DNA of 64,000 nt from Nocardioides lijunqiniae (GTDB lineage Bacteria > Actinomycetota > Actinomycetes > Propionibacteriales > Nocardioidaceae): the NCBI RefSeq assembly GCF_015024225.1, contig NZ_JACJGM010000009.1:62001-126000 (forward strand), given 5' to 3'. This document shows, piece after piece, positions 1 through 64,000 of this stretch (its first letter is position 1; every line of letters begins with the position of its first letter). The notes beneath the pieces are model-generated. The model was not told the DNA's origin. It did no database searches and saw nothing but the letters and a program-made list of their open reading frames with translations. Made by a program: the position numbers and the translations under genes.

Positions 1-612
1 GGACTGTGCGGCGAGGTGCGGTCGGTGCGGGCGTCCGAGCTGCTCGACTACACCGACTACGAGGGCGACTACGAGGACGAGATGGGCATCGGCCGGCCGC
101 CGGAGTTCACCGCGCTGCTCGAGATCCCCGAGCTGCTGATCATGGCCTGGGGCGCGACCGTGCCGATGATCGCGCACGCCGCCGGCATCGAGCTCGACGA
201 CATCACCACCACGTGGGAGAAGTGGGTGACGCCGACCGAGCGCACCACCGCCAAGGGCGTCGTCGCGGCCGGCAACGTCGCGGCGATCCGCTTCACGATC
301 AACGGCATCTACGGCGGTCGCGAGGTCATCTCGCTCGAGCACGTCAACCGGATCGGCCTCGACGCCGCGCCCGACTGGCCGGCCGGCTCCCAGGACGACG
401 TCTACCGCGTCGACATCACCGGCTCGCCCTCGATCAGCCAGGAGACGTCGTTCCGGTTCACCGACGGCTCGGGACGCTCACCGGCCGTCGCCGGGTGCCT
501 GGCCACCGGCCTGCGCGCCCTGAACGCCGTACCGGCCGTCAACGCGCTGCCGGCCGGCTGGGTCACCGCGCTCGACCTGCCGCTGGTGCCCGGGGTCGGC
601 ACGATCCGCTGA
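1..612 (+). CDS. NAD(P)H-dependent amine dehydrogenase / dihydrodipicolinate-reductase-like protein, C-terminal part
   Basis: The reading frame is open from base 1, so the gene starts upstream of the window; 203 C-terminal residues are visible. The GTG at 16 is probably an internal codon. The text (SELLDYTDYEG, then a WEKWVTPTERTTAKGVVAAGNVAAIRF stretch and an EHVNRIGLDAAPDWP segment) resembles the C-terminal half of dihydrodipicolinate-reductase-like, NAD(P)H-dependent amine dehydrogenases such as the 2,4-diaminopentanoate dehydrogenase group. The Rossmann nucleotide-binding half lies outside the window. The substrate cannot be told from this part. It ends 70 bp before an unrelated small gene on the same strand. 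Confidence 0.75.
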   Translation, partial: GLCGEVRSVRASELLDYTDYEGDYEDEMGIGRPPEFTALLEIPELLIMAWGATVPMIAHAAGIELDDITTTWEKWVTPTERTTAKGVVAAGNVAAIRFTINGIYGGREVISLEHVNRIGLDAAPDWPAGSQDDVYRVDITGSPSISQETSFRFTDGSGRSPAVAGCLATGLRALNAVPAVNALPAGWVTALDLPLVPGVGTIR

Positions 613-682
613 ATCACGCTCCCGTCCACAGGCGGGAGGCGGCCCGGTTTGGCGGGGGTGCCGCGGCGAGCAGCCTCCGGGC

Positions 683-1129
683 ATGTCGAACCCCGCCACC
701 GACCTCGAGATCGCGCTGCCGCCCACCTGGCGCCGGCGCGAGGACCCCGACCACGGCGTGCTGGTCGCCGCGCGTGCCACCTCGATGCCCGCCAGCGGCG
801 TTCGCCCCGAGCTCACCCTGACCTGCGTCACCGTCGAGCGGCCGCTGGAGGAGTGGCGGGCGGAGGCGATGGCGGAGCTGGCGGCCCGGCTCGACGACTT
901 CGAGCTCGAGGACGACGACGTCTACGACCTGTTCGGCCACGACGTCGCCTACCGCCGCTTCGCCTACCGCCTGGGCGCCGCCGACCTGCTCTGCGACCAG
1001 TGGGCGTGGCGCACGGGGTCCGTGGGCGTGACGCTCACGTGCTCCGTCGCCCGCGAGGACTACTGGGACTACTGCGACGTCTTCGAGGCCATCGCCGAGA
1101 CCGTCGACCTCTCGCCGCTGGCCGCCTGA
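683..1129 (+). CDS. Hypothetical protein with a PsbP/DcrB-like (LpqN-type) appearance
   Basis: A 148-residue acidic protein without signal peptide or membrane segment. Its layout (EIALPPTWRRREDPDHGVLVAA near the N-terminus, a central acidic helix-like stretch, then alternating strands ending EAIAETVDLSPLAA) resembles small DcrB/PsbP-fold proteins found in actinobacteria, often near secretion genes; this is a fold-level guess only. The ATG at 683 is the first good start. Its last 61 bases overlap the 3' end of the convergent AraC-type gene, so one of the two C-termini is coded within the other. Confidence 0.6.
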   Translation: MSNPATDLEIALPPTWRRREDPDHGVLVAARATSMPASGVRPELTLTCVTVERPLEEWRAEAMAELAARLDDFELEDDDVYDLFGHDVAYRRFAYRLGAADLLCDQWAWRTGSVGVTLTCSVAREDYWDYCDVFEAIAETVDLSPLAA

Positions 1130-2052
1130 GCGCGGTGCTCGCGCGGACTGACGCCCCGCTCCCGCTTGAAGGCGGTGCTCAGCGCGAACGGCGTCGCGTA
1201 GCCGACCCGGCGGGCCACGGAGCCCACCGTGGCGTCGGGCTCGAGCAGCAGGTCGGCGGCCAGCGTGAGCCGCCAGTCCGAGAGGAAGGCCATCGGCGGC
1301 TCGCCCACCAGCTCGGTGAACCGTCGGGCGAACGCCGCCCGGGAGGCGCCCACGCGCTCGGCCAGGCCGCCGACGGTCCACGCGTGCTCGGGGTGGTGCT
1401 GGAGCAGCCGCAGCGCCGGACCGACGACGGGGTCGGCGTGCGCGGCGTACCAGCGCGGCGGGTCGGCCTCGGGCCGGTCGAGCCAGGCGCGCACGACGCT
1501 GATCACGAGCAGGTCCAGGAGCCGGTCGAGCACCGCCTCCTGGCCCGGACGGTCGTGCCGCATCTCCTCGCCCAGCAGCGCGACCAGCGGCAGCCCGAGC
1601 TCGCTCTCGGGCAGCACCAGCACCGGCGGGAGCGCACGGAGCAGCCGCCGCCCGACCGCCGACTCGACCAGGTAGGCGCCGGTGAGGAGCATCGTCTCCC
1701 CGACCGGGCTGTTGCCCCAGCTGCGCACGCCCTGCCGCATCTCCTCGGCCAGCTCGTGGCCGTCGGGGGCCCGGCAGACCTGCCCCGGCAGGATCACCGC
1801 CTGGGGCGGCGTGCCCAGGTCGTCGGCGATGGTCGCGTGGCCGGGCCCGCGCAGGACGGCGATGTCGCCGGGACCGAGCAGGGTCGGCGACCCCTGGTCG
1901 GGCGCCAGCCACATCCGGCCGCGGACGACGGCCGTGACCGACAGCGGCGACTCGTCCTCGAGCCGCACCGACCAGGGCGGGTCCATCAGGCAGCGCAGCA
2001 GGAACGCCTGGCGGGCGCGTGGCCCGTCGAGCAGCCCGGTGAGGACGTCCAT
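1069..2052 (-). CDS. AraC-family transcriptional regulator with cupin-type sensor domain
   Basis: A 327-residue regulator. Residues 1-170 look like the AraC N-terminal cupin (Cupin_6) domain, with LLGPGDIAVLRGPGHATIAD as the typical jelly-roll segment. Residues about 205-310 hold two helix-turn-helix motifs of the AraC DNA-binding domain (AWTVGGLAERVGASRAAFAR, then RRVGYATPFALSTAFKRERG with the usual P-x-x-x-R after it). It is divergent from the DUF1772 gene at 2133, with 80 bp between the two starts; in actinobacteria this pairing usually means the regulator controls the neighbour (inference). Its C-terminus overlaps the convergent gene ending at 1129. The effector is unknown. Confidence 0.88.
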   Translation of the reverse strand: MDVLTGLLDGPRARQAFLLRCLMDPPWSVRLEDESPLSVTAVVRGRMWLAPDQGSPTLLGPGDIAVLRGPGHATIADDLGTPPQAVILPGQVCRAPDGHELAEEMRQGVRSWGNSPVGETMLLTGAYLVESAVGRRLLRALPPVLVLPESELGLPLVALLGEEMRHDRPGQEAVLDRLLDLLVISVVRAWLDRPEADPPRWYAAHADPVVGPALRLLQHHPEHAWTVGGLAERVGASRAAFARRFTELVGEPPMAFLSDWRLTLAADLLLEPDATVGSVARRVGYATPFALSTAFKRERGVSPREHRAQAASGERSTVSAMASKTSQ

Positions 2053-2132
2053 GGCATCACCGTAGACGCTCAGGTATGGATCCGGCGCTCTGGTCGATGG
2101 TGCGTCTCTCCGGGTCGGGTTGGAATGGACCC

Positions 2133-2588
2133 ATGATCGACCTCCTCGAGCCCCTGCGCGGTCCCCTCCTGCTCGGCGCCGCCGTCACGGCCGGCCTCCA
2201 GGCCGGCACCTACTACACCTGGGCCTCCGGCGTGATGCCCGGACTGGCCCGGGTCGACGACCGGACGTTCGTCCACGCGATGCAGGAGATGAACGTCGCG
2301 ATCGTCAACCCGGTCTTCCTGGCGAGCTTCCTCGGCGCACCGGCCCTCGCGGTCGCGGCCGCGCTGGCCGTCGACGCACCGGTCCGGCCGTGGGCGGTCG
2401 CGGCCGCCGGTCTCGCCCTGGCGACGCTGATCGTCACGGCGGCCGGCAACGTGCCGCTGAACGACGCCCTGGCCCAGACCGGCGTACGCGCGGACTTCGA
2501 GTCGGCGTGGGTGCGGCTCAACGCCGTGCGCGCCGTGACGTCGACCGCCTCGCTCGCCTGCCTGGCCTGGGCCGCCTGGCGTTCGTAG
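2133..2588 (+). CDS. DUF1772 (anthrone oxygenase-like) membrane protein
   Basis: A 151-residue integral membrane protein with about four hydrophobic segments. It matches the DUF1772 layout: an N-terminal helix followed by AGTYYTWASGVMPGL, a central NPVFLASFLG helix, a third helix ending in GNVPLNDAL and a conserved WVRLNAVRAVTS before the last helix. The N-P-L-N-D-type motif is characteristic of the family. I chose ATG 2133; an upstream in-frame ATG at 2076 adds 19 polar residues and would sit in the promoter region shared with the AraC gene. DUF1772 proteins are related to fungal anthrone oxygenases, but the bacterial function is mostly unknown. Confidence 0.8.
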   Translation: MIDLLEPLRGPLLLGAAVTAGLQAGTYYTWASGVMPGLARVDDRTFVHAMQEMNVAIVNPVFLASFLGAPALAVAAALAVDAPVRPWAVAAAGLALATLIVTAAGNVPLNDALAQTGVRADFESAWVRLNAVRAVTSTASLACLAWAAWRS

Positions 2589-2591
2589 CCC

Positions 2592-2987
2592 TCAGCAGGT
2601 CACGTAGACCGAGCCCTGGAAGTTGTCCGTGACCTTGACCCAGCGGGGACCGGTGAAGTCCTTGCGCCAGCCGGTGGTGCCCTGGACGTACTTCGTGCAG
2701 CCGGAGGGCACGTAGTAGCCGTCGGCGTCGTGCAGCTGGCCGCCGCTCGACTCGCGCGGCGAGAGCGTGATCGTCTTGCCGGTGGGCCTGCCCTGGCTGT
2801 CGCTCCAGTTCTCCCCGGCGAGGATGTTGCCCGTGCTGCTGCCGTAGTTGGTGATGGTGCCGCAGATGCCGGTGGTGCTGCAGAGCGGGCCGGCCTGGGC
2901 CGGCGTCGTGGCACCGCCGACGAGCGCCGTGCCGGCGGCCAGGGTGACGGCGCCGAGGGCGAGGCCGGTACGGAGGAGCTTCTTCAT
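2592..2987 (-). CDS. Small secreted hypothetical protein
   Basis: A 131-residue protein with a clear Sec signal peptide: MKKLLRTGLALGAVTLAAG, a hydrophobic core and an AQA cleavage site near residue 32. The mature part of about 99 residues is rich in Gly, Ser, Thr and Asn and has four cysteines, two near its start (LCSTTGIC) and two toward the end (SGCTKY and the terminal VTC), suggesting a disulfide-bonded extracellular domain. I do not recognise a family. The start codon is preceded by an AAGGGA-type ribosome site. It is convergent with the DUF1772 gene, whose stop is only 3 bp away. Confidence 0.75.
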   Translation of the reverse strand: MKKLLRTGLALGAVTLAAGTALVGGATTPAQAGPLCSTTGICGTITNYGSSTGNILAGENWSDSQGRPTGKTITLSPRESSGGQLHDADGYYVPSGCTKYVQGTTGWRKDFTGPRWVKVTDNFQGSVYVTC

Positions 2988-3020
2988 GGGTCGCTCCCTT
3001 TCGTGGGGGGATGGGGAGGT

Positions 3021-5480
3021 TCACGACCGGCGCGGGAGCCTGAAGGTCACGGTCCCGACCGAGCGTCCGACCGACGTCGATCCTGGGTAGACGACGCGGA
3101 GGGTCTGCTGTCCCTGGCCGAGCTTGCGGCGCGGGAGGTTCACGACGACGCGGCCGCGGCGCAGCCGCGCCCGGCGCACGAGGTCGCCGTTGGCGCGGCG
3201 GATCTCGACCCGCCCGGAGGCGGGGCCGCCGGCTGCCTGCACGCGGACGCGGAGGCGCACCTGGGTGCGCAGGACCTTGAGCACGCTGGCGGTGACCACG
3301 GTGCGCGCCGGCGGGACGGGAGCCGGGGCGTCAGGGTCCGGGACGGTGACGGCGAGGGTCATCGAGGTCGCGAGGTGCGTGCGGGTCCGGTCGAACACCA
3401 GGCTCAGCGAGTGGCCGCCGACGTCCAGCACGCCGGCCGGCAGCGTGGTCGCGAACGTGCCGCCGGTGACCGTGGCCCGGGCCAGCTCCTGACCGCCCTC
3501 GGAGATGACGACGGTGCCGGAGGCGGCCGTCTCCGAGCGGACGGTGCCGGCGACGCGGACGCCGTCGGTGCCGGTCATGGTCGCCGAGGCCGTCATCAGC
3601 GTGGCGCCGCGCCCGACGGTGAACTCGTCGATCACCCACGGTGCCGTGTCCGGCTGCTTGACGTCGTAGACCCAGCTGGTGACCGTGCGGGTCTCGGTGT
3701 CGAGCGCGGTGAAGACGCACAGGTCGTTGCTCTGCACGAAGGGCAGCGGCAGCCCGTCGGGGTTGGTGAACGGCTTCACCGACGGCAGGATCGGCTCCAG
3801 GCCGCCGGGGTTGCCCAGCGCGAGGTAGTTGTCGGAGTTCCACGGCGCCGGAGGCAGCGGCCGGACCCGGTTGGAGAGCCCGTCGAAGGCGCCGTAGGTG
3901 TTGCCCGTGTTGGAGGTCTCCAGCCAGTTCGTGCCGCTCTCCGAGCGGTAGCGGTTCCACAGGTGGCTGTGGCCGTTGAGCACCAGGTCGGTGCCGGCCT
4001 CCTCCAGCAGCGGCTGCAGGTCGTGCAGGAGCATGTTGTCGCGCGGGTGGTACTCGTAGCGCACGGAGGTGAGCGCGCCCAGGGCGTCGCGGGTCTCGAT
4101 CCGGTCGGGCTCGGCGAAGACCGGCATGATGTTGTCGCCGAGTCCCTGCGGTCCCTCGTGCAGCACCACGACGGTGATCTTGGCGCGGCGGAACTCCTCG
4201 CTCGCCAGCTCCTTCTCGAGCCACTCGTACTGCTCGCTGCCGGAGGCCAGCGACTCGAACACGAACTCGCCGTACCCCTGGGCCATCGGGTCGGCCAGGG
4301 TCGCGGCGGACTCCTGGTAGCGGCTGGTCGCGGTGCGGTCGGCCGGCAGGGTGTTGGCGGTCGCGCTGCGCCAGATGCGGGTGGAGAACAGGCTGATCAG
4401 CCGGACGTCGCCGACCGTCGTGGCGTAGTACTTCTTGCCGCCGGGCGAGTCCTCGGGGAGGGAGAAGATCTCCTCGTAGGTGGTGGTGCTCCAGGAGTTG
4501 TCCTCGAGCCACTGCTCCTTGATCGCGGCGTCCCCGGTGGGGTTCACCGTCGCGGCGACGTCGCGGTAGCGGCGCTCGGCGACCTCGCGCGGCACGCAGT
4601 TGTTCAGGTTGAGCGCCGTCGTCCCGTCGACGCGGCCCTGCACCTCGTGGTTGCCGATCGCGGGGTAGAGCACGGCTGACTGGAGGATCTCGCCGCCGAC
4701 GTAGGAGCGGCCTCCGGTCGAGACCCGGCCACCGCGGCCCTGGAGCGCGGGGAAGAAGCCGCTGCCGCGGGTGTCGTCGAACCACTCCGAGGCGCGGTCG
4801 GGCACGTTGACCAGGTCGCCGGCGAGGAAGACCGCGTCGATGGTGCCGATCGTCGCCTTCGCCAGCTCGAGGTTGGCGGGGGTGTTGACCATCGCCTGGT
4901 GGTCGCTGGTGAGCAGGATCCTGGTGCGCGAGCCCGGCTTGGGCGCCGGCGCCAGCTCGAAGGTGCCCGAGGCTCCGAAGGCGCCGGCGTCGGCGCTCAC
5001 GATCCGGTACGGCGTGCGGCCGCTGAGGCCGGTCGCCACCGCCTCGTGCCGGTGCACCTCGCGCGGGGTCATCGTGGCCGGCTTGACCGGCACGTTGGAC
5101 GCGGCGTCCTCGACGACGCGCGACAGCCGGAAGGAGTCGGCCGCGAACACCCGCACCCCCGAGGTGGGGGTACCGCCGGCGGCGGCCAGCAGCTGAGCGT
5201 CGCTGAGACCCGTGACGGCCTCGCCGACCAGCAGCGCGTGGCCGGAGCCGGCGTACTCGGTCATCCAGACCACCGAGACCCCGTCGGCCGTCGGCGCCTG
5301 GAGGAAGGGGTCGGTGAGCAGGCCGAGCGTGCCCGCCCGGGCCGCCGACAGGGCGCGGCCCGTGCGCGCCGACGCCGACCACACGAGGGCCGGGCTCAGC
5401 GCGATCGCGGACGCGGCGACCGCGCCGGCTCCCACGACGGCGCGGCGGGACAGGGAGCGGTCGAACGAGACCAGGGACAC
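3021..5480 (-). CDS. Secreted Tat-dependent metallophosphoesterase with C-terminal Ig-like domain
   Basis: An 819-residue exported phosphoesterase. I chose GTG 5480: it is preceded by AAGGATC and gives a Tat signal (SRRAVVGAG, hydrophobic core, ASA). The much longer open frame upstream overlaps the divergent LuxR gene and is not coding. Residues about 50-180 form an Fn3-like purple-acid-phosphatase N-terminal domain. Calcineurin-type metal motifs follow: the LLTSDHQ segment near 188, GDLV near 217, GNHE at 276-279, VVLHEG, and GHSH at 503-506. The C-terminal third contains a Big_3-like beta domain and a basic tail (LPRRKLGQG). Activity on phosphate mono- or diesters is inferred from the family; the natural substrate is unknown. 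Confidence 0.85.
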   Translation of the reverse strand: MSLVSFDRSLSRRAVVGAGAVAASAIALSPALVWSASARTGRALSAARAGTLGLLTDPFLQAPTADGVSVVWMTEYAGSGHALLVGEAVTGLSDAQLLAAAGGTPTSGVRVFAADSFRLSRVVEDAASNVPVKPATMTPREVHRHEAVATGLSGRTPYRIVSADAGAFGASGTFELAPAPKPGSRTRILLTSDHQAMVNTPANLELAKATIGTIDAVFLAGDLVNVPDRASEWFDDTRGSGFFPALQGRGGRVSTGGRSYVGGEILQSAVLYPAIGNHEVQGRVDGTTALNLNNCVPREVAERRYRDVAATVNPTGDAAIKEQWLEDNSWSTTTYEEIFSLPEDSPGGKKYYATTVGDVRLISLFSTRIWRSATANTLPADRTATSRYQESAATLADPMAQGYGEFVFESLASGSEQYEWLEKELASEEFRRAKITVVVLHEGPQGLGDNIMPVFAEPDRIETRDALGALTSVRYEYHPRDNMLLHDLQPLLEEAGTDLVLNGHSHLWNRYRSESGTNWLETSNTGNTYGAFDGLSNRVRPLPPAPWNSDNYLALGNPGGLEPILPSVKPFTNPDGLPLPFVQSNDLCVFTALDTETRTVTSWVYDVKQPDTAPWVIDEFTVGRGATLMTASATMTGTDGVRVAGTVRSETAASGTVVISEGGQELARATVTGGTFATTLPAGVLDVGGHSLSLVFDRTRTHLATSMTLAVTVPDPDAPAPVPPARTVVTASVLKVLRTQVRLRVRVQAAGGPASGRVEIRRANGDLVRRARLRRGRVVVNLPRRKLGQGQQTLRVVYPGSTSVGRSVGTVTFRLPRRS

Positions 5481-5642
5481 GGTGGCGGATCCTTCGGACG
5501 GAGGCGGGTGTGCCACCAGCGAAGCCGCCGCCGGACGGTGCGGGGAACCAACAAAAGCGCAAAGGCGGCCGGACCGACGAGTGTTGGGCTCCCGGCCACC
5601 TGGGCGCCACCAGGAGTCCACGAGGGATGCCTTGCCGCGGCG

Positions 5643-6395
5643 ATGGTGGTCGCCATGGAGCTCTCCGGTGCGCGCGTCTCGCTGGTCGACGACGCCGCCG
5701 CGGTGCGGGCGGCGGCCGCCACGCTCCTGCCCGAGGGCGCGGTCGTCTCCACCCACAGCTGCGTCGAGGACCTGCTCGACGCCTCGCCCGCCGTGTCCCT
5801 CGTCCTGGTCGAGGTGCACCTGCGCAACCAGCGCCAGCCGTCGGCCCTGCACGGTGTCGAGGCGGTCACGGCGCTGACCCGTGCCGGCTACGACGTGTGC
5901 GTCTACACCCGGGAGGAGCGCCCGCACGTGCTGGCGTCGTGCCTGGCCGCGGGCGCACGCGGGGTGGTGTCGAAGTCCCTGCCGCTCACGGACCTCCCCC
6001 GGATGCTCGACGCCGTCGCCGCCGGCGAGCCCGTGGCGCCGGCGCCGGTTCTCGAGATCCTGGGGACCCTGCGCGAGCGCGGCCACCTGACCCTCCTCAC
6101 CGACCGCCAGCGCGAGGTGCTCGGCGGCCGGGCCCGCGGCCTCACCTACGCCCAGCTCGCCCGCGACCTCTTCGTGTCGTCCTCCACGCTCCGCGGCTAC
6201 TGGCGCGAGATCACCGAGGCCGTGGGCCGGCACCTCGCCGAGGCCTCGCCGGGGGACATCGAGCACGCGCTGGGGCTGCGTCCGGGCGACCTCCTCGACC
6301 GGCGCGCTCAGCGGACGGGCGCCACCAGGTCGCGGAAGCGCGCCAGCGCGGCCGGCGTGCCGAGCTCGGCGCGCGCCTCGGGCTCCGCGAGGTAG
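5643..6395 (+). CDS. LuxR-type response regulator with an altered receiver domain
   Basis: About 250 residues (246 if ATG 5655 is used). The N-terminal part looks like a receiver domain: VSLVDDAAAV acidic pair, YTRE and VSKSLP with the conserved Thr and Lys. The expected phospho-acceptor Asp is replaced by Glu (LVLVEVHL, residue 57 from the 5643 start), so it is probably not phosphorylated in the usual way. The C-terminal helix-turn-helix reads LLTDRQREVLGGRARGLTYAQLARDLFVSSSTLRGYWREI. No sensor kinase is adjacent. It is divergent from the phosphoesterase, and its last 88 bases overlap the convergent membrane protein gene. Confidence 0.78.
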   Translation: MVVAMELSGARVSLVDDAAAVRAAAATLLPEGAVVSTHSCVEDLLDASPAVSLVLVEVHLRNQRQPSALHGVEAVTALTRAGYDVCVYTREERPHVLASCLAAGARGVVSKSLPLTDLPRMLDAVAAGEPVAPAPVLEILGTLRERGHLTLLTDRQREVLGGRARGLTYAQLARDLFVSSSTLRGYWREITEAVGRHLAEASPGDIEHALGLRPGDLLDRRAQRTGATRSRKRASAAGVPSSARASGSAR

Positions 6396-7174
6396 AACCG
6401 GCAGAACGCCACCACGGCGTGGGGGTCGCTGGCGATCTTCTCGGCGTCGAGCGTCGGGTCCTCGGTGCGGGCCATGCGCCCCAGCGCGTTGAGGCCCTGG
6501 ACCGCACCGGGCGTCACCTCGAAGGAGAGCCAGTTGTGGATGGGGTCGTCGGGCGAGGGGATCAGGTCCGTCACCGCGCGCTGGCGGGTCCAGTGCGGCC
6601 AGACGCCGCGCACGGCCTCCCACCCGAACACCATCGGCTCGGTCTGGGTCCGCAGGACGACCCGGGTCGGGGTGAGCAGGATGCCCTTCGACGGCGTCAT
6701 CCGGCTGCGCACACCGCCGTAGGCACCCACGAGCAGGAGCAGGCCGAGCAGGAGGACGAAGACCGAGATCACCAGCCCGAGCACGCGGTCCCCGCCCCGG
6801 TCGTGGAGGACCTCCCGCAGCGCGAGGGCGGGCGCCACCACGAGGAGCAGACCGAAGACCAGGAGGGCCAGGACCGAGACGACCCGGACCGCGTGGATCG
6901 GCAGCAGCGTGCCGCGACCCTCCGGCCCGTCGTAGGTGGCCGGTGGGAGGCGGCGTCGGGAGTTGCCGAAGGGGATGACCGCGACGGCCGCGGCGAGGAC
7001 GAGGAGCAGCACCCCGGCCGCGACCTTGCCCAGCAGCAGGGCGCGGAGACCGGCGAGCGCGAGGACCGCCCCCACCACCGTGGCGGCGCCGATCAGCAGG
7101 AACCGGCGACGCGGCTTGAGGTGCCAGCCCGCGCCGGAGTCACGGAACGTCAGCGGGGTGGGGGTGTCGGTCAC
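6308..7174 (-). CDS. Hypothetical membrane protein
   Basis: A 288-residue protein with four hydrophobic segments in two pairs (about residues 26-45 and 51-66; 98-117 and 131-151), separated by a polar loop with SRRRLPPATYDGPEGRG. A C-terminal cytoplasmic-looking domain of about 130 residues follows (GILLTPTRVVLRTQTEP, then VRGVWPHWTRQRAVTDL). This resembles a PH-like beta domain attached to a membrane anchor, a common actinobacterial arrangement, but I cannot name the family. It is divergent from the M1 peptidase with 59 bp between starts. Confidence 0.7.
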   Translation of the reverse strand: MTDTPTPLTFRDSGAGWHLKPRRRFLLIGAATVVGAVLALAGLRALLLGKVAAGVLLLVLAAAVAVIPFGNSRRRLPPATYDGPEGRGTLLPIHAVRVVSVLALLVFGLLLVVAPALALREVLHDRGGDRVLGLVISVFVLLLGLLLLVGAYGGVRSRMTPSKGILLTPTRVVLRTQTEPMVFGWEAVRGVWPHWTRQRAVTDLIPSPDDPIHNWLSFEVTPGAVQGLNALGRMARTEDPTLDAEKIASDPHAVVAFCRFYLAEPEARAELGTPAALARFRDLVAPVR

Positions 7175-7233
7175 GGACCCGTCCTACCCCACGGCGACGC
7201 CGCCCACACGAACATCCGGTCTAGGCTCGCCGG

Positions 7234-8613
7234 GTGCCCTCACTCCTGCGCGGGCGGCTCGCGCCGCTGCTGGCCGTCGTCCCGCTCGTGCTGGCCCTGG
7301 TCCCGGCCCTCGGGGCGCCCGCCGCGGCGGGCCCCGACACGCTCTTCCCGCGGCTGGGCGACGCGAGCTACGACGCCCGTCACTACGACGTCCGCCTGCG
7401 CTACGACCCGTCGACCAACCGGCTGAGGGCACGCACGTCGCTGCGCGCGGTGGCACCGACCCGGCTGACGTCGTTCCAGCTGGACCTCGTGGGCATGCGC
7501 GTCACGTCGGTCCGGGTCGGGGGCGCGAAGGCCCGGTGGCGGCGCAGCGGTCAGCAGCTGGTCGTCACGCCGCGCCGGCCCGTCGAGGGCCGCTTCTCCG
7601 TGACCGTGGCCTACCGCGGGGTCCCGCGCACCTACCGCGACCCCGACGGCTCCCGCGAGGGCTGGGTCCGCACCGGCGACGGCGCCATCGCCCTGGGCGA
7701 GCCGGTCGGCACCATGACCTGGATCCCCTCCGACAACACCCCCGGTGACAAGGCCAGCTACACCTACCGGATCACGGTGCCGACGGGCACCACGGCGGTC
7801 GCCAACGGCGACCTGGCGCGCCGCGCCACCCACGGCCGGCGCACCACCTGGACGTGGAGGGCCCGCGACCCGATGGCGACCTACCTCGCCATGGTCGCCA
7901 TCGGCCGGTTCCGCGGCTACCACTCCACGGCCCGCTCGGTCACCGGCCGGCGGATCCCGGTGTGGACCTTCGCCGACCGCGACCACGACGTGCCGCGCTC
8001 GGTGCGCCGCACGCTGCCGCGGGCGCTGAGGTTCGCGGAGCGCCTGTTCGGGCCCTACCCGTTCACCTCGACCGGGATGGTCGTCGACGACGCCGACGTG
8101 GGCTACGCGCTCGAGACCCAGACCCGGCCGTTCTACCCGTTCGCCGTCGACACCGTGACGCTCGTGCACGAGATGGCGCACCAGTGGTTCGGCAACTCCG
8201 TGACCGTCAGCGACTGGCACGACCTGTGGCTGGCCGAGGGCTTCGCGACCTACACGGAGTGGCTCTGGGAGGCCCGCCGGGGCGGCCGCACGCCGGCCCA
8301 GCAGTTCGACTCGCTCTACGCCCAGCCGGCGTCCGCCCGAATGTGGAGCCCGGCGCCCACGGAGTTCACCGACTCCCGGGACCTCTTCGGCGCCCCCGTC
8401 TACCAGCGCGGCGCGATGACCCTCCAGGCCCTGCGCGAGCGGATCGGGGACGCCGACTTCTTCGCCTTCCTCAAGATCTGGGCGCGCACGTACCGGCACG
8501 GCAACGCCACCACCGCCGACCTCGTGCGCGTGGCCGAGCAGGTCTCCGGCCAGCAGCTCGACCAGCTGTTCGCCGACTGGCTCGAGCTCGACGGCAGGCC
8601 CGCGGGCTACTAG
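7234..8613 (+). CDS. Secreted M1-family metallopeptidase, short form
   Basis: A 459-residue zinc aminopeptidase-like protein, about half the length of classic PepN. The GTG start gives a Sec signal peptide (LLAVVPLVLALVPALGAPAAA). Residues about 45-220 are the M1 N-terminal beta domain (HYDVRLRYDPSTNRLRA). The catalytic domain has HEMAHQWFG, with zinc ligands H312 and H316 and catalytic E313; the third ligand, E335, is in WLAEGFATYTEW. GYALETQTRPFY occupies the position of the exopeptidase substrate motif. An extracellular peptidase role is inferred from the family. It ends overlapping by 4 bp with the convergent LuxR ATPase gene. Confidence 0.9.
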   Translation: MPSLLRGRLAPLLAVVPLVLALVPALGAPAAAGPDTLFPRLGDASYDARHYDVRLRYDPSTNRLRARTSLRAVAPTRLTSFQLDLVGMRVTSVRVGGAKARWRRSGQQLVVTPRRPVEGRFSVTVAYRGVPRTYRDPDGSREGWVRTGDGAIALGEPVGTMTWIPSDNTPGDKASYTYRITVPTGTTAVANGDLARRATHGRRTTWTWRARDPMATYLAMVAIGRFRGYHSTARSVTGRRIPVWTFADRDHDVPRSVRRTLPRALRFAERLFGPYPFTSTGMVVDDADVGYALETQTRPFYPFAVDTVTLVHEMAHQWFGNSVTVSDWHDLWLAEGFATYTEWLWEARRGGRTPAQQFDSLYAQPASARMWSPAPTEFTDSRDLFGAPVYQRGAMTLQALRERIGDADFFAFLKIWARTYRHGNATTADLVRVAEQVSGQQLDQLFADWLELDGRPAGY

Positions 8614-11543
8614 TCCAGCAGCCCTCGGCGACGGGCGATGGCGGCCGCCTCGGTGCGGCCGGAGGCGCCCAGCTTGCCGAGGATGTTGGAGACGTGGACC
8701 GAGACGGTCTTGGTCGAGATGAACAGCTGCTTGGCCACCTCGCCGTTGCTGCGACCGTCGGCCACCAGCGCCAGGATCTCCCGCTCCCGGGCGGTCAGCG
8801 CGTCGGGAGCCGCGGAGCGCTGCGCGGCCCCGCCGATGGCGCGCAGCTCGTCGAGCAGCGGCCGGGCGCCGAGCGCGTGAGCCGTCGCGCGCGCCAGGTC
8901 ACCGACCTCGCGCGCACCGGCGACGTCGCCGGTGGCCCGCAGGATGCCCGCGAGACCGACCCGCACGGCGGCGAGCTCGTGGACGTGGCCGAAGTCCTCG
9001 AAGAGCACGACCGCCTCGCGCCAGGTGTCGACCAGGACGTCGAGCGGCGGGGCGCCGTCGCCGCCCGCGCGCCAGCGGGCGCGCAGCGTCTCGGCATCGA
9101 GGCGCTTCATCCAGGCGCGGCCCTCGGGGCCCCAGTGGCCGGAGGGATCGGTGTAGCGGTCGAGGACGTGGTGCCCGTCGGCGCACAGCCGGTCGACCGC
9201 GGCGCGGTGGTCGCTGCGCTCGGCGGTGCTCATCCGCGGCATCGACGCGGAGACCGCCGCGATGGCGGCGGCCGCGAGCCGGATGCGGGCGCTGAACCAG
9301 GGGTGCCAGATGCCGCTCAGCACCGCGACCGCGTCGGCGTAGACGCCGAGGGCGGCGGCCGGGTCACCGCGACGGCTCGCGGCGGTGATCTCCAGCTCGG
9401 CGGCGTGGATCGCGATCGAGCCCTCCCGGGGCCAGAACGGGCGCAGGGCCCTGACCTCGCGCTCGACGTCGGCGCCGCGCGCCTGCTCGATGTGCAGCCG
9501 CAGCGGCAGCATCAGCGCCCGCGGGATCGGCGGAGGAGGCGGGTCGCTGACCTGGATCAGGCGGAGGACGTCGTCCCACTCGCCGCGGTAGAAGTGGACC
9601 AGCGCCTGCTGCCAGCGGGACTCGAAGGCGTAGGGCGCCCACGGGATCCCGGCCGCCTCGGCGCGGTCGATGGCGGTGCTGAACCACCGGATCGCGTCGT
9701 CGAACTCGCCCCAGTCCTCGTAGGAGCGGCCCAGGAAGAACCGCCCGCGCAGCTCCGCGTGGATCGCGCCGACCCGCTCGGCCCGCACGACCGCGTCGCC
9801 GAGCGCGGCCCGCAGCCCCTCCTTGGGACCCGCCTTCTTCAGTCCGCCCAGGGTGGTGATGGCATCGGAGGCGAGCTCGTTGAGGTCGAGCCGCTCGGCC
9901 AGGGCGAGGGCGTCCATGGCGAACGTCTGCGCCTCGTCGAAGCGGCCCCAGGAGGCGAGGATGCGGGCGTGGGTCGCGAGCGCCCGCGCCCGCAGGGGGC
10001 TCTCGCCCTCCGGCGCCAGCTGCAGCGCCCGGGACGAGAGGTCGGCGGGGTCCTCGGCGCTGTCGGTGACGTAGAGGGCGTTGGCCTGGGCGGTGAGCAT
10101 GCGCGCGCGCCACACGTCGGAGGCCTCGGCCGGCAGCCGGTCGAGCTGCTCCTGGATGACCGCCACCGCCCGCTCGGGGTCGCCACTGGCGGTCAGCGCG
10201 TCGGCGGTGGCCACCACGAGCTTGGAGAGGTCGACGTCGGCGCCGGCGCAGCGCTCCGGGTCGGCGAGCAGCTCGAGCGCCTGCTGGTAGTGGTAGGCGG
10301 CCTCGTCGGGCCCGCCGACGGTCGAGGCCTCGTCGCCCGCGCGCACGCTCGCGCTCAGCGCCGTGTCGAGGTCGTTGGCGAGCCGGGCGTGCCGGGCGAG
10401 CTCGGCGGCGGTGCCGCGCGCCCTGCCCTCGCTGAGCGCCACGGCGTACTGGCGGTGGAGGCGGACGCGCTCGCCGGGCAGCAGGTCGTCGTAGACGGCC
10501 TCGCCCAGGAGCGCGTGGCGGAAGGAGTAGTGGTCGCCGTCGGCGACGAGGACGTTCATCTCGACGGCCCTGCGCAGGCCCTCGTCGAGCGCGACGGGAG
10601 CCAGGCCCGAGGCGGCCTCCAGCATCTCGTGGGCGACCTTGCGACCGCTGGCGCTGGCCGCCCGGACGACCTGCCGGGCGTTGTCGTCGAGGCGGTCCAG
10701 GCGCACCAGCAGGACGTCGGCGAGGTCGGCGGGCACCCAGCTGCCGGGCAGGGACGCCGCGCTCGTCAGCTCCTCGACGAAGAACGCGTTGCCCTCGGCT
10801 CGGGCCACGATGTCGCCGAGCTCGGCCTCGCTGAGGCCCCCCGGCACCAGCTCGGCGACCAGGGCGCGGACGGCGTCGTCGGGCAGCGGCGCCAGCGCCA
10901 TCCGGTCGACCCCGCGCAGCCGGGACCACTCCGCGACCTGGCGGCGCAGCGGGTGGCGGCGGTGCAGGTCGTCGGAGCGGTAGGAGGCGACGATCGCGAC
11001 CGGGCCCTCGAACTCGCGGGAGAAGAGGAAGCCGAGCATGTCGCGGGTGGACCGGTCGGCCCAGTGGGCGTCCTCGATGACCAGCAGGAGCGGGCGGCGC
11101 TCGGCGGCGGCCTCGAGCATCGCGTGCACGGCGCCGAAGAGGTCGGAGCGGTCGAGCGACTGGGTGTCGTCGCCGGAGGAGGCGGACAGGACGCGGCGGC
11201 CCGGCTGGAGGCGGGCGAGAGAGGGGTGCACGGCCGCCACCGCGCCGACGACGTCGGGCAGGTCGAGGGCGAGGCGACCGAGCACCTCGGAGAACGGGAG
11301 GTAGGGCAGGGCGCTGTCGCCGAAGTCGAGACAGTGGCCGGCGACGACGTGCCAGCCCTCGGCGACCGCCAGGTCGCGCAGCTCGAGCAGCAGCCGCGTC
11401 TTGCCGACACCGGCGTCGCCGGAGAGCAGGACGGTCCCGCCGTCGCGACGCGTGCCGTCCGCGGCCGGACGGACGCCGAGCGACGAGGCGATCTGCCTCA
11501 GCTCGGCGTCGCGACCGACCAGGGTCGTGCTCGCGTGCGTCAT
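8610..11543 (-). CDS. Large ATPase-type LuxR regulator (LAL-like)
   Basis: A 977-residue regulator from the ATG at 11543. Upstream in-frame starts at 11553 and beyond exist, but MTHASTTLVGRDAELRQIA is the usual N-terminus. An AAA/STAND ATPase module has Walker A GDAGVGKT (residues 42-49) and Walker B LLLVIEDAHWAD. A long TPR-like helical middle follows, and a C-terminal LuxR helix-turn-helix is at the end (LTAREREILALVADGRSNGEVAKQLFIST). Such proteins sense a ligand through the ATPase/TPR part and activate transcription; the target is unknown. A perfect 20-bp palindrome lies 10 bp upstream of the start. The gene is convergent with the M1 peptidase. Confidence 0.88.
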   Translation of the reverse strand: MTHASTTLVGRDAELRQIASSLGVRPAADGTRRDGGTVLLSGDAGVGKTRLLLELRDLAVAEGWHVVAGHCLDFGDSALPYLPFSEVLGRLALDLPDVVGAVAAVHPSLARLQPGRRVLSASSGDDTQSLDRSDLFGAVHAMLEAAAERRPLLLVIEDAHWADRSTRDMLGFLFSREFEGPVAIVASYRSDDLHRRHPLRRQVAEWSRLRGVDRMALAPLPDDAVRALVAELVPGGLSEAELGDIVARAEGNAFFVEELTSAASLPGSWVPADLADVLLVRLDRLDDNARQVVRAASASGRKVAHEMLEAASGLAPVALDEGLRRAVEMNVLVADGDHYSFRHALLGEAVYDDLLPGERVRLHRQYAVALSEGRARGTAAELARHARLANDLDTALSASVRAGDEASTVGGPDEAAYHYQQALELLADPERCAGADVDLSKLVVATADALTASGDPERAVAVIQEQLDRLPAEASDVWRARMLTAQANALYVTDSAEDPADLSSRALQLAPEGESPLRARALATHARILASWGRFDEAQTFAMDALALAERLDLNELASDAITTLGGLKKAGPKEGLRAALGDAVVRAERVGAIHAELRGRFFLGRSYEDWGEFDDAIRWFSTAIDRAEAAGIPWAPYAFESRWQQALVHFYRGEWDDVLRLIQVSDPPPPPIPRALMLPLRLHIEQARGADVEREVRALRPFWPREGSIAIHAAELEITAASRRGDPAAALGVYADAVAVLSGIWHPWFSARIRLAAAAIAAVSASMPRMSTAERSDHRAAVDRLCADGHHVLDRYTDPSGHWGPEGRAWMKRLDAETLRARWRAGGDGAPPLDVLVDTWREAVVLFEDFGHVHELAAVRVGLAGILRATGDVAGAREVGDLARATAHALGARPLLDELRAIGGAAQRSAAPDALTAREREILALVADGRSNGEVAKQLFISTKTVSVHVSNILGKLGASGRTEAAAIARRRGLLD

Positions 11544-11553
11544 GGGCCCCATG

Positions 11554-11573
11554 ATGTCGCCTGCCGGCGACAT
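11554..11573. promoter_or_regulatory. Perfect inverted repeat upstream of the LuxR ATPase gene
   Basis: ATGTCGCC-tgcc-GGCGACAT: two perfect 8-bp arms around 4 bases, ending 10 bp before the ATG at 11543. The position suits an operator, or a translation-blocking hairpin if the region is transcribed. The upstream in-frame ATG candidates fall inside or next to it. Confidence 0.5.
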
Positions 11574-11610
11574 CGGCCCGGGACTTCTCGCCTCCGGCAC
11601 CTCGTCGGCC

Positions 11611-11751
11611 CTAGCTGCCGAACTCGGTCCTCTCGGCGGGGCGGCGCACGAACGGCAGCCGCGCCCGACCGCGCCGGTTGCGGACGGCGCTCTGCCGGAT
11701 CCGGTCGCTGCGGTAGCTGGCCTCGGTCTTGATGTAGATGCTGCTGCTCAT
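11611..11751 (-). CDS. Small basic hypothetical protein, 46 residues
   Basis: A 46-residue protein beginning MSSSIYIKTEASYRSDRIRQ and ending in an Arg-rich tail with PFVRRPAERTEFGS. The ATG at 11751 has an excellent ribosome site (GAGGAG, 8 bp upstream), which supports real translation. It carries about 11 Arg/Lys residues and no membrane segment. It sits between the phosphatidyltransferase gene (74 bp upstream) and the LuxR ATPase (68 bp downstream), on the same strand as both. I do not know its function; the N-terminal IYIKTEASYRSDRIR text looks like a conserved small-protein signature. Confidence 0.6.
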   Translation of the reverse strand: MSSSIYIKTEASYRSDRIRQSAVRNRRGRARLPFVRRPAERTEFGS

Positions 11752-11825
11752 AGTGGTGCTCCTCAGGTCTCGTTGACCCCCTGAGGCTCGCCGTCTGAGG
11801 TAGCCCGGCACATCGGGCAGGTGCC

Positions 11826-12536
11826 CTAGTTCCTCGACTCGGCGCGCATCGTGAGCCACAGGCTCAGCACCAGGTAGTAGACGAGGTAGGCCACCGAGCC
11901 GGCCACGACCAGCCCGTGCGGGTCGGGCAGCTGGGCGACGATCACGGCGTACGCCGCGAACCACAGGGCCGTGAGCACGAAGGTCAGCTGCCACAGCGCC
12001 TCGGTACGCGAGGGGTAGACGTAGCGGATCGGCACGAAGACCAGCACCGTGCACACCAGCAGGACGGCCGCGGTCACGCCGGTGTCCAGGCTCGTGGCGA
12101 CGACGTAGAAGGCGACGATGTTCCAGTAGCTGGGGAAGCCGAGGAAGAAGTGCTCGCCCGCCACGACCGGCTTGGCGTCGGTGCGGCAGAACTGCACGCA
12201 CGAGGCCAGCAGCGGCACGGCCGCGCAGATCCCGCCGAAGAGCCCCTCGGGGAGGTAGCCGTTGGCCCACAGCAGCGCCATCGGCGCGAGCACGTAGGTC
12301 ATGTAGTCGACGATGTTGTCGAGCAGCGCGCCGTCGAAGCCGGGGAACAGCTCCTTGACCCGGAAGCGGCGCGCGAGGATCCCGTCGGTCCCGTCGACGA
12401 CCATGGCGGCGAGGAACAGCCACAGCACCGTCTCCACGTCGCCGCGGTAGGAGTAGTGCACCATCAGCAGCGCCAGCACCGATCCGCTCGCCGTGTAGGC
12501 GTGGACCGCGAGGGCGGCCAGTCGGGCGCCGGACAT
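11826..12536 (-). CDS. pcs: CDP-alcohol phosphatidyltransferase, probably phosphatidylcholine synthase
   Basis: A 236-residue membrane enzyme with about seven or eight hydrophobic segments. The CDP-alcohol phosphatidyltransferase signature is present near residues 48-78: DGTDGILARR, then GFDGALLDNIVDY with the spaced aspartates. The text AVHAYTASGSVLA before it and DYMTYVLAPMALL after it match the bacterial phosphatidylcholine synthase (Pcs) subgroup, which condenses CDP-diacylglycerol with choline. The Pcs assignment is by resemblance; another head group is possible. The ATG has GAGGAG 7 bp upstream. It starts 11 bp after hutI and is probably cotranscribed with the hut genes, an unexpected neighbour. 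Confidence 0.75.
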   Translation of the reverse strand: MSGARLAALAVHAYTASGSVLALLMVHYSYRGDVETVLWLFLAAMVVDGTDGILARRFRVKELFPGFDGALLDNIVDYMTYVLAPMALLWANGYLPEGLFGGICAAVPLLASCVQFCRTDAKPVVAGEHFFLGFPSYWNIVAFYVVATSLDTGVTAAVLLVCTVLVFVPIRYVYPSRTEALWQLTFVLTALWFAAYAVIVAQLPDPHGLVVAGSVAYLVYYLVLSLWLTMRAESRN

Positions 12537-12547
12537 GGTTCGTCTCC

Positions 12548-13705
12548 TCAGGAGAAGGGGGTGAGCAGTCGGCCACCCATCCAGACGCTGCTGACCAGCG
12601 GGACACCAGGACGATAGGCCAGGTGGACGTGGCTCGGGGCATCGACCACGACGAGGTCGGCGCGGCGCCCCGGCTCCAGGACGCCGACGTCGTCGCGGTC
12701 GAGGGCCGCCGCGCCGGTGGCGGTGGCGGCGCGCACGGCCTCCAGCGGGGTCAGGCCCATCTCGCGCACCGCGAGCGCGATGCAGAAGGGCAGCGAGCTG
12801 GTGAAGCTCGAGCCGGGGTTGCAGTCGGAGGCGATCGCGACGCGGACGCCGGCGTCGAGGAGACGGCGCGCGTCGGGGTAGGGCTGGCGTGTGGAGAACT
12901 CCACGCCGGGCAGCAGGGTGGCGATCGTGCCGGAGTCGCGCAGCGCGTCGACGTCCTCGTCCTCGAGGTAGGTGCAGTGGTCCACCGCGACCAGGCCGAG
13001 CTCCGCGGCCAGGCGCACGCCGGGGCCCGGTCCGAGCTGGTTGGCGTGGAGGCGGCCGCGCAGGCCGTGGGCGCGGCCGGCCTCCAGCACCGCACGCGCC
13101 TGGTCGGCGTCGAAGGCGCCGGTCTCGCAGAAGACGTCGACCCACCGCGCGTACGGCGCCGCCGCCTCGAGCATCGGGCCCGTCACGAGCTCGACGTACG
13201 CCGCCGGGTCGCCCTCGGGCACCACGTGGGCGCCCAGGAACGTCGTCTCCTCGGTGAACTGCGCCGCCACGGCCAGGCTGCGGGCCTCGTCGCGGACGGT
13301 CAGCCCGTAGCCGGACTTGATCTCGACGGTGGTCGTGCCCTGGCGGCGCATCTCCTGCACGAGGCGCCCGACGTGGGCGGCGAGCTGCTCGTCGGTGGCG
13401 GCGCGGGTGGCGGCGACGGTGGTGCGGATCCCGCCGGCGGCGTAGGGCTCGCCGGTCATGCGGGCCGTGAACTCCGCCGACCGGTCGCCGGCGAACACCA
13501 GGTGGCTGTGGCTGTCGACGAAGCCGGGGACGACGGCGCGCCCGCCGAGGTCGACGCGCTCGTCGGCGTCGGGCGCCTGCGTGGCGGGCCCGACCCAGGC
13601 GACGGTCGCGCCCTCCATCACGAGGGCGGCGCGCTCCAGGGTGTCGGGGCCGTCGGTGGCGAACGTGGTCAGCTCGGCGATGCCCGTCAGCAGGGTGCTG
13701 GTCAT
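12548..13705 (-). CDS. hutI: Imidazolonepropionase
   Basis: 385 residues, normal length for HutI, which hydrolyses 4-imidazolone-5-propionate to N-formimino-L-glutamate in histidine degradation. Amidohydrolase-fold motifs are intact: [17 protein letters not shown] (metal HxH), [28 protein letters not shown] and [15 protein letters not shown]. Its ATG overlaps the hutF stop by 4 bp, so the two are translationally coupled. The next gene downstream, pcs, starts 11 bp after its stop. Its product is the substrate of HutF encoded just upstream. The other two hut enzymes lie about 12.5 kb away. Confidence 0.95.
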
Positions 13706-15072
13706 GCCCAGGTCCTCTCGATGGCGTCGGCGAGGTCGCGGCCGACCCGCTCGCGGTCGTCGTCGCGGAAGGTGACGCGCCCGTCGGCCACGACGTGGAC
13801 GACGTCGGCGGCCGTGGCGGCGAACACCGCGGTGTGCCCGTCTGCGCCGGTGCCGGCGGTGCGGGCGCTCGCGGTGTCGAGGGTGACCAGGTCGGCGCGC
13901 TGGCCGACCGCGATGGCGCCCGCGTCGGGGAAGCCCAGGCTGGCGTGCCCGGTGACGGTGGCCGCGGCGAGGAGCTCGGCGGCCGTCCAGTGGCCGCGGG
14001 TCCGGGTGGCGAGGCGCTCGTCCATCTCGACGGCGCGCATCTCCTCGAAGAGGTCGATCACGGCATGGCTGTCGGAGCCGAGCGTGAGGGGGCTGCCCGC
14101 GTCGTGCAGCCGTCGGCTGGGGCCGACCCCGTCGCCGAGGTCGCGCTCGGTGGTCGGGCAGAAGCACGCGCGCGCGCCGGCGCCCCCGAGGAGGGCCACG
14201 TCCTCGTCGGTGAGGTGGGTGGCGTGGACCGCGGTGGTCAGCGGTCCGAGCACGCCGTGGTCGGCCAGCAGCCGGGTGGGCGTGACGCCGTGCGCCGCGC
14301 GGCAGGCGTCGTTCTCGGCCGTCTGCTCGGACAGGTGCACGTGCAGGGGTCGCCCGGCGCTCGCCTCGACCACCGTGGCCAGCTGGTCGGCGGGCACCGC
14401 CCGGACGGAGTGGACGGCCGCGCCGACGACGGTGGCGTCCTCGGGTCGCAGCAGGGCGACGCGCTCGGCCCAGCGCCCGGCGTCGCCGTCGGAGTAGCGC
14501 ACCTGGGCGCCCTGCGGCGGCTCGCCGAAGCCGCTGCTGAGGTAGCAGGTGTCCAGCAGCGCGATCCGCACGCCCGCCTCCCTTGCGGCCTCGACGAGGG
14601 CGAGGCCCATCGCGTTGGGGTCGTCGTACGGCGTGCCGTCGGGCTGGTGGTGCAGGTAGTGGAACTCCCCCACGGTGGTCACGCCGGCCGCCGCCATCTC
14701 GCCGTACGTCGCCCGCGCGAGCCGGTGGTAGGTGTCCGGGTCGAGCCGTCCTGCCACGGCGTACATCTGCTCGCGCCAGGTCCAGAACGTGCCCCGCTCC
14801 CGCTGGGTCCTACCTCGCAGCGCCCGGTGGAAGGCGTGGCTGTGGCAGTTGGCCAGGCCGGGGAGGGTGAGGCCCGGGAGGCGGTGAGTTTCACCGGGTA
14901 CCCGGTGAAACTCACGCTTCCGGGGTGAAGTCTCGTCAGGGAAGCGTGAGTTTCGCGACGCCGCTGTGACAGAAGTGAAACGTCCGCCCTCGATCGTCAC
15001 CAGCACGTCGTCGGCGACGTCGCCGTCGACCCACGCCCGCTCCAGCAGGTACGCCGTCGGGTCGGCGCTCAC
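13702..15072 (-). CDS. hutF: Formimidoylglutamate deiminase carrying an in-frame repeat insertion
   Basis: 456 residues. HutF deiminates N-formimino-L-glutamate to N-formyl-L-glutamate and ammonia. Conserved parts include [18 protein letters not shown] (metal HxH at residues 77 and 79), [21 protein letters not shown] and [10 protein letters not shown]. Residues about 35-63 (including [15 protein letters not shown]) have no counterpart expected in the family. They are encoded by an 87-bp palindromic element (14884-14970) that recurs twice elsewhere in the window. The insertion is exactly 29 codons and sits in the N-terminal beta region, 13 residues before the HxH motif, so the enzyme may still fold. 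It overlaps its neighbours on both sides by 4 bp. Confidence 0.92.
14884..14970 (+). repeat. 87-bp palindromic element, copy A (inside hutF)
   Basis: It starts with a perfect 32-bp palindrome (arm GTGAGTTTCACCGGGT followed by its exact complement, 14884-14915). A second hairpin follows, with 14-bp arms aaactcacgcttcc (14907-14920) and ggaagcgtgagttt around a variable loop, then GCGACG-CG-TGTGAC. By eye, about 76 of 87 bases match copy C at 60836. On the minus strand it is open and read as part of HutF. The 87 bp length keeps the frame. Confidence 0.9.
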
Positions 15073-16271
15073 CGCGCCAGCCGCTCGAGGGTGTCGGCCA
15101 GGGCGCTGACGCCGACGAGGCAGTCGGCGATCCGCGCCGACTCGGCGGGCGAGTGCGAGACGCCGGTCGGGTTGCGCACGAAGAGCATGGCCGAGGGGAT
15201 GCCGGCGGCGGACAGGATGCCGGCGTCGTGACCGGCCTGGGTCGGGACGACCGGCCAGTCGCCGCCCTCGTGGTCAGCGGCGATCCTCGCGGCGAGGTCC
15301 GCGGCGAAGACGACCGACGACGACACCGACTCGGCGGTCACCTCCAGCGACGTGCCGTCACGCCCCGCGCGGTCTGCCCCTTGCCGGGAGACCGCCTCCA
15401 CCAGCGTCGCGAGGTCCTCGTCGCTGGCGCAGCGGGCGTCGAGCCACGCGGTGACCCGCGACGGGACGGCGTTGGTGCCGTTGGGCGTCACCTCGAGGCG
15501 ACCGAAGGTCGCGCGGGAGCCCGCCAGCCGGGCCTGCTTGTTGGCGGCCAGCGCCGTCATCGCGTAGGTCAGCATCGGGTCGGCGCGGTCCTCCATGCGC
15601 GTGGTGCCCGCGTGGTTGGCCTCGCCCGTGAAGTCGAAGCGGTAGCGCCCGTGCGGCCAGATCCCGCTGGCCACGCCCACCGCGGCGCCGCGGTCGACCA
15701 GGTCGCGGCCCTGCTCGACGTGCAGCTCCACGAACGTCGCCACGCGGGCCAGCGACATCACCGAGCCGTCAAGCCCCGCCGTCTCGAGCGCGTCGGGGAG
15801 CGCGACGCCGTCGCGGTCGCGGAGCTCGCGGGCATCGGCCCACGACAGCGCCCCGCTCGCCAGGCGCGAGCCCAGGCAGGCCAGGCCGAAGCGCGAGCCC
15901 TCCTCCTCGGCGAAGACCGAGACCCCGATCCGCCTGCGGGGCACGACGCCGCGCGAGCGCAGCAGGTCGACGGCCGCGAGCGCGGAGACGACGCCGAGCG
16001 GACCGTCGTACGCGCCGCCGTCGAGCACGGAGTCGAGGTGCGAGCCGGTGAGGACGTCGCCCTCCTCGACCACGGGGGGCTCCCACCAGGCGACGAGGTT
16101 GCCCAGGCCGTCGGCCTCGACGCTCAGGTCGCGCGCGGTCGCCTGCTCGACGAACCAGGCGCGCAGCTCGGTCTCCGCGGAGAGGTAGGGCTGGCGGAAG
16201 TAGCCGCCGGAGGACGCGGACCGCCCGACCGGCGCCAGGTCCGCCCACATCCGCTCGAAGTCGTCAGCCAT
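15069..16271 (-). CDS. M20-family amidohydrolase (allantoate amidohydrolase-like) of the hut operon
   Basis: 400 residues. Metal-site text of the M20 / AllC / N-carbamoyl-L-amino-acid hydrolase family is intact: GSHLDSVLDGGAYDGPLG, FAEEEGSRFG, ELHVEQGRDL, GEANHAGTTRM and TQAGHDAGILSAAGIPSAMLF. Databases usually call such proteins allantoate amidohydrolase, but here the stop overlaps the hutF start by 4 bp and no purine-degradation gene is nearby. No HutG is visible, so hydrolysis of N-formyl-L-glutamate to glutamate and formate is a reasonable alternative (inference). A GGGAGG ribosome site lies 4 bp before the ATG. The divergent nitroreductase begins only 22 bp away. Confidence 0.82.
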   Translation of the reverse strand: MADDFERMWADLAPVGRSASSGGYFRQPYLSAETELRAWFVEQATARDLSVEADGLGNLVAWWEPPVVEEGDVLTGSHLDSVLDGGAYDGPLGVVSALAAVDLLRSRGVVPRRRIGVSVFAEEEGSRFGLACLGSRLASGALSWADARELRDRDGVALPDALETAGLDGSVMSLARVATFVELHVEQGRDLVDRGAAVGVASGIWPHGRYRFDFTGEANHAGTTRMEDRADPMLTYAMTALAANKQARLAGSRATFGRLEVTPNGTNAVPSRVTAWLDARCASDEDLATLVEAVSRQGADRAGRDGTSLEVTAESVSSSVVFAADLAARIAADHEGGDWPVVPTQAGHDAGILSAAGIPSAMLFVRNPTGVSHSPAESARIADCLVGVSALADTLERLAR

Positions 16272-16293
16272 GGTGCCTCCCATACTGGTGCAC

Positions 16294-16902
16294 ATGGAGT
16301 TCCAGGACGTCGTACGGCGCCGCCGCATGGTCCGCCGCTACGCCGACCGGCCCGTCGACCCCGCGATCGTCGACCGGGCGCTCGAGAACGCCACCCACGC
16401 GCCGAGCGCCGGCTTCAGCCAGGGCTGGGCGTTCGTACGGCTGGACACCCCCGAGGACGTGCGGCGCTTCTGGGTCGCGTCGTCGGACCGGGTGGACGAC
16501 CCGGACGCCTGGCTGGCGGGGCTGATGACGGCACCGGTGGTGATCGTGCCGTGCTCGAGCAAGGCGGCGTACCTGGAGCGCTACGCCGAGCCGGACAAGG
16601 GCTGGACCGACCGCGACGAGGCGCGCTGGCCGATGCCGTTCTGGCACATGGACGCCGCGATGGCCTCGCTGCTGGTCCTGCAGACCGCCACCGACGCCGG
16701 CCTGGGCGCCTGCTTCTTCGGGGTCTTCGCCCCGCACGAGCAGCGGGTGCGCGCGGAGCTCGGCATCCCCGACGACTACGACCCGGTCGGCGTGATCACG
16801 ATCGGGCACCGGGTGCCCGACACCGGCAACTCCGGCTCGCCCGCGCGGCGAGCGCGCACCCCGTGGACCGACGTCGTCCATCGCGGTCGCTGGGGGCACT
16901 GA
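16294..16902 (+). CDS. Nitroreductase-family protein
   Basis: A 202-residue FMN-dependent nitroreductase-fold protein. The N-terminus MEFQDVVRRRRMVRRYADRPVD is the typical FMN-phosphate-binding arginine stretch; PSAGFSQGWAFV and a C-terminal GLGACFFGVF segment fit the family. I chose ATG 16294 because it gives the canonical start; the open frame extends to 16270 without a better one. A CATACT box 7 bp upstream suggests a leaderless transcript. It is divergent from the M20/hutF/hutI operon with a 22-bp gap. The substrate (nitro compound, quinone or flavin) is not predictable. Confidence 0.85.
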   Translation: MEFQDVVRRRRMVRRYADRPVDPAIVDRALENATHAPSAGFSQGWAFVRLDTPEDVRRFWVASSDRVDDPDAWLAGLMTAPVVIVPCSSKAAYLERYAEPDKGWTDRDEARWPMPFWHMDAAMASLLVLQTATDAGLGACFFGVFAPHEQRVRAELGIPDDYDPVGVITIGHRVPDTGNSGSPARRARTPWTDVVHRGRWGH

Positions 16903-16954
16903 CCCAGCGAAGCGTCCGCGCGGTGGGCGGTCAACGGCGACGAGGCTGCCGCCA

Positions 16955-16968
16955 TCTCGGATCCGAGA
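16955..16968. promoter_or_regulatory. Palindrome TCTCGGATCCGAGA upstream of the M20 peptidase
   Basis: A perfect 14-bp palindrome, 41-54 bp before the ATG at 17009. The same core, extended to 16 bp, lies 55-70 bp before hutH (29478-29493). These are the only two copies I found, and both sit in promoter position, so a shared operator is likely. Confidence 0.55.
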
Positions 16969-17008
16969 CTCCGGACGGGACGGCACCGCGGGCAGTACGG
17001 TGCCTCCC

Positions 17009-18346
17009 ATGTCCTTGCCGGGTGAGCCGACGACTTCGCGCGCCGTGGCCAAGCTGCAGGCGCTCGTGCGGATCCCGACCGTCAGCGACCGCGACCCCGC
17101 GAAGGTCGACGTGCAGGCGTTCGACGACTTCGTGACCGAGCTGGCCGTGCAGTTCCCCGTGCTCCACGACACCCTCGAGCTGACCCGGGTCGACAGCCAC
17201 GGGCTGCTCTTCCACTGGCCCGGCGCGAGCGCCGAGCGGCCGGTGGTCCTGATGGCGCACCTCGACGTGGTGCCCGTCGAGGGCACCTGGCAGCACCCCG
17301 CGTTCGGCGGCGACGTGGTCGACGGCCACATCTGGGGCCGCGGCACGCTGGACGACAAGGGCTCCCTGGTCGGCATCTGCGAGGCCGTCGAGACCCTCCT
17401 GGAGCGCGGCTTCACCCCCGCGCAGGACGTGTGGCTGTCCTTCGGCTGCAACGAGGAGGTCTCGGGCACCTCGGCGGTCCTGGCCGTCGAGGAGCTCGCG
17501 CGCCGCGGCGTACGACCGTGGTTCGTGCTCGACGAGGGCGGCGCCGTGGCGAGCGAGGCGTTCCCCGGGGTCAAGGCTCCGATCGGCGTCATCGGCCTCA
17601 CCGAGAAGGGCGTCACCAGCCTGGAGCTGCGCGTCGAGGGCCGCGGCGGCCACGCGAGCACCCCGACGCCGATGGGTCCGACGGCGCGGATCGCACGCGC
17701 GATCGTGCGTCTCGACCGGGCGCCGATGGCGCCGCGCACGCCGTCGCCCACGATCGAGCTGTTCCGCCGGATGGCGCCGCACGGCCCGCTCCCGCTGCGC
17801 CCGGTCTTCGCCAACGCCGCCCGGCTCAAGCCGCTGCTCACCCGCGCGCTGCTGGCCGCCGGCCCCGAGACGAGCGCGATGACGCGGACGACGTTCGCGG
17901 TGACGACCCTGTCGGGATCGCCGGCCCTCAACGTCATCGCCGCCACCGCCCGCGCGGGCGTCAACATCCGGATCATGGTCGGCGACACCGTCGCCGACGT
18001 GCTCGAGCACGTGCGCACGGTCGTCGCCGACGACCAGGTGGAGGTCGACGTCGTCGAGCGCAACGAGCCCAGCCCGGTCTCGCCGATGGACGAGGCGTTC
18101 GAGCTGCTCGAGGCCACGATCGGCGAGGTCTTCCCGGACGCCGTCGCGGCGCCGTACGTGATGATGGCCGCCACCGACTCCCGGTTCTTCACCGAGATCT
18201 GCGAGCGCGTCTACCGCTTCGCGCCGTTCCGCATGACCAAGGCCCAGCGGCAGGCCATCCACAGCTACGACGAGCACCTCGGCGTCGACGCCTTCGTCGA
18301 CGGCGTCCGGTGGTACCAGCGCCTGATCGAGAGGATCCCCGCATGA
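17009..18346 (+). CDS. M20 family dipeptidase / metallopeptidase
   Basis: 445 residues from ATG 17009. M20 metal-binding text is complete: LMAHLDVVPVEGTWQHPAF, GRGTLDDKGSLVG, GCNEEVSGTSAVLAVEELA, and a dimerisation (lid) domain starting about GRGGHASTPTPMGPTARIA. The form resembles the PepV/CPG2/carnosinase-like group that cleaves dipeptides or aminoacyl amides. The MFS transporter gene overlaps its stop (ATGA), so the two form an operon. A hut-like palindrome precedes it, which would fit use of histidine-containing dipeptides, though that is only inference. Confidence 0.87.
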   Translation: MSLPGEPTTSRAVAKLQALVRIPTVSDRDPAKVDVQAFDDFVTELAVQFPVLHDTLELTRVDSHGLLFHWPGASAERPVVLMAHLDVVPVEGTWQHPAFGGDVVDGHIWGRGTLDDKGSLVGICEAVETLLERGFTPAQDVWLSFGCNEEVSGTSAVLAVEELARRGVRPWFVLDEGGAVASEAFPGVKAPIGVIGLTEKGVTSLELRVEGRGGHASTPTPMGPTARIARAIVRLDRAPMAPRTPSPTIELFRRMAPHGPLPLRPVFANAARLKPLLTRALLAAGPETSAMTRTTFAVTTLSGSPALNVIAATARAGVNIRIMVGDTVADVLEHVRTVVADDQVEVDVVERNEPSPVSPMDEAFELLEATIGEVFPDAVAAPYVMMAATDSRFFTEICERVYRFAPFRMTKAQRQAIHSYDEHLGVDAFVDGVRWYQRLIERIPA

Positions 18347-19824
18347 GCAGTCCCCGGGTGCCGTCGAGCGGCCGCCAGGCGGTGAAGGGGCTCGGCCTCA
18401 TCGTCGGCTTCCTGGTCGCGGTCGAGATCGCGAGCGGGGTGCTCCAGGGCTACTACACGCCGATCTTCCCGCAGATCGCCGACCACCTCGAGATCAGCGA
18501 GGGCGACGTCAACTGGTTCGAGGCGGCGCAGCTGATCGTCAGCGCCCTGTGCGTGCCCCTGCTCTCGCGGCTGGGCGACCTGATCGGGCACCAGCGGGTG
18601 CTGCTGCTCTCGACCGCCGTGACGGCGCTCGGCTCCTGGCTGCTGGCGTTCGCGCCGTCGTTCGAGACCTTCCTCATCGGCTGGGCGCTCCAGGGCGCGT
18701 ACGTCGTGTGGCTGCCGCTCGAGGTGTCGATCATCCACCGGCGCACGCGCGACTCCGGCCGCCAGGAGCTGCTGACCCGCCGCGGCGCGGCCGTCCTCGT
18801 GGGCGCGCTCGAGCTGGCGGTCATCGTCGGCGCGCTGAGCAGCGGGATCCTCGTCGAGTCCCTCGACATGAACCTGATCCTGGCCATCCCCGCCCTGGTC
18901 GTCACCGCGGTGTTCTTCGTGATCCTGGTCGGCATCGAGAACGCGCCGGGTGAGGCCACCGGCGGCATCGACTGGGGCGGCCTGGGCCTGATCACCCTCG
19001 CGCTCGGCCTGGTCATGGGCGGCTTCGTGGTGCTGCGGCTCGAGGGCGCCGGCAGCCCCGTGGCGTGGCTGCTCATCGTGGCCGGCCTCGCCGCGCTGGT
19101 GCCGTTCTGGCGCTACGAGGTGCGTCAGGCCGAGCCGATGGTCGACGTCCGCCTGCTCGCCAGCGCCCGGCAGTGGCCGATCCAGGCGACGGCGTTCCTG
19201 TTCGGCATCCCGGTGCTCGGCGGGCAGATCCCGCTGTCGACGTTCGCCCAGGCCGACCCGGCCGAGCGCGGCTACGGCCTCGGCGCCGACTCGGCGTTCG
19301 TCTCCACCCTGATCGGGGTCTATGTCATCACGCTCGCGATCGGCGCGTTCACGCTGCCGCTGACCTCGCGCTGGCTGGGCGTGCGTCGCGCGCTGATGGT
19401 GTCGTGCCTGCTGGTGGCGCTGGGCTACGCCCTGTGGATCCCGTTCCACGACAGCACCGCGCAGGCGCTGCTCAACATGGGCATCGCGGGGCTCGGCTCG
19501 GGCGCCCTCGTCGCCGCCCTGCCGGCAGCGGCGGCGGCCGCCGCGCCGCCGGACCGCACCGGCTTCGCGACCGGCATGACCAACGCGACCAAGACCGTCG
19601 GCGGCGCGATCGCATCCTCGATCTTCGCGATCGCCCTGGCCAGCAAGGGCATCGAGGGCGTGACCGAGGCCGAGGCGCCGCTGTCGGGCTACCTCACCGT
19701 GTGGGCGGTCTGCTCCGTGGCCGCGCTGCTGGCGGCGGTGTCGCTGCTGGCCGCGCCGAAGCACGCCTTCTCCGACCGGGTCACGTCGGAAGGGCCCGAG
19801 CCAGCAACGCCTGCAGCTCGGTGA
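18343..19824 (+). CDS. MFS transporter (14-TM type)
   Basis: 493 residues with about 14 hydrophobic segments. The first-loop motif appears as SRLGDLIGHQRVLL and a long central loop follows GIENAPGEATGGIDW. It resembles the DHA2-like drug/metabolite exporters of actinobacteria, although QGYYTPIFPQIADHLEISEGDVNW at the start also fits other MFS subgroups. Its ATG overlaps the M20 peptidase stop, implying a joint role such as moving the peptidase substrate or product. Its last 44 bases overlap the convergent dienelactone hydrolase gene. Transport direction and substrate are unknown. Confidence 0.85.
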   Translation: MSSPRVPSSGRQAVKGLGLIVGFLVAVEIASGVLQGYYTPIFPQIADHLEISEGDVNWFEAAQLIVSALCVPLLSRLGDLIGHQRVLLLSTAVTALGSWLLAFAPSFETFLIGWALQGAYVVWLPLEVSIIHRRTRDSGRQELLTRRGAAVLVGALELAVIVGALSSGILVESLDMNLILAIPALVVTAVFFVILVGIENAPGEATGGIDWGGLGLITLALGLVMGGFVVLRLEGAGSPVAWLLIVAGLAALVPFWRYEVRQAEPMVDVRLLASARQWPIQATAFLFGIPVLGGQIPLSTFAQADPAERGYGLGADSAFVSTLIGVYVITLAIGAFTLPLTSRWLGVRRALMVSCLLVALGYALWIPFHDSTAQALLNMGIAGLGSGALVAALPAAAAAAAPPDRTGFATGMTNATKTVGGAIASSIFAIALASKGIEGVTEAEAPLSGYLTVWAVCSVAALLAAVSLLAAPKHAFSDRVTSEGPEPATPAAR

Positions 19825-20527
19825 AGTGCCGCTCGGTGGCGGCCTCGTCGTACGCCGAGGTGTCGGACATCGTGTAGCCGTGCGGCGCCCCGGGGTAGAC
19901 CTCGTTGCTCGCGGTCAGGCCGTGCGCGAGCAGCGCCTCGCCCAGGGCGTCGACGGCCTCCGGGGGCATCGAGGGGTCCTGGTCGGCGTGGCCGAAGACC
20001 AGCTCGGCCCGCGCGGAGCCGAGCCCGGCGTGCGGGCTGTCGGGCTCGTCGGTCACCAGGCCCCCACCGTGGAAGCCGGCACAGGCCGCGACGACCGCGG
20101 GGTGCGAGGTGGCGGCGCGCAGCGCGAGCCGGGCGCCCATGCAGTAGCCGACCGTCCCGATCGGGCCCTCGGCCATGCCGCTCAGACCGCGCAGGGTCTG
20201 CACGTAGGCGGCGATGTCGGGCACCGCCAGGTCCGACGTGAGGCCGTGCACGCGGGGCATCGCCTCGGCGAAGAACTCCTCGCGGGCGCCGGGCTCGCGC
20301 AGGTCCCGCCGCGGTGCGATCTCGGCCACCGTGCCGTCGCGGTAGAGGACGTTCGGTGCCAGCACGACGTACCCCCAGCCGGCGATGCGCTCGCCCATCT
20401 CCTGGATCCGCGGGCGCAGCCCGATCGCGTCCATGAACAGCAGCACGCCGGGTCCCGAGCCGGTGGCGGGGCGGGCGAGGAGCGCCTCGGCGGTGCCGTC
20501 GGCGGCGGGGAGCTCGATGAGGTCCAT
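19781..20527 (-). CDS. Dienelactone hydrolase family protein
   Basis: A 248-residue alpha/beta hydrolase. The nucleophile is the Cys of GTVGYCMGARLALRA; the rest of the triad fits FGHADQDPSMP (Asp) and APHGYTM (His). VLLFMDAIGLRPRIQEMGERIA is the usual oxyanion region. I chose ATG 20527 (MDLIELP); the open frame continues upstream into the divergent DUF1992 gene without a better start. Family members hydrolyse dienelactone in chlorocatechol breakdown or other ester and lactone substrates. No aromatic-degradation genes are adjacent, so the substrate is open. Confidence 0.87.
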   Translation of the reverse strand: MDLIELPAADGTAEALLARPATGSGPGVLLFMDAIGLRPRIQEMGERIAGWGYVVLAPNVLYRDGTVAEIAPRRDLREPGAREEFFAEAMPRVHGLTSDLAVPDIAAYVQTLRGLSGMAEGPIGTVGYCMGARLALRAATSHPAVVAACAGFHGGGLVTDEPDSPHAGLGSARAELVFGHADQDPSMPPEAVDALGEALLAHGLTASNEVYPGAPHGYTMSDTSAYDEAATERHFTELQALLARALPT

Positions 20528-20575
20528 GCCGCCGACGCTAGCCAGCGGCCGCATATCCTGGAGGCCTGGGGAGTG

Positions 20576-21130
20576 ATGACGATGACCGACCACGACAAGC
20601 AGCGCGACGACCGCACCGGCAGGAGCGCTGCCGCGGCGCGGATGGCCCACCAGCACACCTGGGTGGACCAGCAGATCCGGATCGCCATGGAGAAGGGGCA
20701 GTTCGACGACCTGCCCGGCGCCGGCAAGCCGATCAAGGACCTCGGGGCGAGCCACGACCCCGACTGGTGGCTCAAGAAGCTGGTCGAGCGCGAGCGGATC
20801 GCGGTCCTTCCACCGTCGCTGCAGCTGCGCAAGGACGACGCCGAGCTCGACGACCGCCTGGACGAGCTGTTCGCCGAGGCGGAGGTGCGCCGCGAGGTCG
20901 AGGACTTCAACGCGCGGGTGATGCGGGCGCGCTACTCCCCCCAGGACGGCCAGCCGCCGCTGGTCACCATGCCGCGCGACGTCGACCAGACCGTGGCCGG
21001 CTGGCACCGGCGGCGCGAGGTGCGGCGTGCGGCCCGGGCGGCCGCGGCGGCGGCTGCGGCCGCGTCGGAGCCCTCCGAGCAGGCGGGCCGGCCGGGTCGG
21101 CGCCGTTGGTGGCGTCGCTCCCGTCACTGA
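20576..21130 (+). CDS. DUF1992 (DnaJ-homologue C28-like) domain protein
   Basis: 184 residues. The DUF1992 signature is clear: TWVDQQIRIAMEKGQFDDL followed by PGAGKPI. A conserved WLKKLVERERI segment and a coiled central region come next, then an Ala/Arg-rich low-complexity C-terminus (RRAARAAAAAAAAASEPSEQ) ending in a strongly basic tail. Start candidates are GTG 20573, ATG 20576 and ATG 20582; GGGGAG just upstream favours 20582, while GGAGG favours 20576. The family's function is not established. It is divergent from the dienelactone hydrolase, and repeat copy B begins directly after its stop. Confidence 0.85.
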   Translation: MTMTDHDKQRDDRTGRSAAAARMAHQHTWVDQQIRIAMEKGQFDDLPGAGKPIKDLGASHDPDWWLKKLVERERIAVLPPSLQLRKDDAELDDRLDELFAEAEVRREVEDFNARVMRARYSPQDGQPPLVTMPRDVDQTVAGWHRRREVRRAARAAAAAAAAASEPSEQAGRPGRRRWWRRSRH

Positions 21131-21131
21131 C

Positions 21132-21215
21132 GTCCCAGTGCCCGTACGAAACTCACGCTTCCCGGCCGAAACTTCGCACCGGAAGCGTGAGTTTCACCGG
21201 GTACCGGTGAAACTC
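21132..21215 (-). repeat. 87-bp palindromic element, copy B (intergenic, inverted, degraded)
   Basis: Same architecture as copies A and C, but inverted: arms aaactcacgcttcc (21149-21162) and ggaagcgtgagttt (21181-21194), then the palindrome with one base lost in its centre (ACCGGGTACCGGT). The outer flank is only partly conserved. It fills most of the 140-bp gap between DUF1992 and the first CoA-ester lyase gene. Confidence 0.85.
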
Positions 21216-21270
21216 CCGCGCGTTAGATCGGTCATACCCGCCCGGCGAGCCCGCTGGTACTTTCCCGGCC

Positions 21271-22374
21271 ATGACCGCGTTGCGCAGCGCCAAGGACTTC
21301 TTCCGCCCGCTGGCCGTCGGGGCGCCCACCCCGCTGACCGAGATCCCAGCGCGGCCCAGCCGCGCGATCCACTTCTTCGACCCGAGCAACGAGAAGATGG
21401 CGGCCAAGATCCCGGCGATGGTCGGGACCGTCGACGTGCTGCTCGGCAACCTCGAGGACGCGGTCAAGGCCGACAACAAGCTCGCCGCCCGCGAGGGGCT
21501 GGTGCGCATCGCGCAGGACACCCCCGGTCTCGGAGGGCCCGACGCCGCGACGCAGCTCTGGACCCGCGTCAACAGCCTCGACAGCCCGTGGGCGCTCGAC
21601 GACCTCACGACGCTGGTCCCGGCCATCGGCGAACGGCTCGACGTCATCATGGTGCCCAAGGTGCAGGGCGCCGAGGACATCCACTACGTCGACCGGCTGC
21701 TCGCGCAGCTCGAGGCCAAGGCCGGGCTGGACCGGCCGATCCTGATCCACGCCATCCTCGAGACCGCCCGCGGGGTCGCCAACGTCGAGGAGATCTGCGG
21801 CGCCTCGCCGCGCATGCAGGGCCTCTCGCTGGGCCCGGCCGACCTGGCCGCCGACCGCCGGATGAAGACCACCCGCGTCGGCGGCGGGCACCCCGGCTAC
21901 CTCGTGCGCGAGGACCCGCCCCGCATCGACGGCGTCGCCAACCTGGAGGCCGGCCGGGCGACGTACCAGCAGGACCTGTGGCACTACACGATCGCCCGCA
22001 TGGTCGACGCCTGCGCGATGCACGGGATCTACCCCTACTACGGGCCGTTCGGCGACATCGCCGACGTGACGGCGTGCGAGGACCAGTTCCGCAACGCCTT
22101 CCTGCTCGGCTGCGTCGGCACGTGGAGCCTGCACCCGAAGCAGATCGCCATCGCCCACCGCGTCTTCAGCCCCAGCGTCGAGGACGTCGCCCACGCGCGC
22201 CGGGTCGCGGCCGCCATGGGCGACGGCACCGGCGCGGTGATGATCGACGGCAAGATGGAGGACGACGCCTCGCTCAAGCAGTGCCTGGTGATGGTGCGTC
22301 TCGCCGAGCAGCTGTCCGCGATCGACCCCGAGCTCAAGGCGCAGTACGACGCCATCCCCACCCCGGAGGCCTGA
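21271..22374 (+). CDS. HpcH/HpaI-type CoA-ester lyase (malyl-CoA / beta-methylmalyl-CoA lyase-like)
   Basis: 367 residues. Family text is evident: [20 protein letters not shown], then [48 protein letters not shown], and [15 protein letters not shown]. It matches the larger Mcl1-type branch that cleaves L-malyl-CoA or beta-methylmalyl-CoA, as in the ethylmalonyl-CoA and 3-hydroxypropionate cycles. No other genes of those pathways are adjacent. A second, smaller CoA-ester lyase follows with a 1-bp gap, so the pair is one operon and may act on related substrates. The start has no strong ribosome site. Confidence 0.85.
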
Positions 22375-22375
22375 C

Positions 22376-23254
22376 ATGGACGACCCCACCTTCCGCCCGC
22401 GCCGCTCGGTCCTCTACATGCCGGGCTCCAACGCCAAGGCGCTGGAGAAGGCCAAGACGCTGCCGGTCGACGGGCTGATCCTCGACCTGGAGGACTCCGT
22501 CGCCCCCGGCGCGAAGGCCGAGGCGCGCGAGGCCGTGTGCGCCGCCGCGGCGAGCGGCGCCTACGGTCGGCGCGAGCTGACGATCCGCGTCAACGCCGCC
22601 GACACCGAGTGGCACGCCGACGACCTGGCGGCCGCGTGCGCCGCCGGCCCGGACGCGATCGTCGTACCGAAGGTCGACAGCGCCGAGGCGGTCCGCACCC
22701 TCGTCGACACGCTGGAGCGCCACGGCGCCCCCGACCGCACCACGCTGTGGGCGATGGTCGAGACGCCGCGGGCGATGCTGCACGCCGAGGAGATCGCCGG
22801 CGCGTCCGAGCGGCTCACCGTCCTGGTGATGGGCACCAACGACCTCGCCAAGGAGCTGTACGCCGAGCACGTGCCGGGCCGCCACCCGCTCCTGGTGGGG
22901 CTGTCGCTGGCGTTGCTCGCGGCGCGGGCCACGGGCACGGCGATCCTCGACGGCGTCTACAACGACGTGAAGGACACCGAGGGCTTCCTCGCCGAGTGCC
23001 AGCAGGGCCGCGAGATGGGCTTCGACGGCAAGACCGTCATCCACCCGGGCCAGGTCGAGGGCGCCAACGCGGCGTTCGCGCCGTCCGAGCAGGCCGTAGC
23101 GGACGCCCGGGGCATGCTCGAGGCGTGGGAGGCCGGTCGCGGCAGTGGCGTGGTGACCTACCGAGGACGGATGGTCGAGAGCCTGCACGTGGAGACCGCC
23201 CGCCGCACGCTCGCGATCCACGAGACCATTGCAGCGTTACATGATGACGGGTAA
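22376..23254 (+). CDS. CitE-like HpcH/HpaI family CoA-ester lyase
   Basis: 292 residues, the length of stand-alone CitE-like proteins. RSVLYMPGSNAKALEKAKTLPVDGLILDLEDSVAP is the hallmark start; IVVPKVDSAEAV, MVETPRAMLHAEEIAG, MGTNDLAKEL and GKTVIHPGQVEGAN carry the Glu/Asp metal ligands and CoA contacts. Such proteins, without CitD and CitF partners, act as citramalyl-, malyl- or other 3-hydroxyacyl-CoA lyases or thioesterases. Coupled to the Mcl1-like gene upstream (1-bp gap), it could be the thioesterase half of a lyase/thioesterase malate synthase bypass; this is inference. Confidence 0.85.
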   Translation: MDDPTFRPRRSVLYMPGSNAKALEKAKTLPVDGLILDLEDSVAPGAKAEAREAVCAAAASGAYGRRELTIRVNAADTEWHADDLAAACAAGPDAIVVPKVDSAEAVRTLVDTLERHGAPDRTTLWAMVETPRAMLHAEEIAGASERLTVLVMGTNDLAKELYAEHVPGRHPLLVGLSLALLAARATGTAILDGVYNDVKDTEGFLAECQQGREMGFDGKTVIHPGQVEGANAAFAPSEQAVADARGMLEAWEAGRGSGVVTYRGRMVESLHVETARRTLAIHETIAALHDDG

Positions 23255-23307
23255 AATCTGTCCGTAATCCGAAGATTCTCGCCCATACCCTTGCGCTGAC
23301 CGGACAA

Positions 23308-23327
23308 AACCACCCGCGGGGGTGGTT
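23308..23327 (+). terminator. Hairpin after the CoA-ester lyase operon
   Basis: AACCACCC-gcgg-GGGTGGTT, 8-bp perfect arms, 54 bp after the citE-like stop. No T-run follows, so it may be a factor-assisted terminator or a leader hairpin of the DUF6131 gene. The preceding stretch (23246-23300) is locally AT-richer and probably holds the DUF6131 promoter. Confidence 0.5.
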
Positions 23328-23388
23328 CGGGCGGAGCCTGCCCACCGCCATGCTCGGAGAGACACATCTTGAGAGGATGGTTTTTCCC

Positions 23389-23532
23389 ATGGTTGTACTC
23401 GGTCTGATTCTGCTCATCATCGGCCTGGTGGCATCGATTCCGATCCTCACCACGATCGGCGCGATCCTGTTGGTCGTCGGCCTGATCCTGAACCTCGTCC
23501 CGATCGGCGGTTCGCGTCGACGGGTCTTCTGA
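23389..23532 (+). CDS. DUF6131-like small membrane protein
   Basis: 47 residues: MVVLGLILLIIGLVASIPIL, a turn, TTIGAILLVVGLILNLVPIG and the basic tail GSRRRVF, i.e. two short membrane helices with a positively charged end. This is the DUF6131 pattern found widely in actinobacteria. ATG 23389 gives the standard MVVLG start; in-frame ATGs at 23377 and 23350 would add non-conserved residues. GAGAGG lies 12 bp upstream. It stands alone with its own strong terminator downstream. Function unknown. Confidence 0.7.
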   Translation: MVVLGLILLIIGLVASIPILTTIGAILLVVGLILNLVPIGGSRRRVF

Positions 23533-23547
23533 CCCAGCTCCACTCCG

Positions 23548-23581
23548 AAGGACCCCCGGCCTACGCGGCCCGGGGGTCCTT
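23548..23581 (+). terminator. Strong intrinsic terminator after the DUF6131 gene
   Basis: AAGGACCCCCGG at 23548 pairs perfectly with CCGGGGGTCCTT ending at 23581, around a 10-base loop, followed by TCCCATTTT. It separates the small membrane protein gene from the PadR operon. Confidence 0.85.
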
Positions 23582-23644
23582 CCCATTTTCCGGGACCCCC
23601 TCCCCGGGGCGCCGCGACGCGCCGTACTGGTTCGTTGCCCGCGG

Positions 23645-23663
23645 TACTGCGCGACGCGCAGTA
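23645..23663. promoter_or_regulatory. Probable PadR operator
   Basis: TACTGCGC-gac-GCGCAGTA, 8-bp perfect arms, 11 bp before the padR start. Autoregulation at an inverted repeat in this position is typical of PadR proteins. A related half (GCGCCGTACT) lies about 20 bp further upstream. Confidence 0.7.
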
Positions 23664-23674
23664 GTGTGCCGTGC

Positions 23675-24040
23675 ATGGACACCACGCAGCTCCTCAAGGG
23701 AGTGCTCGACCTGGCCGTGCTCGCGGTCGTGGAGGACGACGACGGCTACGGCTACGACGTGCTCCGACGGCTGCGCGCCGGCGGGCTGACCGAGGTGGGC
23801 GACGCCTCGGTCTACGGCACCCTGCGCCGCCTCTACGCCGCCGGCGCCCTCACCTCCTACGTCGTGCCGTCCGACGAGGGCCCCCACCGCAAGTACTACG
23901 GGATCACGCCCGTCGGCCGCACCCAGCTGGAGCAGCAGACCAAGGACTGGGCGACCTTCTCCGACACCGTCACCGCCCTCCTCGACCACCGCACGCTCGA
24001 CCACCAGCCGCAGGACCAGACGCAGGGAGCAGCCTCGTGA
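23675..24040 (+). CDS. PadR-family transcriptional regulator
   Basis: 121 residues. Winged-helix PadR text: QLLKGVLDLAVLAVVEDDDGYGYDVLRRLRA, then DASVYGTLRRLYAAGALTSYVVPSDEGPHRKYYGITPVGR. This is the short PadR subtype 2 form. I chose ATG 23675 (MDTTQLLKG), 11 bp after a perfect inverted repeat. Its stop overlaps the GTG of the next gene (GTGA), the standard pairing of PadR with a DUF1700/HAAS membrane protein; the regulator probably represses this operon, including itself. Confidence 0.92.
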   Translation: MDTTQLLKGVLDLAVLAVVEDDDGYGYDVLRRLRAGGLTEVGDASVYGTLRRLYAAGALTSYVVPSDEGPHRKYYGITPVGRTQLEQQTKDWATFSDTVTALLDHRTLDHQPQDQTQGAAS

Positions 24041-25143
24041 ACGACACCCGCACCCCCACCCGGCCCGAGGTCGAGGCCTTCGTCGCCGACGTGCGCGCCC
24101 GCCTGGCCGACCTCAGCGACGACGAGCGCGAGGAGCTGCTCGGCGGGCTCGAGGCCGACCTCTCCGACCAGGTCGCCGACGGCGCCGACGTGCTGGGCGA
24201 CCCCGCGGCGTACGCCGCCGAGCTGCGCGCCGCGGCGGGACTGCCCGAGCGCTCCCGGAGCCGCCGACGGCTGCCGCTGCCCGGGCGACCGACGCGCGCC
24301 AGCCTCACCGACGACCTGGACCGGCTCCGCGCGCGTTTCTTCGAGCTCGTGGAGAGTCACCCCTGGAGCCGTCAGGCCTGGGCCATCGCCGAGGCAGCCC
24401 GCCCCGCGTGGTGGGTGCTGCGCGCCTGGATCGCGGTGACCTTCGTCGACCAGGCCACGGGAGAGTGGGAGTACGTCACGCTCCTGCCGACCCTGGGGGT
24501 CACCCTCCTCGGGCCCGCCGTGCTGCTCGCCGCCATCGTGGTCAGCGTGCTCATCGGTCTCGGGCGGCTGTGGCCCGGCTCCGGGCCGGACCGTCCGCTA
24601 CTCCCTCGGCTGGCGCTCATCGCCGCCAACGTCGCGGCGGTGGTGGTGTCGCTCGGCTTCGCCTCCGCGGGGCAGCACGGCGACATCTACAGCGGCACCG
24701 GCTACAACGCCGGCTACCGTGCCGGCCACCACCAGCCCGGTTTGCGCGTGGACAGCGTCAAGGTGCGCAGCCTGTTCGTCTACGACGCCCAGGGGAACCC
24801 CGTAGAGGGGGCCCAGATCTTCCGCGGCAACGGCGACCCGCTCGCCATCGAGCCGGAGCAGGCGGCCATCGGCCGCCGCGAGAATCGGAAGGTCGGCTGC
24901 GGCTGGTTCAACGGGACGACCCAGCTCTTCAACGTCTTCCCCCTGGCCGAGCGCGAGCAGCGTCGCGGCACCTGCCTCGACGAGCCGGGGACCGGCGACG
25001 GGGCCGTCTCCGAGGCCCAGCCGCCGTTCGCGGTCGTGCCGCCGGTGACCTCACCAGTGCCGCCCGCGGTCGTCGCGCCGGTCCCGTCCGCGGGCCCCAC
25101 CGCCGTCGTCACCCCGAAGCCCCAGCCGAAGCCGCGGCCGTAG
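24037..25143 (+). CDS. DUF1700/HAAS-type signalling-domain membrane protein
   Basis: 368 residues from GTG 24037. Residues 1-75 form the HAAS/DUF1700 helical domain (FVADVRARLADLSDDEREELLGGLEADLSDQVAD). A basic linker follows, then three hydrophobic segments (about 120-140, 152-175, 187-205). A C-terminal extracellular-looking part carries SLFVYDAQGNPVEGAQIFRG and two Cys. The end is a Pro/Val/Ala-rich tail (PVPPAVVAPVPSAGPTAVV). It is translationally coupled to PadR. In known PadR/DUF1700 pairs the membrane protein answers envelope or antibiotic stress; the role here is inferred from context only. Confidence 0.8.
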   Translation: MNDTRTPTRPEVEAFVADVRARLADLSDDEREELLGGLEADLSDQVADGADVLGDPAAYAAELRAAAGLPERSRSRRRLPLPGRPTRASLTDDLDRLRARFFELVESHPWSRQAWAIAEAARPAWWVLRAWIAVTFVDQATGEWEYVTLLPTLGVTLLGPAVLLAAIVVSVLIGLGRLWPGSGPDRPLLPRLALIAANVAAVVVSLGFASAGQHGDIYSGTGYNAGYRAGHHQPGLRVDSVKVRSLFVYDAQGNPVEGAQIFRGNGDPLAIEPEQAAIGRRENRKVGCGWFNGTTQLFNVFPLAEREQRRGTCLDEPGTGDGAVSEAQPPFAVVPPVTSPVPPAVVAPVPSAGPTAVVTPKPQPKPRP

Positions 25144-25144
25144 C

Positions 25145-26158
25145 TCAGTCGGTGTCGCGGCGCAGCCTCTCGTCGAGCCAGAGCTTGACGCTGCCCGCGA
25201 CGCCGGCGAGGTCGTGCACCATCTTCCCGAGGGCGTCCTGGGTCTGCTGGAAGGTGTCCGCGTAGCTGGCGGCCGCGGCCTTGGCGGCGTCGCTGACCTT
25301 GGCGTCGTCGTCGGCGCTGCGACGCGGGTAGTCGCCGGCGAGGAAGCGGGTGTACTCGCCCGAGTCGACCCAGCGGCGCAGCTCGGTCGCGCGGACGACG
25401 GCGAACGGGTGGGTGCGGTTCTCGATGAGCAGCAGCTTGAGGACGGAGTCGCGCAGGTCGGTGGCGTCGAGGTACTCCTGGCCCTGCGCGAAGAACGACG
25501 TGATGTCGAGCTCGTCGAGGTGGCCGCCGCTCGCCAGCTGCATGTGCACCCGGAACGCCGTGGCGGGGTCCTGGGTGGCCAGCAGCCCGGCCCGGTCGGC
25601 GGACAGCTCGGCCTTGCGCGACCACTCGTAGAGCGCCGCGACGATCGCGCGGACGCCGAGCGCGCCCAGCGGCAGGCTGTTGAGGACGCCGGTCAGCTGG
25701 AGGAGCCGCTGCAGGAGCGTCTGGTAGACGGCGTGGCCGCTGACCGCGTGGCCCAGCTCGTGGGCGATGACGTAGCGCAGCTCGTCCTCGTCGAGCAGGT
25801 CGACCAGCCCGGAGTTGAGCACGATGAACGGCTTGTTCATGCCGACCGTGATCGCGTTGAGCGTCGGGTTGGCGACGACGTAGAGCTCGGGCACCTCCGC
25901 GACGTCGAGCACGCGCGCCACGTCGAGCAGCTGGTGGTGCAGCGCCGGGAACTGGCGCTCGTCGACCCGGACGGCCGAGCCCAGGAACACCAGTCGGAAC
26001 GCCCGCTCGTTGAACATCCCCGACACCGCCTTGAGCACGGTGTCGAACCCCTTGAGCCGCCGCAGCGCCACCAGGGCCCCTTGGTCAGCGGGGTGCTCCC
26101 ACGCGCGCGAGCTGATGTCGGTCAGGGTCGCCCGTGAGCGGGCCGGCTGTGACGTCAC
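25145..26158 (-). CDS. M48-family metallopeptidase
   Basis: 337 residues. The zinc motif HELGH lies at 133-137 with the third ligand E184 in WSRKAELSADRAG. NPTLNAITVGMNKPFIVLNSGLVDLLDEDEL is the classic M48 segment before the active site. Unlike HtpX it has no clear N-terminal pair of membrane helices, only weakly hydrophobic stretches around residues 52-61 and 150-175, so it is a soluble or peripheral member. It is convergent with the DUF1700 gene, whose stop is 1 bp away. The substrate is unknown; family members degrade membrane or misfolded proteins. Confidence 0.88.
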   Translation of the reverse strand: MTSQPARSRATLTDISSRAWEHPADQGALVALRRLKGFDTVLKAVSGMFNERAFRLVFLGSAVRVDERQFPALHHQLLDVARVLDVAEVPELYVVANPTLNAITVGMNKPFIVLNSGLVDLLDEDELRYVIAHELGHAVSGHAVYQTLLQRLLQLTGVLNSLPLGALGVRAIVAALYEWSRKAELSADRAGLLATQDPATAFRVHMQLASGGHLDELDITSFFAQGQEYLDATDLRDSVLKLLLIENRTHPFAVVRATELRRWVDSGEYTRFLAGDYPRRSADDDAKVSDAAKAAAASYADTFQQTQDALGKMVHDLAGVAGSVKLWLDERLRRDTD

Positions 26159-26202
26159 GCGCTCACTCTGCCACGGCCCTCCTCACCTCCGCCTGCAGAG
26201 CG

Positions 26203-27864
26203 CTACTCCCGCATGGGGATGCGGACGCCGCGCTCGGCGGCGACCTCGGCGGCGCGGTCGTAGCCGGCGTCGACGTGACGGATGACGCCCATGGCGGGGT
26301 CGTTGGTGAGGACGCGCTCGATCTTCTCGGCGGCCAGCGCGGTGCCGTCGGCGACGCAGACCTGGCCGGCGTGCAGGGAGCGACCCATGCCGACGCCGCC
26401 ACCGTGGTGGAAGGAGACCCAGCTGGCGCCCGAGGCGGTGTTGACCAGCGCGTTGAGGATCGCCCAGTCGGCGATGGCGTCGGAGCCGTCGAGCATCGCC
26501 TCGGTCTCCCGGTACGGCGAGGCGACGGAGCCGCAGTCGAGGTGGTCGCGGCCAATCACGACCGGCGCCGAGAGCTCGCCCGAGGCGACCATCTCGTTGA
26601 AGCGCAGCCCGGCCAGGTGGCGCTCGCCCTGGCCCAGCCAGCAGATCCGAGCCGGCAGTCCCTGGAACGCCACGCGCTCCCCCGCCATGGTGATCCACTT
26701 CCGCAGGCGCTCGTTGTCCGGGAAGAGCTCGAGGATCGCCCGGTCGGTGGCGGCGATGTCGGCCGGGTCGCCCGAGAGCGCGGCCCAGCGGAACGGCCCG
26801 CGGCCCTCGCAGAAGAGCGGCCGGATGTAGGCCGGGACGAAGCCGGGGAAGTCGAAGGCCCGGTCGTAGCCGCCCTTGCGCGCCTCGTCGCGGATCGAGT
26901 TGCCGTAGTCGAAGACCTCGGCGCCGCGGTCCTGGAACTCCACCATCGCCCGCACGTGCGTCGCCATGGACTCGCGCGCGCGCCGGGTGAAGCCCACCGG
27001 GTCGGCCTCGCGCTCGGTCGCCCACGCGTCGTACGGCGTGCCGGCGGGCAGGTAGTAGAGGGGGTCGTGCGCCGAGGTCTGGTCGGTGACGATGTCGACC
27101 GGGGCGCCGGACTCCAGGAGCTCCGGCAGCATCACCGCGGCGTTGCCGAGCACGCCGATCGACAGCGGCGTGCGGGCGTCGCGGGCCGCGACCGCCATCG
27201 CGACCGCCTCGTCGAGCGAGTCGGCGCGGACGTCGAGGTAGCGGTGCTCGAGGCGCCGCTCGATGCGGTCGGGGTCGCACTCGAGGCAGATGACCACGCC
27301 GTCGTTCATGGTCACGGCCAGCGGCTGCGCGCCACCCATGCCGCCCAGCCCGGCGGTCACGGTGATCGTGCCGGCGAGCGTCCCGCCGAACCGCTTGTCC
27401 GCCACCGCGGCGAACGTCTCGAACGTGCCCTGCAGGATGCCCTGGGTGCCGATGTAGATCCAGGACCCGGCGGTCATCTGGCCGTACATCGTCAGGCCGA
27501 GGTCCTCCAGCCGCCGGAACTCCTCCCAGTCGGCCCAGTCGCCGACCAGGTTGGAGTTGGCGATCAGGACCCGCGGCGCCCAGGCGTGGGTGCGCATGAC
27601 GCCGACCGGCTTGCCCGACTGCACGAGCATCGTCTCGTCGTCCTCGAGGTCGCGCAGGGTCCGCACCAGCGCGTCGTAGGCCTCCCAGCTGCGGGCGGCC
27701 TTGCCGGTGCCGCCGTAGACGACGAGGTCCTCGGGCCGCTCGGCGTTGTCGGGGTCGAGGTTGTTCATCAGCATCCGCAGCGGCGCCTCGGTCTGCCACG
27801 ACTTCGCGGTCAGCTCGCGGCCGCGCGCGGCGCGGATGGGGAGGCGGGGGTTGGGCACGGTCAT
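26203..27864 (-). CDS. hutU: Urocanate hydratase
   Basis: 553 residues, normal for urocanase, which converts urocanate to 4-imidazolone-5-propionate using tightly bound NAD+. Diagnostic text: [52 protein letters not shown], the NAD site [30 protein letters not shown], and [28 protein letters not shown] containing the catalytic-loop Cys. Its ATG overlaps the hutH stop by 4 bp, forming a hutH-hutU operon. The later enzymes HutI and HutF are encoded about 12.5 kb away. The stop is 44 bp from the divergent M48 gene start. Confidence 0.97.
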
Positions 27865-29423
27865 GCGAGCTCTCCGATCACGTCGTGGACGGCGGTCAGG
27901 ACGGCGCCGGAGCCGACGAGCGACACCGCCGCCTCGATCTCGGGCGCCAGGTGCCGGTCGGGGCCGGGGCCCTCGACCCCGCCCTCGCGCAGCAGCCGTA
28001 CGACGGCAGCGGTGGCGGGCGAGGCGGCGAGCGGGGCGCGCAGGTCGAGCGCCCGCGCCGCGGTCATCACCTCGATCGCGACCACCCGGGTCAGCCCGTC
28101 GACGGCGCGGCGCAGCTTGCGGGCGGCCGACCAGCCCATCGACACGTGGTCCTCCTGCATGGCGCTGGAGGGGATCGAGTCCACCGACGCCGGCACCGCC
28201 AGCCGCTTCAGCTCGGAGACCACCGCGGCCTGCGTGTACTGCGCGATCATCAGGCCGCTGTCGACCCCAGGGTCGTGCGCGAGGAACGGCGGCAGCCCGT
28301 GGCTGCGCGACCTGTCGAGGAACCGGTCGGTGCGCCGCTCGCTCATGCTGGCCACGTCGGCGGCGACGATCGCCAGGAAGTCGAGCACGTAGCCCACCGG
28401 CGCACCGTGGAAGTTGCCGTTGGACTCCACCCGGCCGTCCCCGTCGGTGAGCACCACCGGGTTGTCGACGGCGCTGGCCAGCTCGCGCCCCGCGACGAGC
28501 GCCGCGTGCTCGACGGTGTCGCGGGCGGCGCCGTGCACCTGGGGCGCGCAGCGCAGCGAGTAGGCGTCCTGGACGCGGTTGCAGTCGGGCCCGCGGTGGG
28601 AGGCGACGACGCCGGACCCGGCGAGCAGCCGGGTGAGGTTGGCCGCCGAGAGCGCCTGGCCCGGGTGCGGACGGATCGCCTGCAGCTCGGGGGCGAAGAC
28701 CCGGTCGGTGCCCAGCTGGGCCTCGACCGACATGGCGGCCGCGACGTCCGCCGTCCGCAGCAGGCGGCGCAGGTCCGCGATCGCCATCGCGAGCATGCCC
28801 AACATCCCGTCGGTGCCGTTGATCAGCGCGAGCCCCTCCTTCTCGACCAGCTCGACCGGCGTCAGCCCGGCGGCGGCCAGCGCCTCCCCGGCCGGCACCA
28901 GGACGCGGCTCGCGTCCCGGACGGTCCCCTCGCCCATGAGCGCGAGGGCGCAGTGCGCGAGCGGAGCCAGGTCGCCGGAGCAGCCCAACGAGCCGTACTC
29001 GTGCACGACCGGGGTGATGCCGTGGTTGAGGAGGTCGGCGAGCAGCCGGGCGGTGCCCACCCGCACACCCGTGTGGCCGGTGGCCAGCGTCGACAGGCGC
29101 AGCAGCATCAGCGCACGCACCACCTCCCGCTCGACCTCCGGCCCGGAGCCCGCCGCGTGCGAGCGCACCAGCGAGCGCTGGAGCTGGGCGCGGAGCTCGG
29201 CCGGGATGTGCCGGGTGGCGAGCGCCCCGAAGCCGGTCGAGATCCCGTACGCCGGCGTGGTGGCCGACGCCAGCCGGTCGACGACCTCCCGGGCCCGGGA
29301 CAGGGCCGCGAGCGCCTCCTCGCCCATCAGCACCGGCGCCCCGTCGCGTGCCACGGAGACGACGTCCTCCAGGCGGAGGGGGCCGACGTCGACGAGCACG
29401 GGAGCGGGGGCGGGCGAGGTCAT
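27861..29423 (-). CDS. hutH: Histidine ammonia-lyase
   Basis: 520 residues, normal length. HutH eliminates ammonia from histidine using the MIO cofactor formed autocatalytically. The MIO tripeptide reads CSG (residues 148-150 in [15 protein letters not shown]) rather than the common ASG; Cys at this place is also seen in Streptomyces HutH and is compatible with MIO formation. Other motifs: [41 protein letters not shown] and [14 protein letters not shown] 16-bp perfect palindrome 55 bp upstream is a likely operator. It is coupled to hutU downstream. Confidence 0.97.
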
Positions 29424-29477
29424 GGGCCCATCCCACCGCCACGCGACCGACTCCGACAGGGCCGCGAACCGGGCTCC

Positions 29478-29493
29478 GTCTCGGATCCGAGAC
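29478..29493. promoter_or_regulatory. 16-bp palindrome upstream of hutH (candidate hut operator)
   Basis: GTCTCGGATCCGAGAC, perfectly symmetrical, 55-70 bp upstream of the hutH ATG. The 14-bp core recurs at 16955-16968 before the M20 peptidase/MFS operon. The IclR-family gene at 30955 is the nearest candidate regulator. In the same gap, GTTCA-g-TGAAC (29522-29532) is a second small inverted repeat, nearer the plus-strand gene. Confidence 0.6.
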
Positions 29494-29607
29494 GCAGGCG
29501 CTTCATGAATTCCGTGCACAAGTTCAGTGAACAGGGGGTAACTCACCTCACACTTTCTCGTTGAGCCAGCACCACCGGGCACTGCCCATCCCCCGAAGGA
29601 GTCCCCC

Positions 29608-30873
29608 ATGAAGCGATCTCTGCGCATCCCCTCCGCGCTCCTCAGCGTCGGACTGGTCGCCGCGCTGACGGCAGCCACGCCGAGCACGGCGGCCGCCCCG
29701 GCGCCTTCGGCGGCCAAGGTCGTGAAGACCTCGTTCGCCCTCGGCGCGTCCGGCTTCGGCAGCGTCGCGCGCGGTGGCGACATCCCCGTCAGCTCGGGCG
29801 AGGCCACGGCGTACCAGTCGATCGGCTGCACCAACCGCGCCGGCGTCAACCGCACCAACTACGTCGCCGAGGCCACCCTGCCCGGCATCGGGAACGTCAC
29901 CGGGATCCGCACCCGCGTCTGGACCGCCAAGCGCGGCAAGGTCGTCTCGTCGTACTCCACGCAGCGCATCGCCGAGGTCGTCATCGCGCAGGGCGCGCTC
30001 GGCCGGCTGACCCTCGAGGGCGTGACGTCGCAGTCGCGGGCATTCCACGACGGCTCCCGCTTCCGCACCGAGGGCAGCTCCAGCGTCCTCAAGGCCGTCT
30101 ACAAGCCGGTCGCCGGACCCGCCCGCGAGGTCCGCGTCCCGTCGCTGAACCGCCCGCTCACCATCCCCGGCCTGGCGACCATCCGGATCGGCGTCACGCA
30201 GTCGCGCAGCCTGCGCAACGGCGTGCGCGTCACCACCGACGGCATCGACATCCGGGTGCTGCCCACGCGCACCCGCACGCAGGTCGCCTTCTCGGCCGCC
30301 AAGATCCAGAGCGGCGCCCGCCACGGCACCTTCAAGGGCTACTCCGCCGGCGTCCGGGCCTCGGCCCTGGCCAACAACGTCAAGGTCGGCCGCACGCCGT
30401 ACCTGCCGATGCCCTGCACCGGCACCCAGGGCCGGATCGCCACCCGCGACACCGCGGGCGTCAACCTCCCGGGCGCGGCCACGGTCAACGCCCTGCGCAC
30501 CCAGCAGATGGCCAAGCAGACCCGCCGCGGCGCCCGCATGTGGGAGCAGGGCTCGGTGGGCCGCATCCGCCTGGGCAACGGGCAGGTCGTCCTGCGGGGC
30601 GTCACCGCCCGCGCCACCGTGACCCGCAACGCCAAGGGCCGCCTCACGCGCAGCGCCACGGGCACGCAGATCGGCGCCCTGGTCGTCAACGGCGAGACGC
30701 AGCAGATCCCGTCGTCCGGCGTGATCGAGATCCCGGGCGTGCTGAAGATCCAGGAGAAGGTCGTGCAGCGACTCAGCGCCGGCGTCATGGTCATCGGCGC
30801 CCGCATCACCCTGCTCGACGGCACCGGCGCCGTGATCGACATCGGCATCGCGAACGCCCAGATCCGCCGCTGA
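29608..30873 (+). CDS. Secreted choice-of-anchor P family-like protein
   Basis: 421 residues with a Sec signal peptide (LLSVGLVAALTAATPSTAAA) and GAAGGAG 6 bp before the ATG. The mature part consists of two similar beta-rich halves. Each has a stretch running from an initial Cys through a Gly-Val turn (GCTNRAGVNRTNYVAEATLPGI and CTGTQGRIATRDTAGVNLP), followed by an Arg-containing strand (RTRVWTAKRGKVVSSYSTQRIAEV). This layout resembles the actinobacterial choice-of-anchor P family. No LPXTG motif or C-terminal membrane anchor is present, so this member is probably released. Its terminator at 30895 is very strong. Function unknown. Confidence 0.7.
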   Translation: MKRSLRIPSALLSVGLVAALTAATPSTAAAPAPSAAKVVKTSFALGASGFGSVARGGDIPVSSGEATAYQSIGCTNRAGVNRTNYVAEATLPGIGNVTGIRTRVWTAKRGKVVSSYSTQRIAEVVIAQGALGRLTLEGVTSQSRAFHDGSRFRTEGSSSVLKAVYKPVAGPAREVRVPSLNRPLTIPGLATIRIGVTQSRSLRNGVRVTTDGIDIRVLPTRTRTQVAFSAAKIQSGARHGTFKGYSAGVRASALANNVKVGRTPYLPMPCTGTQGRIATRDTAGVNLPGAATVNALRTQQMAKQTRRGARMWEQGSVGRIRLGNGQVVLRGVTARATVTRNAKGRLTRSATGTQIGALVVNGETQQIPSSGVIEIPGVLKIQEKVVQRLSAGVMVIGARITLLDGTGAVIDIGIANAQIRR

Positions 30874-30894
30874 CCCCCGCTCCACCCGCTCACC

Positions 30895-30932
30895 CGACCG
30901 ACCCCGCCCGGCCTGCCGGGCGGGGTCGGTCG
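30895..30932 (+). terminator. Strong hairpin terminator between the anchor-P gene and iclR
   Basis: An 18-bp perfect stem: the left arm starts CGACCGACCCCGCCC at 30895, the right arm ends GGGGTCGGTCG at 30932, with a 2-base formal loop. No T-run follows. The IclR start is only 22 bp beyond, so iclR needs a promoter within that gap or inside the hairpin; CACACT at 30942-30947, 7 bp before the ATG, could serve a leaderless transcript. Confidence 0.75.
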
Positions 30933-30954
30933 CGTCCAGGGCACACTCGTGGCC

Positions 30955-31749
30955 ATGAGCCAGGTCCCGGCAGCGACCCGCACGCTGCGGGTGCTGCGGT
31001 ACCTCGCCAGCCAGCCCGACCCGGTCCCGCTCGAGCACATCAGCCGGGCCTGCGACCTGCCGCGGAGCACGGCCTACCACCTGCTGGCGGCCATGGTCGC
31101 CGAGGGCTTCGTGGTCCACCTGGCCGAGGAGCGCAGCTACGGCCTCGGCGTCGCCGCCTTCGAGGTCGGCAGCGGCTACTCCCGTCAGGCGCCGCTGCAG
31201 CGCATCGCCCGCCACCAGCTCGCGGCGCTGGTCGACCGCACCGGCGAGTCCGCGCACCTGGCGGTCCTCCACGGTCGCGACGTCCTCTACGTCGTCGAGG
31301 AGCGCGCGCCGGGGCGGCCGCCGCTCGTGACCGACATCGGGGTCCGGCTCCCGGCCCACCTCACCGCCAGCGGCCGGGCGCTCCTCGCGGCGCTGCCGGC
31401 GCCCCAGGTCCGGGCGCTCTACCCGGAGGCGGCGGCGTTCGTGGACCGCACCGGCCGCGGCCCGCGGCGTCCCAGCGAGCTGCGCTCCCTGCTGTCCGCC
31501 GTGCGCCGCGCCGGGCACGCCGAGGAGGACGGCGAGGTGACCCTCGGCTTCGCCAGCGTGGCCGCCGCGGTGCTCGACCACAACGCGCACCCGCTGGCGG
31601 CCGTCGCCGCCACCTACGAGGGCGCCCCTCCTCCCGGGCTCACCGAGGAGGTGTGCCGCACGGCCGCCTCGCTCTCGCGTCGCATCGGAGGGCGTGACGC
31701 CGGGGCCGCTCGGCCGTTGGTCCCTCGACAGGACCCGATGCGTGGGTGA
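30955..31749 (+). CDS. IclR-family transcriptional regulator
   Basis: 264 residues from ATG 30955 (GTG 30949 is in frame). The winged helix-turn-helix occupies residues about 5-60: TLRVLRYLASQPDPVPLEHISRACDLPRSTAYHLLAAMVAEGFV. The effector domain follows (LGVAAFEVGSGYSRQAPLQRIA, HLTASGRALLAALP, GFASVAAAVLDH). It lies 1.5 kb from hutH on the opposite strand, separated by one secreted-protein gene. IclR proteins often control nearby catabolic operons, so hutHU is the best guess for its target, through the GTCTCGGATCCGAGAC site (inference). It carries an unusual basic tail, RPLVPRQDPMRG. Confidence 0.9.
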   Translation: MSQVPAATRTLRVLRYLASQPDPVPLEHISRACDLPRSTAYHLLAAMVAEGFVVHLAEERSYGLGVAAFEVGSGYSRQAPLQRIARHQLAALVDRTGESAHLAVLHGRDVLYVVEERAPGRPPLVTDIGVRLPAHLTASGRALLAALPAPQVRALYPEAAAFVDRTGRGPRRPSELRSLLSAVRRAGHAEEDGEVTLGFASVAAAVLDHNAHPLAAVAATYEGAPPPGLTEEVCRTAASLSRRIGGRDAGAARPLVPRQDPMRG

Positions 31750-31778
31750 TCCTGTCGCCAGTCGACCCAGGAGCCCCC

Positions 31779-34322
31779 ATGCGCCGTACCGATCCCCGAT
31801 CCCGTCGCCGCGTCATCTGGGCGGCCGTGGCCTCCGGGGCCCTGCTCGTCGGCGCCCTGCAGTCGGTGCCGTCGTTCGGCCAGCGGGAGGGCTCGCTGCT
31901 CGACGACTACGACGCCAGCAAGGTCGCGGCGCTCGAGTCGCTGCCCCACGTCGACCCGCCGGGCACCCCGCCGCACGACCACCACGACCCCGCGACCAAG
32001 AACGCCGTCTCGCGCGCCGGTGAGGTCGGCACCGACACCCAGGACCCCACCACCGCCGCCCAGCGCCGCGCCGGCGCCGCCTACGCCGCCAGCCAGCGCC
32101 GGCTCCCCGACCCCCGGCTCACCAAGGTGTACCTCACGGGCAGGCGCACCGCGCTGCCGCGCACCCGCTACGCGATGGCCGGCGGCTGCTACGCCCTGAG
32201 CAGCGCGGGTCGCTACGTCACCCGCGCCGGCTCGGGCCTCGCGCTCAGCCGCGTGCGCGCCACCCGGGCCGCGCCCTTCTACTTCAAGGCCACCGACCTC
32301 GGCAGCTACCTCGTCTACGGCGCCAGGCGCGACTTCCTCTCCCGCGCCGGGCTCGCGGGCCGACCCAGCCCCGACGCCGACTGGACCGTGCGCAAGACCG
32401 GCGCGACGTTCACCTTCACCCTGCGCGGCGGCCGCAGCCTGCGCGCGGACGGCGGCCGGCTCGCCCTCGGCGCGAGGCCGACCGGCTTCCGGCTCGAGCG
32501 GGTGGGCGGCTGCTCCGCCTACCCCGAGTCGGGCATCGACGTCGTGGGCCGCCCGCACGGCGGCGTCACCCCGATCCAGGAGGTGCGTGGCTACGTCGAC
32601 GCCCACACCCACGGCATGGCCTTCGAGTTCCTCGGCGGCGAGGCCCACTGCGGCAAGCCCTGGGACCGCTACGGCGCGCCCTACGCGCTGGTCGACTGCG
32701 CGGACCACCGCGCCACCGGTGGCAACGGCTCCGTCCTGGAGACCTTCCTGTCCGGGCAGCCGAGCCACGACCCGGTGGGCTGGCCGACGTTCAAGGACTG
32801 GCCCGCGCCCGACTCGCTGACCCACGAGGGCACCTACTACCGCTGGATGGAGCGCTCCTGGCGCGGCGGCCAGCGGCTCTTCGTCAACCTGCTCGTCGAG
32901 AACAACAAGCTCTGCGAGATCTACCCGCTCAAGCGCAACTCCTGCGACGACATGGACTCGATCCGGCTCCAGGCGCGCCAGATGCACAAGTTCCAGGACT
33001 ACATCGACGCCCAGTACGGCGGTCCCGGCAAGGGCTTCTACCGGATCGTCACCAACCCCTTCCAGGCCCGCAAGGTCATCAACTCCGGCCGGATGGCCGT
33101 GGTGATGGGCATCGAGACGAGCATCCCGTTCGGCTGCACGTTCAAGCGGGTCCTCGGCAAGGACGTGCCGGCGTGCAGCGCGGGCGAGATCGACCGCCAG
33201 CTCGACGAGGTGCACAGGATGGGCGTGCGCCAGATGGAGCTGGTCAACAAGTTCGACAACGCGCTCGCGGGCGTGGCCGGCGACGCCGGGACCACCGGGG
33301 TGGTCATCAACTCCGCCAACTTCCTGGAGACCGGCAGCTTCTGGGACATGAAGCACTGCGAGCCGGCCGACGGCGAGACCACCGACCGGCCCCAGCTGGC
33401 CGCGCCGCAGATCGACGACCAGCAGCAGGACGCGCTCTTCGGGGCGATCGGCCAGCTCTTCGGCGGCGCCCTGCCCGCCGTACCCCTCTACGGGCCGCCG
33501 GCCCACTGCAACGCGCGCGGGCTGACCACGCTCGGGGAGAAGACCATCACCGGGCTCGCGAAGCGCCGGATGATCTTCGACCCCGACCACCTCAGCGTGA
33601 AGGCCCGCACGTCCGCGGTCGACCAGATCGACCGGATGAACTATCCCGGGATCGTCTCGAGCCACTCCTGGTCGACCCCCGACACCTACCCGCGCATCTA
33701 CAAGCTGGGCGGCTTCATCACGCCGTACGCCGGCGACTCGACGGGCTTCGTCGGCAAGTGGCGCCGCCACCTCGGCTGGACCGACAAGCGCTACTACTTC
33801 GGCTTCGGCTTCGGCGCCGACATCAACGGCCTCGGCGCACAGGGCGACCCGCGCGGAGCCAACGTCGCCAACAAGGTGCGCTACCCCTTCCGCGGCCTCA
33901 ACGGCGTCACCGTCAAGCGCCAGACGGCCGGCAAGCGGGTCTACGACATCAACAAGGACGGCGTCGCGCAGTACGGCCTCTACCCCGACTGGATCGAGGA
34001 CCTGCGCAAGGTCGCCGGACGCGACGGCGGCGCGATCGTCGACGACATGTCGCGCGGCGCCGAGGCCTACCTCCAGATGTGGGAGCGCACCCAGGGCGTC
34101 AAGCCCGACTCCTGCCGCAACCCCGGCCTGCGCAAGCGGGTCTCGCGCGTCGAGCGCCTGGTGCGCCGCGGCATGACCACCCAGCGCGTGATGCGGGCGG
34201 TCGGCCAGCCCTACCAGCGCCTGGGCGCGACGTACCGCTTCTGCGCCAAGACGGCGACCAAGCGCAAGGTCGTCATGACCGTCGTCTTCAACCGCGCCGG
34301 GCGGGTCCAGCGCCTGCGCTGA
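31779..34322 (+). CDS. Large secreted M19/amidohydrolase-like protein
   Basis: 847 residues from ATG 31779 (AGGAG 6 bp upstream). The N-terminus RRTDPRSRRRVIWAAVASGALLVGA is an export signal with many Arg residues. Residues about 110-255 form a non-catalytic beta domain with a Cys pair. From about 270 an amidohydrolase-like domain follows: YVDAHTHGMAFEFLGGEAHCG (metal-type HxH), VVMGIETSIPFGC, MELVNKFDNALAGVAGD, MIFDPDHLSVKA and GIVSSHSWSTPDTYP. These segments parallel renal dipeptidase (M19) ligand positions but are divergent. Related proteins are often mislabelled as coagulation factor 5/8 domain proteins. The C-terminal 80 residues are Arg-rich. Substrate unknown. Confidence 0.72.
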   Translation: MRRTDPRSRRRVIWAAVASGALLVGALQSVPSFGQREGSLLDDYDASKVAALESLPHVDPPGTPPHDHHDPATKNAVSRAGEVGTDTQDPTTAAQRRAGAAYAASQRRLPDPRLTKVYLTGRRTALPRTRYAMAGGCYALSSAGRYVTRAGSGLALSRVRATRAAPFYFKATDLGSYLVYGARRDFLSRAGLAGRPSPDADWTVRKTGATFTFTLRGGRSLRADGGRLALGARPTGFRLERVGGCSAYPESGIDVVGRPHGGVTPIQEVRGYVDAHTHGMAFEFLGGEAHCGKPWDRYGAPYALVDCADHRATGGNGSVLETFLSGQPSHDPVGWPTFKDWPAPDSLTHEGTYYRWMERSWRGGQRLFVNLLVENNKLCEIYPLKRNSCDDMDSIRLQARQMHKFQDYIDAQYGGPGKGFYRIVTNPFQARKVINSGRMAVVMGIETSIPFGCTFKRVLGKDVPACSAGEIDRQLDEVHRMGVRQMELVNKFDNALAGVAGDAGTTGVVINSANFLETGSFWDMKHCEPADGETTDRPQLAAPQIDDQQQDALFGAIGQLFGGALPAVPLYGPPAHCNARGLTTLGEKTITGLAKRRMIFDPDHLSVKARTSAVDQIDRMNYPGIVSSHSWSTPDTYPRIYKLGGFITPYAGDSTGFVGKWRRHLGWTDKRYYFGFGFGADINGLGAQGDPRGANVANKVRYPFRGLNGVTVKRQTAGKRVYDINKDGVAQYGLYPDWIEDLRKVAGRDGGAIVDDMSRGAEAYLQMWERTQGVKPDSCRNPGLRKRVSRVERLVRRGMTTQRVMRAVGQPYQRLGATYRFCAKTATKRKVVMTVVFNRAGRVQRLR

Positions 34323-34440
34323 GGTCCCGCGACGCACGCGAGCCTCGCGGTTGCGCGGCGACGGGATCCGTCGTTCGCCTGCGGGAGGGCCACGAGGGTG
34401 CTTGCATCGGTCCCTCCTGCTCCCGTCCCGAGGTTGACCC

Positions 34441-36498
34441 GTGCCCCTGCGCTCCGCCCGCCCCCGTCCCGCCCTGGCCCTCGCCGTCGTGGCGATCGCG
34501 GCGACCCTGTCCGCCCTCGCCCCGCCCGCCGCGACCGCCGACCCGGCGACGCCCGTGGCTCCGGTCTTCGCCGTGTCGGAGTGGAGTCGCAGTGACTCCA
34601 GCCGGCTCCCCGACCTGGCCTACTCGCAGATCGAGCTCTCCTCCAACGCGACCTACGGCATCGCCAGCGACGGCCGCCTCCACTGGGCGGCCGACTACTA
34701 CACGGGCAGCACGCACGCCACGCCGTCGTTCGCGGAGAAGATCGTGGACGTCGCGGTCGGGCAGTCGTTCGGTCTCGCGCTCGACGACACCGGTCACGTG
34801 CACGTCTGGGGATCCGGGCTCGCCCTGGACGAGGAGGACGCCGCCGCGACCTACCGCGACGTCACGGCGTACCGGTCGCAGGCCATCGGCGTCACGACCG
34901 ACGGCGAGCTGCGCCTCTGGGGCACCGACTCCAACCTGAACGAGCTGGGCTTCGACCCCGACGAGCTCGCCGGGCGCGAGTTCGTCGCCGCCGACACGTC
35001 GTACGGCGGCTCGGTCGCCCTGACCGACGACGGCAAGACGGTCTCCGCGGGCGTCTTCCTCACAGCGTCGTACAGCAACCCCTTCCCCGCGGACCGCGCC
35101 GACGAGACCATCGTCGAGGTCGACCTCGGCGACCAGAACGCCATCGCCCTGACCGACGAGGGCGAGGTGATCGCCTGGGGCGCCGGCTACGAGGGTCAGC
35201 TCGACGTGCCCGCCTCCCTCGCCGAGGAGACCGTCGTGGCGGTGTCGACCGGCTTCTGGTGGTCCGCGGCCGTGACCGCGGACGGCGAGGTCGTCACCTG
35301 GGGCGAGAAGGAGCTTACGGAGCTGCCGCCGCTCCGGTCGGACGCCCGGGTCGTCGGCGTCGAGCTCGATCGCTACCGGTCCGCGCTCACCTACGCCCGG
35401 ATCGGCGCGCTCGAGGCGCCGACGCTGTCCGACGACGACCCGGTGGTCGGCACGCCCGTCACCGTCGAGGGCGCCGTGTGGTCGGTGGAGCCCGACTCGG
35501 TGAGCTACGCGTGGGAGGCCGACGGGCAGCCGCGCCCGGAGACGAGCGGAACCTTCACCCCGACCGCCGGCGACCTCGACGCGCTGCTGTCCGTCACGAT
35601 CACCGCCCACAAGGAGGGCTACCTCGACGGGGTCGTGCGGGTGGACGCCGACGGCTACGTCGCGCCCGGGAAGTTCGAGACCGCCCCGGCCGTCACGGTG
35701 CGCGGCGTCCCGCGCGTCGGCGAGTGGCTCGTCGGCACCCTGGAGGCGGACACCTCCCCCCTGCCCGACTCCTACGACTACCAGTGGCTGCGCCAGTCGG
35801 AGGGCGAGGGGGGCCCCCGCCTGGACGCCATCGAGGGAGCCGAGGGACTGGTCTACGAGCCCACGCCCGCGGATGTCGGGCACCTCCTGACCCTGAGGGT
35901 CACCGCCGAGCGCAACGGCTTCGTCCCGGCCTCGGCGACCGGCTCGGCCGACGGCCCCGTCACCCTCGGCACGATGACCGGAGGCGGCGTCACCGTGACC
36001 GGCACGCCCCGCGTGGGGCGCTCGCTCGCCGTCACGACGCGGGCCACCGAGCCGGCCGCCGAGAGCACGTCGTACGCGTGGCGGCGCAACGGCGTCGCGA
36101 TCCCGGGCGCCACCAGGTCGACCTACGTGCCGCTCGCGCGCGACCTCGGCGCCCTGCTCACCGTCGCCGTCACGACGACGACCGCCGGCTACGAGCCCGC
36201 CTCCGCGACCTCGACCGGGGTCAAGGTCGGGCTCCCGGCGGCGAAGCTGGCCATCAGCGCGCCCGCCAAGGCCGTGCGCGGCAAGCGGGTGACCGTGACC
36301 CTGAGCAGGCTCGCCCCCGGCGAGGCCTGGACGCTGCGCCTGGGCGGCAAGGTCGTCGCCCGCGGCAAGGCCACCGCGCGCGGCACGTCCGTCGTACGGC
36401 TGAAGGTGCCGAAGGCCGTCGGTCGCAAGGCTCTCGCGCTCACCGGGTCGTACGCCGACCGCTCGGCGACGCGGCCGCTCAAGGTGGTCGCACGCTGA
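34441..36498 (+). CDS. Secreted protein with RCC1-like repeats and Ig-like domains
   Basis: 685 residues from GTG 34441. A Sec signal peptide (ALALAVVAIAATLSALAPPAATA) is followed by about 300 residues of RCC1-like blades, with repeating VDVAVGQSFGLALDDTGHVHVWGSG-type units (also EVDLGDQNAIALTDEGEVIAWG and VAVSTGFWWSAAVTADGEVVTWG). Three Ig-like modules of about 80 residues come next, each with PRVGEWLVGTL- or TPRVGRSLAVT-type starts and a Y-x-W-x-R core. The C-terminal strand domain is Arg/Lys-rich. RCC1-like propellers bind proteins or carbohydrates; here an extracellular binding role is inferred. It is probably monocistronic. Confidence 0.78.
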   Translation: MPLRSARPRPALALAVVAIAATLSALAPPAATADPATPVAPVFAVSEWSRSDSSRLPDLAYSQIELSSNATYGIASDGRLHWAADYYTGSTHATPSFAEKIVDVAVGQSFGLALDDTGHVHVWGSGLALDEEDAAATYRDVTAYRSQAIGVTTDGELRLWGTDSNLNELGFDPDELAGREFVAADTSYGGSVALTDDGKTVSAGVFLTASYSNPFPADRADETIVEVDLGDQNAIALTDEGEVIAWGAGYEGQLDVPASLAEETVVAVSTGFWWSAAVTADGEVVTWGEKELTELPPLRSDARVVGVELDRYRSALTYARIGALEAPTLSDDDPVVGTPVTVEGAVWSVEPDSVSYAWEADGQPRPETSGTFTPTAGDLDALLSVTITAHKEGYLDGVVRVDADGYVAPGKFETAPAVTVRGVPRVGEWLVGTLEADTSPLPDSYDYQWLRQSEGEGGPRLDAIEGAEGLVYEPTPADVGHLLTLRVTAERNGFVPASATGSADGPVTLGTMTGGGVTVTGTPRVGRSLAVTTRATEPAAESTSYAWRRNGVAIPGATRSTYVPLARDLGALLTVAVTTTTAGYEPASATSTGVKVGLPAAKLAISAPAKAVRGKRVTVTLSRLAPGEAWTLRLGGKVVARGKATARGTSVVRLKVPKAVGRKALALTGSYADRSATRPLKVVAR

Positions 36499-36516
36499 CA
36501 CGGCGCGAGATCGAAG

Positions 36517-36533
36517 TTACCGCCGGGTAGGAT
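36517..36533 (+). promoter_or_regulatory. etfD promoter box with overlapping inverted repeat
   Basis: TAGGAT at 36528-36533 fits the actinobacterial -10 pattern. It overlaps TTACCG-ccgg-GTAG (36517-36530), an imperfect inverted repeat whose outer ten bases match the TTACCG-gtca-GTAG site upstream of the FadE5-like gene (63208-63221). This suggests a common repressor, perhaps a TetR-type sensor of acyl-CoA. Confidence 0.5.
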
Positions 36534-36635
36534 TCCCTCACCCGGATGTGGCACTGACGGGGCGGGCCGGGACCTCTAGGCTCGCCTCGCCCGTCGCCTC
36601 TCGACCGGCAACCGTTCGACGAGGAGTCCTCGCGC

Positions 36636-39600
36636 ATGCAGATCGTCGCCATCGTTGTCTCGCTGGCCATCACCGCCGTCGGCATCACCCTGTTCGTCCG
36701 GGCGATCCGCGACATCCTCGCCACACTCAGGATCGGCCAGCCGGCGGCCCGCACGGACAACCCCCTGGGTCGCACCCTCGTGATGCTCAAGGAGACGCTC
36801 GGCCACACCCGGATGCTCCAGTGGACGATCGTCGGGATCGCCCACTGGTTCGTGTTCGTCGGCTTCGGGCTGCTGTTCTTCACGCTGCTGACGGCGTTCG
36901 GGCAGCTCTTCGACCCGGAGTTCGCGCTGCCGCTGATCGGCACGTTCTTCCTCTACGAGTGGGTCACCGAGCTCTTCACGGTCGTCATGATCGCGGCGAT
37001 CGTCGGGTTCATCGCCTACCGCGCCCGCCGCCCCAAGGAGCGCACCCGCGGCGTCAAGGGCCGCTTCTGGGGCTCGACCATGTGGCAGGGCTACTTCGTC
37101 GAGTCCGTGATCCTCGGCGTCGGCCTGTGCATCGTCACGCTGCGCGGGCTCGAGTACGCCCTGCTCTCCCACGGCTCGCACGCCGACCACGCCTCCGCGC
37201 TGCACTTCCCGCTGACGTTCTGGCTGGGCGAGGCGTTCTCCGGCCTGTCCGAGGGCACCCTCGAGAACCTCGTCTACCTCGTGGCCATGCTCAAGATCAT
37301 CATCTCGTTCGCGTGGATGATCACGATCTCGCTGAACCTGACGATGGGCGTCGCCTGGCACCGGTTCTCGGTGTTCTTCAACATCTGGTTCAAGCGCGAG
37401 TCGTCCGGCCGCACGGCGCTCGGCGCCATGAAGCCGCTCACCTCCGACGGCAAGGCGATCACGCTCGACGACATCGACGACCTCGACGAGGACTCCAAGC
37501 TCGGCGTCGGCGCCATCGAGGACTTCAGCTGGAAGGGCATCCTGGACTTCTCGACCTGCACCGAGTGTGGCCGCTGCCAGTCGCAGTGCCCCGCCTGGAA
37601 CACCGAGAAGCCGCTGTCACCCAAGCTGCTCATCACCGCGCTGCGCGACCACGCCTTCGCCAAGGCGCCGTACCTCCGGGCCGAGGGTGACGAGGCCCGC
37701 GCCGCCCTGCTCGAGGGCAACGACACGCTGACCCGCGAGGTCGAGCGCCCGCTGATCGGCGACACCGGCGACGACTGGTTCTACATGCCCGACAGCGGCG
37801 CCGCGGTGATCGACCCCGAGGTGCTGTGGAACTGCACGTCCTGCGGCGCTTGCGTCCAGCAGTGCCCCGTCGACATCGAGCACGTCGACCACATCATGGA
37901 CATGCGTCGCCACGCCGTGCTGGTGGAGTCGAACTTCCCGGCCGAGCTCAACGGTCTCTTCAAGGGCCTGGAGAACAAGGGCAACCCGTGGAACATGTCG
38001 CCCAACGCGCGCATGGACTGGGCCAAGGGCCTCGACTTCGAGGTCAAGGTCGTCGGCGAGTCGATCGAGTCCCTCGACGAGGTCGACTGGCTCTTCTGGG
38101 TCGGCTGCGCCGGTGCCTACGAGGACCGCGCCAAGAAGACCACCCGCGCCGTGGCCGAGCTGCTGGACATCGCCGGCGTGAGCTTCGGCGTCCTCGGCAA
38201 CGGCGAGACCTGCTCGGGTGACCCGGCGCGCCGCGCCGGCAACGAGTTCGTCTTCCAGGGCCTGGCCCAGCAGAACGTCGAGACGCTGAAGGAGGCGAAG
38301 GCCAAGACCGTCGTCTCGACCTGCGCCCACTGCTTCAACACCCTCAAGAACGAGTACTCCGACTTCGGCATCGAGCTCGAGGTCGTCCACCACACCCAGC
38401 TGCTCAACCGCCTCGTCCGCGAGGGCAAGCTGACCCCGGTCAACGACGGCGCCGGCGCCCACAAGCGCTCGATCACCTACCACGACCCGTGCTACATCGG
38501 CCGCCACAACGGCGTCTACTCCCCGCCGCGCGAGCTGCTCCAGATCCTCCCCGGCGCCGAGCTCGTCGAGATGGAGCGCAACTCCGAGCGCTCGTTCTGC
38601 TGCGGCGCCGGCGGCGCCCGCATGTGGATGGAGGAGAACACCGGCGAGCGGATCAACGTCAACCGCACCAACGAGGCCGTCGGCACCGGCGCCGACCAGA
38701 TCGCGGTCGGCTGCCCGTTCTGCCGGGTGATGCTCTCCGACGGCCTGACCGCAGCCCAGGCGAAGGGCGAGGCCCGCGAGGAGGTCGAGGTCCTCGACGT
38801 CGCGCAGATGCTGCTCGCCTCGGTCAAGGGTGAGCAGGCCACCAAGCTCGCGCCCGGCGCGGGTGCCGGCGCCGGCGCCGCCGCCAAGGCCAGGCCTGCC
38901 GAGAAGGACCCCGACAAGGACGAGGCCACGAAGGCCGAGCCCGAGGCCGGCGACGACACGATCACCGAGGACACCGTCGTCGACACCGAGGACGCCGGGC
39001 CGCTGGCCAAGGCCTCCGGCGGCTCGTCGCTCTTCGACGACCCCGAGATGACGTCCCCCGACGACGTGGAGTCGACGCCCGACCCCGCGCCGTCGGCGAA
39101 GCCCGTCGAGAAGACGGGCGGCTCGCTGTTCGACCTCGGCGACGACGACGAGCCCGAGGCGACGTCCGCACCGGAGCCCGAGGCCCCGGCGGAGACGAAG
39201 GCCGAGCCCACCACGGACCTGGCGTCGGGCGGCGGCTCGCTGTTCGACCTCGGTGGCGACACCGAGGAGCCGCAGGCGAAGGCCGCCCCGGAGCCGGCGA
39301 CGGCGTCCGAGCCGGAGCCTGAGGCCGAGGCCGCCCCGGCGGTGGAGCTCGGCTCCGGAGGCGGGTCGCTGTTCGACATCGCCTCCCCCGAGCCCGTCGT
39401 CGCCCCGGCGGCGAAGCAGGCCGAGCCCGAGCCCGCGAAGCAGCCCGAGCCCGAGCCGGCAGCGGAGCCTGCGGCCGAGGCCGCGCAGCCGACCACGGAG
39501 ATCCCCGAGTCCGGGTCGCTGTTCGACATCGCCGCGGCCGAGCCGGCCCCGGCGCCCGCGAAGGCCGAGCCCGCACCCGCACCCGCGGCCGAGCCGGAGC

Positions 39601-40040
39601 CGGAAGCCGAGCCGGAACCGGAGGCGAAGGCCGAGCCCGCGCCCGCGGTCGCCGCGCCGGCAGCGGAGATCCCGGAGTCCGGGTCGCTGTTCGACATCGA
39701 GGCCCCCGCGCCGTCGGCGCCCGCGCCGAAGGCCGAGGCCCCCGCGGAGCCGGAGCCCGAGCCGGAGCCCGTGCCGGCGGCGCCGGAGGCCGAGGAGAGC
39801 ACCTCCCCGGGCGCCGCCCTCAGCGCCGCCGCGACCTCGCTCGCCAGCGACGCCGACGCGCCGGAGGAGACGCCCGCGACCGAGCCGGAGGCGGAGCCCG
39901 AGCTCGAAGCCGAGCCGGAGGACGAGGCTGAGCCCGAGCCGCAGGCCGAGGCGAAGCCGAAGCCGGCGAGCTCCGGCGAGAAGCACCAGCCGAAGACCGA
40001 CGTCGACATCAGCGACTCCGGCTCCCTCTTCGACCTGTAG
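36636..40040 (+). CDS. etfD: EtfD-like membrane Fe-S oxidoreductase with long repetitive tail
   Basis: 1134 residues; GAGGAG lies 9 bp before the ATG. Residues 1-230 hold about five membrane helices of NarI-like type. Two 4Fe-4S motifs follow (CTECGRCQSQCPAW near 308, CTSCGACVQQCPVD near 400), then CCG/heterodisulfide-reductase domains (CSGDPARRAGNEFVFQ, HDPCYIGRHNGVY, SFCCGAGGARMW, GCPFCRVML). This matches mycobacterial Rv0338c/EtfD, which reoxidises the electron-transfer flavoprotein in beta-oxidation. Residues about 745-1134 are a disordered Ala/Pro/Glu-rich tail with seven SLFD motifs (GSLFDL or GSLFDI in six, SSLFDD once), including the very C-terminus. That tail is the unusual part; mycobacterial homologues are shorter. 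Confidence 0.9.
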   Translation: MQIVAIVVSLAITAVGITLFVRAIRDILATLRIGQPAARTDNPLGRTLVMLKETLGHTRMLQWTIVGIAHWFVFVGFGLLFFTLLTAFGQLFDPEFALPLIGTFFLYEWVTELFTVVMIAAIVGFIAYRARRPKERTRGVKGRFWGSTMWQGYFVESVILGVGLCIVTLRGLEYALLSHGSHADHASALHFPLTFWLGEAFSGLSEGTLENLVYLVAMLKIIISFAWMITISLNLTMGVAWHRFSVFFNIWFKRESSGRTALGAMKPLTSDGKAITLDDIDDLDEDSKLGVGAIEDFSWKGILDFSTCTECGRCQSQCPAWNTEKPLSPKLLITALRDHAFAKAPYLRAEGDEARAALLEGNDTLTREVERPLIGDTGDDWFYMPDSGAAVIDPEVLWNCTSCGACVQQCPVDIEHVDHIMDMRRHAVLVESNFPAELNGLFKGLENKGNPWNMSPNARMDWAKGLDFEVKVVGESIESLDEVDWLFWVGCAGAYEDRAKKTTRAVAELLDIAGVSFGVLGNGETCSGDPARRAGNEFVFQGLAQQNVETLKEAKAKTVVSTCAHCFNTLKNEYSDFGIELEVVHHTQLLNRLVREGKLTPVNDGAGAHKRSITYHDPCYIGRHNGVYSPPRELLQILPGAELVEMERNSERSFCCGAGGARMWMEENTGERINVNRTNEAVGTGADQIAVGCPFCRVMLSDGLTAAQAKGEAREEVEVLDVAQMLLASVKGEQATKLAPGAGAGAGAAAKARPAEKDPDKDEATKAEPEAGDDTITEDTVVDTEDAGPLAKASGGSSLFDDPEMTSPDDVESTPDPAPSAKPVEKTGGSLFDLGDDDEPEATSAPEPEAPAETKAEPTTDLASGGGSLFDLGGDTEEPQAKAAPEPATASEPEPEAEAAPAVELGSGGGSLFDIASPEPVVAPAAKQAEPEPAKQPEPEPAAEPAAEAAQPTTEIPESGSLFDIAAAEPAPAPAKAEPAPAPAAEPEPEAEPEPEAKAEPAPAVAAPAAEIPESGSLFDIEAPAPSAPAPKAEAPAEPEPEPEPVPAAPEAEESTSPGAALSAAATSLASDADAPEETPATEPEAEPELEAEPEDEAEPEPQAEAKPKPASSGEKHQPKTDVDISDSGSLFDL

Positions 40041-40110
40041 GGCGCGACCACCGTCAGCGGGGGCTGCTTCGCCGCTTTCGTTGCTCCCGGTGCTGGCTCA
40101 CGCTCGAGCC

Positions 40111-40798
40111 ATGGACGAGGTGTCGCGGCTGATGCGCGAGCAGGACGGTGTCGTCAGCAGACGGCAGCTGCTCGCCGCAGGCGTGCGGCCCAGCAACCTG
40201 GCACGGATGGTCCGCCGGCGTGAGCTGACCGGCGTCCACCCCGGGGTGTTCGTCGAGCACACCGGACCGCTCACCTGGCAGCAGCGCGCCTGGGCGGGCG
40301 TGATCGACGTGGCCGTGCCGTGGGAGCGTCGGGTCGGGGCGCCCGCCGGCGTGCGCGTGGTGCGTCTGCGCGACTTCGGGGCACGTGTGCAGTGGAACCT
40401 CGGCCCGCCGCGCATCCGCTACGACGACGCGATCATCGACGTGGCAGCCGATGCGGCCGACGACCTCGGCGCCGTCGCGGCCCTGGCCGACGCGTGCGGG
40501 TCACGGCGCACCACGGCGGAGCGTGAGCCACCGGGAGCGAGGCGCGACCGTCTATCGCGACGTCGACTACGGCGGGGTCGTCGTCGAGCTGGACGGTCGG
40601 CTGTTCCACGACTCCACCGAGGCACGCGACCGCGACCTCGAGCGGGACCTCGACGCGGCGACGTACGGCGCCGCGACCGTGCGGCTCGGCTACGCCCAGG
40701 TGTTCGGGCGGGGCTGCTCGACCGCCGTCAAGGTCGCGCGGGTGCTGCAGCGCCACGGGTGGCCGGGCGCGGTGACGAGGTGCGGGTCCTGCCCCTAG
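40111..40798 (+). pseudogene. Decayed AbiEi-antitoxin-like / DUF559-type gene
   Basis: The first frame starts MDEVSRLMREQDGVVSRRQLLAAG and continues LARMVRRRELTGVHPGVFVEHTGPLTWQQRAWAGV, the AbiEi N-terminal helix-turn-helix type. It then jumps directly to DVAVPWERRVGAPAGVRVVRL, lacking the usual middle of about 35 residues. Near 40525 homology moves to the +2 frame: RGATVYRDVDYGGVVVELDG, then RLFHDSTEARDRD with the endonuclease-like core, ending at the TAG at 40796. Intact relatives are around 290-320 residues; two internal deletions, one frameshifting, are the simplest reading. It overlaps the convergent small membrane gene by 4 bp. Confidence 0.75.
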
Positions 40799-41064
40799 GA
40801 GGCGGCGTCGTCGGAGTCGACGTGCTCGGGGACGACGACCGGGCGGATGCGGGCCCAGGCGATGAAGGCCAGGCCCACGGCGAGCATGATCAGGCCCGCC
40901 CACAGGTTGGCGTTGGGGCCGCCGGTCTTCTCGGTCTCGGGGTCGCCGAAGAGGCCCATGAGGGTGAGGATCACGCCGTAGACGCCGATCAGGCCGCCGA
41001 TGATGTTGCGGATGTCGAAGGCGCCGGCCTGGTGCTTGCGCTCGGAAGTGCCGTTGGCAGTCAT
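40795..41064 (-). CDS. Small membrane protein paired with the sodium symporter
   Basis: 89 residues with two membrane helices (IIGGLIGVYGVILTLMGLFG and LWAGLIMLAVGLAFIAWARI) joined by a polar loop GDPETEKTGGPNAN, and an acidic tail DSDDAAS. It lies 10 bp downstream of the symporter gene on the same strand and must be cotranscribed. Small two-helix proteins next to SSS-family carriers are frequent in actinobacteria and may be accessory subunits; this is context only. Ribosome site GAGGAGC precedes the ATG. Confidence 0.78.
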   Translation of the reverse strand: MTANGTSERKHQAGAFDIRNIIGGLIGVYGVILTLMGLFGDPETEKTGGPNANLWAGLIMLAVGLAFIAWARIRPVVVPEHVDSDDAAS

Positions 41065-41074
41065 GCGTTGCTCC

Positions 41075-42826
41075 TCAGAAGACGAAGTTCAGGACGATGA
41101 CGATGGCGAGCGCGACACCGGCGAGCGGCATCGTACGGCGGTACCACGGGTAGGTCGCCTCGTTGGCGTCGACCAGGTCCTCCCGCGGGGTCTCGGAGTA
41201 GACGAGCCCGCGCAGCTCCTCGGGTGGCTTCGGCTTGGTCATCAGCGAGACGACGACGCTCACCACGATGTCGACGACGAACGCCGCGCCGGCGGCCACG
41301 AACGACGCACCCTGGCCGCTGAGCGAGATCCAGCCCTGGCTGAGGCCGCCCAGGACGTCGGTGGAGATGATCCCGACCACGATGGCCGCCAACGTGCCGC
41401 TGACCAGACCGGTCCAGCCGGCGGTCGCGGTCATCCGCTTCCAGAACATGCCGAGGATGAAGGTCGCGAACAGCGGGGCGTTGAAGAACCCGAACAGCGT
41501 CTGGAGGTAGTCCATGATGTTCGAGAAGTTCGCCGCCAGCTGCGCGGTGCCCACGGCGATCACCGTGGCGCCGACCGTCGCGAGCCGGCCGACCTTGAGG
41601 TAGTAGGAGTCGTCGCGGTCCTTGACGAAGTACCGCTGCCACAGGTCGTAGCTGAACACGGTGTTGAACGCCGAGATGTTGGCCGCCATGCCGGCCATGA
41701 ACGCCGCCAGCAGACCGGCGATCGCCACGCCGAGCAGGCCGTTGGGGAGCAGGTCGCGCATCAGCAGGATCAGCGAGTCGTTGTACTGCACCGTCCCGCC
41801 GGCCCCGCCCTCGACGGTCTCCCCCGCCTTGGTCTGCGCGATCTCGGTGACCAGGACCGCCGCGATCATGCCGGGCAGGATCGTGATGAACGGAACCAGG
41901 ATCTTGGGGAAGGCGCCGATGATCGGCGTCTTGCGCGCCGACGAGATGGAGTCGGTGGCCATGGCGCGCTGGACCTCGACGAAGTTCGTCGTCCAGTAGC
42001 CGAACGAGAGCACGAACCCGAGACCGAAGACGATGCCCACGACCGAGAGGAAGTCGGAGTTGAAGCCGGTGAGCGCCGTGCCGGGCCAGGAGTTGAGCTG
42101 GTCGGCGGCCGGCGGGGCGCCGCCGGTGCCGGCGTTCTCGGTGATCTTGTCCTTGAGGCCGCCCCAGCCGCCGACCTGGTGCAGGCCGAGCAGCGTGAGC
42201 GGGAGCAGCGCCGCGACGATGACGAAGAACTGCAGGACCTCGTTGTAGATCGCGGCGGAGAGGCCGCCGAGGGTGATGTAGGACAGCACGATGACCGCCG
42301 CGACGAGCAGCGCGAGGAAGAGGTTCCACCCGAGCAGCGCGCGGATGATCGTGCCGAGCAGGTAGAGGTTGATGCCGGCGATGAGCAGCTGCGCGACCGC
42401 GAACGAGATCGAGTTGACCAGGTGGGCGCCGGTGCCGAAGCGGCGGAACATGAACTCGGGGACCGAGCGCACCTTGGAGCCGTAGTAGAACGGCATCATC
42501 ACGACGCCGAGGAACAGCATGGCCGGGATGGCGCCGATCCAGAAGTAGTGGACGGCGGGGAGACCGAACTGGGCGCCGTTGGCCGACATGCCCATGATCT
42601 CGACCGCGCCGAGGTTGGCGGAGATGAACGCCAGGCCGGTCACCCACGCGGGCAGCGAGCGCCCCGACAGGAAGAAGTCGACCGAGTCCGACACCTGCCG
42701 TCGGGCGACGACGCCGATGCCGAGGACGACCGCGAAGTACAGCAGCACGATCAGGTAGTCGACCCAGCTGGCCGAGATGATCGTGTCGCTCGCCATGGCG
42801 ACGGGGACGGACAGGGAGCTCGCCAT
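41075..42826 (-). CDS. Sodium:solute symporter (SSS family)
   Basis: 583 residues with about 14 membrane segments. SSS text is clear: DFFLSGRSLPAWVTGLAFISANLGAVEIMGMSANGAQFG (first sodium-site region), YNEVLQFFVIVAALLPL, FVLSFGYWTTNFVEVQRAMA and GLLAAFMAGMAANISAFNTVFSYDLWQRYF (second sodium-site region). It resembles sugar or polyol carriers of the SGLT/inositol branch more than proline carriers, but the substrate is not certain. The next gene, 10 bp downstream, encodes a small membrane partner. It is divergent from the RHH regulator gene, with 185 bp between, which holds the TGGCGTCA repeat array. Confidence 0.88.
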   Translation of the reverse strand: MASSLSVPVAMASDTIISASWVDYLIVLLYFAVVLGIGVVARRQVSDSVDFFLSGRSLPAWVTGLAFISANLGAVEIMGMSANGAQFGLPAVHYFWIGAIPAMLFLGVVMMPFYYGSKVRSVPEFMFRRFGTGAHLVNSISFAVAQLLIAGINLYLLGTIIRALLGWNLFLALLVAAVIVLSYITLGGLSAAIYNEVLQFFVIVAALLPLTLLGLHQVGGWGGLKDKITENAGTGGAPPAADQLNSWPGTALTGFNSDFLSVVGIVFGLGFVLSFGYWTTNFVEVQRAMATDSISSARKTPIIGAFPKILVPFITILPGMIAAVLVTEIAQTKAGETVEGGAGGTVQYNDSLILLMRDLLPNGLLGVAIAGLLAAFMAGMAANISAFNTVFSYDLWQRYFVKDRDDSYYLKVGRLATVGATVIAVGTAQLAANFSNIMDYLQTLFGFFNAPLFATFILGMFWKRMTATAGWTGLVSGTLAAIVVGIISTDVLGGLSQGWISLSGQGASFVAAGAAFVVDIVVSVVVSLMTKPKPPEELRGLVYSETPREDLVDANEATYPWYRRTMPLAGVALAIVIVLNFVF

Positions 42827-42938
42827 CGAGCGGCCTCTTCTCTACCGATCCTGGTGGTGCGATCCGGGAGTGGACCACGGGCCCGATTCCCCGCTGAGGG
42901 CTCGTTGAAACACGATTGTCACCTCGCATTTCCGACGG

Positions 42939-43000
42939 TGGCGTCACCGCGACGCCATTCTGGCGTCACGCGACCTTGACATGACGTCACAGTGGCGTCA
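42939..43000. promoter_or_regulatory. Array of five TGGCGTCA-like half-sites in helical phase
   Basis: TGGCGTCA at 42939, inverted GACGCCA at 42951, TGGCGTCA at 42961, TGACGTCA at 42982 and TGGCGTCA at 42993. Spacings of 12, 10, 21 and 11 bp put all on about the same DNA face. A perfect -35 box TTGACA (42976-42981) lies inside the array. No good ribosome site precedes ATG 43012, so a leaderless start is likely. The RHH protein encoded there is the obvious ligand. Confidence 0.65.
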
Positions 43001-43011
43001 GAGTGGTGCAC

Positions 43012-43554
43012 ATGGACATCACGCCGTACGTCGACAGCCTCCGCCGGGACCTCCTGGCCGCGGCCGAGGGCGCGGGGCCGGAGGCCCGTGAGATCGCCGA
43101 GCGCCTCGGCTTCGCGCTCGACCCCGCCGCCCGCCTCGCGCTGATGGAGGCCATCTCCCAGGCGGCCTCCGAGATCACCGCCGAGATGCCGGCCGGCGGG
43201 GTCGACGTGCGGCTGAGCGGCCGCGAGCTCGACTTCGTCGTCGACACGCCCGCCCCGGCCCCGACGGCGCCGCCTGTGGCCCCGGCCACGCCGGCACCCG
43301 GGGGCGAGGCCGAGGAGGACGGCGGCGTCGCGCGCATCACCCTGCGGCTGCCCGAGTCCGTCAAGACCCGCGCCGAGGACGCCGCCGCGCAGGCCGGCCA
43401 GTCGCTCAACACCTGGCTCGTCAACGTCGTGCGCTCGGCCACCCACCACGGCTCGATCAACGTCGACATCGATCTGTCGAGCATCCCGTTCCTCGGCAAG
43501 GACCCCTTCGGGGGCGGCAACAAGCCCGGTCGCCGCATGACCGGCTGGATCTAG
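43012..43554 (+). CDS. Ribbon-helix-helix (HicB/Arc-like) regulator
   Basis: 180 residues from ATG 43012. The N-terminal 75 residues form a helical domain (TPYVDSLRRDLLAAAEGAG, then RLGFALDPAARLALMEAI) with a beta strand GGVDVRLSGRELDFVV. A Pro/Ala/Thr-rich linker follows. Residues about 108-145 are a ribbon-helix-helix motif: VARITLRLPESVKTRAEDAA, then QAGQSLNTWLVNVVRSA. The C-terminal extension ends RRMTGWI. Similar proteins precede DUF4097 genes in many actinobacteria and are labelled toxin-antitoxin HicB, but no toxin is present here. Repeated TGGCGTCA sites upstream suggest autoregulation. The DUF4097 gene follows by 73 bp. Confidence 0.8.
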   Translation: MDITPYVDSLRRDLLAAAEGAGPEAREIAERLGFALDPAARLALMEAISQAASEITAEMPAGGVDVRLSGRELDFVVDTPAPAPTAPPVAPATPAPGGEAEEDGGVARITLRLPESVKTRAEDAAAQAGQSLNTWLVNVVRSATHHGSINVDIDLSSIPFLGKDPFGGGNKPGRRMTGWI

Positions 43555-43627
43555 CAGACACCCACCCACCACCCGGGACCGGCGCCAGGCCGGCCCCGCG
43601 GACGAGCACACCCGAAAGAGGACCGCC

Positions 43628-44452
43628 ATGACCGTGCACCACTTCGAGACCCGGCACCCCGTGCGCCTGTACGTCGAGCTCGGCAAGGGCTCGGTGCGGG
43701 TGAGCGCCACCGACACCACCGAGTCCCACGTCGAGATCTCCGGACGCGACGCCGCCGACGTGCTCGTCGAGCAGTCCGGCGACCAGCTCACCGTCGTCGC
43801 CCCCCGCCAGCGCGGCGGCTTCCTGAGCGGCGACTCCGCGCTGCACGTGGTCGTCACCGTGCCCACCGACAGCGACGTGGCCGTCAAGAGCGGCAGCGCC
43901 GACGTCGACTGCCGCGGCGCCTTCGGCGCGGGGCAGGTCAAGAGCGGCTCGGGCGACGTCACGCTCGAGGCCTTCGGGCGGCCGGCCACCGTCGAGACCG
44001 GCTCGGGCGACATCCGCATCGAGCGGGCCGACTCCGAGCTGCGGATCAAGAGCGGCTCCGGCGACGTCCACGTCGAGCACACCGCGTCGGCCGTGGCGGT
44101 CTCCACCGGGTCGGGCGACGTGCAGGTCGGCACCAACAACGGCCCGGCGACCGTCAAGACCGGCTCCGGGGACCTCAAGGTCGTCGAGGCCACCCACGAC
44201 GTCTCGCTGTCCACGGGCAGCGGCGACCTGCACATCAGCACCGCCAGCCGCGGCCGGTTCACGGTCAAGGGCGCCTCGGGCGACGTCCGGATCGGCATCC
44301 CCGCCGGGGTCCCGGTCTGGACCGACATCTCCACCATCACCGGCCGCATCCACTCCACCCTGCAGGGCGCGGGCCAGCCCGAGGAGGGCGTCGACCACGT
44401 CGAGGTCCGCACCAAGACCGTCAGCGGCGACGTGGTCCTCACCGAGGTCTGA
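43628..44452 (+). CDS. DUF4097-type beta-repeat protein (putative adhesin fold)
   Basis: 274 residues without a signal peptide. The body is a beta-solenoid-like series in which [KT]-x-G-S-G-D-[VIL] recurs every 18-20 residues (QVKSGSGDVTLEAF, TVETGSGDIRIERA, RIKSGSGDVHVEH, VSTGSGDVQVG, VKTGSGDLKVV, LSTGSGDLHIS, KGASGDVRIG). This is the DUF4097 pattern. Such proteins are often called putative adhesins, but a cytoplasmic one coupled to an RHH regulator suggests an intracellular scaffold or sensor (inference). AAAGAGGA precedes the ATG. A 49-residue protein gene follows closely. Confidence 0.87.
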   Translation: MTVHHFETRHPVRLYVELGKGSVRVSATDTTESHVEISGRDAADVLVEQSGDQLTVVAPRQRGGFLSGDSALHVVVTVPTDSDVAVKSGSADVDCRGAFGAGQVKSGSGDVTLEAFGRPATVETGSGDIRIERADSELRIKSGSGDVHVEHTASAVAVSTGSGDVQVGTNNGPATVKTGSGDLKVVEATHDVSLSTGSGDLHISTASRGRFTVKGASGDVRIGIPAGVPVWTDISTITGRIHSTLQGAGQPEEGVDHVEVRTKTVSGDVVLTEV

Positions 44453-44523
44453 GCCGCCATCCGCACCCCACCCACCGCACCCGCACCACACGCACTGCCA
44501 CCCCCACCGAACGGAGCACCACC

Positions 44524-44673
44524 ATGAGCGCCTTCGACCCCCTGATGCTGACCCTCGCCCGCCACCAGATCGACGAGCGCGTCGCCAAGGCGTCGCAGCC
44601 GCGGCGCCCCGCGCGCCGCCACGAGCGCACCGCCCGCCGGCTCCGCGCGATCGCGGACCGCCTGGACTCCTGA
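44524..44673 (+). CDS. Small basic protein, 49 residues, third gene of the RHH/DUF4097 operon
   Basis: MSAFDPLMLTLARHQIDERV followed by AKASQPRRPARRHERTARRL and RAIADRLDS. ATG 44524 has GGAG 8 bp upstream and follows the DUF4097 stop by 71 bp on the same strand. It is predicted all-helical, with a basic middle and no membrane segment. The start MSAFDPLMLTLARHQIDERV seems like a conserved signature, supporting a real gene too short for normal gene finding. Function unknown. Confidence 0.6.
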   Translation: MSAFDPLMLTLARHQIDERVAKASQPRRPARRHERTARRLRAIADRLDS

Positions 44674-44743
44674 GGCCCCGCCCGCCGAGCGCTCCCCGGG
44701 AAGTCGGGTGCGGCTCCCCGCCGGCGTCTGCCACCATCGACCT

Positions 44744-44791
44744 GTGACCCGTCACCTCCTCGGCACCCTCCCGCCGCCTCCGGTCGTCTGA
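44744..44791 (+). CDS. Possible 15-residue polyproline leader peptide upstream of the EamA transporter
   Basis: GTG 44744 opens MTRHLLGTLPPPPVV and stops at the TGA 44789-44791. A CACCAT box about 7 bp before the GTG could support leaderless initiation. Four successive Pro codons would slow ribosomes without EF-P. The stop codon lies across the loop of a hairpin, CTCCGGTC-gtct-GACCGGAG (44778-44797), 50 bp before the transporter start. This arrangement resembles translation-coupled attenuation. It could also be chance in GC-rich DNA. Confidence 0.35.
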   Translation: MTRHLLGTLPPPPVV

Positions 44792-44797
44792 CCGGAG
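44778..44797 (+). promoter_or_regulatory. Hairpin overlapping the leader-peptide stop codon
   Basis: Perfect 8-bp arms CTCCGGTC and GACCGGAG with loop GTCT. The leader stop TGA spans the loop and right arm, so a ribosome paused at the proline codons or at the stop would prevent folding. It is located 50 bp before GTG 44848. Confidence 0.45.
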
Positions 44798-44847
44798 CCC
44801 GCGCCGCGCGCTCCGACGCCCCCACCCGCGGACCGTCCAGGAGCACC

Positions 44848-45786
44848 GTGCATCACCCCAGGCACCACGTCAGTCACCCGCACCCGACCCGTCTGGGCCT
44901 GCTGCAGATCTCGCTCGCCGGCGTCCTCTGGGGCACCGGGGGCCTCGCCGTCCAGGTGGTCCGCGAGGCCACGCCGATGTCGGTCCTGGTCGTCAGCGCC
45001 TACCGGATGCTCATCGCCGCGGCCGTGCTCGGCCTCGCGGTCGTCGCGCTGCGCCGGCTCGGGGCCGTGGCCACCCTGCTGCGCGCGCAGCCACGCCGGG
45101 CGGTGCTCGTCGGGGCCGGCACGGCGGCGTACCAGGCGCTCTACTTCGGCGCCGTGGTGCAGGTCGGCGTCTCCGTCGCCACCGTCGTCAGCCTGGGCCT
45201 CGCGCCGGTGCTGCTGACCGTCGGCGAGTCCGTGCGCGCCCGCCGGACACCCTCGCCCTCGAGGCTGCTCGTGCTCGCGGCCGCGGTGTGCGGCCTGCTG
45301 CTCGTCAGCCTCGGGGCGGGCGGCGACACCGGGCCGAACCCCCTGCTCGGCGTGCTCGCGGCGGTCGGCTCCGGGTCGGCGTACGCACTGACGACGGTCC
45401 TGGGCCGCCCGCTCGCGCAGGGCCACGCGCCGCTGGCCCTGACCACCGTCACCACGTCCGTCGGCGCCGTCGTCCTGCTGCCGCTCGCGCTGCTCAGCGG
45501 CCTGGCCGGCAGCCCGGTCGTCACCGCCGACCCGGTCGCCGTTTCCACGCTCGCCTACCTGGGCCTGGTCACGATGGCGCTGGCCTACGGCCTGCTGTAC
45601 GCCGGCCTGCGCACCACCTCGGGCAGTGCGGCGGTGATCGCCACCCTGCTCGAGCCGGCGACCGCCGCCGTGGTGGCCGCCGCGTTCCTCGACGAGCGGA
45701 TCGGGCTCGCCGGGGTCGCCGGCACCGCGCTGATCCTGGTCGCCGTGGCGGGGCTCGGCAAGGAGCCCTCGGTGCCTCCGGCCTAG
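44848..45786 (+). CDS. EamA-family (DMT superfamily) transporter
   Basis: 312 residues with ten membrane helices in two EamA repeats (first starts LGLLQISLAGVLWGTGGLAV; second starts NPLLGVLAAVGSGSAYALTTVLGRPLA and ends ALAYGLLYAGLRTTSGSAAVIATLLEPATAAVVAAAFLDERI). The N-terminus is His-rich (MHHPRHHVSHPHPTR), unusual for the family and possibly metal-binding. GTG start with GGAG 5 bp upstream. A 15-codon leader with four prolines and a hairpin precede it. EamA carriers export amino acids or metabolites; the substrate is unknown. It is convergent with the SIP gene, 10 bp between stops. Confidence 0.87.
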   Translation: MHHPRHHVSHPHPTRLGLLQISLAGVLWGTGGLAVQVVREATPMSVLVVSAYRMLIAAAVLGLAVVALRRLGAVATLLRAQPRRAVLVGAGTAAYQALYFGAVVQVGVSVATVVSLGLAPVLLTVGESVRARRTPSPSRLLVLAAAVCGLLLVSLGAGGDTGPNPLLGVLAAVGSGSAYALTTVLGRPLAQGHAPLALTTVTTSVGAVVLLPLALLSGLAGSPVVTADPVAVSTLAYLGLVTMALAYGLLYAGLRTTSGSAAVIATLLEPATAAVVAAAFLDERIGLAGVAGTALILVAVAGLGKEPSVPPA

Positions 45787-45796
45787 CGGACGGTCC

Positions 45797-46756
45797 TCAG
45801 GACTTCATGGCGACGCCGAGCCGCCAGTAGCCCATGAACGCCACCTGCCGGCGGTCGACCTCGAGGTCCTTGACCAGGGCGCGGCGCAGGCCGGTGACGA
45901 CCTTGGACTCCCCCGCGATCCAGGCGTAGAGGCCGTCGAGGTCGTGACCGACCACGCTGACGGCCTCGTCGATGTCCTCGCCGGAGGAGGAGTAGGTGGG
46001 GGTCTCCCACAGGTCGGGGTCGACGTCGTCGACGGCGTCGATCGGGGGCAGCTCCAGGGGCGCGCCCAGGTGGTCGAGCACCGCCTGCATCACGGCGACG
46101 CCGCGCTCGGCGCCGTCGCGCGGCAGCCAGGTGACGCGGACGCCCTCGGGGTGGCGCAGGGTCTGGACGTCGGCCGTCAGCGGCACCTCGAGGAAGGCCG
46201 CGCCGCGGGCGTCGGCCGGCAGGGCGGACAGGATGCTCGCGATCGCCGGTACGGCGGTCTCGTCGCCGGCCAGCAGCAGCCGGTCGGCCGCGCCGGGGAC
46301 GAACTCGATGCCGCCGTAGGGCATGCCGCGGCGCGGCGCCATCACGACCACGCCGTCGCCGACGGCGACCTGCTCGGCCCAGGCGGCGCCGGGGCCCACC
46401 GGGCCGTGGCCGATGTGGAGCACGATGTCGACGACCAGGCGGGTGTCGGCGCCGGTGCCGCGGACGTCGCGCACGGTGTAGGTGCGCATGTGCCCGCGCT
46501 CCTCGGCCGGCCGCGCGTACCACGCCGCCATCGCGGCCTCGTCGATGCCGGCCACGTCGGGCAGCCCGTCGGTGCCGGGAAAGATCAGCTTGATGCGCTG
46601 GTCGAGCAGCGGCCCCTCGACCCCGAACTCCGCGAGCGCCGGCGAGCCCAGCTCGACCCGCACGAAGCTGGGCGAGAGCCGGTCGACCGAGACCACCTCG
46701 ACGCGCTCGAGGAGGAGCGGCAGCGCGTTGGACGTGGCGGAAGCGGTCGTGGTCAT
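45797..46756 (-). CDS. Siderophore-interacting protein (FAD-dependent ferric reductase, SIP family)
   Basis: 319 residues. The FAD-binding motif RTYTVRDV is at 91-98, after an N-terminal beta barrel (SPSFVRVELGSPALAEFGVEG). The C-terminal NAD(P)H-type half has LLLAGDETAVPAIASIL and a YAWIAGESKVVTGLRR segment typical of SIP proteins. These reduce ferric siderophores to release iron in the cytoplasm. Two DtxR/IdeR-like iron boxes lie 16-44 bp upstream of the ATG, so the gene should be expressed only under iron limitation. No siderophore transporter is adjacent. Confidence 0.9.
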   Translation of the reverse strand: MTTTASATSNALPLLLERVEVVSVDRLSPSFVRVELGSPALAEFGVEGPLLDQRIKLIFPGTDGLPDVAGIDEAAMAAWYARPAEERGHMRTYTVRDVRGTGADTRLVVDIVLHIGHGPVGPGAAWAEQVAVGDGVVVMAPRRGMPYGGIEFVPGAADRLLLAGDETAVPAIASILSALPADARGAAFLEVPLTADVQTLRHPEGVRVTWLPRDGAERGVAVMQAVLDHLGAPLELPPIDAVDDVDPDLWETPTYSSSGEDIDEAVSVVGHDLDGLYAWIAGESKVVTGLRRALVKDLEVDRRQVAFMGYWRLGVAMKS

Positions 46757-46771
46757 CGGCGAGATCCTCGG

Positions 46772-46800
46772 TTAGGCAGTCCTAAGTTAGGACGACCTTA
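46772..46800. promoter_or_regulatory. Two IdeR/DmdR-type iron boxes
   Basis: TTAGG-cagt-CCTAA (46772-46785) and TTAGG-acga-CCTTA (46787-46800) match the inverted TTAGG..CCTAA core of actinobacterial iron boxes, the second with one mismatch. They sit directly upstream of the SIP gene, 15 bp apart start to start, and would allow two dimers of an IdeR-like repressor. Confidence 0.8.
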
Positions 46801-46819
46801 CGCGGGATCCGGGCCGCTG

Positions 46820-47395
46820 TCAGATCGAGGTGCGGTGGAAGTTCTGGAACGAGCGCGACGGCGTCGGGCCGCGCTGGCCCTGGTAGCGCGAGCCGTACTT
46901 CTCCGAGCCGTAGGGGTGCTCGGAGGGCGAGGTGAGCCGGAAGAAGCAGAACTGACCGATCTTCATGCCGGGGTAGAGCTTGATCGGCAGCGTGGCGACG
47001 TTGGCCAGCTCGAGGGTGACGTGGCCGGAGAAGCCGGGGTCCACGAAGCCCGCGGTGGCGTGGGTCAGCAGCCCCAGCCGGCCCAGCGAGGACTTGCCCT
47101 CCACCCGGGCGGCGACGTCGTCGGGCAGCGAGACGACCTCGTAGGTCGACCCGAGCACGAACTCCCCCGGGTGCAGGATGAACGGCTCGTCGCCCTCGGG
47201 CTCGACCTCGCGGGTCAGGTCCGACTGGTCGGCCGCCGGGTCGATGTGGGGGTAGCGGTGGTTCTCGAAGACCCGGAAGAAGCGGTCGAGCCGCACGTCG
47301 ATGGACGACGGCTGCAGCATCGCGGGGTCCCACGGGTCCATGGCCACCCGGCCGGCGTCGATCTCGGCCAGGATGTCGCGGTCGCTGAGAAGCAC
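46820..47395 (-). CDS. dcd: dCTP deaminase (probably dUMP-forming)
   Basis: 191 residues, normal length. [36 protein letters not shown] is the standard start. The active-site region reads [33 protein letters not shown] with catalytic Glu in the last strand; the end is [17 protein letters not shown]. Actinobacterial members such as the M. tuberculosis enzyme both deaminate dCTP and hydrolyse the triphosphate to dUMP, supplying thymidylate synthesis; the [11 protein letters not shown] loop fits that bifunctional group (knowledge of family). It is divergent from the hybrid kinase gene, 43 bp between starts. Confidence 0.95.
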
Positions 47396-47438
47396 GGCAC
47401 GACCTTAGTGCCTGAAGTACCGGCGAAGCGCCGGTCTC

Positions 47439-50201
47439 GTGGGACCCTGGACCGTGCAGCTCTCTCGTCAGGTCGGTCGCGTCAGCAGGACCGCGATCCT
47501 GGCGGTGGCGGGAGCGGCGCTGACGAACATCGCGCTGCTCGGCTACCTCGGCCTCCACGCCGACCCGGTGACCGCCCGCGCCTCCGACGCCGGTCGCGAG
47601 ATCCGGCTCGCGCACCTGGCGATGCTCGACCAGGAGACCGGTCTGCGCGCCTTCCTGATCACCGGCAACGACTCCGACCTGGCGCCGTACGAGAAGGGCG
47701 TCGCGGACCTCGAGGAGCACCTCGCCCAGGCGCGCGAGGACCTCGCCGACGACCCGGACCTGCTCGCCCTCCTGGACACCCAGGAGGAGGCCATCGACCG
47801 GTGGTCGGAGCGGTGGGCCGTGCGGGCGGTGCGTGACGGGCGCGAGATCGCGGCCAACGACCGCGGCGCCGAGAAGCGCATCTTCGTCGACACCGGCCGG
47901 GTGCTCTTCGAGACCTACCGCGCCGCGAACGCCGATACCGAAGCTGCGGCCAACGACCTGCGCGACAACGCGGAGGAGCTCCAGCAGCGGGCGGTGCTGG
48001 TGTCCTTCGCCCTGCAGGTGCTCGTGCTGGTGGTCGGGCTGCTCGTGGTGCGCCGGCGCACCCGGACCCTCACCGCGTCGATCGTGAAGCCGGTCGAGGG
48101 CCTCCTGAGCACCATCGGCCACCTGCGCGACGGCGACCTCGGCACGCGCAGCACGGCCGAGGGGCCGGGGGAGCTCAAGGCGATCGGACGGGGCCTCGAC
48201 GAGATGGCCGAGGCCCTCGAGACCGAGCGCGCCACCACCCGGCAGCGCTCCGCGGAGCTGATCGCGGCGCGACGGGAGGCCGACGAGGCCAACGCCGCGA
48301 AGTCGGCGTTCCTGGCCACGATGAGCCACGAGATCCGCACCCCCATGAACGCCGTCATCGGCATGTCCGGGCTGCTGCTCGACACCCCGCTGACCGACGA
48401 GCAGCGGGAGTACGCCGAGACCGTGCGACGCAGCGGCGACTCCCTGCTCACGATCATCAACGACGTCCTGGACTTCTCGAAGATCGAGTCCGGTGAGCTC
48501 GAGCTGGAGAAGCACGACTTCGTGCTGCGCGACTGCGTCGAGAGCGCGCTGGACCTGGTGGCCGCCCAGGCCTCCGCGCAGGGGCTCGACCTGGTCTGCC
48601 AGATCGAGCCGGAGGTGCCCCCCGTCGTCGAGGGCGACGTGACCCGCGTGCGCCAGGTGCTGGTCAACCTGCTCGGCAACGCCGTGAAGTTCACCGAGCG
48701 GGGCGAGGTGCTGCTGACCGTCAGCTCGGTGGGCGACGAGCCCGACGCCGACGGGCGCCGCACCCTCGCATTCGCCGTCGCGGACACCGGTGTCGGCATC
48801 CCGGCCGAGCGCATGGACCGGCTCTTCCGCTCCTTCAGCCAGGTCGACAGCAGCACGACGCGCACCCACGGCGGCACCGGGCTGGGCCTGGCGATCAGCC
48901 TGCGACTCGCGGAGGCGATGGACGGCCGGCTCGACGTCGCCAGCACCCTCGGCACCGGCTCGACGTTCACGCTCGTGGTGCCGCTGCGACCGGGCCTCGA
49001 GGTGGAGGACCGGGTGCGGGTCGCCCCGGCCGAGCTGCCCGGCAAGCGCGTTCTGGTCGTCGACGACAACGCCACCAACCGCCGCATCCTGCGCGCGCAG
49101 CTCGAGGCCTGGGGGATGACCGTCGACGATCACGGCCACCCCGGGCAGGCGCTCGCGCTCGCCGGTCAGGCCGCGAGCCCCTACGACGTCGCGCTCCTCG
49201 ACATGAACATGCCCGGCCTGGACGGCGCCCGGCTGGCCGCCGCGCTGCGCCGCCTCGAGGGCTGGGAGGCGGTCCCGGTCATCCTCCTCACCTCGCTCGG
49301 CGAGCGGGTCGCGGTGCCGCAGGTGCCGGACGCCGTGCACCTCACCAAGCCGGTCAAGGCGGCGGCGCTGCGCACCACCGTCGCGCGCGTGCTGGGCTCC
49401 ACCGAGGGCGAGACCAACGGCGTCGCGTCGCTCGACCACGTCGGGCGGCTGCGGCTGCTGCTCGCCGAGGACAACCCGGTCAACCAGCGGGTCGCGGTCC
49501 TGATCCTCGAGCGCCTGGGCCAGCGCCCGGTCGTGGTGGGCAACGGCCAGGAGGCGCTCGAGGCCGTGCGCAGCGCGCCGTACGACCTGGTCCTGATGGA
49601 CGTGCAGATGCCGGTCATGGACGGCCTCGAGGCCACCCGGCGGATCCGCGCCGAGCTGCCGGCCGCCCGCCAGCCCCGCATCGTGGCGATGACCGCCAAC
49701 GCGATGGTCGACGACCGCGACGCGAGCCTGGAGGCGGGGATGGACGACCACCTCGCCAAGCCCGTGCGCGCCGAGGACCTGGTCGCGGTGCTCGCCCGGG
49801 TACGCCGCGGCGCGGCCCCCGAGCCGGAGCCGCCGGCCGCTCCGGAGCCGACGCCGACGACGGGACCGGCGGTCGACCCCGCCGCCCTCGACACGCTCAC
49901 CCAGCACCTCGGCGCGGCCGCCGACGACTTCCGCGAGTCGCTGGTGCACGCGTGGCGCCGCGAGTCGCGCCACCAGCTCGAGCTGCTCGACGTCGCCGCG
50001 ACCGAGGGCGACCGCGCCGCGGTCGCCGCCATCCTCCACAGCCTGCGCTCCTCCAGCGCGGCCCTCGGCGCGGTGGCGCTCGCGGCGCAGTGCCAGTCGG
50101 TCGAGGACACCCTGCGCGCCGACGACCCGCTCGACCTGGTCGCGGCCGCCTCGCGCGTCCACCACGAGGTGGATCGGGCCGACGAGGCCTTCGGGGCCTG
50201 A
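47439..50201 (+). CDS. Hybrid sensor histidine kinase with two receivers and an HPt domain
   Basis: 920 residues. Two membrane helices (about 18-38 and 190-210) flank a CHASE3-like sensor ([25 protein letters not shown]). HAMP, a coiled linker and HisKA follow with [13 protein letters not shown] (His 297), then HATPase ([34 protein letters not shown]). Receiver 1 has LLDMNMPG (Asp 588), receiver 2 [11 protein letters not shown] (Asp 721), and the C-terminal HPt has [12 protein letters not shown] (His 867). It is a full phosphorelay in one chain without an adjacent output regulator. The GTG 47439 start is preceded by a hairpin ACCGGCG-aag-CGCCGGT; GTG 47454 is an alternative. Confidence 0.92.
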
Positions 50202-50230
50202 GCGCCCACCCGCCGGGCAGGATGGGCGTC

Positions 50231-51037
50231 ATGTCCCCGTCGTCCTTCCACCGCTACGTCGCCCTCGGCGACTCCTTCACCGAGGGGTACGGCGACCCCG
50301 ACCCGGACCGCCCCAACGGGCTGCGCGGCTGGGCCGACCGGGTCGCCGAGGTCCTGGGCTCCCGGCAGGACGCGCGGGGCGAGGACTTCGGCTACGCCAA
50401 CCTCGCGATCCGCGGCCGCAAGATGGACGCGGTGCTCGCCGAGCAGCTCGGCCCGGCGCTCGCGCTGGAGCCCGACCTCGTGACCGTCTACGCCGGCGCC
50501 AACGACATCCTGCGCCCCAGGGTCGACCTCGACGCGCTGGTCGCGCGCTACGACGCCGCGCTCGGCGACCTCGCCGCCACGGGCGCCCGGCTGCTGGTCT
50601 TCACGGCCTTCGACCCGGGCGGCTCGGCGACGTACAAGATGCTGCGCGGGCGCTTCGCGCTCTACAACGAGCTGGTGCGCGAGAGCGCCGACCGGCACGG
50701 CGCCGACATCGTCGACTTCTGGCGGCTGCGCGAGTACCGCGACTGGCGGCTGTGGGACGACGACCGCATGCACATGGGGCCGGCCGGCCACCAGCGCATG
50801 GCCATCGAGGTCCTCGACGTGCTGGGCGTCGAGCACGACCTGCAGCCCCTGTCGCTGCGGGAGCTGACGGTGCTCGCGCGCCGCGAGCAGCTGCGCGAGC
50901 ACGCCGCCTGGGTCCGCACCTCCGCGGCGCCCTGGGTGCACCGCCGCCTCACCGGCCGCTCGTCGGGCGACACCGTCGAGCCACGCCACCCGACCCTCGG
51001 GCGGGTGGTCGCACCGGAGCGGCAGCCCTCGATATAG
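50231..51037 (+). CDS. SGNH/GDSL-type hydrolase
   Basis: 268 residues. Block I is ALGDSFTEGYGDPDPDRPNG (nucleophile Ser 15); block III contains VTVYAGANDILRP; block V is DDRMHMGPAGHQRMA with Asp and His of the triad. No signal peptide is seen, so it is cytoplasmic. The C-terminal 60 residues (LSLRELTVLARREQLREHAAWV) form a helical extension beyond the usual catalytic core. Actinobacterial members of this type act as esterases or lipases. It starts 29 bp after the hybrid kinase and may share its transcript. Confidence 0.9.
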   Translation: MSPSSFHRYVALGDSFTEGYGDPDPDRPNGLRGWADRVAEVLGSRQDARGEDFGYANLAIRGRKMDAVLAEQLGPALALEPDLVTVYAGANDILRPRVDLDALVARYDAALGDLAATGARLLVFTAFDPGGSATYKMLRGRFALYNELVRESADRHGADIVDFWRLREYRDWRLWDDDRMHMGPAGHQRMAIEVLDVLGVEHDLQPLSLRELTVLARREQLREHAAWVRTSAAPWVHRRLTGRSSGDTVEPRHPTLGRVVAPERQPSI

Positions 51038-51068
51038 GCTGGCCCGCGATCCGGTCCGCCGGGTCAGT

Positions 51069-51144
51069 GCGGACGTAGCTCAGTTGGTAGAGCGCGACCT
51101 TCCCAAGGTCGATGTCGCGAGTTCGAGTCTCGTCGTCCGCTCCA
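51069..51144 (+). tRNA. tRNA-Gly (anticodon CCC)
   Basis: A full cloverleaf: acceptor GCGGACG pairs with CGTCCGC (51134-51140), D-arm GCTC/GAGC, anticodon stem CGACC/GGTCG around loop TTCCCAA (anticodon CCC at 51102-51104), and T-arm with TTCGAGT. The CCA end is encoded (51142-51144). GTAGCTCAGTTGGTAGAGC is the canonical D-region. Two palindromic repeats follow directly downstream. Confidence 0.97.
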
Positions 51145-51155
51145 CAGCCGCCGTT

Positions 51156-51190
51156 GGTTGAGGAGGTCGCGCAGCGACCGTCTCGAAACC
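51156..51190. repeat. GGTTGAGG-type palindromic intergenic repeat, unit 1
   Basis: GGTTGAGGAGGTCGC-gca-GCGACC and GTCTCGAAACC: a mostly complementary hairpin of the kind scattered through nocardioform actinobacterial genomes. It begins 11 bp after the tRNA-Gly and may end its transcript. Confidence 0.75.
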
Positions 51191-51212
51191 CGGTGAGCCG
51201 CACGACAGCCTC

Positions 51213-51253
51213 GGTTGAGGGGTTTCGAGACAGGACGTCGTCCTTCCTCAACC
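51213..51253. repeat. GGTTGAGG-type palindromic repeat, unit 2, overlapping the HMG-CoA-lyase-like stop codon
   Basis: GGTTGAGG at 51213 is the exact complement of CCTCAACC at 51246-51253, with a GTTTCGAGAC block inside. On the minus strand the terminal GGTTGAGG supplies the TGA that ends the lyase gene (51248-51250). Confidence 0.7.
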
Positions 51254-52162
51254 CCCGGTGGGGAACCCGCCGGCACGGAGCAGGGCGCCGGGCAGCCGCT
51301 TGCCGAGGCGGTCCTCGAGCCAGGTGACGGTGTCGACGGTGGTGGCCAGGTCGAGGCCGGTCTCGATGCCGGAGCGGGCGAAGAGGTAGGCGAGGTCCTC
51401 GGTCGCGACGTTCCCGGTCGCGTTGGGTGCGAACGGGCAGCCGCCCGCGCCGCCGATGCTCGCGTCGAGGGTCGTGACGCCGGCCGCGACGGCCGCGACG
51501 GCGTTGGCGACGCCGGTGTGGCGGGTGTCGTGCAGGTGCACGCGCAGCGGCAGGTCGGCCCCGGCGACCTGGCGAGCCAGGGCGAAGCGCTCGGTGAGGT
51601 CGCGCGGGACGGCGACGCCGATCGTGTCGGCCAGCGCCAGCTCGTCGGGGCCGGTGTCGACGACCCGGCTGACGACCTCGCGCAGCCGCGCGAGCGGCAC
51701 CTCCCCCTCGAAGGGGCAGCCGAACGACGCCGCCACGGTCACGGTCGCGAAGACACCCGCCTCGCGGGCCTGCCCCACGAGCGACGCGGCGGTGACGCAG
51801 GCCTCGGCGGTGCTCATGCCCTGGTTGCGCCGGCAGAACGTGTCGGAGGCGACCACGACGACGTCGATCTCGTCGACCCCGCCGGCCAGGGCGCGGTCGA
51901 GCCCGCGCTGGTTCATCACCAGGCCGGCGTAGCGCACGCCGTCGGGGCGCGGCAGCGCCGCCATGAGCTCGTCGGCGTCCGCCATCTGCGGCACCCGCGA
52001 CGGGTTCACGAAGCTGGTCACCTCGATGCGCCGGGCGCCCGCGCGCACCGCCCGCTCGACGAGCTCGAGCTTGTCGGCGGTGGAGAGCACCGTCGCCTCG
52101 TTCTGCAGCCCGTCGCGCGGCGACATCTCCACGATCTCGACGCGGGTGGGGCCGGTGCTCAT
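51248..52162 (-). CDS. Hydroxymethylglutaryl-CoA lyase-like protein
   Basis: 304 residues with the HMGL/DRE-TIM barrel. VEIVEMSPRDGLQNE is the first strand with metal and catalytic residues, then VTSFVNPSRVPQMAD, HLHDTRHTGVANA (metal HxH type) and GGAGGCPFAPNATGNVATED, the Cys-containing flexible loop of true HMG-CoA lyases. It may cleave HMG-CoA or a related 3-hydroxy-3-methyl-acyl-CoA. It is last in the five-gene operon, its ATG overlapping the cysteine hydrolase stop by 4 bp. Its stop codon lies within a palindromic repeat. Confidence 0.9.
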   Translation of the reverse strand: MSTGPTRVEIVEMSPRDGLQNEATVLSTADKLELVERAVRAGARRIEVTSFVNPSRVPQMADADELMAALPRPDGVRYAGLVMNQRGLDRALAGGVDEIDVVVVASDTFCRRNQGMSTAEACVTAASLVGQAREAGVFATVTVAASFGCPFEGEVPLARLREVVSRVVDTGPDELALADTIGVAVPRDLTERFALARQVAGADLPLRVHLHDTRHTGVANAVAAVAAGVTTLDASIGGAGGCPFAPNATGNVATEDLAYLFARSGIETGLDLATTVDTVTWLEDRLGKRLPGALLRAGGFPTGG

Positions 52163-52791
52163 CGCTGCTCCTGCAGGTAGGTGAGGGCGGACGCCTCGTC
52201 GACCACCTCGGCGTACTTGGCGGCGAGGTCGAAGAGGTTCGCCTCGTGCGGTCCCGGGTCGCGGTCGCCCACGGCGTCGGCGACGACGAGCGGGACGAAG
52301 CCGTGCTGGATGGCGTCGACCGCGCTCGCGCGCACGCACCCGCTGGTGCTGACGCCGACGATGACGACCGTGTCGACGCCCATCGCCTGCAGCGTCGGCG
52401 CGAGCGTGGTGCCGAAGAACGCCGAGGCGTACTGCTTGACCACCACGACCTCGTCGGCGCGGGGCGCGACGGGCTCCATCAGCTCGCCCATCGGCCCGTC
52501 GCCCACGAGGCTCGCGAGCGCCGGCACCTTGCGGAAGAAGACGCCGCCGTCGAGGCCCCCGGGCCCGAACGAGACCCGCGTGTGGATCACCGGCACGCCC
52601 GCCGCGCGCGCCGCCTCGACCACGCGGCCCGCGGAGTGCAGGCAGGCGTCGTCGGGCAGGCAGAGCGGGCTGTCGGCGTCGAAGTACGCGCGCATCAGGT
52701 CGATGGCGAGCACCACCGGGGTGGTGCCCGGCTGGAGCGCGGCGCCGAACGCCGCGCCCAGCCGGGGATCGGGGTGGGACACGGGCGTCAC
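52159..52791 (-). CDS. Isochorismatase-family cysteine hydrolase
   Basis: 210 residues from GTG 52791, which overlaps the hyuB stop (GTGA). The triad is visible: Asp in VVLAIDLMRAYFDADSP, Lys in VVVKQYASAFFGTTL and Cys in VGVSTSGCVRASAVDAIQHG. The sequence is closer to N-carbamoylsarcosine amidohydrolase-like and maleamate-type amidases than to true isochorismatases. Placed after HyuA/HyuB it could hydrolyse an N-carbamoyl product, but the flanking CoA enzymes do not fit simple hydantoin breakdown. It is coupled on both sides by 4-bp overlaps. Confidence 0.87.
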   Translation of the reverse strand: MTPVSHPDPRLGAAFGAALQPGTTPVVLAIDLMRAYFDADSPLCLPDDACLHSAGRVVEAARAAGVPVIHTRVSFGPGGLDGGVFFRKVPALASLVGDGPMGELMEPVAPRADEVVVVKQYASAFFGTTLAPTLQAMGVDTVVIVGVSTSGCVRASAVDAIQHGFVPLVVADAVGDRDPGPHEANLFDLAAKYAEVVDEASALTYLQEQR

Positions 52792-54659
52792 CTGACGATC
52801 GGGGGCCGCGGAGCGGGAAGCCCGGTCTCCTCCAGGCTCTTCTCCAGGATGGTCTCCAGCGAGGGTCCCATGTCGAACGTCGGCAGCGGCGAGGGCCGGT
52901 CGCGGCCCAGCTCCTCGCGCAGCGCCGTCGTCGCGTCGGCGTCGACCGTGCCGGCCTCGTCGCAGACCACGCCGTAGCGGCGCGAGCCCTCGGCGCTCAC
53001 CAGCCCGCGGCGCACCTCCAGCGAGACCAGCTCGGGGTCGCGGGCCAGCGGGTCGCCCCAGCCGCCCCCGCCCCAGGTGACGAAGTGCAGGAGGTCGCCG
53101 GGCTGCACGGGCACGTCGTGCACCTTGCTGCCGAGCACCTCGCTGGTCCCGTCGGCCCGGTCGAGCCACTTGCGGCTGCGCGCGCCCGGCTCGCCGCCGT
53201 TGACGCCCCACGGGTAGGTCAGCCAGCGGTCGTCATGGATGGCGATCGTGCCGGCCTCGAGGAACCGGTAGGCGACCTCCACGGCGTTGCCGCCGCGGTG
53301 CAGGCCGGCGCCCCCGGTGTCCGTGACCGTCTCCCAGCGCTCGACGCGCAGCGGGTAGTAGGACTCGAGGTACTCGCAGGGGATGTTGACGAACGACGGC
53401 CACAGCGAGTGCCCGTCGGGCCCGTCGCCGATCGGGCGGCCGGGGATGCCGCCGAAGCCGATCGAGTAGAGCTGGAACCACTCGCCCTTGCGGTCGCCCT
53501 CGCCGTAGTTGCCGGAGTACATGAAGTGCGGCGAGGAGGAGAAGCCGGCGGCGTTGAGCAGGTCCGGGTTGGTCTGGCCGAGCAGCCCGCCGAAGAGGTC
53601 GAAGACCCGCCCGATGCCGTGGTTGCGCGCGTTGAGCGCGGCGGGGTACGTCGGCTTCCAGAACGAGTCGTCCGGGATCTCGACGTCCACGAGCGGGTAG
53701 AAGCCGTCGTTCCACAGGATCTGCGGGTCGGCGACGGTGATCATGTAGATCCCGAAGAACATTCGGACGAGGTTCTCGTTGATGTAGTAGTTGATCGGCC
53801 CCTGGGCCTGCGGACTGCTGCCGGTGAAGTCGAGCAGCACCTTGTCGCCGGTGCGGGTCAGGCTGAGCTTGAGCTCGTACGGCCCGTAGCCGAGGCCGTC
53901 GTCGCAGATGTAGTCGGTGAACTCCAGCGTCCGGCCCTCCTCGAACACCATCGCGAGGAGCACCTTCATCGCCCGGTAGTTGCGCTCGAGGAGCGCGTCG
54001 AGCGCGGAGTTGTAGGTGTCGACGCCGAAGCGCGCGCACAGCTCCTGCACCCGGCGGGCGGCGGTGCGGCAGGCCGCGACGATGCCGTTGAGGTCGGCGC
54101 GGTTCCAGTCGGGCTTGCGGACCTGGTTGAGGATGATCCGCAGCGCGTCGTCGTCGAGCACGCCGGCCTTGTAGAGCCGGAACGGCGGGATGACCACGCC
54201 CTCCTCGAAGATCGTGCGCGCGTCGGTCGGCATGGAGGCCGGGCTCTTGCCGCCCACGTCGGACATGTGCCCGAACATCGCCGACCAGCCGACGATGCGG
54301 CCCTCGAAGAAGATCGGGATGACCACGAGCCAGTCGTTGGCGTGGCTGATCGCGGCGCCGCACGAGTAGGGGTCGGACGTCAGCAGGACGTCACCCTCCT
54401 CGATCGTCCCGTCGAAGTTGTCGAGGAAGTCGGGGATGGACAGCCCGAACTGGCCGACCATCATCTTGCCCTCGTGGTTGGCGATCAGCGGGAACTCGTC
54501 GTGCTGCTCGCGGATCCCCGGTGACAGCGCGGTGCGGAACAGCACCTCGTCCATCTCGTAGCGCGCGTTGCGCAGCGCGTTCTCGACGAGGTCGAGGGTG
54601 ACCACGTCGACGTCGACCGAGCGCATCGGCTCGGTGTTGGTCTCGATGAGCCGAGCCAT
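52788..54659 (-). CDS. hyuB: Hydantoinase B / oxoprolinase family subunit
   Basis: 623 residues. Family text: VTLDLVENALRNARYEMDEVLFRTALSPGIREQHDEFP, then LTSDPYSCGAAISHANDW, FFEGRIVGWSAMFGHMSDVGGKSPAS, TGSSPQAQGPINYYIN and TDTGGAGLHRGGNAVEVAYRFLE. It is the B (alpha) subunit of ATP-dependent hydantoinases, acetone or acetophenone carboxylases and oxoprolinases, and needs the HyuA subunit encoded just upstream (1-bp gap). The substrate cannot be read from sequence. Its ATG 54659 is the clear start. Confidence 0.9.
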   Translation of the reverse strand: MARLIETNTEPMRSVDVDVVTLDLVENALRNARYEMDEVLFRTALSPGIREQHDEFPLIANHEGKMMVGQFGLSIPDFLDNFDGTIEEGDVLLTSDPYSCGAAISHANDWLVVIPIFFEGRIVGWSAMFGHMSDVGGKSPASMPTDARTIFEEGVVIPPFRLYKAGVLDDDALRIILNQVRKPDWNRADLNGIVAACRTAARRVQELCARFGVDTYNSALDALLERNYRAMKVLLAMVFEEGRTLEFTDYICDDGLGYGPYELKLSLTRTGDKVLLDFTGSSPQAQGPINYYINENLVRMFFGIYMITVADPQILWNDGFYPLVDVEIPDDSFWKPTYPAALNARNHGIGRVFDLFGGLLGQTNPDLLNAAGFSSSPHFMYSGNYGEGDRKGEWFQLYSIGFGGIPGRPIGDGPDGHSLWPSFVNIPCEYLESYYPLRVERWETVTDTGGAGLHRGGNAVEVAYRFLEAGTIAIHDDRWLTYPWGVNGGEPGARSRKWLDRADGTSEVLGSKVHDVPVQPGDLLHFVTWGGGGWGDPLARDPELVSLEVRRGLVSAEGSRRYGVVCDEAGTVDADATTALREELGRDRPSPLPTFDMGPSLETILEKSLEETGLPAPRPPIVR

Positions 54660-54660
54660 G

Positions 54661-56757
54661 TCAGTTCTCCTTGCGGTCGTCGTGGCCGGGGGTGGGCGGG
54701 TCGGTGGGGCGGATGAGCAGGCTGCCGCTGGGGTGGACGGTGGCCGCGTGACCGGGCAGGACGAGCGTGGTGGAGTCCATCTCGGTGACGATCGCGGGAC
54801 CGGCGACGACGTCGCCCGCGCGCAGGCGGGCCCGGTCGTAGATGCCGGCCTCGACCTCGGCGCCCTCGACCCACACGGCGCTGCGCTCGACGAGGGCGGC
54901 GGCGGGGTCCCCGTCGCCGTCCTCGAGCACGGGCGCCGCGACCTCGGGGCGGGGCCCGTTGGCGGTGGCCCGCACGGTGACGAGCTCGTGCTCGTTGTCC
55001 AGGACGAAGGAGAAGAGCCGCTCGTGCTCGACGTCGAACGCCGCACGCAGCGCGGCGATGCCGGCGCCGCTGCCGTCGAAGGAGTCGATGTCGATCGTCA
55101 CCGGGATCTCGAAGCCCTGCCCGTGGTAGCGCAGGTCGGCGGAGTAGACGAGGCGCTGGTCGGCCTCGGCCACGCCCTCCTTGGCGAGCGTCTCGCGCGA
55201 GGCGGCACCGAGCTCCTGGAGGATCTCCAGCAGGCTGTCGTCGCTGAGCTCGTCGAAGCGGCGCACGAGGGTGCGCACCGACTCGTCGCGCAGGTTGGTG
55301 GTCGCGTCGCCGTAGGCGCACAGCACGCCGGGCGACGGCGGGATGATCACCGGCCAGGCCCCCGTCAGCCTGCCCAGCGCGTTGGCGTGCAGCGGCCCGG
55401 CGCCACCGAAGGCGACCAGCGCGAAGTCGCGCGGGTCGAAGCCCTGCTGGACCGAGACCAGGCGCAGCGCGCCGAACATGTTCTCGTTGACGATGTCGAT
55501 CATCCCCGCGGCGGCGGCCTCCACCGAGCCGAGGGCGGTGGCGTCGGCGATCGACTTCACCGCGGCGCGCGCGGCCTCGCGGTCGAGCGTGATCTCGCCG
55601 CCGGCGAGGTCGGTCGGGAGGTAGCCGAGCACCACGTTGGCGTCGGTCACCGTGGGCTCGGTGCCGCCGGCGGCGTACGCCGCGGGGCCGGGCGACGCGC
55701 CCGCCGACTGGGGACCGACGCGCAGCGCCTGGGTCAGCTCGGGCACGTGGGCGATGGAGCCGCCGCCGGCCCCGACGGTGCGGACGTCGACGGAGGTGGC
55801 GCGGACCTTGAGGTCGCCCACCGTCGTCTCGCGTCCGACCCGCGGGGTCAGGTCCTGCACCAGGGCGACGTCCGTGGACGTGCCGCCCATGTCGAAGGTG
55901 AGGAAGTCGCGGAAGCCCGCTTGCTCGGCGACCCACGTGGCGCCGGTGACGCCGCCGGCCGGGCCGGAGAGCAGCAGGTTGACCGGGTTGTCGGAGGCGA
56001 CGCCGGCGGAGACGAGGCCGCCGTCGCTGCGCAGGATGCAGAGCTTGCCGTCGACGCCGGCGTCGACGAGCTGCGACTCCAGGTTGGCGACGTACTTCTT
56101 GACCTGGGGCTGCACCGCGGCGTTGGCGACGGTGGTGATGGTGCGCTCGTACTCGCGCAGCTCCGGCAGCACCGACGACGACAGCGACACCGCGATGCCG
56201 GGCAGCAGCTCGGCGGCGATCTCGCCGACGCGGCGCTCGTGGTCGGGGTTGGCGTAGGCGTTGATGAGGCTGATGCTCAGCGCCTCGATGCCCTGGGTCG
56301 CGAGCACGCCCAGCTTGCGGCGTACGTCGTCCTCGTCGAGCTCGGTGACCACGGACCCGTCGGCGCCGATGCGGCCGACCACCTCGACGGTGTCCTCGAG
56401 CGCGGCGAGCGGCTCGGGCTTGGGCCAGATGATCCAGCCGGCCAGGCCGCCGGGCACGAAGGAGCGGGCGATCTGGAGCACCTGGCGGAAGCCGTCGGTG
56501 GTCACCAGGCCGACGCGGGCGCCCTTGCCCTCGAGGATCGCGTTGGTGGCGACCGTCGTGCCGTGGAAGACCTCCGAGATCTCGTCCATGGTGACGCCGG
56601 CGGCGGCGCAGGCGCGCTCGATGCCGCGCAGCACCCCGACGGACTGGTCCTCGGGGGTGGAGGAGGTCTTGGCGCGGTGGGTCTCGCCGGTCTCCTCGTC
56701 GATCAGGAGGATGTCGGTGAACGTGCCACCCACATCGACGCCGAGTCGGTAGGTCAT
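54661..56757 (-). CDS. hyuA: Hydantoinase A / oxoprolinase family subunit
   Basis: 698 residues. The ATPase-fold signatures of the HyuA family are complete: YRLGVDVGGTFTDILLIDEETG (phosphate 1), VFHGTTVATNAILEGKGARVGLVTT, LRSDGGLVSAGVASDNPVNLLLSGPAGGVTGA, FLTFDMGGTSTDVALV (phosphate 2) and VAFGGAGPLHA. It activates the substrate with ATP in hydantoinases, N-methylhydantoinases, oxoprolinases and acetone carboxylase-like enzymes. It lies between the CaiB-like gene (9-bp gap) and hyuB (1-bp gap), hence one complex and one operon. Confidence 0.92.
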   Translation of the reverse strand: MTYRLGVDVGGTFTDILLIDEETGETHRAKTSSTPEDQSVGVLRGIERACAAAGVTMDEISEVFHGTTVATNAILEGKGARVGLVTTDGFRQVLQIARSFVPGGLAGWIIWPKPEPLAALEDTVEVVGRIGADGSVVTELDEDDVRRKLGVLATQGIEALSISLINAYANPDHERRVGEIAAELLPGIAVSLSSSVLPELREYERTITTVANAAVQPQVKKYVANLESQLVDAGVDGKLCILRSDGGLVSAGVASDNPVNLLLSGPAGGVTGATWVAEQAGFRDFLTFDMGGTSTDVALVQDLTPRVGRETTVGDLKVRATSVDVRTVGAGGGSIAHVPELTQALRVGPQSAGASPGPAAYAAGGTEPTVTDANVVLGYLPTDLAGGEITLDREAARAAVKSIADATALGSVEAAAAGMIDIVNENMFGALRLVSVQQGFDPRDFALVAFGGAGPLHANALGRLTGAWPVIIPPSPGVLCAYGDATTNLRDESVRTLVRRFDELSDDSLLEILQELGAASRETLAKEGVAEADQRLVYSADLRYHGQGFEIPVTIDIDSFDGSGAGIAALRAAFDVEHERLFSFVLDNEHELVTVRATANGPRPEVAAPVLEDGDGDPAAALVERSAVWVEGAEVEAGIYDRARLRAGDVVAGPAIVTEMDSTTLVLPGHAATVHPSGSLLIRPTDPPTPGHDDRKEN

Positions 56758-56766
56758 GGTGCCTCC

Positions 56767-57966
56767 TCAGATCACGCCGGCCGAGCGCAACGACGACAGC
56801 ATGTCGTCGTCGAGTCCCAGCAGGCCGCGGTAGATGTGGTCGTTGTGCTCGCCGAGCTCGGGTCCGACGTGGCGGACCCGACCGGGGCTCTCCGAGAGCT
56901 TGGGGGCGACGTTGTGCATCGCGAACTCGCCCAGGTCGGGGTGCGCGAGGCGCACGATGGCCTCGCGGGCGGCGAAGTGGGCGTCCTCGAACATGTCCTT
57001 GGCCCGGAAGATCCGGCCCGCGGGCACGCCCTGGGCGTGCAGCCGCTCGAGCAGGTCGTCCGCGGCGATGGTCGAGCTCCACTGGGCGATGACGCCGTCG
57101 AGCTGCTCCATCCACTGGCCGCGGGCGCTGTGGGTCGCGTAGCGCTCGTCCTCTGCCAGCTCGGGCTGCTCCATCGCGGCGACGAGCCGTTTGAAGACGG
57201 TGTCCTGGTTGGCCGCGATCAGCACCATCTCGCCGTCGGAGGTGGGGTAGACGTTGCTCGGCGAGACGTTCGGCAGCGTGGTGCCGGTGCGCTCGCGCTG
57301 GTAGCCGGCGACCTGCCACTCGGGCACCAGCGACTCCATCATCGCCAGCACCGCCTCGTAGATCGCGGAGTCCACGACCTGGCCGCGACCGGTGCGGCCG
57401 CGCTGGTGCAGGGCGACCAGGGTGCCGAGGCAGGCGAAGACGGCGGCGAGCGAGTCGCCCAGCGAGATGCCGGCCCGGGCGGGGGCGCGGTCGGGGTCGC
57501 CGGTGACGTAGCGGATGCCGCCCATCGCCTCACCGATGGAGCCGTAGCCGGCCCGCGAGGCGTAGGGCCCGGTCTGGCCGAAGCCGGTGACGCGGGTGAT
57601 CACGAGGCCGGGGTTGGTCTCCCACAGGGTCTCGGGCGCCATGCCCCACCGCTCGAGCGTGCCCGGGCGGAAGTTCTCGATCAGCACGTCGGCCTCGGCG
57701 ATGATCCGGCGGACCAGGTCCTGGCCGGCCTCGGTGCGCAGGTCGGCGGTCACCGAGAGCTTGTTGCGCGCGACGACCGGCCACCACAGCGACGTGCCGT
57801 AGGGCTTCTCGCGGCCCCACTGCCGCATCGGGTCGCCCTTGCCGGGGTCCTCGACCTTGATCACCTCCGCCCCGAAGTCGCCGAGCAGCTGGCCGCAGAA
57901 GGGGCCGGCCAGCAGCTGGCCGAGCTCGACGACCCGCAGGTCGTCCAGGGGAAGGGGCTGGTCCAT
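56767..57966 (-). CDS. CaiB/BaiF family (class III) CoA-transferase
   Basis: 399 residues from ATG 57966 (AGGA 6 bp upstream). Family text: LDDLRVVELGQLLAGPFCGQLLGDFGAEVIKVEDPGKGDPMRQWG, then ADLRTEAGQDLVRRIIAEADVLIENFRPGTLERWG; the catalytic Asp of class III CoA-transferases is expected in the segment QVVDSAIYEAVLAMMES or the GDS motif before it. It would move CoA to a carboxylic acid, the first or second step of the encoded pathway. It is the first gene of the operon; two TTGCATACAA operator-like sites lie upstream. The longer frame to 58038 is not needed. Confidence 0.9.
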   Translation of the reverse strand: MDQPLPLDDLRVVELGQLLAGPFCGQLLGDFGAEVIKVEDPGKGDPMRQWGREKPYGTSLWWPVVARNKLSVTADLRTEAGQDLVRRIIAEADVLIENFRPGTLERWGMAPETLWETNPGLVITRVTGFGQTGPYASRAGYGSIGEAMGGIRYVTGDPDRAPARAGISLGDSLAAVFACLGTLVALHQRGRTGRGQVVDSAIYEAVLAMMESLVPEWQVAGYQRERTGTTLPNVSPSNVYPTSDGEMVLIAANQDTVFKRLVAAMEQPELAEDERYATHSARGQWMEQLDGVIAQWSSTIAADDLLERLHAQGVPAGRIFRAKDMFEDAHFAAREAIVRLAHPDLGEFAMHNVAPKLSESPGRVRHVGPELGEHNDHIYRGLLGLDDDMLSSLRSAGVI

Positions 57967-57994
57967 GAAGGTCCTGTCTCGTGGGGGACGCGTC

Positions 57995-58006
57995 GTTGCA
58001 TACAAC
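57995..58006. promoter_or_regulatory. GntR-type operator-like site 1
   Basis: GTTGCATACAAC, an imperfect palindrome with TTG/CAA ends, 29 bp upstream of the CaiB start. It nearly repeats the site at 58091 and fits the TTGTATNCAA pattern of FCD-type GntR regulators, such as the one encoded divergently. Confidence 0.65.
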
Positions 58007-58090
58007 TGTGAGGTGGGCTGGGTCACACCCCGCTCCACTTCGCCGAACCTAGGCCTGACCGTGCGCCGTGGTCAATGGTCTGTCTCAGAA

Positions 58091-58102
58091 GTTGCATACA
58101 AT
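58091..58102. promoter_or_regulatory. GntR-type operator-like site 2
   Basis: GTTGCATACAAT, 11 of 12 bases equal to site 1 and 96 bp from it (about nine helical turns). It lies 53 bp before the GntR start, so it could mediate autoregulation and looping with site 1. Confidence 0.65.
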
Positions 58103-58154
58103 TAACTTCCGGGTCGGCGCTGTTGCGCCCCCGCGCTGATAGCCTCCCCGCACC

Positions 58155-58832
58155 ATGACCGAGACCTCCCCGGCCGCCGAGGCGGGCACCGGCGCCGCCG
58201 CGGACCACGCGTACCGGCTGGTGCGCGAGCAGATCCTGTCCGGTCAGCGCGTCGGCGGTGAGTGGCTGCGCGAGGGCGACCTGGCCGACCACCTCGGCGT
58301 GAGCCGCACCCCCGTGCGCGAGGCGCTGCGCCGCCTCACCGCCGAGGGACTGGTGCGCTACGAGCGCAACCGCGGCGTGCAGGTGCAGGCCTGGAACGCC
58401 TCGGACCTCGACGAGATCTTCAGCCTGCGCTCGGTGCTCGAGCCGTGGGGCTGCCGGCTCGCGGCGACCAGCGGCCTGGCCGACCTGACCACGCTCGACG
58501 CCCTGGCTCACGAGATGGACGCGTGCGTCGCCGGCCGCTCCCCCGACCTCGACCGGCTGACCGAGCTCAACAACCGCTTCCACCGACTGGTGCTGGAGGG
58601 CTCGGGCAACTCGCGGCTGCCCGGGCTGATCGCGTCGGTCGTGCAGGTGCCGCTGGTGTGGCGCACGTTCTCCCGCTACCCGCCGGAGGCCCTGGCGCGC
58701 AGCCTGGCCCACCACCACGAGCTGGTCGCCGCGCTCACCGCCGGCGACGCCGACTGGGCCGAGTCGGTGATGTGCAGCCACGTGCGGGCCGCGTGGTCGT
58801 CCATCCGCGAGGGCGTGCAGGCCACGTCGTAG
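58155..58832 (+). CDS. GntR-family regulator (FCD type)
   Basis: 225 residues. The winged helix is at about 18-85: AYRLVREQILSGQRVGGEWLREGDLADHLGVSRTPVREALRRLTAEGLVRYERNRGVQV. The FCD ligand domain follows (EIFSLRSVLEPWGCRLAA, ELNNRFHRLVLEGSGNSRL, HHHELVAALTAGDADWAESVMCSHV) with the metal-type Asp/His pattern. It is divergent from the CaiB-HyuAB operon with 188 bp between starts containing two TTGCATACAA sites, and most likely represses that operon until a pathway acid binds. The next gene starts 10 bp after its stop. Confidence 0.93.
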   Translation: MTETSPAAEAGTGAAADHAYRLVREQILSGQRVGGEWLREGDLADHLGVSRTPVREALRRLTAEGLVRYERNRGVQVQAWNASDLDEIFSLRSVLEPWGCRLAATSGLADLTTLDALAHEMDACVAGRSPDLDRLTELNNRFHRLVLEGSGNSRLPGLIASVVQVPLVWRTFSRYPPEALARSLAHHHELVAALTAGDADWAESVMCSHVRAAWSSIREGVQATS

Positions 58833-58842
58833 CCTCGTCGGC

Positions 58843-59481
58843 GTGGAGTTCACCGGTTTCCCCGTCGCGGCGTTCGACTTCTACGACGACCTGGAGGTCG
58901 ACAACACCAAGTCCTACTGGGCCGCCCACAAGGGCGTCTACGAGGAGGCGGTCCTCGCGCCGATGAAGGCGCTGACCGCGGCGCTCGAGCCGGAGTTCGG
59001 CGCGGTCAAGATCTTCCGGCCCTACCGCGACGTGCGCTTCGCGAAGGACAAGACGCCCTACAAGACCCACCAGGGCGCGTTCGTCGCGTCGGGTCCGGCC
59101 ACCGGCTGGTACGTCGAGATCGCGCCGCGGGGCATGCGGGTCGGCGCCGGCTTCTACGAGGCGTCCGGGCCGCGCCTGACCGCCGTACGCGAGGCGGTGG
59201 CGGACGACAAGACCGGGCCGGCGCTGAGGCGGACGCTCACCAAGCTGGAGAAGGCGGGCTTCGAGATCACCGGCCAGCAGCTCAAGACCACCCCGCGCGG
59301 CTACGACGCCGGTCACCCTCGCATCGACCTGCTGCGCCACAGGACGCTGACCGCGGGGAAGTCGTACGGCTTCGCCGACTTCATCCACACCGCCGAGCTG
59401 CTCGAGCACGTGCGCGAGGACTGGCGCGCGCTCAAGCCACTGGTCTCGTGGCTCGAGCGCGCGTTCGCCCGCGCCGACTGA
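58843..59481 (+). CDS. DUF2461 family protein
   Basis: 212 residues from GTG 58843. DUF2461 text: DFYDDLEVDNTKSYWAAHKGVYEEAVLAPMKALTAALEPEFG, FRPYRDVRFAKDKTPYKTHQGAFV, and GWYVEIAPRGMRVGAGFY. The family is widespread and soluble, without a settled function. It follows the GntR gene by 10 bp and may be cotranscribed, although no functional link is known. It ends exactly next to the convergent sigma-partner gene (stops adjoining at 59481/59482). Confidence 0.88.
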   Translation: MEFTGFPVAAFDFYDDLEVDNTKSYWAAHKGVYEEAVLAPMKALTAALEPEFGAVKIFRPYRDVRFAKDKTPYKTHQGAFVASGPATGWYVEIAPRGMRVGAGFYEASGPRLTAVREAVADDKTGPALRRTLTKLEKAGFEITGQQLKTTPRGYDAGHPRIDLLRHRTLTAGKSYGFADFIHTAELLEHVREDWRALKPLVSWLERAFARAD

Positions 59482-60252
59482 TCAGTCGAACCAGATGCCG
59501 CTCAGCGCCGCCTGCTTGAGCTGCGCCACGGTGAACGGCGGCTCGTCGGCGAGCAGCTCGGAGCCCTTGCTGGACGCCGCGTTGTGCGACACGACCATGA
59601 CGTCCCAGCCGTCGGCCGTGTAGACGGTCACGAAGCGGGAGGAGACGCCGCCGTCGACGGCCGGGCCGGTGTTGACGTAGGTCGCGACCCAGGAGCCGTC
59701 CGGCCCGGGCACGCAGCCGCCGAGGCCACCGGTCCGGCAGCGCTTGCGCGGCCCACCGGCCGTGCCGATCTGCTCCCCCGTGTCGACGCTGTAGGGCAGG
59801 GAGTACTCCGCCGGGGTGATCCCGACGCGCACGCCGAAGCCGTTCCACCGGAAGTCGACGATCGGCGCCTCGTCGACGACCTCCTTCGCGGGCAGCTCGG
59901 TGACCTGCCCCGGGAACAGCTCGGCGAACGTCGCCGGCACCTGAGCCTGGGTCACCGCGAGCGGGCGGCGGGTCGGGGCGGTGGGCGTCGTGGGGTCGGG
60001 CGTGGGCGTCGGGGTGGGGTCCGAGGCGGCCGCGCCGCCGCGGGGCGAGGCGCCGCCGTCCAGGACCTGGGGAACCACCGCCACGCCGGCGGCGACCAGC
60101 CCCACCACGGCCGCGGCGGTGATCCCGCCACCGACCCGGCGGCGGCGGCGCAGGCGACGACCTCGCGCCGTACCGCCGGCGACGAGGCGGTCCACGTCGG
60201 GCTCGAGCCGCGACGCGGCCCGCTGCAGGGTGCTCGTGCTGTCGTCGTTCAT
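59482..60252 (-). CDS. Membrane-anchored partner of the SigE-type sigma factor
   Basis: 256 residues: a cytoplasmic N-terminus ([28 protein letters not shown]), one membrane helix (ITAAAVVGLVAAGVAVVPQVL, about 49-69), a Pro/Thr linker (SDPTPTPTPDPTTPTAPT) and an extracellular domain with FAELFPGQVTELP, a Cys pair (KRCRTGGLGGC) and GGVSSRFVTVYTADGWDVMVV. Its ATG overlaps the sigma factor stop. The layout suits an anti-sigma or sensing partner, although no ZAS/RskA motif is evident; function is inferred from position. Confidence 0.75.
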   Translation of the reverse strand: MNDDSTSTLQRAASRLEPDVDRLVAGGTARGRRLRRRRRVGGGITAAAVVGLVAAGVAVVPQVLDGGASPRGGAAASDPTPTPTPDPTTPTAPTRRPLAVTQAQVPATFAELFPGQVTELPAKEVVDEAPIVDFRWNGFGVRVGITPAEYSLPYSVDTGEQIGTAGGPRKRCRTGGLGGCVPGPDGSWVATYVNTGPAVDGGVSSRFVTVYTADGWDVMVVSHNAASSKGSELLADEPPFTVAQLKQAALSGIWFD

Positions 60253-60743
60253 GTGGTGCTCCTGTCCCGCGCACGGGCGAGCGCCCGCATGCTCCGGTTC
60301 TTCACGGCACCGGGAGTGATCCCGAGGTGGTGCGCGACCTCGTCGACGCCGAGGTCCTCGACGTACCTGAGGACGAGCACCGCGCGGTCGACGGCCGACA
60401 GCCCGCCGAGCAGCTCCTGCAGGTCCAGCCGCAGGTCCGCCCCGTCGCTCGCGTCGGCGAGCGGCGCGTCCGGCAGGTCGGCGTACGGCACCTCGCCGCT
60501 GCTGCGCCGCCGGCGCCCGCTGATGAACGTGCGCGTCAGCGTGGTCTGGGCGTACGCCGCCGGGTTGTCGATGCGACCGCCGAGCGGTCGCCGCCACCGG
60601 TCGTAGACCTTGGCCAGCGTCTCCTGGACGAGGTCCTCGGCGGTGTGGGCGTCGCCGCACAGCAGGTACGCCGAGCGGTACAGCTGCGCCGCACGCGACC
60701 GTGCGAACTCCTCGAACCCCGCGTGATCCGCGTCGCTGGCCAT
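60249..60743 (-). CDS. SigE-type ECF RNA polymerase sigma factor
   Basis: 164 residues from ATG 60743 (AGGAG 5 bp upstream; the in-frame start at 60764 is less likely). Region 2: FEEFARSRAAQLYRSAYLLCGDAHTAEDLVQETLAKVYDRW; region 4: LGGLSAVDRAVLVLRYVEDLGVDEVAHHLGITPGAVKNRSMRALARAR. This is the actinobacterial SigE-family sigma-70 type usually followed by a membrane protein, as here. Repeat copy C lies 93 bp upstream of the start, possibly within or near the promoter. Confidence 0.92.
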   Translation of the reverse strand: MASDADHAGFEEFARSRAAQLYRSAYLLCGDAHTAEDLVQETLAKVYDRWRRPLGGRIDNPAAYAQTTLTRTFISGRRRRSSGEVPYADLPDAPLADASDGADLRLDLQELLGGLSAVDRAVLVLRYVEDLGVDEVAHHLGITPGAVKNRSMRALARARDRSTT

Positions 60744-60835
60744 GTCACTCCTGGTCGGGCCCACGGTGGGCCCTCACCCTCTCCGACGCACAGGTCGGTC
60801 GCCAGGTCACACTCGACCTAGCGTTGCCTGGCCGC

Positions 60836-60922
60836 GTGAGTTTCACCGGGTACCCGGTGAAACTCATGCTTCCCGCATGAAGCTTCGTGCAGGAAGCGTG
60901 AGTTTCGCGACGGCGGTGTGAC
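60836..60922 (+). repeat. 87-bp palindromic element, copy C (intergenic)
   Basis: Same length and orientation as copy A. The 32-bp palindrome has one change at its last-but-one base (ACTCAT for ACTCAC). The loop of the second hairpin is itself palindromic (GCATGAAGCTTCGTGC). The trailing GCGACG-CG-TGTGAC is kept. It lies between the sigma factor start and the SnoaL gene stop. Confidence 0.88.
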
Positions 60923-60965
60923 GGATGGGGCGAGCTGAGCGCCTCGCCACCGGGCGTCAGGCACG

Positions 60966-61418
60966 TCAGGCCTTCGTGAAGCTCGCCATCGTGCGGTCGG
61001 GCTCCCAGAACGCCTTCATGGAGGCGACCGTGCCGTCGTCGTGGACGACGTAGACCATGATCAGGTCGGTGGTGGTGTGGCTGCCGTCGGGGAACGCCGT
61101 GCGGATGGAGCCGATGTTGGCGCAGGTGTTGCTGCCGGGGTTGGCGAAGGAGTCGGTGATCGTGAACTCGAAGGTCGCGATCGGCGCGATCGCCTGCTCC
61201 CAGAACGCCCGGATCCCGTCGTGGCCGCGGTGCCCCTTGCCCTCGGGGTCGAACATCGACGGCCCCACCGGGTCCTCGAGCACGGCGTCGGCCGCGTAGA
61301 CCGTCAGCCACTCCTCGAGGTCGCCCTTCGCCACGGCGGAGTAGGACCGCTGCGAGGCCGCGCGGGCGGGGTGGGGGTCGTTCGGGGCGTTCCAGATGAT
61401 GGCGTCCGACGTGATCAT
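60966..61418 (-). CDS. SnoaL-like / ketosteroid-isomerase-fold protein
   Basis: 150 residues from ATG 61418. The NTF2-like alpha+beta barrel text is typical: RSYSAVAKGDLEEWLTVYAADAVLEDPVGPSMFDPEGKGHRGHDGIRAFWEQAIAP, then FEFTITDSFANPGSNTCANIGSIRTAFPDGSHTTTDLIMVYVVHDDGTVASMKAFW. It is closest to delta5-3-ketosteroid isomerase-like SnoaL proteins. A near-perfect KstR-type box lies 22 bp upstream, supporting a role in sterol or steroid metabolism (inference). The open frame upstream to 61553 crosses that box and is not used. Confidence 0.85.
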   Translation of the reverse strand: MITSDAIIWNAPNDPHPARAASQRSYSAVAKGDLEEWLTVYAADAVLEDPVGPSMFDPEGKGHRGHDGIRAFWEQAIAPIATFEFTITDSFANPGSNTCANIGSIRTAFPDGSHTTTDLIMVYVVHDDGTVASMKAFWEPDRTMASFTKA

Positions 61419-61439
61419 GGGGGCATCGTAGGCGCGAAC

Positions 61440-61453
61440 TGGAACACGTTCTA
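61440..61453. promoter_or_regulatory. KstR-like operator
   Basis: TGGAACACGTTCTA; on the minus strand TAGAACGTGTTCCA fits the TnnAACnnGTTnnA consensus of the cholesterol-catabolism repressor KstR. The symmetry extends almost to 18 bp (ACT..AGT). It lies 22 bp upstream of the SnoaL start. Confidence 0.7.
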
Positions 61454-61534
61454 GTGTCCGACCTTCCGCCGCCCGCCCCACGGGCGTCACGTGCGGTTCA
61501 CCTCGTGATCGCCGCGCCCGGTCACCCTGGCGGC

Positions 61535-62386
61535 ATGGCCAAGCGCTCGGCATACCTGCACGTCGGCCTCGACGACCGCTCCGGCGACATCCTCGAGCCA
61601 GCCCTCCAGCGGCACGCGCACGCGCTCGCCGCGCTCGGCGTGCACGCGCCGGCCGCCTCCACCGACGAGATGTTCCGCGCCGCCCTCGAGGTCATGCGCT
61701 GCCACCGCACCTGGGGCTACCGCCGCGAGGAGGTCGAGGGCGCCTGGGCCAAGATCTGCCGCCGCGGCCTGCGCGGCACCGGCACCCTGGTCTTCTCCCA
61801 GCCGATGCTCGCCGACGCGACGACCGAGCAGATCGAGCTGCTGCTCGACGGCCTGCGCGGCTTCAAGCGCCACGTGGTGCTGACCGTCGCCGCCCCGGAC
61901 ACCTGGACGCCCGGCGACCTCGACCTGGGCCCGCTGCTGGACCGCTGGACCAAGGCCGTGGGCCGCCCCGAGCGCGTGCACGTGATCGTGTCGCCGCCCG
62001 TACGCCGCCCGGCGACCACCTGGAAGGCCTTCGGCAAGGTCGTCGGCTTCGGGACGGCGTCGCTGTCGCTGGACGGCGTCGAGGCCGCCACCGTCGCGCG
62101 CCCCCCGCGCCTGGTCTCCACCGAGCGTCACGAGGCGCTGCGCGACCTCGGCCGCCGCTGGGCCGGCCAGATCGTCAGCCGCGACCTCGACGTCCGCGGC
62201 GACCTGGCCGACCTGGTCCCCGAGGTCACGCCCGCCCCGGACCCGATCACCCTGATCGCCCCCACCGACCAGGCCCTCGCCGACGCCCTGCGACAGGTCG
62301 AGCGCCTCGAGCGCCGCAACCGCACCCTCGAGACGCAGGTCGGCGAGCTCCGTCAGCCCCGACGACGCTGGGGCCGCAGCGCCTGA
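61535..62386 (+). CDS. Degenerate sulfotransferase-like hypothetical protein
   Basis: 283 residues. YLHVGLDDRSGDILEPALQRHAHALAALGV parallels the opening of actinobacterial sulfotransferase-like proteins (HVGLPKTGTTYLQ), but the PAPS-binding Lys-Ser/Thr-Gly-Thr-Thr loop is replaced by DDRSGD. The later LDRWTKAVGRPERVHVIVSPPVRRPATTWKAFG matches the typical middle of that group. The C-terminus is a coiled coil (ALRQVERLERRNRTLETQVGEL). It is therefore probably a non-catalytic paralogue with a new role. I cannot name a function. Start ATG 61535; upstream frame to 61454 has no better start. Confidence 0.65.
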   Translation: MAKRSAYLHVGLDDRSGDILEPALQRHAHALAALGVHAPAASTDEMFRAALEVMRCHRTWGYRREEVEGAWAKICRRGLRGTGTLVFSQPMLADATTEQIELLLDGLRGFKRHVVLTVAAPDTWTPGDLDLGPLLDRWTKAVGRPERVHVIVSPPVRRPATTWKAFGKVVGFGTASLSLDGVEAATVARPPRLVSTERHEALRDLGRRWAGQIVSRDLDVRGDLADLVPEVTPAPDPITLIAPTDQALADALRQVERLERRNRTLETQVGELRQPRRRWGRSA

Positions 62387-62389
62387 TCC

Positions 62390-62581
62390 GGTGGTTGAGG
62401 TGCGAGCGAAGCGAGCCTCGAAACCACCCACCGGTGGTCGAGCAGCGAGCGCCAGCGAGCGTCCGTCGAGACCCCGTCCGTCGAACGGCTCGCTCTCCGC
62501 GTCCCCTGCGTCGGCGTGCACCTCACTGGATTTCGACGCGCTCGCGCGACTTCGTTCCTCAGTCGCGTCGCTTGCTCAATC
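62390..62581. repeat. Three consecutive GGTTGAGG/GGTCGAG-type palindromes in a convergent gap
   Basis: Unit 1 (62390-62428) opens GGTGGTTGAGG and closes CCTCGAAACCACC. Unit 2 (62433-62473) opens GGTGGTCGAGC and closes GTCGAGACC. Unit 3 (62528-62581) opens GATTTCGACGCG and closes GCTTGCTCAATC. The 238-bp gap lies between two converging genes. These are probably bidirectional terminator-like repeats; nothing coding is visible there. Confidence 0.75.
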
Positions 62582-62624
62582 TCCCTGACCCCACGCCGCG
62601 CGTTCGTTCCTCACGCACGGCTGG

Positions 62625-63083
62625 TCAGTGAGGCTGCCAGGCGTCTTCGTCGGCGGTGCGGGAGGTGACGGCCTTGGGGAGCTTCTGGTCGGCGAGCTGC
62701 TGGATCGAGACCTGCTCGAAGACGTCGCGCAGCGAGCGGCGGGCGGCGATCCAGACGTGCTGGAGCACCTCGGCGGACTCGTTGTAGCTGACCGCCTCGG
62801 GACGCAGGCCGTAGACGGAGACCAGCGGGCCGTCGACGGCGCGGATCACGTCGGCGACCGAGACGTCGTTGGCCGGGCGGCCCATGCGCCAGCCGCCGGA
62901 CTGGCCGCGCTGCGACATCACGATGCCGGCGCGACGGAGGTCGGCGAGGATGGCCTGGAGGAACCCGTGCGGGATCTCCTGGAGCTTGCCGAGCTCCTCG
63001 GCGCTGACCGCGCGCCCGTCGGCGCGCTGGGACATCTCGATCAGCGCTCGCAGGGCGTAGTCGGACTTGGCGGAGACGCGCAT
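62625..63083 (-). CDS. Rrf2-family transcriptional regulator without cluster cysteines
   Basis: 152 residues. [65 protein letters not shown] is the standard Rrf2 winged helix. The three Cys that hold an Fe-S cluster in IscR/NsrR are absent; there is no Cys in the whole protein, so it resembles CymR-like members that bind DNA without a cluster. GGATAGGGATA direct repeats lie at 63098-63108 in its promoter. It is divergent from the FadE5-like gene, 193 bp between starts. Target unknown. Confidence 0.9.
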
Positions 63084-63207
63084 AGGGCGAGTGTGTCAGA
63101 TATCCCTATCCGATCACTGCACCTACTGCCCCTCGACGGCCCGGGAGACGCCCGTCACCCGCACAGGCGCTCGCTTGCGCCACCCCGGCGCGCTGCCTAT
63201 CATTATG

Positions 63208-63221
63208 TTACCGGTCAGTAG
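63208..63221. promoter_or_regulatory. Inverted repeat at the FadE5-like promoter
   Basis: TTACCGGTCAGTAG directly follows a TATGTT box (63204-63209) and lies 55 bp before GTG 63277. TTACCG-n4-GTAG is shared with the site overlapping the etfD -10 box (36517-36530). Confidence 0.5.
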
Positions 63222-63276
63222 CGAACGCTGCCCTGCCCAGGGCCGGGCACCCCGAGATCACAGAAATGGTGGGCCA

Positions 63277-64000
63277 GTGAGCCACTACAAGAGCAACCTG
63301 CGCGACATCGAGTTCAACCTGTTCGAGGTCCTCGGCCGCGACGAGGTCCTGGGTCAGGGCCCGTTCGCCGAGCTCGACGGCGAGACCGCCCGCTCGATCC
63401 TCGTCGAGGTCGAGCGCCTCTCGCGCGAGGACCTCGCGGCGTCGTACGAGGACAGCGACCGCACGCCGCCGGTGTTCGACCCCGCGACCGGCACGGCCGA
63501 CCTGCCCGAGTCGTTCAAGAAGAGCTACCAGGCCTGGATGGACGCCGAGTGGTGGCGCCTGCAGCTCATGGAGGAGCTCGGCGGCCAGCCCGCCCCCTCC
63601 AGCCTGCTCTGGGCCCTCGGCGAGATGGTGCTGGGCGCCAACGCGCCGGTGTGGATGTACGCCGCCGGCGCGCCCTTCGCCAACATCGTCTACCGCAACG
63701 GCAACGAGCGGGACAAGAAGATCGCGCAGTTCATGGTCGACCGGCAGTGGGGCTGCACCATGGTCCTCACCGAGCCCGACGCCGGCTCCGACGTCGGCGC
63801 CGGCCGCGCCAAGGCCACGCTCAACGACGACGGCTCCTGGAACATCGAGGGCGTCAAGCGCTTCATCACCTCGGCCGAGCACGACATGAGCGAGAACATC
63901 ATGCACCTCGTGCTGGCCCGCCCCGTCGGCATCGACGGCGTCGGCGGCCCGGGCACCAAGGGGCTCAGCCTGTTCCTCGTGCCGAAGTTCCACTTCGACC
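63277..64000 (+). CDS. Acyl-CoA dehydrogenase, FadE5-like (3' end outside window)
   Basis: 241 N-terminal residues from GTG 63277; the frame is open to the window end, so the gene is partial (family length about 610). [25 protein letters not shown] is nearly the start of mycobacterial FadE5; [23 protein letters not shown] and the FAD-binding [21 protein letters not shown] region follow. FadE5-type enzymes oxidise a wide range of acyl-CoAs and pass electrons through ETF to EtfD, encoded 23 kb away here. The GTG has a GGTGGG site close upstream. An inverted repeat shared with the etfD promoter precedes it. Confidence 0.92.

Follow-up and report, generated by a model that had tools for sequence, protein, structure and literature searches.

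The hutF gene of Nocardioides lijunqiniae, which encodes formimidoylglutamate deiminase, holds in frame a copy of a short palindromic repeat dispersed through the same genome. This is a real protein-coding palindromic element of a known general kind; what is unusual is its recurrent same-site history, as repeat families of the species concerned appear to have filled the same HutF loop time after time. One way to understand the pattern, to which we give a probability of about two in three, starts from a short, non-autonomous, mobile palindromic repeat: a permissive loop of HutF would be repeatedly occupied, replaced and vacated by the family active in each genome, the copy being translated as a disordered loop; pabB would offer a second site of the same sort.

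The element within hutF

In the window (the whole stretch of DNA analysed, 64,000 nucleotides), hutF lies on the - strand at 13702..15072 and encodes 456 aa (NF006681, 651 bits, cut-off 362). On one side it overlaps by 4 bp with hutI, for imidazolonepropionase (12548..13705, - strand; TIGR01224, 370 bits), and on the other, also by 4 bp, with a gene of the allantoate amidohydrolase family (15069..16283, - strand; NF006770, 575 bits). An earlier note on this DNA had described the gene as intact and overlapping both neighbours in this way, and the profile matches bear it out. The element copy spans 14884..14970 on the + strand, and its dispersed copies reach at most 88% ungapped identity to it over a 75-bp core. 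Its parts follow one another on the + strand as palindrome A, stem-loop B and tail, so that the element is antisense to hutF; on the - strand its bases supply, in frame, HutF residues 35-63.

Direct reading of the sequence gives palindrome A (14884..14915) two perfect 16-bp arms, just as the earlier note had it for the first 32 bases. Stem-loop B (14907..14954), with perfect outer arms of 15 bp, shares its left arm with palindrome A; both features are unstranded. The tail (14955..14982, + strand) was placed by eye through comparison with other copies, and its boundary is uncertain because the far end merges with conserved hutF codons. A likeness between this tail and the GRFTSVT codons of hutF was also noticed by eye. 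Codon 35 begins at 14970 and codon 63 contains 14884; the 87 bp thus make 29 stop-free codons. The claim of exactly 87 bp, or 29 codons, accordingly stands as to coordinates and frame, but not as to a natural unit: 87 bp is a match length, for the tail of other copies continues, by eye, about 10 bases past that end. Nor does the protein gain 29 residues, since its own linker has 43 residues against 25 in the commonest insert-less form, a net gain of 18.

An AlphaFold2 model of HutF (57-row alignment, mean pLDDT 91.1) gives residues 41-60 a mean pLDDT of 49, between strands 31-37 and 62-71 of the well-modelled core; sequence alignment with the solved HutF structure, 3mdu, starts only at residue 62. 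The model is most readily taken to show the loop as a disordered excursion on the surface of the small strand domain. The hutF copy would then be translated as a disordered surface loop, because roughly half of the frames of such elements are free of stops and the enzyme would tolerate the loop; the intact frame is our ground for proposing both translation and tolerance.

The dispersed family in the genome

A search of the window's own genome (G000; 4.81 Mb in 75 contigs) gives 113 overlapping pieces of the family, from 40 of 48 first-look candidates scored; these amount to some 40 places, of which 29 are clear and about 11 weaker. Two of them stand elsewhere in the window, both in intergenic DNA, where the repeat had previously been reported: one at 21147..21215 on the - strand (L009), 16 bp past a called stop codon, the other at 60836..60922 on the + strand (L003), 87% identical, at a position also occupied in the sister genome (L420). 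Allowing one mismatch, the window contains 6 occurrences of the half-site GTGAGTTTCACC, where chance would give 0.12. By eye, the copies in this genome have palindrome A, stem-loop B and tail in common.

Genes were called here by a simple codon-usage script. Among 39 places, hutF alone lies wholly within a called gene, and three others extend into the end of a called gene by 1-23 bases; the 39 leave out L152, an 18-base match within a gene (E 0.03) taken as chance, and in the same list L150 has no match and L025 repeats L021. Twenty of the other 38 places are at most 30 bp from a 3' gene end and 28 at most 60 bp; 13 places are between convergent genes. Over the 75-base core of 28 copies, hutF included, the frame used in hutF is stop-free in 20, a second forward frame is open in 27 and one reverse frame in all 28, while the remaining three frames are open in 0, 3 and 1.

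One filled/empty pair is available. In the sister genome G127 a copy stands about 20 bases past a stop codon in a stretch of 152 bases, against 10 bases in G000; the element has therefore been gained or lost at this spot, and in this one pair no target-site duplication or target motif was found. Further positions are common to G000 and G127 or G153, and since several are thus shared by close relatives, movement is slow. Comparison by gene orthology of G000 (42 loci) with G037 (30 loci, some overlapping) finds two shared locations: hutF and one neighbourhood, L144/L161.

The hutF site across Nocardioides

A HutF match is present in 194 of 215 genomes. The best 130 N-termini were translated, and 123 could be parsed, the linker being measured between a conserved Phe and a conserved Asn. 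Directly upstream of LPGL-x-LPGL-x-N-x-HSHAF the site is either short or extended: 75 linkers have 23-29 residues, 11 have 30-39 and 37 have 41-51, with exactly 43 in 15 of the long-linker HutFs, most of which are alike in frame and orientation. The commonest insert-less linker is 18 residues shorter than that of N. lijunqiniae, a difference of the kind for which the earlier note proposed to align related HutFs; the contrary case named there, a similar-length loop of unrelated sequence in all orthologues, is at odds with 75 short against 37 long linkers. These 130 HutFs, like the 30 pabBs considered below, are the best-scoring entries of rankings made with insert-bearing queries; insert fractions are therefore biased upward, and 37/123 is no unbiased frequency. 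Seven of the 130 N-termini were unparsed, including that of G178, which looks insert-bearing; G083, which has a genuine element, is scored with a linker of 32, and for G051 the 48 residues of the linker may be low-complexity sequence instead of an element.

Extension goes with palindromy. Of the 37 long linkers, 32 have perfect arms of at least 10 bases (the other five have shorter arms), as against 2 of 75 short linkers; 24 control stretches of equal length from the same genes have none. A whole-gene scan places arms of 9 or longer in the linker for 21 of the 24 extended genes, all but L042, L043 and L052; outside the linker the longest arms of these extended genes are at most 12, except in L042 (16) and L053 (15). 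Among 13 genes classed as insert-less or partial, two show arms of 10 at or close to the site.

The perfect palindrome had been taken as a possible sign of recent insertion, a suggestion that the relatives contradict. The sister species L032 (= the L061 sequence, Nocardioides sp. 503), whose HutF is 91% identical, has the same element in the same place, as does the more distant L033. With these, the many other species extended at the site, and the nine genomes whose insert comes from their own repeats, an insertion recent and confined to one strain is rejected; because extended linkers are widespread and filled with the genome's own repeat, upkeep of the palindrome within the family, or replacement, explains its perfection better than youth. 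The same comparison disposes of the concern over sequencing or assembly error: independently sequenced species, including the named records L061, L062, L063 and L065, have the same structure, and an artefact is hardly credible.

A different view places selection on the hairpin itself, acting in hutF and pabB mRNA or DNA (as an attenuator or a decay signal, for example), with each lineage recruiting its own repeat. Palindromes do outlast sequence change here, and the RNA of the element region in hutF folds at -51.4 kcal/mol, far stabler than shuffles (z -5.0, 0/200). Strong folding, however, is to be expected of palindromes as such; the short-linkered majority of parsed HutF genes is nearly devoid of long arms; and nine loci are without an Rfam match above the gathering score. 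We consider selection on the hairpin improbable.

The insert and each genome's own repeats

All nine genomes tested have, as their hutF insert, a member of their own dispersed family. Queries with the genome's own insert gave dispersed families in G000, G037, G141, G025, G201, G035 and G058; the best identities to own copies were 96% in G037, 96% over 71 bases in G141, 88% in G025, 92% in G201, 93% in G035 and 93% in G058. The families of G083 and G106, hutF copy included, were caught with the inserts of G201 and G025, respectively. G127 and G153 have the same family as G000, again with hutF included. G203 and G094, queried only with the G201 insert, have 4 and 3 weaker matches, none in hutF.

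Identities rank accordingly. Over the 75-base core, the median ungapped identity of an insert to its own genome's copies is 79-85% (7 genomes), against medians of 41-76% to the copies of other genomes (7 genomes), with the related pair G025/G106 set apart at 73-80%. Across 13 species the insert cores are 42-85% identical and the rest of hutF 71-89%; shuffled cores average 47% with a maximum of 57%, so that some species share a family (G000, G127 and G153), while many pairs stand near the shuffled level. G113 and G025, with 87% identity in hutF, have 61% in the insert. The families of Nocardioides would, on the preferred reading, change fast and differ between species, mostly within one architecture of perfect palindrome, stem-loop and tail.

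A genus-wide search with the N. lijunqiniae element finds it in at least 20 of 215 genomes at E 1e-6, with up to four candidates scored per genome. Set against their own 20-kb flanks, hutF inserts give one clear extra copy (L061) amid chance matches, among the matches listed. Loci L208-L237 represent a different family, the long hairpin of G025 and G106, with 152 and 217 first-look candidates.

A second site in pabB, and other reading frames

The earlier note had proposed looking for the element inside other reading frames, and copies of such repeats are found there. In G037 a copy lies inside pabB (aminodeoxychorismate synthase component I; TIGR00553, 312 bits, just below the cut-off of 328), in the same frame as in HutF. 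Relatives of this protein are found in 203 of 215 genomes; from the best 30 loci, 23 were parsed and 7 were unparsed, and 15 of the 23 linkers have perfect arms of at least 10, against 0 of 23 downstream controls of equal length. The element is reversed, by eye, in at least one case (L392). The pabB of N. lijunqiniae itself, a 435-codon stop-free frame, has an in-frame copy of a second family (G000:C73:10235-10304, or L375:2304-2373), which is found at 15 other places in that genome at E < 1e-5. In G035 and G027, the family of the G035 hutF insert has copies within pabB coordinates as well. This shows the same pattern as in hutF, own genome included, with a second family there; pabB may be a second permissive site. 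A third gene is represented by a 587-aa ORF of G141, with no NCBIfam match, in which an in-frame element (L192:1501-1565) has its order reversed relative to most hutF copies.

Two further observations concern such genes. The pabB of G017 (L396) has another palindrome in its linker, with 12-bp arms around GCTTGTCGAGG...CCTCGACAGGC. The C-terminal end of an AraC-like regulator ORF of G037 is encoded by an element (L166:1501-1575).

One insertion or many

A quick maximum-likelihood tree was made from 62 HutF proteins using the region after the loop only; duplicates and the most distant genera were left out by hand, insert labels were set by eye, and 17 branches are open. Insert presence requires 15 changes on its 62 rows, a count from which L035 is excluded and in which some rows scored as lacking the insert are intermediate in length (L047, L101, L111 and L127). 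For the short-linker group, the starred branches force at least 9 changes; this label is somewhat clustered on the tree, as 6 of 500 shuffles are equally low. Gains on such a tree cannot in general be told from losses.

The distribution could also be read as a single ancient insertion into hutF that passed down by vertical descent, was rewritten lineage by lineage through gene conversion from the genome's dispersed copies, and was lost many times independently. Linker length and position are nearly constant, and usually orientation and frame are too; identity is highest within genomes. From the constant length and prevailing orientation, descent with conversion would account for part of the pattern. 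By eye, the linker of L129 resembles a G025-type element reduced to a remnant, possibly an intermediate of loss. Other features of the site are no products of simple conversion: the hutF element of G201 (= the L065 sequence, N. speluncae) is opposite in orientation to the related element of G083, to which it is 81% identical; and the hutF site of G025 and G106 is filled by a different element, a long single hairpin. Their neighbour L038, which groups with L045 at support 88, has an element of the GTGAGTTTC type, and L038 and L045 differ in the element class found in hutF. In addition, the insert-less linkers of L068 and L069 resemble, by eye, the short linkers of Kribbella and Streptomyces, and are unlike deletion scars. 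Descent from one ancient insertion is a serious alternative, but an unlikely one.

Repeated occupation of a permissive loop accommodates these features. Starred sister rows differ in having or lacking the insert in five cases: L060/L071, L058/L081, L078/L079, L097/L129 and L093/L101, the last with an intermediate linker in L101. In the first pair the insert is present in L060 and absent from L071; G027, the genome that matches L071, has copies of the family at other places, hutF not being among the matches. The opposed orientations, the swap of element class and the sisters that differ in the insert suggest that one site was repeatedly occupied, or its occupant replaced. The patchy distribution, the orientation flip and the element swap are the grounds for proposing that the HutF loop before the LPGL block is a permissive site, which the active family would occupy, replace and vacate repeatedly.

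A stronger claim is that the HutF and PabB loops are true landing pads, at which some non-HUH system of mobilization or recombination repeatedly places and replaces palindromic elements of the current family, in both orientations. We advance this tentatively, at somewhat less than even odds. If true, conserved enzymes would gain and lose peptides of unrelated sequence over times comparable to those of speciation.

Mobilization and comparison with known systems

Mobilization by a domesticated Y1/HUH transposase, as in the RAYT/TnpAREP system, deserves consideration, because the size of palindrome A, the copy number and the position near 3' gene ends resemble those of REPs (PMC3733652). The copies are mostly intergenic and near 3' gene ends, as REPs are. 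PF01797, the Y1/HUH REP transposase family, is however absent from all 11 genomes searched, while 6 of 14 controls were positive (5 above cut-off), and a Y1 transposase is rejected as the mover in those 11; nor is there, by eye, a conserved GTAG or CGTC foot in the 26 of 29 G000 loci that fit the script's pattern, CGTC following stem-loop B in a few G000 copies only (by eye). The element fails the test for RAYT-REP membership, and this origin is very improbable; in the genomes tested, the mover would be something other than a Y1/HUH REP transposase. Searches of Rfam with the nine loci gave two weak sub-threshold matches, and membership of an Rfam family is rejected for all nine.

Protein-coding palindromes are known mainly from Rickettsia and Wolbachia, with scattered REP cases besides. 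As described in excerpts of two papers (PMC10969869, PMC2229807), the Rickettsia palindromic elements and the Wolbachia protein-coding palindromes are dispersed, and some are inserted in frame in conserved genes. The likeness to the Rickettsia elements drawn in the earlier note was apt, so far as those excerpts describe them: the Nocardioides element, too, forms a dispersed palindromic family, in its own genome and in other species, and is inserted in frame in intact conserved genes, namely hutF and pabB (the latter in G037 and G000). It is shorter, at about 72-95 bp against 105-150 bp in the same sources. It differs further from the Rickettsia elements, as they appear there, in its high-G+C actinobacterial host, in its species-specific families, in having one pair of recurrent landing sites (hutF and pabB), and in that the family of G000 is within a gene at 1 of 39 examined places only.

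Intragenic REPs of the GTAG/CGTC families occur in several bacteria, mostly near 3' gene ends and some within ORFs (PMC3733652). The Nocardioides palindromes share both habits, but they are without the conserved foot (by eye) and without a Y1 gene in 11 genomes. The nearest precedent for occupation of one site comes from the same paper: two Xanthomonas species have different REPs at nearly the same site of recB (PMC3733652). In Nocardioides, by comparison, there are many species, two genes and an orientation flip. MITEs with open reading frames, namely ERIC/RU-1 and the 107-bp Correia form, are, in the excerpted account of PMC2229807, likewise short non-autonomous repeats fused in frame to a gene. 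Terminal inverted repeats with target duplication, as MITEs have, were not seen for the N. lijunqiniae element: the one filled/empty pair has no clean duplication, and it is the long hairpin of G025 and G106 that has terminal inverted repeats (by eye). Predicted REP counts for three actinobacteria are given in the portion seen of PMC12306157, so REP-like hairpins in this phylum are already in print.

In the open full-text literature, no report of in-frame palindromic elements in Nocardioides or other actinobacteria was found among the matches listed, and same-site recurrence across many species appears to be new, the two-species recB precedent apart. The same loops of two metabolic enzymes are filled in many species of a free-living actinobacterial genus, by the genome's own repeat where tested. 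This provides a natural replicate series for asking how repeats move, whether palindromes or loops are the target, and how an enzyme is affected when a peptide of about 20 residues is exchanged; sisters with and without the insert, such as L060 and L071, make such questions directly testable in soil bacteria.

Elsewhere in the window, positions 39153-39969 hold a long run of imperfect repeats in which GAG, CCG and GCG triplets are abundant, probably a Pro/Glu/Ala-rich protein region.
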